A stretch of DNA of 25,539 nt from a virus: the IMG/VR virus record IMGVR_UViG_3300010297_000073, positions 1-25,539 of that record; one strand, 5' to 3'. The notes under the pieces were generated by a model that was not told the origin of the DNA, ran no database searches, and worked only from the letters and a program-made list of their open reading frames with translations. Below, piece after piece: positions 1 to 25,539 of the stretch; within the stretch, counting starts at the first letter, position 1, and every line of letters begins with the position of its first letter. The position numbers and the translations under genes are program-made.

Positions 1-1
1 G

Positions 2-310
2 GAGGTGCATATAAATTATAGCCCTTTGATATTCTATAAGAAATGGAAACAAGACTACAGTGACTTGTTTAAGATGGTAAAAGAAATAGCAGGAGAAAAT
101 AAATGTGAAGTAATTGCATTAACTAATCATGCTAATCAAATGGCTAGGTCTTCTGACCAGGCCAAAGAATTAATGAGCCTAAGCTATGAAGTAAAAAACA
201 GTTCAGGTGTTATGAGATATCCTTTAAAACATAAAACAAGGTTACTTGAGGAGTTTAAGGAACTCTACTCACAGTACTTTGATTTAGATACAATAAGGTA
301 TATCTTTTAA
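2..310 (+). CDS. C-terminal part of an unrecognised protein (5' end probably cut)
   Basis: The frame is open from the first complete codon of the window to a TAA at 308-310. A GTG at position 5 could serve as a start, but the only SD-like bases (GGAG) directly touch it, which is too close, so the gene more likely begins upstream of the window. The visible ~102 residues are mixed alpha and charged, with no signal peptide or membrane segment. Near the C-terminus there is a lysine/arginine-rich stretch followed by LLEEFKELYSQYFDLD, probably helical. I do not recognise the family. It lies directly upstream of the non-coding RNA region, which begins about 30 bases after its stop. Confidence 0.6.
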   Translation, partial: EVHINYSPLIFYKKWKQDYSDLFKMVKEIAGENKCEVIALTNHANQMARSSDQAKELMSLSYEVKNSSGVMRYPLKHKTRLLEEFKELYSQYFDLDTIRYIF

Positions 311-340
311 AAAAATGCAGCACATGTATTTTGCGCTGTA

Positions 341-493
341 ATATTATTAGTGTTGCTAAAGTACACGGTTTCTGGATTAGGTTGGCGAAAGCTAGAAAAT
401 GTTGGTGAAAATATCCGTAAAAATAATCAGTCCTAGTACCTCAAATATCTGAAATATAGGTGGCGGGGAATAAAGTTAAAGCACTAATAATTT
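341..493 (+). ncRNA. 5' domain of a candidate large structured RNA
   Basis: No credible ORF lies here, and the bases fold well by eye. TTATTAGTG (344-352) pairs perfectly with CACTAATAA (482-490), a 9-bp helix enclosing about 130 bases. Inside it, GGATTAGG (374-381) pairs with CCTAGTACC (432-440) with one bulged base. Directly stacked on that helix is a 5-bp hairpin, TTGGC/GCTAG (382-395), with a GAAA tetraloop. ACGG (365-368) could pair with CCGT (415-418) as a pseudoknot. The closing helix ends three bases before the tRNA. The strand is inferred from the adjacent tRNA and genes. Membership in a known class such as GOLLD or ROOL is a guess from size, GNRA loops and tRNA linkage. Confidence 0.55.
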
Positions 494-567
494 GCACCTG
501 TAGCTCAAGTGGATAGAGCAACTGCCTTCTAAGCAGTAGGTTTCAAGTTCGAGTCTTGACAGGTGTA
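494..567 (+). tRNA. tRNA-Arg(TCT)
   Basis: A full cloverleaf can be drawn. The acceptor stem is GCACCTG/CAGGTGT, with a G-U first pair. The D arm is GCTC/GAGC, and the anticodon stem is ACTGC/GCAGT with loop CTTCTAA and anticodon TCT at 528-530. The variable loop has five bases, and the T arm is TCAAG/CTTGA with loop TTCGAGT. The discriminator base is A567. CCA is not encoded (ACTA follows), so host CCA addition is needed. It reads AGA, which is by far the commonest arginine codon in the genes of this window, so it fits a codon-supply role during infection. It is flanked within three bases on both sides by structured RNA. Confidence 0.93.
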
Positions 568-865
568 CTAAGGGTGTTACTCCACAACGGCAATGTTATG
601 TTAAGGTCTAGGAAGTGTAGTAGAGATGGGCTTACAAACGTAATAGTAGTAAAGTTGAATTCTCTTGTTTAAGCATGGAGACAGATGAGCAACCCGCGGG
701 GAACATGGAGGCAAAGTGTTGAGTCCTATTTGGTAATAGAATAGGCAGAGACCCTAATACACAGTATTATACTAATCATGGAGGTAAGCGTCTATGGAAA
801 AAAGATTTGTGAAAGCAACTAGGCTGAGATAAATGCTCTGGTATAATACTACCCTTTTTATTAAT
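568..865 (+). ncRNA. 3' domain of a candidate large structured RNA, ending in T-rich sequence
   Basis: About 290 bases without a supported ORF. AAGGGT (570-575), which starts right after the tRNA, pairs with ACCCTT (851-856) and closes the whole domain. AGTATTATAC (763-772) pairs perfectly with GTATAATACT (841-850). Inside it, AGCGTCTAT (787-795) pairs with ATAAATGCT (829-837) with one mismatch, and TTGT/GCAA (807-818) caps a GAAA tetraloop. CCTATT/AATAGG (725-745) is a further hairpin, and TTAC/GTAA (632-643) a small one. GGTCT (605-609) can pair with AGACC (749-753). T-rich sequence from 855 onward (TTTTTATTAATTTTT) may end transcription. The density of nested complementary segments strongly suggests a functional RNA. 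The class is unproven; GOLLD/ROOL-like is the best guess. Confidence 0.6.
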
Positions 866-880
866 TTTTAAATTTAAATT

Positions 881-979
881 ATGAGTACTAACATAGCAGA
901 TTGGATGGATTACTGGGATCACTTTGATAGAGATCTTTATATAGCATATTTAATAGCAAAACAAAACAAAGATGGATGA
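881..979 (+). CDS. 32-aa acidic/aromatic small protein
   Basis: ATG at 881 follows an A/T-only leader, as at other genes here, and opens a 32-codon frame ending in TGA at 977-979. The protein begins MSTNIADWMDYWDHFDRDLY and is rich in Asp, Trp and Tyr. The stop overlaps the ATG of the next gene (972) by eight bases, the same tight overlap used throughout this cluster, which supports it being translated. It is the first ORF after the structured RNA. No function can be assigned, and a chance ORF is possible given its size. Confidence 0.5.
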   Translation: MSTNIADWMDYWDHFDRDLYIAYLIAKQNKDG

Positions 980-1163
980 AGCTTATGAAAACTCCTACAA
1001 GTTATTGATGGGAGAAACAACTTATGATGAATTAGGTAAAGATGGGCCGTTCTTATTACCAAAGAACCATGAAGACCCTTTAGTTACACTGGAGTATTTT
1101 ATAGATATAGAAGACTATGAGAAGTGTAGTAAGATCAGAAACAAAATGAAAGAGAATGAATAA
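972..1163 (+). CDS. 63-aa hypothetical phage protein
   Basis: A small acidic soluble protein. Its C-terminal third (EYFIDIEDYEKCSKIRNKMK) is a predicted helix-rich stretch of a kind I associate with small phage proteins of unknown role, including UvrB/UvrC-motif-like helices. It overlaps its upstream neighbour by eight bases and the downstream lipoprotein gene by eight bases, so it is likely co-translated in a polycistronic early message. There is no signal peptide and no recognised catalytic motif. Function unknown. Confidence 0.6.
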   Translation: MDEAYENSYKLLMGETTYDELGKDGPFLLPKNHEDPLVTLEYFIDIEDYEKCSKIRNKMKENE

Positions 1164-1404
1164 ATTATTATTAGTAGCACTCTTATTAGTAGGGTGCGGA
1201 GAGAAAGAAAGAATAGAGCAGCATGAAGAAGATTGGTCAAATGCAAAACCTCTCAAAGTAGAAAAGTACATAGATAAATCAAATTACTATGATGGAAAAG
1301 TAAGTACATTCATAATGGATAATCATAAGATTATAATATACCATAGTAGTTATGGTGCACGTTTAGTAGCAATACCCTTAAATAAAACAGAAATAAAAGA
1401 ATAA
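1156..1404 (+). CDS. Small predicted lipoprotein
   Basis: The N-terminus is a short lipoprotein signal: MNKLLLVALLLVGC, with one Lys, a Leu/Val core and a lipobox-like LVGC placing the acylated cysteine at residue 14. The mature part is about 68 charged residues, first very acidic/basic (EKERIEQHEEDW) and then a likely beta-rich stretch with Tyr and Ile. This points to an envelope-anchored product made in the infected cell. Phage lipoproteins are known as superinfection-exclusion factors in other phages; that role here is only a possibility. The start codon lies within the end of the previous gene, so translation is probably coupled. Confidence 0.7.
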   Translation: MNKLLLVALLLVGCGEKERIEQHEEDWSNAKPLKVEKYIDKSNYYDGKVSTFIMDNHKIIIYHSSYGARLVAIPLNKTEIKE

Positions 1405-1407
1405 GTT

Positions 1408-1539
1408 ATGAAAAGAAGAATTAAACATGAACTCCACTGGAATTGGAGAAGAATTAAACTTTATGGAATATTTGCATGGGTTTTTTATGCATTAATGATT
1501 TTATCTTTAGTAGAAGCAATTTTTAAGTTAGGCTTATGA
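1408..1539 (+). CDS. 43-aa single-pass membrane protein
   Basis: ATG at 1408 lies four bases after the lipoprotein stop and opens a 43-codon frame. The frame ends in TGA at 1537-1539, inside the ATGA overlap with the next start at 1536. The N-terminus is strongly basic (MKRRIKHELHWNWRRIK). It is followed by one hydrophobic helix at about residues 19-39 (YGIFAWVFYALMILSLVEAI) and a very short tail. By the positive-inside rule the N-terminus would be cytoplasmic. Position and overlaps support a real gene paired with the preceding lipoprotein. Function unknown; an envelope-modifying or exclusion role is conceivable. Confidence 0.65.
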   Translation: MKRRIKHELHWNWRRIKLYGIFAWVFYALMILSLVEAIFKLGL

Positions 1540-1730
1540 GTGAAGATTTAAATAAACACAGACAGGTAAAGAGTGTATATAGTAAAAACAACCAAATAAA
1601 TCCACAAGAGAACAAGTTTGTTCTTTGTGAGTTTGGTGAGAAAGTATTAGCACTGCACAATAAGTATCCTAATGATGCTGATTTTGGTAAACAAGCTAGA
1701 CAATTAATATTGTTATGGAAAGAAGGTTAA
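1536..1730 (+). CDS. 64-aa hypothetical protein
   Basis: A small soluble protein whose start is in an ATGA overlap with the upstream membrane-protein gene. Its last 16 bases overlap the following gene. The first ~25 residues are polar and probably flexible (SEDLNKHRQVKSVYSKNNQ). The remainder looks like two helices (FGEKVLALHNKYP and FGKQARQLILLWKEG). No catalytic motif or known domain is visible. The tight overlaps on both sides are the main evidence that it is expressed. Confidence 0.6.
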   Translation: MSEDLNKHRQVKSVYSKNNQINPQENKFVLCEFGEKVLALHNKYPNDADFGKQARQLILLWKEG

Positions 1731-2128
1731 GAAACTTAAGTAAGAAAATTTGTATAGAACACTTTAATCTCACTGATTGTGATGAGTGTAGAAACTTACA
1801 TATGCTGTGGTATATGTATGTTAAAGGAATAATGAAAGGTACATATAAACCTTTTGTATTCCTGGCAGAACTCAAGCTATTAGAGTATCTTGGTTACATG
1901 GATGAGACAAGTGTAGAGAATGCAATAAGATTAATTGAGTCTCCTGATAAAGAGAATTTATTTGTAGCATCTCAGGTAATTAAATTTTTCAGAAATGAAA
2001 GAATTAAGGAGATGGGTGAGTTTAATTTAGAAAAAAGTAGGTATATTCAAGCTAGAATGGAATATGAATCAAAGATTATGAATAGTAATCTTTGGATGAA
2101 AAAACAAAAACTAGAAGAAAATGACTGA
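1715..2128 (+). CDS. 137-aa hypothetical protein with Cys/His cluster
   Basis: A mostly helical protein. Near the N-terminus C13, H16, C22, C25 and H29 form a cluster (ICIEHFN, then DCDECRNLH) that could bind a zinc ion. The rest (residues 35-137) is a series of predicted helices with a basic, Met-rich C-terminus. The start is 16 bases inside the previous gene, and the stop (TGA 2126-2128) overlaps the next ATG as ATGACTGA. I do not recognise the family. The cluster suggests nucleic-acid or protein binding, but that is inference. Confidence 0.6.
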   Translation: MERRLRNLSKKICIEHFNLTDCDECRNLHMLWYMYVKGIMKGTYKPFVFLAELKLLEYLGYMDETSVENAIRLIESPDKENLFVASQVIKFFRNERIKEMGEFNLEKSRYIQARMEYESKIMNSNLWMKKQKLEEND

Positions 2129-2369
2129 AAAAGAATTAATTGAATTTGGATTTAAGAAAGAGATTATAACTGACTCAGAAAGTCAGAACGGTTATGACTA
2201 TTATTACTATACACTTGAAGTAATTCAAGATTTAGTACTAGTTAGTTCTGAAAGTGATGAAGTAGAAGATGATGAGTGGGGTGCATTCTTTTCTGACTCA
2301 GATTGTGAGATCTGGGATCCAAAACTATTAAAAGAATTAATAGATGTTTTCAACAAAATTAAAGCTTAA
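2121..2369 (+). CDS. 82-aa acidic hypothetical protein
   Basis: The N-terminus (TEKELIEFGFKKE, then a four-Tyr run near residue 27) resembles small proteins common in Bacteroidota genomes and their phages, usually of unknown function. The middle is strongly acidic (SSESDEVEDDEWGAFFSDSD), and the C-terminus is a helix ending FNKIKA. No membrane segment or signal is seen. It overlaps its upstream neighbour by eight bases and the downstream gene by 26, so it sits inside a coupled gene string. Confidence 0.6.
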   Translation: MTEKELIEFGFKKEIITDSESQNGYDYYYYTLEVIQDLVLVSSESDEVEDDEWGAFFSDSDCEIWDPKLLKELIDVFNKIKA

Positions 2370-2703
2370 AGACGGGCAGTTAGTATATTCTAAGGAATCT
2401 AATGCTGCCCTTAATTTATTTATAGAAAAACTTTCTGAAGGTCAGGAAGTTGATGTATTTATGTCTATATCAGATGGTAAAGGCAGTGCAGCACAGATAT
2501 CTAAAGTGCACAAATGTATCAGAGAGTTAGCTAAAGAAAGTGGTTATAGCTTTGATGACATGAAAAAATTAGTAAAAGAACACGCAGGATTAGTAGTTGA
2601 TAATAACTATAAGTCCTTTGCTGAATGTGATAAAGATGAGTTAAGTCTTGCTATACAAGCATGTGTAGAACTTGGTGAGTTCTATAATGTTAATCTTTAT
2701 TAG
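2344..2703 (+). CDS. 119-aa conserved-looking phage protein
   Basis: An N-terminal beta-rich part (KLKLKDGQLVYSKES, then VDVFMSISD) is followed by a helical part with VHKCIRELAKESGYSFDDMKK and a C-terminal segment, KSFAECDKDELSLAIQACVE. The last segment resembles the C-terminal region of phage proteins found beside replication genes, including NinB-like recombination proteins. That resemblance is from memory and weak. The stop (TAG 2701-2703) lies 14 bases inside the converging minus-strand gene. It is the last plus-strand gene before that gene, and no terminator is visible between them. Confidence 0.6.
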   Translation: MFSTKLKLKDGQLVYSKESNAALNLFIEKLSEGQEVDVFMSISDGKGSAAQISKVHKCIRELAKESGYSFDDMKKLVKEHAGLVVDNNYKSFAECDKDELSLAIQACVELGEFYNVNLY

Positions 2704-3025
2704 ATTCTTCAGCTTTTTGTAAATCTTGCTTCATTTGTTCAGGATCAATTTCCTTTTCAATAAAAGCATTATTTTCAATAGCTTGTTTTTCAATTTCACC
2801 AACAAGAAGAGTTAAAGTATAAAATGATCTTTCTTTATCATTCATTTCTTCATACTTTTTAGATACAGTATTTTTGATGAATGTTTCTGAATCGCCTACA
2901 GATGAATCATATGATTCTTTTAATGCTAATAATAAAGCTGCTTTTGTCATAAGATAAAAAGTCTTATTTACTTTAATATCTAGTATGGCATCGTCTTTCA
3001 ATTCTTTAACTTTTCTTTTTTCCAT
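2690..3025 (-). CDS. 111-aa protein on the opposite strand, unrecognised
   Basis: Read on the minus strand from ATG at 3025 (MEKRKVKELKDDAILDIKVN) to TAA at 2690. An upstream in-frame ATG at 3091 would add 22 hydrophobic residues but would run into the divergent glycosylase gene, so the shorter start is preferred. The protein has a Lys-rich N-terminus, a central helix with hydrophobic core (KTFYLMTKAALLLALKE), then acidic helices ending in EIDPEQMKQDLQKAEES. It is the only minus-strand gene within the 18-kb plus-strand block. It overlaps the upstream plus gene tail-to-tail by 14 bases and is separated from the glycosylase start by only 30 A/T-rich bases. Function unknown. Confidence 0.7.
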   Translation of the reverse strand: MEKRKVKELKDDAILDIKVNKTFYLMTKAALLLALKESYDSSVGDSETFIKNTVSKKYEEMNDKERSFYTLTLLVGEIEKQAIENNAFIEKEIDPEQMKQDLQKAEESNKD

Positions 3026-3055
3026 TGTATAATTTTTATCAAATATAATAAAAAT

Positions 3056-3769
3056 ATGAAACAAACTATAGACATAGAAGAGATTAAACAAAAAATGTTT
3101 AAAAGGTTAGAGCCATCAGGATGGCACAAACCTCTTAAATCTTTTATATTTAGTTCTGACTTTGAGAATATAATTAAACAGCTTGTAAGGCTGTCAAAAG
3201 ATGGCCAAAGATTTACACCTAAACTCAGCCAGCTGTTTAGAGCATTTGAAGAATGTCCATTTAATGAACTTAAAGTAGTTATGGTGTGACAAGATCCATA
3301 TCCGCAACTAGGTGTAGCAGATGGTATTGCATTTAGCTGCAGTAACACCATGGAAGAGCAACCAAGTTTAAGATATATGCTTAATGCAGTTAATAGAACT
3401 GTATATAATGGTGTAGGTGCATCTACTGATCCAGATTTAACAAGATGGGCTAATCAAGGTATGCTAATGATTAATACTGCACTTACAACTACTGTAGGTA
3501 AAGTTGGTCAACATTATCCTATATGGAAACCATTCTTAGCATATTTATTTGACTATTTAACATTTGCACATACTGGGCTGATATACATATACTTTGGTAA
3601 ACAGGCTCAAGAGTGGAAAGACACAGTGCATGATATGAATTATAAGTTCTTAATCAGTCATCCTGCAAGTGCTGCTTATCAAAAGCAAAGAGAGTGGGAT
3701 TGTAAAGATGTTTTTCGAGATGTTCAAAAGATTTTGAAGGACAATAATAATTTTTCAGTAACTTGGTAG
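3056..3769 (+). pseudogene. ung: Uracil-DNA glycosylase with in-frame TGA in the catalytic motif
   Basis: One frame of 238 codons encodes a family-1-like uracil-DNA glycosylase, which removes uracil from DNA. Codon 78 (3287-3289) is TGA. The sequence around it reads VVMV-stop-QDPYPQLGVADG, so the stop replaces the Gly of the GQDPYP water-activating loop whose Asp is catalytic. Downstream parts are intact: DLTRWANQGMLMINTAL and the HPAS form of the Leu-loop motif near the C-terminus. GGA to TGA is a single base change. As read, this gives a 77-aa N-terminal fragment and possibly a restart at ATG 3350 that lacks the catalytic Asp. It could be a real nonsense mutation, readthrough, or a base-call error. 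It lies two bases upstream of the next gene. Confidence 0.85.
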
Positions 3770-3770
3770 A

Positions 3771-4358
3771 ATGGATGAAATATTTAAAAAACTCGTAAAG
3801 TACAAAATGAGTCCTGACTCATTGTATGTATTATACTGTATGAAGAACAACATTGTACCTAGTACTATTGTAAACAGCAGCTTAGCAATAACACGTCTTA
3901 AATCAGATGATTGGTTAACAGAAGATTTGCAATTAACTAACAAAAGTGTTATCTTTGTAGAGGAGATTAATTCCTATTTTAGGAAGAGCAAAAAGAAAAC
4001 CTCTAAGGATATTATGGGTGATGATTTTGATGTATGTATTAAAACATACAATGAGATCTTCCCCGCTAAAAAACTTGGAAGTGGAAAGTATGCAAGAACC
4101 AATATCAAGACTCTAGAAGCAGGGTTTAGATGGTTTTTTGAAAACTATAATTATGATTGGAAAGTAATTTATGAAGCAACAAAAAAGTACATAGAAGAAT
4201 ACAAATTAAAGAATTATGAGTATATGAGAACATCTCAATATTTTATTAGGAAACAAAGCTCAGATAAATCATTTGAGTCAGATCTAGCTACTTACTGCGA
4301 CATGATACAAGATGGTAGCCCTAATGAAGAAGATATATTCAAGGAAAAAATAGTATAG
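3771..4358 (+). CDS. 195-aa protein upstream of the helicase; possible helicase loader or initiator
   Basis: A soluble, Lys/Tyr-rich protein. The first ~70 residues (SPDSLYVLYCMKNN, ITRLKSDDWLT, KSVIFVEEINSYF) have a helix-helix-strand look, like a winged-helix domain. The rest is helical, with a Trp/Tyr-rich centre (GFRWFFENYNYDWKVIYEATKK). The stop TAG is two bases before the start of the DnaB-like helicase. In many phages that slot holds a replication initiator or helicase loader, so that role is inferred from position and general fold, not from a recognised motif. The start ATG at 3771 follows the glycosylase stop by one base. Confidence 0.6.
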   Translation: MDEIFKKLVKYKMSPDSLYVLYCMKNNIVPSTIVNSSLAITRLKSDDWLTEDLQLTNKSVIFVEEINSYFRKSKKKTSKDIMGDDFDVCIKTYNEIFPAKKLGSGKYARTNIKTLEAGFRWFFENYNYDWKVIYEATKKYIEEYKLKNYEYMRTSQYFIRKQSSDKSFESDLATYCDMIQDGSPNEEDIFKEKIV

Positions 4359-4360
4359 TA

Positions 4361-5368
4361 TTGGAACAATTCAATGGTGCAAAGCCTCTAAAGGCTATTA
4401 GCAAAGTACGCGCTTATGAGAAAGCTCTCATAGAAATGAGAGGACGTATGGATGGCAGGATTAAAAGTTTAAAGACTGCATGGCCAAAGTTTAATGATGC
4501 TACACTAAATGGTCTAGAGTGGAATACTCTAACTGTAATAGGTGCAAGACCAGGTGTAGGTAAGACTTTGTTTATGGAGCAGCTTGTAACAGAAGTTATA
4601 GCTTTAAATCAAGATCAAGACTTCCAAGTTCTTCAGTTTCAGTTCGAGATGCCTGAGAAAACTCTTGGTATGAGAGCATTCTCTGCTATAACTCAAAAGG
4701 ATTATGGGATGCTTCATAGTAAGTATGAGCCTTTGCAAGAAGAGATTTATGAAAAATGTAAACAATACACAAGTACATTGAATAATAATAATAGAGTATT
4801 CTCTATTTATAGACCATGTACTGTTAATGAATTCTGCGCTAGTATAGATTATCATTTCAGACAAAATGTAAAAGAGGTTAATGGAGAAAAGATATATCCA
4901 AAACTTCTTATAACAGTAGACCATTCAGCTCTATTCAAAAGAGATGTTAGTGAATCTACAAGATTTGATATGTTATATAATCTAGGTGAAGCGCTGACCT
5001 TTATGAAAAGAAGTTATCCACTATCATTTGTAATTTTAAGTCAATTAAATAGAAACATAGATGACCCTAAGCGTGCTATAGAAGGTACATATGGTAACTA
5101 TGTTTTGGATTCTGATCTATTTGGTGCTGATGCATTATTGCAACATGCTGATATAGTACTAGGTATTAATAAGCCAGCTGCAAGAAAGATTAGATATTAT
5201 GGACCTGAAAGAATACAAATAACTGATCCAGAAACTTTGGTATTTCATTTCTTAAAATGTAGAAATGGTGATACTAGAATGAGTTTCTTTAAGTTAGATA
5301 GAGATACTATAAGAATAGTAGAGATGAATACACCAAGTCAAAACAAGAATACAAAAATACAAATATGA
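4361..5368 (+). CDS. DnaB-like replicative helicase (SF4)
   Basis: A RecA-fold helicase that would unwind DNA at the replication fork. Walker A is GARPGVGKT at residues 61-69. FEMPEKTLGMR (about 95-105) fits the catalytic-Glu motif H1a, LLITVDH (182-188) is Walker B, and ILSQLNR (225-231) is the H3 motif. The usual DnaB N-terminal domain is missing, so the protein is mostly the ATPase domain (335 aa). I chose the TTG at 4361 because the next in-frame ATG (4436) would drop a helical linker and leave an unusual 77-base gap. The 3' end overlaps the next gene as ATGA. It heads the replisome genes. Confidence 0.88.
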   Translation: MEQFNGAKPLKAISKVRAYEKALIEMRGRMDGRIKSLKTAWPKFNDATLNGLEWNTLTVIGARPGVGKTLFMEQLVTEVIALNQDQDFQVLQFQFEMPEKTLGMRAFSAITQKDYGMLHSKYEPLQEEIYEKCKQYTSTLNNNNRVFSIYRPCTVNEFCASIDYHFRQNVKEVNGEKIYPKLLITVDHSALFKRDVSESTRFDMLYNLGEALTFMKRSYPLSFVILSQLNRNIDDPKRAIEGTYGNYVLDSDLFGADALLQHADIVLGINKPAARKIRYYGPERIQITDPETLVFHFLKCRNGDTRMSFFKLDRDTIRIVEMNTPSQNKNTKIQI

Positions 5369-5931
5369 GTACAAGACAGGAGAATCAAAAACTTCTCATG
5401 GCAACACATTTGCCAACATTTAAAAAGCTGAAGATCGCTGACCCTTATTTTATTGCTAAGTCTGCTTGGGCTAATCCAGGCGAAGGTTTGAAGGTTCAAT
5501 TCTTTCCTAATGAATTAAAACAAGAAAAAGATATTTATCTAGAGCTTAGTGATTTTAATGCAGTGTCAGAAGATCCAACGCATACATTGTATAAACTAAA
5601 GTACAATCCTTTTTATAAAGAGGAATATCCTTTAGAACAAAAGACTAGTAAGTCTGGCAATGATTATGAGGTATACATAGTTCCTATCGAAGAACTAACT
5701 GCTATTACAAAAGATGGTAAAGAAGTACCTTATAATCAATATCAAGAAGAACTTAAGAATCCACCAGTAGAAACTCAGCAAGCAGATTTTCCTGACTTTG
5801 CTAAAGAATATACAAGCGTAGCTCTTAAGAAGAAAGAAGTTGAATATAAAAATAATTTAGAAGAATGTTTGAATAACATAAGTAAACAGCTAGAAAGAAT
5901 AGCAAATATATTAGAAACCAAAAATAAATAA
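5365..5931 (+). CDS. 188-aa hypothetical protein after the helicase
   Basis: Translation probably depends on the helicase gene through the ATGA overlap at 5365-5368. The N-terminal ~110 residues look like a compact beta-rich domain (KVQFFPNELKQEKDIYLELSD; YEVYIVPIEEL). A proline-rich, polar linker follows (NPPVETQQADFPDF). The C-terminal ~40 residues form a probable coiled coil (NNLEECLNNISKQLERIANI). The layout, a globular domain plus an oligomerising helix, would suit a replisome accessory protein. I do not recognise the family, and that role is inference from position. Confidence 0.6.
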   Translation: MSTRQENQKLLMATHLPTFKKLKIADPYFIAKSAWANPGEGLKVQFFPNELKQEKDIYLELSDFNAVSEDPTHTLYKLKYNPFYKEEYPLEQKTSKSGNDYEVYIVPIEELTAITKDGKEVPYNQYQEELKNPPVETQQADFPDFAKEYTSVALKKKEVEYKNNLEECLNNISKQLERIANILETKNK

Positions 5932-5949
5932 ACAATTAAAAACAAACCA

Positions 5950-6387
5950 ATGAAAAAAATTATTTTAACAATAGGAATTTTAGCATCTTTAATGATAAGT
6001 AAACAATCATTTGCTCAACTAAACATTAAAGAAAGTGCAAAAGATAGTATAGTATGGCAAAATGGAGGTAAATATAAAGTAATACCTAAACTTGTTCATT
6101 TTTACAGAAATCTTGATGATTATGTTTTTTACTATCAAAATGCAAAATATTCATCAATTACAGATATAAATTATATTTCATTCAATGATTTATCTACTAC
6201 TATTCAATACTTTGAATTATTGAAAGATGTTGTTACAAATGATAAAGAGTATAATATTGAATTAAACGATACACAATGGCTTATTAAAAAAAGTGGCTCA
6301 TCAGTAGTAATGTTTTCATCATATACTTATTTCTATTTATCAGAAAAACAAATAGATTCAATTTTAGAAACAATCAAAAACAAATAA
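5950..6387 (+). CDS. 145-aa secreted/periplasmic protein
   Basis: A classic Sec signal peptide: MKK, a hydrophobic core (IILTIGILASLMI), and a cleavage site after SFA at about residue 22, leaving Gln first. This FAQ ending is frequent in Bacteroidota exported proteins. The mature part, about 123 residues, is Tyr/Asn-rich and beta-like (VFYYQNAKYSSITDINYISF), ending in a helix (EKQIDSILETIKNK). It interrupts the replication genes, with an A-rich leader before it and the Sak4 gene four bases after its stop. It looks like cargo acquired from a host or another phage. The function is not recognised; an envelope or exclusion role is possible. Confidence 0.75.
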   Translation: MKKIILTIGILASLMISKQSFAQLNIKESAKDSIVWQNGGKYKVIPKLVHFYRNLDDYVFYYQNAKYSSITDINYISFNDLSTTIQYFELLKDVVTNDKEYNIELNDTQWLIKKSGSSVVMFSSYTYFYLSEKQIDSILETIKNK

Positions 6388-6390
6388 CCA

Positions 6391-7113
6391 ATGAGTATAG
6401 TACTTCCAACTAAAAAAGTAAAAGTAGAAAGAGTTAATCCAAAGAGATTAATTATCTACAGTAAACCTAAGACAGGTAAAACTACAGCATTTGCAGGCTT
6501 AAAGAACAATCTTATATTGGATCTAGAGAATGGCAGTGAGTATGTTGAAGCTTTGAAGGTTAAGATTGATAGTCTTCAGGATTTACTTGATGCAGGTAAG
6601 GCCATAAAAGATGCAGATAGACCATATGATTATGTAACAGTAGATACTGTGACTGCATTAGAGTCTATGGTAATGCCTTTAGCTGTTAAGCTGTATAAGA
6701 AAACTCCTATGGGTAGAAACTTTGATGGTGCTGATGTAACTACACTACCAAATGGTGCTGGTTATTTATATATTCGTCAGGCTTTCTTTCAAGTCTTAGA
6801 TTTTATTGATACATTAGCGCCTCATGTAATTCTATCTGGTCACATTAAAGACAAGGTAGTAGATGATAAAGGTTCTATGGTTATGTCTGCTAACATAGAC
6901 TTAACTGGTAAGATAAAATCTTTGATCTGTGCAAATGCTGATGCAATTGGTTATATGTTCAGGAAAGGAAATCAAACAATTATCAATTTTAAGAATAATG
7001 ATGGTGTAACATGTGGTGCTAGACCAGACCACTTAAGAAATACTGAAATAGTAATTTCTGAAATGAATGAAAAGGGTGAGATAAAAACTCACTGGAATAA
7101 AATATACAAGTAA
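6391..7113 (+). CDS. Sak4-type RecA-fold ATPase (single-strand annealing/recombination)
   Basis: A single RecA-core NTPase domain. Walker A is SKPKTGKTT (residues 24-32), followed by the LILDLENGSE strand (41-50), which is typical of the AAA_24/Sak4 group. Walker B is YDYVTVDTV (79-87), and HVILSGHIKDK provides a later sensor-like strand. At 240 aa it matches the size of phage Sak4 proteins, which promote annealing or strand exchange on SSB-coated single-stranded DNA. The next gene encodes an SSB-like protein, the usual partner. The start ATG lies three bases after the secreted-protein gene. Confidence 0.85.
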   Translation: MSIVLPTKKVKVERVNPKRLIIYSKPKTGKTTAFAGLKNNLILDLENGSEYVEALKVKIDSLQDLLDAGKAIKDADRPYDYVTVDTVTALESMVMPLAVKLYKKTPMGRNFDGADVTTLPNGAGYLYIRQAFFQVLDFIDTLAPHVILSGHIKDKVVDDKGSMVMSANIDLTGKIKSLICANADAIGYMFRKGNQTIINFKNNDGVTCGARPDHLRNTEIVISEMNEKGEIKTHWNKIYK

Positions 7114-7142
7114 ATTAATTAATAACTAAAAAACAAAATCAA

Positions 7143-7835
7143 ATGGCATTAAGTACAAAAGATTTAGGTGCAGAAACTAGTAGCGGAGCAGGTATACCAA
7201 AAACTGTTGCTCCAGGTAATCATGAGTTAAAAGTTAATGGTATTAGACTTGAGGAGTTCAAATTTATAGATGGAGCTTATCATTTGATACTAGACATGGA
7301 GACGAAACCAATTGATGGTTTTGAGGGATTCTTGATTGACAGAGAAGATGAATCTAAAGGTAGATATGCAGGACAGATTGGTAGAGTAAAAGCTAGTCAG
7401 TATGCATTTGCAGATGGAGAAACTAAATCTGGAATTAAGATTGAAAGAGATAACTCTATTATGATATTCTTAAAGAACTTCTCAACCGCATTGGGCATTT
7501 CTGATTGGTTTCTAGAGCAAGACAATAAGCATGAAACTATTGAAGACTTTGTGACTTATTTCAATGAAAATGCACCTTACCAAGATAAATATTTACACTG
7601 TTGTCTTGCAGGTAAAGAATATGAAAATAAATCTGGCTATATTGCTTATGACTGTTATTTTGCAAAAGCTCAAAATAGAAAGTATGGATACTCGCCTAAA
7701 GCAGATTCTGTACAAACCTATAATGAAGCAAAGCACTTAAGAAGACTAGAAAATAAGCCTGTAGCTGCATTTGGAAATGATGATGATGATTTATCAATTC
7801 CATTAAAGACAAGTTCTGATTTTAACCTAGACTAA
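7143..7835 (+). CDS. SSB-like single-stranded DNA-binding protein
   Basis: A 230-aa protein with a probable OB-fold-like beta core (PGNHELKVNGIRLEEF; GAYHLILDMETKPID; GRVKASQYAF). It has a flexible acidic C-terminus containing NDDDDLSIP at residues 212-220. It directly follows the Sak4 gene and precedes the primase, the standard place for a phage SSB of this type. The acidic tail is what SSB proteins use to recruit partners, but here it continues about 10 residues past the acidic run, so it is not a canonical terminal DDIPF. The assignment rests on context and tail rather than a diagnostic motif. An intrinsic terminator follows it. Confidence 0.7.
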   Translation: MALSTKDLGAETSSGAGIPKTVAPGNHELKVNGIRLEEFKFIDGAYHLILDMETKPIDGFEGFLIDREDESKGRYAGQIGRVKASQYAFADGETKSGIKIERDNSIMIFLKNFSTALGISDWFLEQDNKHETIEDFVTYFNENAPYQDKYLHCCLAGKEYENKSGYIAYDCYFAKAQNRKYGYSPKADSVQTYNEAKHLRRLENKPVAAFGNDDDDLSIPLKTSSDFNLD

Positions 7836-7859
7836 TAGCTATGCTAAAGCTATAATATA

Positions 7860-7888
7860 GGGGGAGTCAGAAATGGCTCCCCTTTTAT
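7860..7888 (+). terminator. Intrinsic terminator after the SSB-like gene
   Basis: GGGGAGTC (7861-7868) pairs with GGCTCCCC (7875-7882), with one G-T pair and a six-base AGAAAT loop, followed by TTTTATTAATT. A second, weaker AT-rich hairpin (ATAGCT/AGCTAT) lies just before it. It separates the Sak4/SSB genes from the primase gene, so the primase may need its own promoter or readthrough. Confidence 0.85.
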
Positions 7889-7901
7889 TAATTAAAGAAT
7901 T

Positions 7902-8885
7902 ATGATTTCAACAAAAAACTTAATCGTTGGACTATGTGATATACCAACAGGTTGGGCTTTCCAGCATTATCTAGGGCTTTCTCAATATCTTGATGGTCAA
8001 GATGTAAAGATAAGGTCTATAATTAATACTAAAGAAAGAACACCTTCTATGCATATATATTTTGATCCTAAAATAAATAGATACAAATTCAAAGATTTTT
8101 CTTCTGGGATACACGGTGATTGTATAGAGCTTGTTAAAGTTGTATGTAATCTAAAGTCTCGGAGTGAAGCATCTGTAAAAATCATACAAGATTATAATGA
8201 GTATGTTCTGAATAATGGACATAACCCTGTACAAGAATATAAAGTTCATAGTAGATATAAAGTGACTGATTATGAAATGAGACACTGGACTACAATAGAT
8301 CAGAAGTATTGGACTAAATTTAATATTGGTTCTAGACTTCTTGAGAAATATAATGTGGCCCCGCTAGAATTTTATACAATGAGTAAAGAAAATGATGAAG
8401 GTAAAGAAGATAGAATTACTATTAAAGGTTATAACATATACGGTTATTTCAAAGATGATGGTACATTGTACAAGATCTATCAACCTAAAGTATCTGATAA
8501 AAAGTTTATCAAGGTCAAGAATTATATTCAAGGCTCTGATCAACTGCAGTATGATAAGAAGTATCTTGTAATTACATCTTCACTAAAAGACTTAATGGCT
8601 TTTAACAGACTTAAGTTATCTGATGCAGAATCTATTGCACCAGATAGTGAGAACACATTGATTCCTGATAACATGCTAAACAAGATTGTCAGCAAGTATG
8701 AAAAAGTATTTGTATTATTTGACAATGATGAAGCTGGTGTAAGGTCAATGATGAGATACAAGGAGAAGTATGGATTTGACTATGTAATATTAAATATGGA
8801 AAAAGATTTGTCTGACTCTATAAAAAGATATGGTATTACAGAAACCAGAGATACATTATTACCCTTATTAAAAAAGTTGATATGA
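7902..8885 (+). CDS. Toprim-domain DNA primase
   Basis: A 327-aa primase that would make RNA primers for the phage polymerase. The N-terminal ~100 residues resemble the DnaG zinc-binding-domain fold (TPSMHIYFDP, YKFKDFSSGIHGDCIELVK) but lack the CHC2 cysteines. The Toprim core includes YLVITSSLKDLM (221-232) and the acidic motif LFDNDEAG (272-279). SENTLIPD (249-256) lies between them, as in other phage primases. The usual Toprim Glu is not obvious in SSLKD, a variant I have seen in phage primases. No C-terminal helicase domain is fused; the helicase is a separate gene. The end overlaps the next start as ATGA. Confidence 0.85.
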   Translation: MISTKNLIVGLCDIPTGWAFQHYLGLSQYLDGQDVKIRSIINTKERTPSMHIYFDPKINRYKFKDFSSGIHGDCIELVKVVCNLKSRSEASVKIIQDYNEYVLNNGHNPVQEYKVHSRYKVTDYEMRHWTTIDQKYWTKFNIGSRLLEKYNVAPLEFYTMSKENDEGKEDRITIKGYNIYGYFKDDGTLYKIYQPKVSDKKFIKVKNYIQGSDQLQYDKKYLVITSSLKDLMAFNRLKLSDAESIAPDSENTLIPDNMLNKIVSKYEKVFVLFDNDEAGVRSMMRYKEKYGFDYVILNMEKDLSDSIKRYGITETRDTLLPLLKKLI

Positions 8886-9367
8886 AAAAAAGTTTGAAGA
8901 ATAGAATAAGAGATGAGATGTATGAATGGAATATTGAAATTGCTCATGGCAAAGTGATACCATTTACAGATGATATGATTCCTGAAAAAGCTGTAGGTTT
9001 TGTTTATGTAATGAACTACCTAGCAAATAATGGCCAAATGTATTCTTATATAGGTAAGAAGAATTTCTTCAGTAGAAGGAAAAAAAAGTTTGGAAAGAAG
9101 AAGTTGGCTGCTATGACAGACAAGAGAGCTAAGAAGTATGAGATAGTCATTAAACCTGACTATAAGAATTACTTCAGCAGCAATGCAGAATTAAAGCAAG
9201 CTTACAAGGATGGTAGATTAATATATAGAACCATACTTAAGATTTGTTTTAGTAAAGCAGAACTGACCTATCAAGAAACTAAATATCAATTTAAACATGA
9301 AGTTCTTGAGAGAGATGAATACCTAAATGGAAACATATTAGGAAGATTTTATAAAGGAAAAATATGA
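8882..9367 (+). CDS. GIY-YIG family nuclease
   Basis: The first ~35 residues are a basic helical extension. Then comes a GIY-YIG-type domain: GFVYV (39-43) for the first strand, SYIGKKNFFSRR (55-66) with the YIG core and the conserved Arg region, KNYFSSNAELK (95-105), and the catalytic-Glu helix TYQETKYQF with E132. It ends YLNGNILGRF. This arrangement resembles the Seg-like/phage-conserved GIY-YIG proteins of tailed phages. As it lies within the replication operon (ATGA overlaps on both sides) rather than as a free-standing insert, a role in processing branched DNA or degrading host DNA is as likely as homing. Confidence 0.75.
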   Translation: MKKSLKNRIRDEMYEWNIEIAHGKVIPFTDDMIPEKAVGFVYVMNYLANNGQMYSYIGKKNFFSRRKKKFGKKKLAAMTDKRAKKYEIVIKPDYKNYFSSNAELKQAYKDGRLIYRTILKICFSKAELTYQETKYQFKHEVLERDEYLNGNILGRFYKGKI

Positions 9368-9789
9368 ATAAGCAAATTCTGAAAAATTTATTGACAATGC
9401 TACAGTCAGATGATGAAGATAATCATTATATGGCTATGAAAGCATTTGCTAACCTTGAAGGAGTAGATGATTACAGAGAAGAGTTATTATTCTTATGGTT
9501 GTATGGTATTCCTGATGTAGAAGAGTGGGCTCTTGCAGATGCAAATCTAGCTGAAACAATAATGTCTGTATGTGGTAGACTTGGTATATTAAGAACTGGA
9601 AAAGATTGGATTCCTGATAAACATAGAGCACTAAAAGGTGATAGATGGTTAAATCATCTAACAACTCAAAATGTACAAAAGCCTTGGGTGGCTGAACTGA
9701 TAATAGAAGAAGTAATTAAAGACAAGAAACAAGTCTTAAAAGCTCTTGATTTTAAGTTCAAAGATATCGAAGTAAAAATAATAAAATGA
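9364..9789 (+). CDS. 141-aa helical hypothetical protein
   Basis: An all-helical protein. Residues 12-30 (MLQSDDEDNHYMAMKAFAN) match a segment of the 468-aa protein encoded at 12251, with the pattern SxDxDNHxxAMxxxAN, and may be one HEAT-like helical hairpin. It continues with Leu/Trp-rich helices and a Lys-rich C-terminus (KFKDIEVKIIK). The gene overlaps both neighbours by ATGA, so it is translated between the GIY-YIG nuclease and the VWA protein. The family is not recognised. A protein-binding adaptor for the neighbouring machinery would fit, but this is inference. Confidence 0.65.
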   Translation: MNKQILKNLLTMLQSDDEDNHYMAMKAFANLEGVDDYREELLFLWLYGIPDVEEWALADANLAETIMSVCGRLGILRTGKDWIPDKHRALKGDRWLNHLTTQNVQKPWVAELIIEEVIKDKKQVLKALDFKFKDIEVKIIK

Positions 9790-11024
9790 ATAAACAAGAT
9801 TCACTAAGTAAAACATCAAAAGACTTGATGTTAAAGGAACCGTATTATGGTTTCTTTTTGTTAATGTTGCATAAGTCATGGGATGACAGAGTAGGCACAG
9901 CAGGTGTCTGTAAGAATGGTATCAACTATCAATTGATGATAAGTGAGAAGTTCTGGAATGATCTATCTGAAGATCACAGACTAGGTTTACTGAAGCATGA
10001 GTTACTACATATTGCTTTTAATCACCTTACTACATTTGATATATTCTCTGACAAGAAGTTGGCTAACATTGCAATGGATATGGAGATTAATCAATATATA
10101 GATTCAGCTTGGTTGCCTGAAGGTGGTATTAATATAGATGATTATGAGCATTTAAATCTAGACAGAAAAGCTGGTACTAGATATTATTATGATCAGCTTT
10201 TGAAAGCCAAAGAGAATAAGAAACAACAAGGTACTTCTGGAGATGAGAATATGGATAAGCTTCTTGATGCTCTAGAACAAGGTGAATGTAAAGTTATAAT
10301 CGGTGATGGTCCAGGAAATAGACCAGGTCAAGGTAATGATAAAGAAGTTGAGATACCTGATCATCATTGGGAAGAGTTTGAGAATATGCCTGATGCAGAA
10401 AAGAAGCTGATTGAAAAGCAATTGCAAAGAGTATTGCATGATGCTAAAGAGCAGACTGAAAAGAAGCGCGGGTTTGTACCTGGAGAGATATCAGGTCTAC
10501 TTAAACTAGATGAAGTTATACCACCTAAATTTAATTGGAAAGCATATATCAAGCGCTTTACAGGTATATCTACAAAGATCTTTACTAGAAAGCTAAGAAG
10601 AAAAGAGAACAAAAGGTACTCTGACAATCCTGGCCTAAAGATAAAGATGAGACAAAACATGCTTGTTGGTATTGATACATCAGGCTCTGTTTGTGATGAT
10701 GAATTAAAAGAATTTATGAATGAAATTCATCACTTGTATAAAGCAGGTGTTGAAGTTACAATTGTACAGTGTGATTCTAGAATACAATCTATCAAACCAT
10801 ATGATGGGAAGTTTGAACTAGAAGTTGCAGGTAGAGGCGGGACAACATTTGATCCTGTTCTAGAATATTTTAATGAAAGAAAGCAGTTTACAAGCTTGAT
10901 TTACTTCACAGATGGTGAAGCATGGACAGATATAAAACCTAGGAAACCAGTCCTATGGGTATTGTCAGAGAGATCTGACTTTAATTATGATTTACCAGGA
11001 AAACAAATTAGATTAGAACTTTAA
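9786..11024 (+). CDS. Metallopeptidase-like/VWA domain protein (DUF2201-like)
   Basis: A two-part protein of 412 aa. The N-terminal domain has the zincin-type motif HELLH (71-75) followed by a conserved-looking IAMDMEINQYI helix. A charged linker (about 140-230) contains a Gly/Pro-rich stretch. The C-terminal VWA-like domain keeps the full metal site: DTSGS (297-301), the Thr in GRGGTTFD (349-356), and FTDGE (374-378). This matches the putative metallopeptidase plus VWA proteins that pair with MoxR-type ATPases, and recalls CobT-like proteins. The MoxR-like gene follows ten bases later, so they probably form one complex. The substrate is unknown; co-regulation with replication genes suggests a nucleoprotein complex. 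Confidence 0.82.
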   Translation: MNKQDSLSKTSKDLMLKEPYYGFFLLMLHKSWDDRVGTAGVCKNGINYQLMISEKFWNDLSEDHRLGLLKHELLHIAFNHLTTFDIFSDKKLANIAMDMEINQYIDSAWLPEGGINIDDYEHLNLDRKAGTRYYYDQLLKAKENKKQQGTSGDENMDKLLDALEQGECKVIIGDGPGNRPGQGNDKEVEIPDHHWEEFENMPDAEKKLIEKQLQRVLHDAKEQTEKKRGFVPGEISGLLKLDEVIPPKFNWKAYIKRFTGISTKIFTRKLRRKENKRYSDNPGLKIKMRQNMLVGIDTSGSVCDDELKEFMNEIHHLYKAGVEVTIVQCDSRIQSIKPYDGKFELEVAGRGGTTFDPVLEYFNERKQFTSLIYFTDGEAWTDIKPRKPVLWVLSERSDFNYDLPGKQIRLEL

Positions 11025-11034
11025 AAATTAAAAA

Positions 11035-12204
11035 ATGAGTACACAATTGAACGTAGATGAGTTGAAAGACTTCTTAAAACACATGGTGAAAAACAATCAG
11101 CACATTCAAAATGAAGGTAAAGTACCTGTTGCTGTAAATATTGAAGGTGATGCAGGCCTTGGTAAAACTTCTGCAATTATGCAGCTTGGTAAAGAGCTAG
11201 GTATGGATGTTGTAAAGATTAATCTATCTCAGATAGAAGAATTAGGTGACCTTGTTGGTTTTCCTGTAAAAGAATTCAAGATAGCTAATAAAGATGGGCA
11301 GACCACATGGATCAATGAGAGCCAGATGGATGCTGCTATGAAGAAAGGCTACAAGGTTGTAGACAAGAGAATGTCTCATGCTGCACCTGAATGGATTCAA
11401 GGTAAAGCTGAGGGTGGTTTCTTGGTTCTTGATGATTATACTCGTGCTGACCACAGATTTATGCAAGCTACTATGGAGTTAATTGACAGACAAGAATATA
11501 TTTCTTGGAGTCTTCCAAAGAACTGGCATGTAATCCTGACTACTAATCCAGACAATGGTGACTATCAAGTTACTAGTCTTGATGATGCTCAGAGAACTAG
11601 ATTTATTTCTACAGAAGTAAAGTTTGATTCTAATGTATGGGCACGGTGGGCAGAGACTGTTGGTATTGATGGTAGATGTATTAACTTCTTGTTGATGAAT
11701 CCTGAGACAGTAACTCAGAAGGTTAATCCTAGAAGTATTACTACCTTTTTTAATTCTATTAGCTCTATTCAGAAGTTTGAAGATGAGTTGCCACTGATCA
11801 ATATGATTGGTGATGGGTCTATTGGTGCAGAGCCATCTGCATTATTTGCTATGTTTATCAATAACAAGCTAGATAAGATCATTAGCCCTGAGCAGATTCT
11901 TACAAATGATGATTGGAACTATGTCAAAGGTTCTTTGAAGAGCTGCATTGGTAGCGGAGATGATTTCAGAGCTGACATCTCTAGTATTATTAGTACTAGG
12001 ATAATCAACTTTGCATCTGTTACAGCTAACAAAGGTTCTGTTCCTCAAAAGATGATTGATAGAATTATAGAACTGGTCACTGACTGTGATTCATTTACTG
12101 ATGACTTGAGATATTTTATTGTTAAAGAGATACTCAATTCTAACAAAGCTAAATTCCAAAAGCTAATGATGAATCAGAAAGTCGTACAGATGACTGTAAA
12201 ATAA
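11035..12204 (+). CDS. MoxR-like AAA+ ATPase
   Basis: A 389-aa AAA+ protein. Walker A is GDAGLGKTS (38-46), Walker B is FLVLDDYTRAD (129-139), sensor 1 is ILTTNPD (167-173), and Arg residues in AQRTRF (185-190) fit the Arg-finger position. A C-terminal helical region follows. The DDY form of Walker B and the NPD sensor are typical of the MoxR/CobS group, which act as chaperone-like unfoldases or activators with a VWA partner, here the gene just upstream. The leader is A-rich (AAAAATTAAAAAATG). An intrinsic terminator follows, so the pair may be a transcriptional end unit. Confidence 0.85.
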   Translation: MSTQLNVDELKDFLKHMVKNNQHIQNEGKVPVAVNIEGDAGLGKTSAIMQLGKELGMDVVKINLSQIEELGDLVGFPVKEFKIANKDGQTTWINESQMDAAMKKGYKVVDKRMSHAAPEWIQGKAEGGFLVLDDYTRADHRFMQATMELIDRQEYISWSLPKNWHVILTTNPDNGDYQVTSLDDAQRTRFISTEVKFDSNVWARWAETVGIDGRCINFLLMNPETVTQKVNPRSITTFFNSISSIQKFEDELPLINMIGDGSIGAEPSALFAMFINNKLDKIISPEQILTNDDWNYVKGSLKSCIGSGDDFRADISSIISTRIINFASVTANKGSVPQKMIDRIIELVTDCDSFTDDLRYFIVKEILNSNKAKFQKLMMNQKVVQMTVK

Positions 12205-12214
12205 ATTATTTAAC

Positions 12215-12240
12215 AGGAGGGTGTAAAAGCCCTCCTTTAA
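12215..12240 (+). terminator. Intrinsic terminator after the MoxR-like gene
   Basis: AGGAGGG (12215-12221) pairs perfectly with CCCTCCT (12230-12236) around an eight-base TGTAAAAG loop, followed by TTAACTT. The T tract is short, so termination may be partial and allow readthrough into the downstream polymerase genes. Confidence 0.75.
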
Positions 12241-12250
12241 CTTAAAAAAT

Positions 12251-13657
12251 ATGGCAGAAGAAATAAAAGCTGAAAAAGTACCTTATGTATGCTTAAGTGT
12301 AGATGTAGAAAGAGATGAGTATAATAAATTGTCTCTTACAGAATGGAGTGTAGATAGCACTGACACACTATATATTGTAAGCGCCTCTACTAATTATGGA
12401 GGACTAATTAAACATGGTCTAAACATGAATACTACTAAGTGGGTTCCACAAATGAAAGATAAGATTTATTTTATGAAGGGATGTACTGTTCCTAGAGTAA
12501 AGCTTAAAGACTTATCTGTAAAATATAAAATCAGAACTACTACTGATATAGATAAAGCTACTGTAGTTATAGGTAGTGATGCTGCAGGTAGTAAATTATT
12601 CAAGCAAGATTGGATGAGAAAAGTATCTGGTCCAATATTTGAAGCAACTATCAAAGCTTTACAAGAAGTAGCAGATGAAGAAATAGATTATTACTATTTA
12701 AATAGATTTAATAATCTTAAAGAATCATTTGGTGATGAGTGGCCTGAGTATGTTTACTGTGATTGGCAAACTTTGAATATATGCAATCCTTTGAATCAAA
12801 ATCATACAGTAGAACTTCAGAAAGCTCAGCTTAAACACTTAGGGTGTGCTAATGAAGATGAGTTTAAAAAGAAGTATGGTCATATAAATGGTCACAGATC
12901 TGAGTATGTACAAACCATTAGTGAAGATAATCTTGAACTATGGGAGCAGTATAAGACTAAGCACATCATAGAGCAAGGTGCATTGCTTGAAGTTGTTAAT
13001 GGTGATGAAGCTACTATAATTGATTTAGATACTTATCAGAATTTGAGAAATATGTTCAAGAGTTCTGATACAGATAATCATGTACTTGCTATGGAGATCA
13101 TGGCTAACTGTAATTATAAGGATAGTATATTGTTTCTAACTATGTTATTCTTTCATCACTCTTATCAGATTGGTAATTGCAGAAGTAGAAATCATGTTAA
13201 CTTTAAATCACTTAAGAATTATCTAGGTGAAGTATGGTCACATGTAGATGGAATCTTTAATACTCTTGCACAACACAACGCTTTGACTGCAGAGAATATT
13301 GAGTTTGTAGTTGAGGATCAGAAGTCATACTTTGAGAATAATGGTCATTCTGATTACTTGGTTCCACAAAGATATGTACTCAAAAGAGAGCATGCTTTAA
13401 ACCATGGAGTTAACTATGTGAGAGAGATTTTTGAATATGAAGAAGACTTACCTACAGAAGATGAAGTAACTGAAGAAGTACCTGTTGAAGATACTGTAGA
13501 TGAAGTTACAGTTTCTGAGCCTGACACGGCAGAATTAACATGTTCAGAAGATCCTGAAACTGAAGAGGCAGAAGTAGAAACAGAAGAAGAAGTTACAGAA
13601 ACTTTAATTGCAGAACAAAAAGAAGAAAAGAATGAAGAAGAGTTTGACTGGTTCTGA
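12251..13657 (+). CDS. 468-aa unrecognised replication-block protein with acidic C-tail
   Basis: Residues ~10-130 look like an alpha/beta domain (PYVCLSVDVE; DTLYIVSAS; KATVVIGSDAAGSK), possibly BRCT-like, though I cannot confirm that. Residues 268-286 carry the SSDTDNHVLAMEIMAN segment shared with the 141-aa protein encoded at 9364. Residues ~400-468 are a low-complexity tail dominated by Glu and Val/Thr that ends in EEEFDWF, aromatic-capped like SSB-type docking tails. Trp and Tyr are common in the core. It follows a terminator and overlaps the nuclease gene. A scaffold or clamp-like polymerase accessory is conceivable, but no function is assigned. Confidence 0.65.
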   Translation: MAEEIKAEKVPYVCLSVDVERDEYNKLSLTEWSVDSTDTLYIVSASTNYGGLIKHGLNMNTTKWVPQMKDKIYFMKGCTVPRVKLKDLSVKYKIRTTTDIDKATVVIGSDAAGSKLFKQDWMRKVSGPIFEATIKALQEVADEEIDYYYLNRFNNLKESFGDEWPEYVYCDWQTLNICNPLNQNHTVELQKAQLKHLGCANEDEFKKKYGHINGHRSEYVQTISEDNLELWEQYKTKHIIEQGALLEVVNGDEATIIDLDTYQNLRNMFKSSDTDNHVLAMEIMANCNYKDSILFLTMLFFHHSYQIGNCRSRNHVNFKSLKNYLGEVWSHVDGIFNTLAQHNALTAENIEFVVEDQKSYFENNGHSDYLVPQRYVLKREHALNHGVNYVREIFEYEEDLPTEDEVTEEVPVEDTVDEVTVSEPDTAELTCSEDPETEEAEVETEEEVTETLIAEQKEEKNEEEFDWF

Positions 13658-14648
13658 GGAACTAGAATTGTTTTATAATGAGAAGTTTTACTTCAGTTAT
13701 AGCAGTATAAACAAACTATTGTTTTCACCAAGCATGTTTTATAACGATTATGTGCTTAAACAAAAGGAAGAAAGTGTTGACCCTCACCTTGTAAAAGGTA
13801 GGGTCATACACTGCCTTCTTCTTAATCCTGAAGACTTTGATAGTGAATTTATACTTATACCTGGTAAGCTTCCAAGTGGTAATAACAAGTTGATTGTTGA
13901 TGAAATTTTCAAATTATATTTGGAAGGATCAGATAATTCATTAACTTTGGACAAGTATGAGACTGCAATAGTAGATCTCTTGGAGAAAATAAACTTGCAT
14001 CAAAAGCTTAAGACTGATGAAGCAAGAGTTATGAAGATCCTTACAGCTGATAACATTAGCTATTTTGATTTTCTGAAATCAAGTCAAGGTAAAACACTAG
14101 TAGATCAAGAGACATTAGATTACTGCAAAGAATGTGTAGAGTCTATTAAGTCTAATGAATCTGTTAGTGCACTACTACAACTTGATAGTTCTGATTTAAA
14201 AGTATACAATGAAGTTCCAATTACAGTGAATGAGCTTATCGGTGATAAGTATATATTTGGATTTAAGGGTATACTTGACAATGTAGTAATTGATGAAGAA
14301 AAGAAAACAATATTTATTAATGATTTAAAAACCACAGGTAAACCATTGATTGACTTTCCTGAGTCCGTAGAGTATTATAGATATTGGATACAAGCAGCCT
14401 TGTATTATAATCTAGCATACTTTAGATATCTTGGAGATAAAAAAGATAAGGAGCTATGGAGTATACAGTTTACATTTGTTGTAGTTGACAAGTATAATCA
14501 AGTATATCCATTTCAGGTTACAGCCAAGACAATGCGTGAATGGATGGATAGGTTCTATAATGGAGTAATGCCTCAAGTTGTATATCACTATACAGAAAGA
14601 GACTATACTTTACCATATGAACTTGCAGTAGAAAACTTAAAACTTTAA
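13632..14648 (+). CDS. PD-(D/E)XK nuclease (RecE/Cas4-like exonuclease)
   Basis: A 338-aa nuclease with the motifs of the RecB/RecE-like group: SYSSINKLLFSP (22-33) at the N-terminus, GRVIH (56-60) with the metal-binding His, GILD (213-216), the catalytic DLKT (231-234), and QAALYY (254-259) as motif IV. Such enzymes resect double-stranded ends, supplying single strands for the Sak4/SSB pair upstream. I prefer ATG 13632 over the TTG at 13608, because the extra eight residues would be a bare Lys/Arg run and the motif order is complete without them. Either start lies inside the acidic-tail codons of the previous gene, so translation is likely coupled. Confidence 0.85.
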   Translation: MKKSLTGSEELELFYNEKFYFSYSSINKLLFSPSMFYNDYVLKQKEESVDPHLVKGRVIHCLLLNPEDFDSEFILIPGKLPSGNNKLIVDEIFKLYLEGSDNSLTLDKYETAIVDLLEKINLHQKLKTDEARVMKILTADNISYFDFLKSSQGKTLVDQETLDYCKECVESIKSNESVSALLQLDSSDLKVYNEVPITVNELIGDKYIFGFKGILDNVVIDEEKKTIFINDLKTTGKPLIDFPESVEYYRYWIQAALYYNLAYFRYLGDKKDKELWSIQFTFVVVDKYNQVYPFQVTAKTMREWMDRFYNGVMPQVVYHYTERDYTLPYELAVENLKL

Positions 14649-14654
14649 TAATTT

Positions 14655-15218
14655 ATGCCAGTAAAATCTATTTACACAAAGTATTTTCAAAAGTCCAAGG
14701 TGTTTTTATATCCGCTACTTGGAATTAAAAGAGGTGCTAAGGTTATCCCAAGTGAGACTTATCTTGCTTGGGGTGACATTAAAGCCGAGGATATGAAGTT
14801 GGTATGTTTATACCATCCTGAAAATAAATTACAATACAAAGAATATGAAAAGAAAGTTTTAATAAAACATACTAGATTGTGTCAGATACATAAGATAGAT
14901 AATAAAAATAAACTCTTTATTTTTGATCTTTCTGATCTTAAAGATAATTGGGAATTATTTCTAGATGGTAAGTACAGTAAAATGGATAAATATTTTAAAT
15001 CTAAAATACTAACCTTCTTTCCAGAAGATAGCGCTAATTATGTATATATGAAGAGTTATCTTTTTCCAAATAAATTCTTTAGAGATTATTCTGAAATACT
15101 AAATGTTGATGAATCATTCTTAAAAGAAATTGGCGAACTATGTAACAAGCCTGATTTAGAAAAAGAGACTTTGATTTCACAATCTATAAACTTGGAAAAC
15201 CAAGAAATAATTAATTAA
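14655..15218 (+). CDS. 187-aa hypothetical protein between nuclease and polymerase
   Basis: A basic, Lys/Tyr-rich soluble protein with likely beta strands early (KVFLYPLLGI; KLVCLYHPEN) and helices later (YSKMDKYFKSKILTFF; DESFLKEIGELC). It starts six bases after the nuclease stop and ends about 20 bases before the next gene. No catalytic motif, signal peptide or membrane segment is seen. Its fixed place between the exonuclease and polymerase genes suggests a replication or recombination role. The family is not recognised. Confidence 0.65.
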   Translation: MPVKSIYTKYFQKSKVFLYPLLGIKRGAKVIPSETYLAWGDIKAEDMKLVCLYHPENKLQYKEYEKKVLIKHTRLCQIHKIDNKNKLFIFDLSDLKDNWELFLDGKYSKMDKYFKSKILTFFPEDSANYVYMKSYLFPNKFFRDYSEILNVDESFLKEIGELCNKPDLEKETLISQSINLENQEIIN

Positions 15219-15236
15219 TTTGTATAAAAACTAACA

Positions 15237-15626
15237 ATGAGTGATAAAACAATGATGCTGGTTGAGTCAACATGGCAAGATACCAAAACTTTTAAGATGA
15301 TTCCTGTGAGCAATGATTGCCCATATGTAGAATGTATTTATGATCCTTCTTCTAAAGTATTCGTACTAATAGGAAAGATTACTAAAACTTCTTTACATAT
15401 GTTACCAAAGCTTGATGAGTATGGTAAAGCTGTTAGCGGTAATAGAGGAGCAAAACAAGAAAGAAGAGCTATTGATACCTTCCAAGAATATTATATTGAG
15501 GAAGAGAAAGATATCAAAGAGCTTGTAAAAATGTTTGCTGTTAATGCTAGCAAGTTTGACATTGCAAAGTTTCTAGAGAAAGCACCTAACAAACCTTCAA
15601 TAGCTGCAGTAGCGGAGAATGGATAG
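15237..15626 (+). CDS. 129-aa hypothetical protein overlapping the polymerase start
   Basis: The N-terminal half is beta-like (MMLVESTWQDT; VECIYDPSSKVFVLIGKIT). A basic loop follows (GNRGAKQERRAID), then two helices (DTFQEYYIEEEKDIKELVKMF and KFDIAKFLEKA). The last eight bases overlap the DNA polymerase start, so translation of the two is probably coupled and a polymerase-associated role is plausible. The leader ends CTAACA before ATG, without any SD. No known domain was recognised. Confidence 0.65.
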   Translation: MSDKTMMLVESTWQDTKTFKMIPVSNDCPYVECIYDPSSKVFVLIGKITKTSLHMLPKLDEYGKAVSGNRGAKQERRAIDTFQEYYIEEEKDIKELVKMFAVNASKFDIAKFLEKAPNKPSIAAVAENG

Positions 15627-17526
15627 GAGACACTGGGTGATGGACTATGAAACTCTGTTAAATTGTTTCATAGCTGTTTTTGAAGATATCAAGTCTGAAC
15701 ATAGAGAGATATTTGTTATTCATAAAGAAAGGAATGACTGTCTAGAATTTATTACATTTCTAGAAAGGAATATTCTTCTTGAAGAATGGCATGTATCTTT
15801 CAATGGTTTGGCCTTTGATGCTCAAGTAACAGAACACATATTGGAAAACAAAGAGCAGTTGCTAGAGATGTCTGGTGAAGATGTTGCTTTGTTTATATAT
15901 GGAAAAGCCCAAGATACTATTCGTAGACAAAGTGAGGGAGAGTGGGCAGAGTTTGCTCCATGGAAAATGCAGATTAAACAGATTGATGTATTTAAATTAA
16001 ATCACTGGGATAATACTGCAAAAAGAACAAGCCTGAAATGGGCTCAGTATAGTATGGATTGGCAGAACATACAAGATATGCCAATACATCACAGTACTGA
16101 AATTAAAACTCTAGAACAGATAGATAGCATAATAGGTTATTGTATTAATGATGTAGCTAGTACTAAAGCAATCATGTATCGCAGCAAGAAAGAGATTGCT
16201 TTAAGACAAGAGCTTACTAAAGAATACAATATAGATCTATATAGTGCATCTGAACCAAGAATTGCCAAGGAACTATTTGCTATGTTTCTTAGTAAGAAGA
16301 CAGGTATAAAAAAGTATGATCTTAAACAATTGAGAACATACAGAGACAAGTTAATAGTTAAAGATCTTTTGTTGCCTTATATTAAATTTGAGACAGCAAC
16401 ATTTCAGAGACTAATTAATAAGTTTAAAGATCTAGAACTAGATCCGCTTGATCTAAAAGGTAGTTTCAAGTATTCAGTTAGATATAAAAGTATAACTACA
16501 CACTTTGGTCTTGGTGGTGTACATGGTGCACGTAAAGATGTATATACATCTGATGACCAGTATGTCATTATGACTAGTGATGTGACAAGTTTTTATCCTA
16601 ATCTAGCTATTAGAAATGGTTGGGCTCCAGCTCATCTTCCTAAAGAAGAATTCTGTGAGCAGTATGAATGGTTCTTTGACGAAAGAAAAAAGATACCAAA
16701 GTCTGACCCTAGAAACTATGTATATAAGATTGTGCTGAATAGTACTTATGGTCTTAGTAATGATGAGAATAGTTTTCTTTATGATCCTGAACTTACCATG
16801 CGTATAACTCTTAATGGTCAGCTTAGTCTGATGATGTTATATGAAATGATTTGTGAAGGTATACCAAATGCTGTACCTCTAATGCATAATACAGATGGCC
16901 TTGAGACTAGAATCCCAAGGAAGTATGTAGATAAGTATATGGAGATTTGCGCAGAGTGGGAAAGAATAACTAATCTAATGCTAGAACATGACACTTATCA
17001 AAAGGTCATACTAGCAGACTGTAATAATTATATTGCAATTACAGAAGGAGATAATCCTAATGTAAAGTGTAAGGGTAGATTTGTATTTGAAGATTTACCA
17101 TTGCATAAAAACAAGAGTTTCTTATGTATCCGCAAAGCTATATATGATTACTTTGTTAAAGGTATAGAACCTGAAGTTTCAATCAAAGAGAATAGAAACA
17201 TCTTTGATTTCTGTGGTGGCAAAAGAGCCAATGCAGGGTGGGACTATTTTAAAGAGTATGTAGAAAACGGAGAACATAAGAAAGATAAACTGCAGAAGAC
17301 CATCAGATATTACATAAGTAAAGAAGGTGGTAAAATTGTTAAGATAAATTATCTTGATGAAAGAGAATTTGTAACAGAAGCAGGTAAATGGTTACAGACT
17401 ATGTTTATTGATTATGTAGAAAAACCATTTGAAGAGTATGATATTAATTATGATTACTACATCAAAAGGGCCAAGAGAGAAATAGAACTACTTGAGCCTA
17501 ATAGAAACCAATTACAATTATTTTAA
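15619..17526 (+). CDS. Family B DNA polymerase with 3'-5' exonuclease
   Basis: The replicative polymerase, 635 aa. The proofreading domain has DYET (9-12), FNGLAFD (61-67) and YCINDVAST (174-182), giving the exonuclease acidic residues. The polymerase domain has FGLGGVHGA (296-304), motif A DVTSFYPN (321-328), motif B KIVLNSTYGLS (370-380) and motif C NTDG (424-427). Motif C differs from the usual DTDS at the first Asp and the Ser, while the catalytic Asp remains. It is compact compared with T4-type enzymes, closer to small phage family B polymerases, with no terminal-protein signature noted. Both ends overlap or abut neighbours, placing it in the middle of the operon. Confidence 0.9.
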   Translation: MDRRHWVMDYETLLNCFIAVFEDIKSEHREIFVIHKERNDCLEFITFLERNILLEEWHVSFNGLAFDAQVTEHILENKEQLLEMSGEDVALFIYGKAQDTIRRQSEGEWAEFAPWKMQIKQIDVFKLNHWDNTAKRTSLKWAQYSMDWQNIQDMPIHHSTEIKTLEQIDSIIGYCINDVASTKAIMYRSKKEIALRQELTKEYNIDLYSASEPRIAKELFAMFLSKKTGIKKYDLKQLRTYRDKLIVKDLLLPYIKFETATFQRLINKFKDLELDPLDLKGSFKYSVRYKSITTHFGLGGVHGARKDVYTSDDQYVIMTSDVTSFYPNLAIRNGWAPAHLPKEEFCEQYEWFFDERKKIPKSDPRNYVYKIVLNSTYGLSNDENSFLYDPELTMRITLNGQLSLMMLYEMICEGIPNAVPLMHNTDGLETRIPRKYVDKYMEICAEWERITNLMLEHDTYQKVILADCNNYIAITEGDNPNVKCKGRFVFEDLPLHKNKSFLCIRKAIYDYFVKGIEPEVSIKENRNIFDFCGGKRANAGWDYFKEYVENGEHKKDKLQKTIRYYISKEGGKIVKINYLDEREFVTEAGKWLQTMFIDYVEKPFEEYDINYDYYIKRAKREIELLEPNRNQLQLF

Positions 17527-17527
17527 A

Positions 17528-18661
17528 ATGCCAAGAAAAATAAAAGAATATGGTAGAGCGGACCTAATAGGGGTTCCTCTACCAAATCATGCAAGTACAT
17601 ATACTGTAATAAGTCATGAGTCTATAATGGACTTATCAGCTAAAGCATTGCAAGATGCTGGATTTGTAATAACAAGTGAAAACTATAGAGCTACACATGA
17701 TGGCAATATAGCTTCAGCTATTTATACTTTGAACTATGGAGATGATCCAGAGTTGTCTATGATGTTTGCTTGGTCAAACAGTTACAATAAGCAAATGAGG
17801 TTTAAGTGCGGTATTGGTGCTATCCATACTACTAATAAAACTACTATGGTCTGTGGTGACATGGGATCATGGGCTCGTAAGCATATTGGTACAGCTGACA
17901 CTGAAACTGAAGATACAATCAAAGAGCAAGTAAGTCTTGCTAAGATGTATTACGATCAGTTGGTGTCTGATAAAGAGAGAATGAAACAGATCACTCTTGA
18001 TAGAAAGAAGCAGGCACAATTGCTTGGTATCTTGTTTGCCGATCAAGAGATTCTGACTACTGAGCAAGCAAGTCTTATCAGACAACAAATGTCTAGACCA
18101 CTACATCAGTTTGCTGACAATAACAGCTTGTGGGCATTCTACAACTATGTTACTCTAGCTTTACAGCAATCACATCCAAAGACTTGGATGGAAGATCAGC
18201 GCGTCCTGCACTGGTTTATTTCTGAAGCTTTTAAGTTTGACAAAGTAGAGAATGAAGAAGTAGATAAAGGCACAGTAACTTTATTACCTTCAGATTCTGA
18301 CTCAGAAGAGGAGACTGTGGACCCTGCTCAAGTGGATCTAGAAGACTCTATTGCTGAGATTGAAGCAGAGAATGCTGAATCTGAAGTTGAAGAAATGGTT
18401 CTTAATGCTGAAGATAATTTCTGCGACTTTGAAGCTGATGCTGAGATGCAAGAGATGAAGACTGAGCAGATTATTAATGAGAGAGAAGAAGAAGATGAGA
18501 ATCCTGTGTATGATGAAGATCAGATTGCAGAGCGTATCAGAGAGGATGAAGCTGCAGTAGCTGAAGTATGTGATGATGACATGAACTTTGATATGGCATC
18601 TGTAGATGATGAAGAGGAAGATGATGTACAATCAGGTGACATGGACTTTGGTTTTGCATAA
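17528..18661 (+). CDS. DUF932-like protein with long acidic tail
   Basis: I place the start at ATG 17528, two bases after the polymerase stop; an upstream in-frame ATG at 17492 would overlap polymerase codons. Residues ~40-250 resemble the DUF932 type, widespread in phages and plasmids: GNIASAIYTLNYGDD, a segment with FKCGIGAIHTTNKTTMVCGD where DUF932 proteins carry a VCSNG-like motif, and NSLWAFYNYVTLALQQ. The last ~110 residues are an acidic low-complexity tail ending DMDFGFA. DUF932 function is unknown, often near replication or defence-related genes. The assignment is from pattern resemblance. A strong terminator follows directly. Confidence 0.65.
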   Translation: MPRKIKEYGRADLIGVPLPNHASTYTVISHESIMDLSAKALQDAGFVITSENYRATHDGNIASAIYTLNYGDDPELSMMFAWSNSYNKQMRFKCGIGAIHTTNKTTMVCGDMGSWARKHIGTADTETEDTIKEQVSLAKMYYDQLVSDKERMKQITLDRKKQAQLLGILFADQEILTTEQASLIRQQMSRPLHQFADNNSLWAFYNYVTLALQQSHPKTWMEDQRVLHWFISEAFKFDKVENEEVDKGTVTLLPSDSDSEEETVDPAQVDLEDSIAEIEAENAESEVEEMVLNAEDNFCDFEADAEMQEMKTEQIINEREEEDENPVYDEDQIAERIREDEAAVAEVCDDDMNFDMASVDDEEEDDVQSGDMDFGFA

Positions 18662-18669
18662 ATGAATTA

Positions 18670-18702
18670 GGGAGATAACTTAGGTTGTCTCCCTTTTTTT
18701 TT
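18670..18702 (+). terminator. Strong intrinsic terminator at the convergence point
   Basis: GGGAGATAAC (18670-18679) pairs with GTTGTCTCCC (18684-18693) over ten pairs, including one T-G, around a TTAG loop. Nine T residues follow (18694-18702). It ends the plus-strand replication block. On the minus strand the same hairpin lies just past the 50-aa gene, where the trailing T run is weak, so it is mainly a plus-strand terminator with possible use in both directions. Confidence 0.92.
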
Positions 18703-18703
18703 C

Positions 18704-18856
18704 TTACTCACCAAAGATATGAAGGTGTACAGTAAGTACAAATAGATACAAGGTAAATGTATTTATATTTTCTTTATCAGTAGCACCTATGTATTCCCAT
18801 CCCAGGGCAAACCTGTCATGCGGTAAATGTAATGCAAATTCTAACTGCCAATTCAT
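18704..18856 (-). CDS. 50-aa conserved-looking small phage protein
   Basis: On the minus strand, an ATG overlapping the giant gene's stop (TAATG) opens 50 codons ending in TAA at 18704-18706, one base from the T run of the terminator. The protein starts MNWQLEFALHLPHDRFALGW and ends with a hydrophobic, beta- or membrane-like stretch (FTLYLFVLTVHLHIFGE). The FALGWEYIG and NTFTLYLFV segments resemble very small phage proteins I have seen encoded beside other genes, function unknown. The stop-start overlap and the exact fit between giant gene and terminator are the main support. Confidence 0.7.
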   Translation of the reverse strand: MNWQLEFALHLPHDRFALGWEYIGATDKENINTFTLYLFVLTVHLHIFGE

Positions 18857-21800
18857 TATTTTAATTTTCCAGATGACTCTATTCCTTTTAATGCTTCAGG
18901 TAAGTCTGCAGTACCACCAGTATATCCAAATGCTTTAAATATATGACCATAAATTTTAGGCATACCTGCTTGCTTAAACCAAAGATCACCGACATCTTGT
19001 TGATAATAAGCCTTTTCACTACCTGTAAGATGTAAAGCTATATCTTGTAAAATCTTACCATATAATTTAATAGTGTTATTAAACACTGTAGTAGTAGACT
19101 CTACAATCTTTAACTGATCTTCTAAACCAAAGTTGTATACACCAAACTGAGGTAGAGGTATGAATGCAGTAACCTCTTGCATAGTACCAATAGTAAGTAA
19201 CTGAGAAAGGTTTTCTAAGTAACCCATAAGTTCAAAATCTTCATTACCCAGGGCTCCAGACTTTTCTCTCATGTTATCAAATCTTTCAGGATCATCAGGG
19301 TCATATCCAAATCCTAATGTTAATATTAAACCTAACACTGTAAATATAATAGCCTCTGTAATACTTCGCATCAAATCTATCTTCTCTTGTGTAGATAAAT
19401 AAGGCCAAGCTTTTCCTTTTGAACTAATTAACTTAGTCAAGGCCTTTAATCCATTTATATAAAATCCTATTGGGGCTGATCCTAATGCCCAATCATATCT
19501 TCCTTGAAATCTATCTACAAATGAATCTCTACTCTTATCATAAGAGAAGGCTACCCTATTTATCATTAAAGGGAAGAACCACTTTCTCATAAATAAGAAT
19601 AATCTATACCCAAGGTATTTGTTACCTTCAGCCTGTCCAAAATCATCATATGCACCATACAATCTTCTAGACATTCCTTGAAATAAATTCTTTAAATTTT
19701 TAAAGTTTGCAGAATTAGCTATAGTTATAGTCTGACCATCTGCTAACTGTACTACAGATTTAATACCATTATACTCCTGTATCTTTTCTACAGTTGTATT
19801 ATAAAGTTCAGCTAATTCTTCTAATGACTCACCTTGAGTATAGACATGCTCAACCTTTCTATTACTAAATTCAGGATCAACACCTTCCTTAAGTTTCATA
19901 ACACCTGTTTCTTTATCAAGCTCCCAAGCATCTATGTACTTTAAATTACGTGTCTTACCGTTCTGTAATTTTTGAGTAACAGTTTGTGAATATAAAAATG
20001 CAGAAAATAATTGTAAGGCAGCTTCCATTTCTAGGTTCTTTCTAGCCATATACATCCACTCTCCATTTAATAAATCTTTAGCAAAACTTCTAGTTACAGT
20101 TCTACCAAATTTATCTTTAGTCATAAACACTGAATCAAAAGCTTCAACCAATTGATAGTTCAATGAAGGAGCACCTATACTATACACATCTTTAGCTAAC
20201 CATTTTGTCATAGTTGCAGTTGCCCACAATCTACCTTTAGCATAATCTCTAGCATTAATAACCTCACCACCTGCAGCTTCAATATAGTTTTGCATTAACT
20301 GTCCAAATCTGTTCTTTAAATCTGAAGGTATGTTCAATGCTAATGAACCTCGTGCAGATAATGAAGACAGTCTACCTGCTAGTCTAGAAATGATTTCACT
20401 AGTATTACTACCTTCAAATTTTCTTCCTTCATATTCACGTTCAATTAAAGATCTAACTTGTTCTAGTCTATTATATCTTCCTTGTTCTTTTACTTCTACA
20501 AATTTTCCAGCTGTTTTAAAAGCACCTGCGCTAAATACTTTTTTCTTCTTTAATGCATTATCAGGATCCTGTAAAGTATCTAGAACAGAATTAACAATAG
20601 GTAATGTTTGAATAAGTTTACTCTGTTGTTTTAAAGAATACATATAACGCATCATGTTTTGTATTACATCAGGGTCTACGTTATCAACTTTTATATCAAA
20701 TAATCCACTTACTGGAACTCTTTTTAGTTCTTCACCTTCTAATGTTGTAGATACTAATCTATACTCACCTATATTATCATCATAAACGTAGTTGTAATCC
20801 TCTACAGATTTATCTTTAGCTCCAGCAATATCACGTATAGCCTGGATTAAGTTTTCTTGTATCTGCTTAGCTTTATTACCTAACTTACCAGATTGAACTA
20901 CAGAAAGATTATCTCTTAGTATATATCTAGGTAAATCTAAATATAACTTAGAATCATTGGGGCTGTTTTCTTGAAACTTAAGATGATGTTTTTTCATAGA
21001 CTCAAGCAGCTTGGCTCTAGGTGAATTAGGAGCAGCCATAATTTTCTGATACTCTTTATTCAAATACTTAGAACCTTCTTCATTCCTAGGTAAAAATCTA
21101 TTTTTATTATCCTTATGTACTCCTACTTTATATTCAATGTTACCAGTGGCAGGATTATAACCTGTCATATACTCTCGTTTAATTCTATACTGAGAGTGTC
21201 GAGCATTCCCTGTAACAGGAACACCATCTATTTCTAAAGTAAACTCTTGTTTAGTTATAGGATCAACTAATGTTTTTGTATCAAAGTAACTTTCATCAAT
21301 AGGTAAAGCTACATCATTGGACATACTTCTTATATAGAAAGGTTGTTTACCTCTTTTACCTTTTACAAATTTTCTTCTAATAACATGGTTAGCAAAGAAC
21401 CAATCTGCAAATTCATCATCTGCAATTAAGTCTTTCTTTAAATCCTCAGTATTAATATAGTCATCAAACTCAGAAGCAGTAAGAGATTCTTTTCCTAGTC
21501 TCTGAAGATGACTGTTAAATGCATCTACATAATATTCAGTAGGCAACTTCTCTGACAAGTTTCCTAAATCAGAATAAATACTCTCTAATTCATTAGCTTC
21601 TTCCAAAGTTAATCCTGTAGCTGTTTGTTTCTGTAACAGCTTTACATATTCTTTCTTATTCTCCTCAGTTAAATTCTGAGGTTTAGTTTTCATAATAGTA
21701 ATGATTGCGCTCAGTCTTGTTGACTCTTGTGCAGTTAAACCAGATGTTTTATCAAAGGCATCTTTAATGTCAATGATCTTTTGTTGAAGTGATTTAATCT

Positions 21801-24800
21801 TCTTAACCTTTTCTATACCTAACTCATAAGGAACAGGTTGATTTCGGCTATCCTTATTGGCATACATTAAATCATAAATTTCCTGATATAACTCTGAAAC
21901 ATTGAACTTAGTATTCTTCTTCATCTTATCTTGAAGTTCTTTCATTCTAGAGATAAGTCTTGCCTTCTCATCAAAATACTCTTGCTTTATTGCAACTCTA
22001 GTATTTTGTTTTAACCAATCTATTCTTGCTTTTCTATACTCATCTGTATCATAACCATACTTGCTATCTATCAAGTTAATGAACTCATCATAAGCTGTCT
22101 GTAAAGAACCTTCTTTTTCAGCAAACTCATAATATTGTCTAGATGCATTTCTGTACTCAATCAATACTTTAGCAATACTAAGATCGTATACACCATCAGC
22201 AGGAGAATCAACTTTTGGAGTACCATCTTCATATGTTAAAGAATGTAACATCTGATAGTTTTTCCAAAGCTCTTGCATTATAGAATACTTTTGAAACCTT
22301 TCTAGCTCATTAGTAATTTCATTGTTCTCATTATTATATTCGTCCAAAGCAGTTTTCCTAAGCTGTCTTGCAGCTTCAGCTACTGCAGGCGGATACTTAT
22401 CAAAGATTTTATCAAGCTCATAGATTTCTTTTACATATATATCATGCATGAAATCTCTTTTAAATTGATACAAAGCTTCTCTAGCTTTAGCTTCAGCTTC
22501 TTTATCTTGCGCTTCTTGTGCTAAGGTTAATTCATATTCTAACTTACCTAGGTCATGTCTCCAACCATTACCAAATCTATCTATAAAGGAATACACCTCT
22601 TTCATTGCAGGTTTTCTCTCTATAAGATTTCCATCCTTATCATATACATTTTCTAATGTAAACAACTGATCTTTAGTTGCAACCATATCAAGTATCTGTC
22701 TGGTCTTAAGTCTGTTAAATCCTATCTTTGGTAAGAGATTAGCTAAGTCATTTCTAAATTCATATGATGCAGCAATTGCTTCTTGCTCTGCTTCCGTCCT
22801 GATGTTTTGAATAAAGATTGCTAATCCACCTACTATAGGATCATTAGATGAAGTATATGCTTCTATAAATCTATTTAACCAACCTACATCTTTTAGTCTA
22901 CCCGATAATGCATCTACAATCTTTCCTCTGTTTATCTCAAACTGTTGATACGTTGTGACAAAATCTGCAATATACTTAGTTAAAACTCCTTTCTTTTCTA
23001 AAGCCTTATAATCATCATTAGTTAATTGTCTGTTTACGGCCTTATCAAAAAAGTCTGATATCTCTTCTTCACTTAGTTTACTCTTTAAAGAATTCATTAA
23101 GTCCTTCTTAAGTCTATCTTTTAAGAAGTCATTCATATAAGAAGTAGTTTGGACAAATATATCTATATTGTTTTCCTTATAGATTTCAGATATAAATTTA
23201 TCAGCTCTTTCTAAATTAAGTTTTACATTATTTACAAAAGTAAAGAACTCATTATCCTCTTTAATATCAAATCCTTTTTTACCTTCTCCCTGATTCTCTC
23301 TAAATAAAGCATCAATATCCTCAAAGGTTGATGTCCATCCTGCAATAGCATTTCTATAAGTGTAAAGTAAAGTTATTGCATCACGCTGATTGTATGACTT
23401 AGTCTTACGCATAGCATCTAAATCCTCATAGATATTCTTAGCAATGTTATCTATTATACCTATAGTATTTATAAAAGCTCTAGAAGAATTCAAAAGATCT
23501 TTTTGTCTTTGCTCTTCAGCTCTAACAACATCTAAGATTATATCTTCTTTACTAGCATTTTTATTTAATGTAGATACAGTTTGATATGATCTAAGTATCT
23601 CTTGAGCTTTTGGTAATAATACATTTGACCCTTCTCTAAAGATAGTTCTATCTAACATCTCTTTGAAGTAAGGTGTCTGCGATCTGTAGTTCTTAGCTTT
23701 ATTTAATATAAGATTGTTTCCAATATATAGTTCATTTAAACTTTGTTGCAATGTATTAGAAGCTATACCCTTAGTTAAATCAGAGGCCATATCTTTTATA
23801 TTCTTGACAAAGAATACTATATCATCATTTTTAATCAGGTCAGTCTCAAGATCAAAGTTCTCATTTAAGAATGCATCAGCAAGCTCTTCCATTGTAGTAG
23901 ACTCATTAATACCTGAAACCTTAGATGTCTTAAATACTTTTCTAAACAATTGTCTGATTGCAAATAACAACTTAGAAATAAAAGCTAAGAAACCTTCACT
24001 TTCTACTTCTTCAGTAACTTTATCTACAGCTTTCCATTGTAATGAATAAGTCAAGACCTCATTTTTAAATGCATCACCAGCTACGTTTAGCTCTGGATAG
24101 TTTCTTTTAACATGATTTATTATAAACCTTCCTTCTTCTGTAGATTCTAATTGAGCATACAGATTGTCAAATAACTTTCTGTTTTCAAATTGTATTGCGC
24201 GTATAAATGGATGGGCAAACTCATGGAGCATTGTATCTAAATCAATATTATCTCCTACTGTATATATAGTACCACCCCAGTAAAATGCAGATTCGTTGTT
24301 ATAGTTTTTACCTTTACTGTTTAAAAGTTTTTTAGCATCTGCTTGACTTAGGTTAGCATAACCAACATTTAAAGATAGAGCTAACTTTTTAGCAATAAGC
24401 TTTGCAATTTCAATCCCTCTAGTTTTACGTTGAGCCTTAGTGTCTACAGGAACCTGTACTAAAAAGTCTTTAAGTACTTCTTCCATATAAGGATCTACAA
24501 AATAATTTACATTATCCCTTACACCAGCATAGCCTTCTTTGGCCAGCTTCTGAAATATAGGATTCATTTTTTGATTCTTAGCTCTCAGTATTCTGTTAGC
24601 AGTAGACGTGGTAATACCAAGCATCTTGACTGCACTGACTTCATTCTTTTTATTTTTGAATTCTTTAACACCTACTAAGTCTACATAATCATCATTAACT
24701 GTATATTCTATCTTACCAACCTTCTTATCATTCTTCATAGCCTGAAGAGTAACAATATTAGATTCAGGGTCAGATGTTTCATCTACAACTAAACTAACTT

Positions 24801-25539
24801 CATCCTGAAAAGGATCAGTAAGATCTGTAGTAAGATCACTTTGATTTTCATTTGTAAAAGAAAAATATCTATAACCTTTGTTTCTATACTGGTAACCTTC
24901 TTGATCTTCTCTTACAGGCATAAAATAAATAAGATCATTTAAATCTTTACCTCTACCCATATCAAGCTTAGCTTCCATTATCTGCTTCCACTCTTTGAAG
25001 TACTGCTTATATCCTTCATACTGCATTGGGTAGTTACCTTCTTTAGTACGCAAAAAGAAATCTATTAAATACAGCTTAGGCATAACCTTACCTATATCTT
25101 TAGGACTTCTTCCATTTAAATTCTCTTGTGTAACTAACTCTGTCGCAGTAGGATGTTCAATAGTACCTGTAATTACAACAGAATCTCCTGTTCGTAAGTT
25201 ACCTTTTCCTATAAAAGTTCTTAAGAGCTTCCAAGTAGGAAACATTTCTTGTACGTTTCTATACCAGCTTTGACCTTCAAGTAAAGGAGTTATCTCTTTA
25301 GTAAATATTTTACGATCTTTTCTAACTTTTGTAAAACTTTTACCTCTTCTTTGAGATAAAGGTAATCCTCTATTATCAATCCAGTTTAAAAATTCTAAAG
25401 CATTCTCTTCCTTTCTGAATTGTGCTAGTTTTATAACACCATCAATGTCATGAAACTCTTCGTCTACACTTCTAATAACTCTACCAAACTTTCTTAGTGT
25501 GGCTGATCCTGATAAAGCATAGTCTATGAAAGGGTGGCC
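18856..25539 (-). CDS. Giant multidomain protein, probably virion-associated (5' end cut)
   Basis: The minus-strand frame is open from the window edge to TAA at 18856, at least 2,227 codons; ATG 25243-25245 is internal. Near the cut edge, LSGSATLRKFG and HDIDGVI look like a nucleotidyltransferase-type motif (25441-25512). A zincin motif HEFAH lies at 24211-24225. Long helical, Lys/Glu-rich stretches occupy the middle. A LysM-like segment (VYTQGESLEELAELY to LADGQTITI) is at 19717-19857, and one hydrophobic helix (ITEAIIFTVLGLILTLGF) at about 19315-19375. crAss-like phages encode several giant virion proteins delivered into the cell; this composition fits one. Being opposite in strand to the replication genes suits late expression. 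No RNA polymerase catalytic motif is visible in this part. Confidence 0.8.
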   Translation of the reverse strand, partial: GHPFIDYALSGSATLRKFGRVIRSVDEEFHDIDGVIKLAQFRKEENALEFLNWIDNRGLPLSQRRGKSFTKVRKDRKIFTKEITPLLEGQSWYRNVQEMFPTWKLLRTFIGKGNLRTGDSVVITGTIEHPTATELVTQENLNGRSPKDIGKVMPKLYLIDFFLRTKEGNYPMQYEGYKQYFKEWKQIMEAKLDMGRGKDLNDLIYFMPVREDQEGYQYRNKGYRYFSFTNENQSDLTTDLTDPFQDEVSLVVDETSDPESNIVTLQAMKNDKKVGKIEYTVNDDYVDLVGVKEFKNKKNEVSAVKMLGITTSTANRILRAKNQKMNPIFQKLAKEGYAGVRDNVNYFVDPYMEEVLKDFLVQVPVDTKAQRKTRGIEIAKLIAKKLALSLNVGYANLSQADAKKLLNSKGKNYNNESAFYWGGTIYTVGDNIDLDTMLHEFAHPFIRAIQFENRKLFDNLYAQLESTEEGRFIINHVKRNYPELNVAGDAFKNEVLTYSLQWKAVDKVTEEVESEGFLAFISKLLFAIRQLFRKVFKTSKVSGINESTTMEELADAFLNENFDLETDLIKNDDIVFFVKNIKDMASDLTKGIASNTLQQSLNELYIGNNLILNKAKNYRSQTPYFKEMLDRTIFREGSNVLLPKAQEILRSYQTVSTLNKNASKEDIILDVVRAEEQRQKDLLNSSRAFINTIGIIDNIAKNIYEDLDAMRKTKSYNQRDAITLLYTYRNAIAGWTSTFEDIDALFRENQGEGKKGFDIKEDNEFFTFVNNVKLNLERADKFISEIYKENNIDIFVQTTSYMNDFLKDRLKKDLMNSLKSKLSEEEISDFFDKAVNRQLTNDDYKALEKKGVLTKYIADFVTTYQQFEINRGKIVDALSGRLKDVGWLNRFIEAYTSSNDPIVGGLAIFIQNIRTEAEQEAIAASYEFRNDLANLLPKIGFNRLKTRQILDMVATKDQLFTLENVYDKDGNLIERKPAMKEVYSFIDRFGNGWRHDLGKLEYELTLAQEAQDKEAEAKAREALYQFKRDFMHDIYVKEIYELDKIFDKYPPAVAEAARQLRKTALDEYNNENNEITNELERFQKYSIMQELWKNYQMLHSLTYEDGTPKVDSPADGVYDLSIAKVLIEYRNASRQYYEFAEKEGSLQTAYDEFINLIDSKYGYDTDEYRKARIDWLKQNTRVAIKQEYFDEKARLISRMKELQDKMKKNTKFNVSELYQEIYDLMYANKDSRNQPVPYELGIEKVKKIKSLQQKIIDIKDAFDKTSGLTAQESTRLSAIITIMKTKPQNLTEENKKEYVKLLQKQTATGLTLEEANELESIYSDLGNLSEKLPTEYYVDAFNSHLQRLGKESLTASEFDDYINTEDLKKDLIADDEFADWFFANHVIRRKFVKGKRGKQPFYIRSMSNDVALPIDESYFDTKTLVDPITKQEFTLEIDGVPVTGNARHSQYRIKREYMTGYNPATGNIEYKVGVHKDNKNRFLPRNEEGSKYLNKEYQKIMAAPNSPRAKLLESMKKHHLKFQENSPNDSKLYLDLPRYILRDNLSVVQSGKLGNKAKQIQENLIQAIRDIAGAKDKSVEDYNYVYDDNIGEYRLVSTTLEGEELKRVPVSGLFDIKVDNVDPDVIQNMMRYMYSLKQQSKLIQTLPIVNSVLDTLQDPDNALKKKKVFSAGAFKTAGKFVEVKEQGRYNRLEQVRSLIEREYEGRKFEGSNTSEIISRLAGRLSSLSARGSLALNIPSDLKNRFGQLMQNYIEAAGGEVINARDYAKGRLWATATMTKWLAKDVYSIGAPSLNYQLVEAFDSVFMTKDKFGRTVTRSFAKDLLNGEWMYMARKNLEMEAALQLFSAFLYSQTVTQKLQNGKTRNLKYIDAWELDKETGVMKLKEGVDPEFSNRKVEHVYTQGESLEELAELYNTTVEKIQEYNGIKSVVQLADGQTITIANSANFKNLKNLFQGMSRRLYGAYDDFGQAEGNKYLGYRLFLFMRKWFFPLMINRVAFSYDKSRDSFVDRFQGRYDWALGSAPIGFYINGLKALTKLISSKGKAWPYLSTQEKIDLMRSITEAIIFTVLGLILTLGFGYDPDDPERFDNMREKSGALGNEDFELMGYLENLSQLLTIGTMQEVTAFIPLPQFGVYNFGLEDQLKIVESTTTVFNNTIKLYGKILQDIALHLTGSEKAYYQQDVGDLWFKQAGMPKIYGHIFKAFGYTGGTADLPEALKGIESSGKLK

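Follow-up and report, generated by a model that had tools for sequence, protein, structure and literature searches.

Genes and features of the locus

The DNA considered here, hereafter the window, is a 25.5-kb record (25,539 nucleotides) of an uncultured aquatic phage, the relatives of which have genomes of about 110 kb. It carries a set of replication genes, coding for a DnaB-like helicase, a Sak4-type protein, a primase and a family B DNA polymerase, while its left end is occupied by a small gene, ORF1, next to which lies the tRNA and RNA locus that is our subject. Cultured relatives seem to be absent for this phage group. A crAss-like label was dropped, as nothing related to a 2129-residue protein of the window turned up in the phage collection, and as the matches of the DNA polymerase are scattered over many phages. 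The large protein (18856-25245, minus strand) contains a LysM domain (Pfam, 1.1e-5) and gave no tblastn match among 50,697 phage records. The protein encoded at 8882-9367 (plus strand) has its PHROG match in a family annotated as NAD synthetase, with a weaker one to a homing endonuclease family; the annotation looks doubtful. The features of the locus are listed below, the two strands of a helix being separated by a slash.

5-310: ORF1, 101 amino acids, at the left end of the window
318-338, minus strand: terminator-like hairpin between ORF1 and the 5' block
343-491, plus strand: 5' block, an optional domain, with closing helix 343-352/482-491
376-381/432-437, plus strand: inner helix of the 5' block, enclosing a segment of variable length (382-431)
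446-450/458-462, plus strand: hairpin of the 5' block
about 494-568, plus strand: tRNA-Arg(UCU), TCT anticodon (ARAGORN; Rfam RF00005, 67 bits)
570-861, plus strand: 3' block, a predicted structured RNA of about 290 nt (292 nt), with closing helix 570-575/851-856 and a U run after it
580-584/706-710, plus strand: domain holding the GCAA-loop hairpin and the long irregular arm (RNAalifold consensus)
586-597, plus strand: small hairpin AACG-GCAA-UGUU with a GNRA-type loop (RNAalifold consensus, invariant)
599-691, plus strand: long irregular arm, with pairs 599-602/688-691, 606-609/679-682 and 615-618/673-676
619-672, plus strand: variable arm tip, in the place of which relative L115 has an unrelated yet pairable hairpin
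716-762, plus strand: domain formed by helix 716-720/758-762 with inner hairpin 725-731/739-745
763-850, plus strand: 3' domain, with helix 763-774/839-850
777-782/791-796, 807-810/815-818 (GAAA loop 811-814) and 826-828/836-838, plus strand: hairpins of the 3' domain

The tRNA, which a preliminary description of this DNA had seen as embedded in the region, is confirmed both by ARAGORN and by RF00005. It folds as a cloverleaf with a TCT anticodon, its CCA end is not encoded (A567 is followed by CUA), and it decodes AGA, the codon used for 227 of the 292 arginines in the phage's main genes. The 3' block begins 2-3 nt after it. Between positions 311 and 971 of the window there is no ORF of at least 50 amino acids, and the indels that separate the copies found in relatives are not multiples of three (1- and 7-nt indels are seen). 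A protein gene is therefore ruled out for both blocks, in keeping with the earlier view of the region as non-coding. The GC content of the region of the blocks is 39%, against 30-32% in its surroundings, and a promoter scan at the locus gave a result no better than shuffles.

Distribution among related phages

Searches of viral contigs returned 80 loci with the helicase as query and 35 with ORF1. The 3' block was found in three other IMG/VR contigs, at 84-92% identity (L006, 91%; L013, 92%; L115/L119, 84%). The records of these contigs are 3300017730_000002, 3300025086_000650 and 3300030380_004151, the last being that of L115. In all four contigs it stands directly behind the same tRNA, in one copy per genome, and no 3' block lacking the tRNA, or placed at another site, was seen in the 22-24 related records searched. 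The 5' block occurs only in the window and in L006, which share the order 5' block, tRNA, 3' block; its ends are about 90% alike and its middle differs in length, being shorter in L006. L013, where the tRNA lies 6 nt after ORF1, and L115, where two other ORFs stand between ORF1 and the tRNA, lack the 5' block and carry the 3' block alone, so that the two flanks must be taken as independent blocks. The idea of a structured non-coding region flanking the tRNA thus survives, whereas that of a single unit of some 520 bases gives way to two optional, separable modules.

Clean empty sites, with neither block, were found in eight contigs, some of them near-duplicates (those behind L010, L011/L084, L015, L016, L018, L030, L033 and L034). 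There, ORF1 is followed after about 6 nt by the same tRNA-Arg(UCU) and then by the next gene; L021 likewise has the tRNA and no blocks. The remaining ORF1-bearing relatives have no tRNA at that place. Downstream of ORF1, two of these tRNA-less relatives (L104, 1800-1920; L107, near 2490-2610) have a conserved non-coding stretch of another kind, which closes with a terminator-like hairpin (CCTTGCTAATTACAGCAGGGATTTTTT) and has only weak Rfam matches that fall below threshold. Just after ORF1 in L045 (5555-5620), the place of the tRNA is taken by a short palindromic non-coding stretch (GTGTACTCAGAGTACAC...). Finally, the contig 3300030380_004151 (L086/L115) contains a 10-base gap, on either side of which the end of ORF1 and the gene after it appear in differing copies, and the scaffold therefore probably joins two strain variants.

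A wider quest for homologues, in which viral contigs were scanned for DNA motifs, bacterial and archaeal genomes were scanned as well, and phages and plasmids were searched by blastn, recovered the same three relatives only. Profile and covariance searches over the loci of relatives and 22 whole phage records had the same outcome, all other matches being at chance level.

Structure of the blocks

The long-range helices singled out in the preliminary description (344-352/482-490, 570-575/851-856 and 763-772/841-850) are all perfect Watson-Crick helices, the first being even longer than noted (10 bp, 343-352/482-491), and the GAAA loops reported at 387-390 and 811-814 are present, that at 387-390, in the segment 382-431, being found in the window copy only. 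While the helices are real, the density of complementarity in a single sequence is marginal: there are two perfect helices of at least 9 bp where dinucleotide shuffles lead one to expect 0.42 (P=0.065), and the region as a whole folds with no better energy than its shuffles (z +1.7; separate parts, z -0.02 to -0.83). As single-sequence folding does no better than chance, the claim of structure rests on the comparison between phages.

When the four 3' blocks are folded together by RNAalifold, the consensus comprises 81 pairs, and 97.2% of its cells are paired. Five pairs have changed on both sides, a number reached by three of 500 shuffles, while slid structures give 0-1. Most core pairs never vary among the four copies; as the 3' block is represented by four sequences and the 5' block by two, covariation has low power here, and the sample is too small for a formal verdict. 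Column shuffles, which do not preserve dinucleotides, give the 3' block a z score of -3.06 when its 3' half is considered and of -1.91 when it is taken whole, with -2.01 for the arm with L115 and -4.75 for the two-sequence consensus of the 5' block; taken by itself, the 5' half of the 3' block does not stand out from such shuffles (z +0.42). Helix 716-720/758-762 has four standard pairs in the window and five in the relatives. In the arm, pair 616/675 changes from U-A to C-G in L115, and the arm of that copy contains a helix of 11 bp (P=0.023). With the helices placed by hand, each helix of the arm is intact in four of four copies (GUGU/GCAU becoming GCGU/GCGU, AGAG/CUCU becoming AGGC/GCCU, and AGCUUG/CAAGUU becoming GACUUA/UAAGUU), a placement that favours pairing and does not count as a test. 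The U run past the closing helix of the 3' block is not called by a strict terminator scan, and it makes a plausible transcript end.

Comparison thus lends modest support to the predicted structure of the blocks. That a structured non-coding region lies beside the tRNA is supported by conservation between phages, by compatible and compensatory changes, by the non-triplet indels and by the lack of an ORF.

A constant core and a swapped arm

Between L006 and L115 the core of the 3' block is 99.1% identical (2 of 234 positions differ), as against 45% for the columns of the arm. The phages that harbour these copies are not close, the helicase of L006 being 93% identical to that of the window and that of L119 55%. 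A core so nearly identical in distant phages has either moved recently between them or is very tightly held. Similarly, the core of the window is 93-94% identical to those of L006 and L013, to be set against a fourfold-site divergence of 36-37% elsewhere in the genome. ORF1 is also unusually alike between block-bearing phages, with fourfold divergence at 3-4 of 24 sites (3/24 between the window and L006, against 37% over ten other genes), and recent exchange therefore accounts for part of the conservation of the core. An exchange of the whole ORF1-tRNA-RNA block being likely, this conservation is not to be read as selection alone. The arm would appear to have been exchanged or diversified between L006 and L115; a source or an antisense target of the L115 arm was sought in phages, with matches at chance level only.

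A proposed role, and its rivals

We lean towards seeing this locus as a phage tRNA gene joined by an accessory structured non-coding RNA of no described class, the 3' RNA of which would act in trans, and we hold this to be somewhat probable. The RNA would most likely represent a narrow new family, linked to the tRNA and processed together with it, with a variable arm that makes a specific contact. What is observed is the sequence of the locus, its placement, the empty sites, the constant core with a swapped arm and the retained pairing, while transcription, processing, action in trans and the partner are inferred. A transcript would run from the optional 5' domain through the tRNA and the 3' domain to the U run. 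Host RNase P and the enzymes that mature tRNA 3' ends may then excise the tRNA from the co-transcript, making it available to the AGA-rich genes of the phage. This excision would free a 3' RNA of about 290 nt, its own ends mutually paired, transcription stopping at the U run. Such a stable RNA could act in trans, with its near-invariant multi-branched core as the working fold, while the variable arm might touch a changing partner, either a host factor of RNA processing, translation or defence, or another copy of the 3' RNA. A more ambitious version is quite unlikely: the RNA would be of a new class, a constant scaffold bearing a recognition hairpin that can be exchanged, it would be launched as part of a tRNA transcript, and an arms race with some host factor would drive it, the RNA serving, for instance, to inhibit or decoy a defence directed at tRNAs or ribosomes.

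The patchy presence of the blocks and the precision of the empty sites might also be expected of a selfish or leftover DNA insert beside a tRNA gene, MITE-like or an integration scar, with end helices that are terminal inverted repeats and no functional transcript. Each edge of the 3' block bears TAA (ACTAA/GGG...ATTAA/TTTT, the slash marking the edge, against ACTAATTTT in L016), the ends read GGGT...ACCC, and the two blocks come and go separately. Yet each genome has a single copy of the element, the site never differs, the far edge shows no duplicated tRNA 3' end, no transposase or integrase was noticed alongside, and a constant core with a swapped, still pairable arm fits an RNA better than a dead insert. 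We consider this origin unlikely. It is quite improbable that the blocks are a local leader and trailer of the tRNA only, that is, hairpins that guide processing, protect ends or terminate transcription, with nothing acting in trans: they do abut the tRNA tightly on both sides, and a U run does follow the closing helix, but the same tRNA is retained in eight relatives that have neither block, a trailer needs far less than 290 nt and a conserved multi-branched core, and the U run escapes the strict terminator scan.

Comparison with known RNA families

GOLLD and ROOL are large structured RNAs that lie beside phage tRNAs, abundant and still unexplained; many members of GOLLD exceed 800 nt, its 3' region is universally conserved, and it forms RNA-only nanocages. 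The preliminary description had raised the possibility of an RNA of one of these classes, beside that of a new class; membership of GOLLD or ROOL is not supported. With cmscan at E<=10, neither model (GOLLD, RF02032, 416 positions; ROOL, RF03087, 574 positions) matched the window, L115 or L006, and neither matched the locus when run directly on six phage records, a set with no GOLLD- or ROOL-positive control record. As the ROOL model matched no control genome, the sensitivity of the negative result is unproven for this family. No other Rfam family matched the blocks, the tRNA aside, and blastn against phages gave no match to the 3' block. A group I intron was rejected: RF00028, the model of which scores above cut-off in two control genomes, has no match at the locus (E<=10), no gene is interrupted, and the tRNA is intact, with the blocks outside it.

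In GOLLD, a variable 5' region and a conserved 3' region are described, with tRNAs sometimes in the linker, near phage tRNA islands, where ROOL, a large structured phage RNA of unknown function, is also found (PMC12286853). The window and L006 show the corresponding order of 5' block, tRNA and 3' block at a phage tRNA locus. In contrast to GOLLD, the present locus measures about 520 nt with its tRNA and its 3' block 292 nt, too short for that class, its 5' domain is dispensable, the covariance model is unmatched, and the element is known from one phage group only. The resemblance to GOLLD may thus fairly be called an analogy, limited to layout. Like ROOL it would be a structured phage RNA at a tRNA locus, and it differs in being far shorter than the 574-position model, which it does not match. 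The layout described for GOLLD (PMC12286853) would also be that of a strongly diverged GOLLD or ROOL RNA whose linker, placed between a variable 5' and a conserved 3' domain, harbours the tRNA; this reading is nevertheless very improbable given the unmatched models, the much shorter length and the lack of the 5' block in two of the four copies. The tRNA-adjacent lncRNAs of phage K (Kayvirus) have been likened to GOLLD and ROOL for their position near tRNAs and their abundant transcription (PMC9241854); they belong to an unrelated, staphylococcal phage and were seen as transcripts, while the RNA discussed here is a prediction.

We rate the accessory RNA as a small new family, not filed under GOLLD or ROOL, of a kind already known, in which a structured RNA is attached to a phage tRNA locus. 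Smaller and modular, with natural empty sites, a minimal version reduced to the 3' block and a natural swap of its arm, it would offer a simpler system for understanding why phages attach RNAs to tRNAs. If confirmed, it would suggest that the arrangement of a tRNA-attached RNA arose more than once, here as an element unrelated to GOLLD and ROOL.
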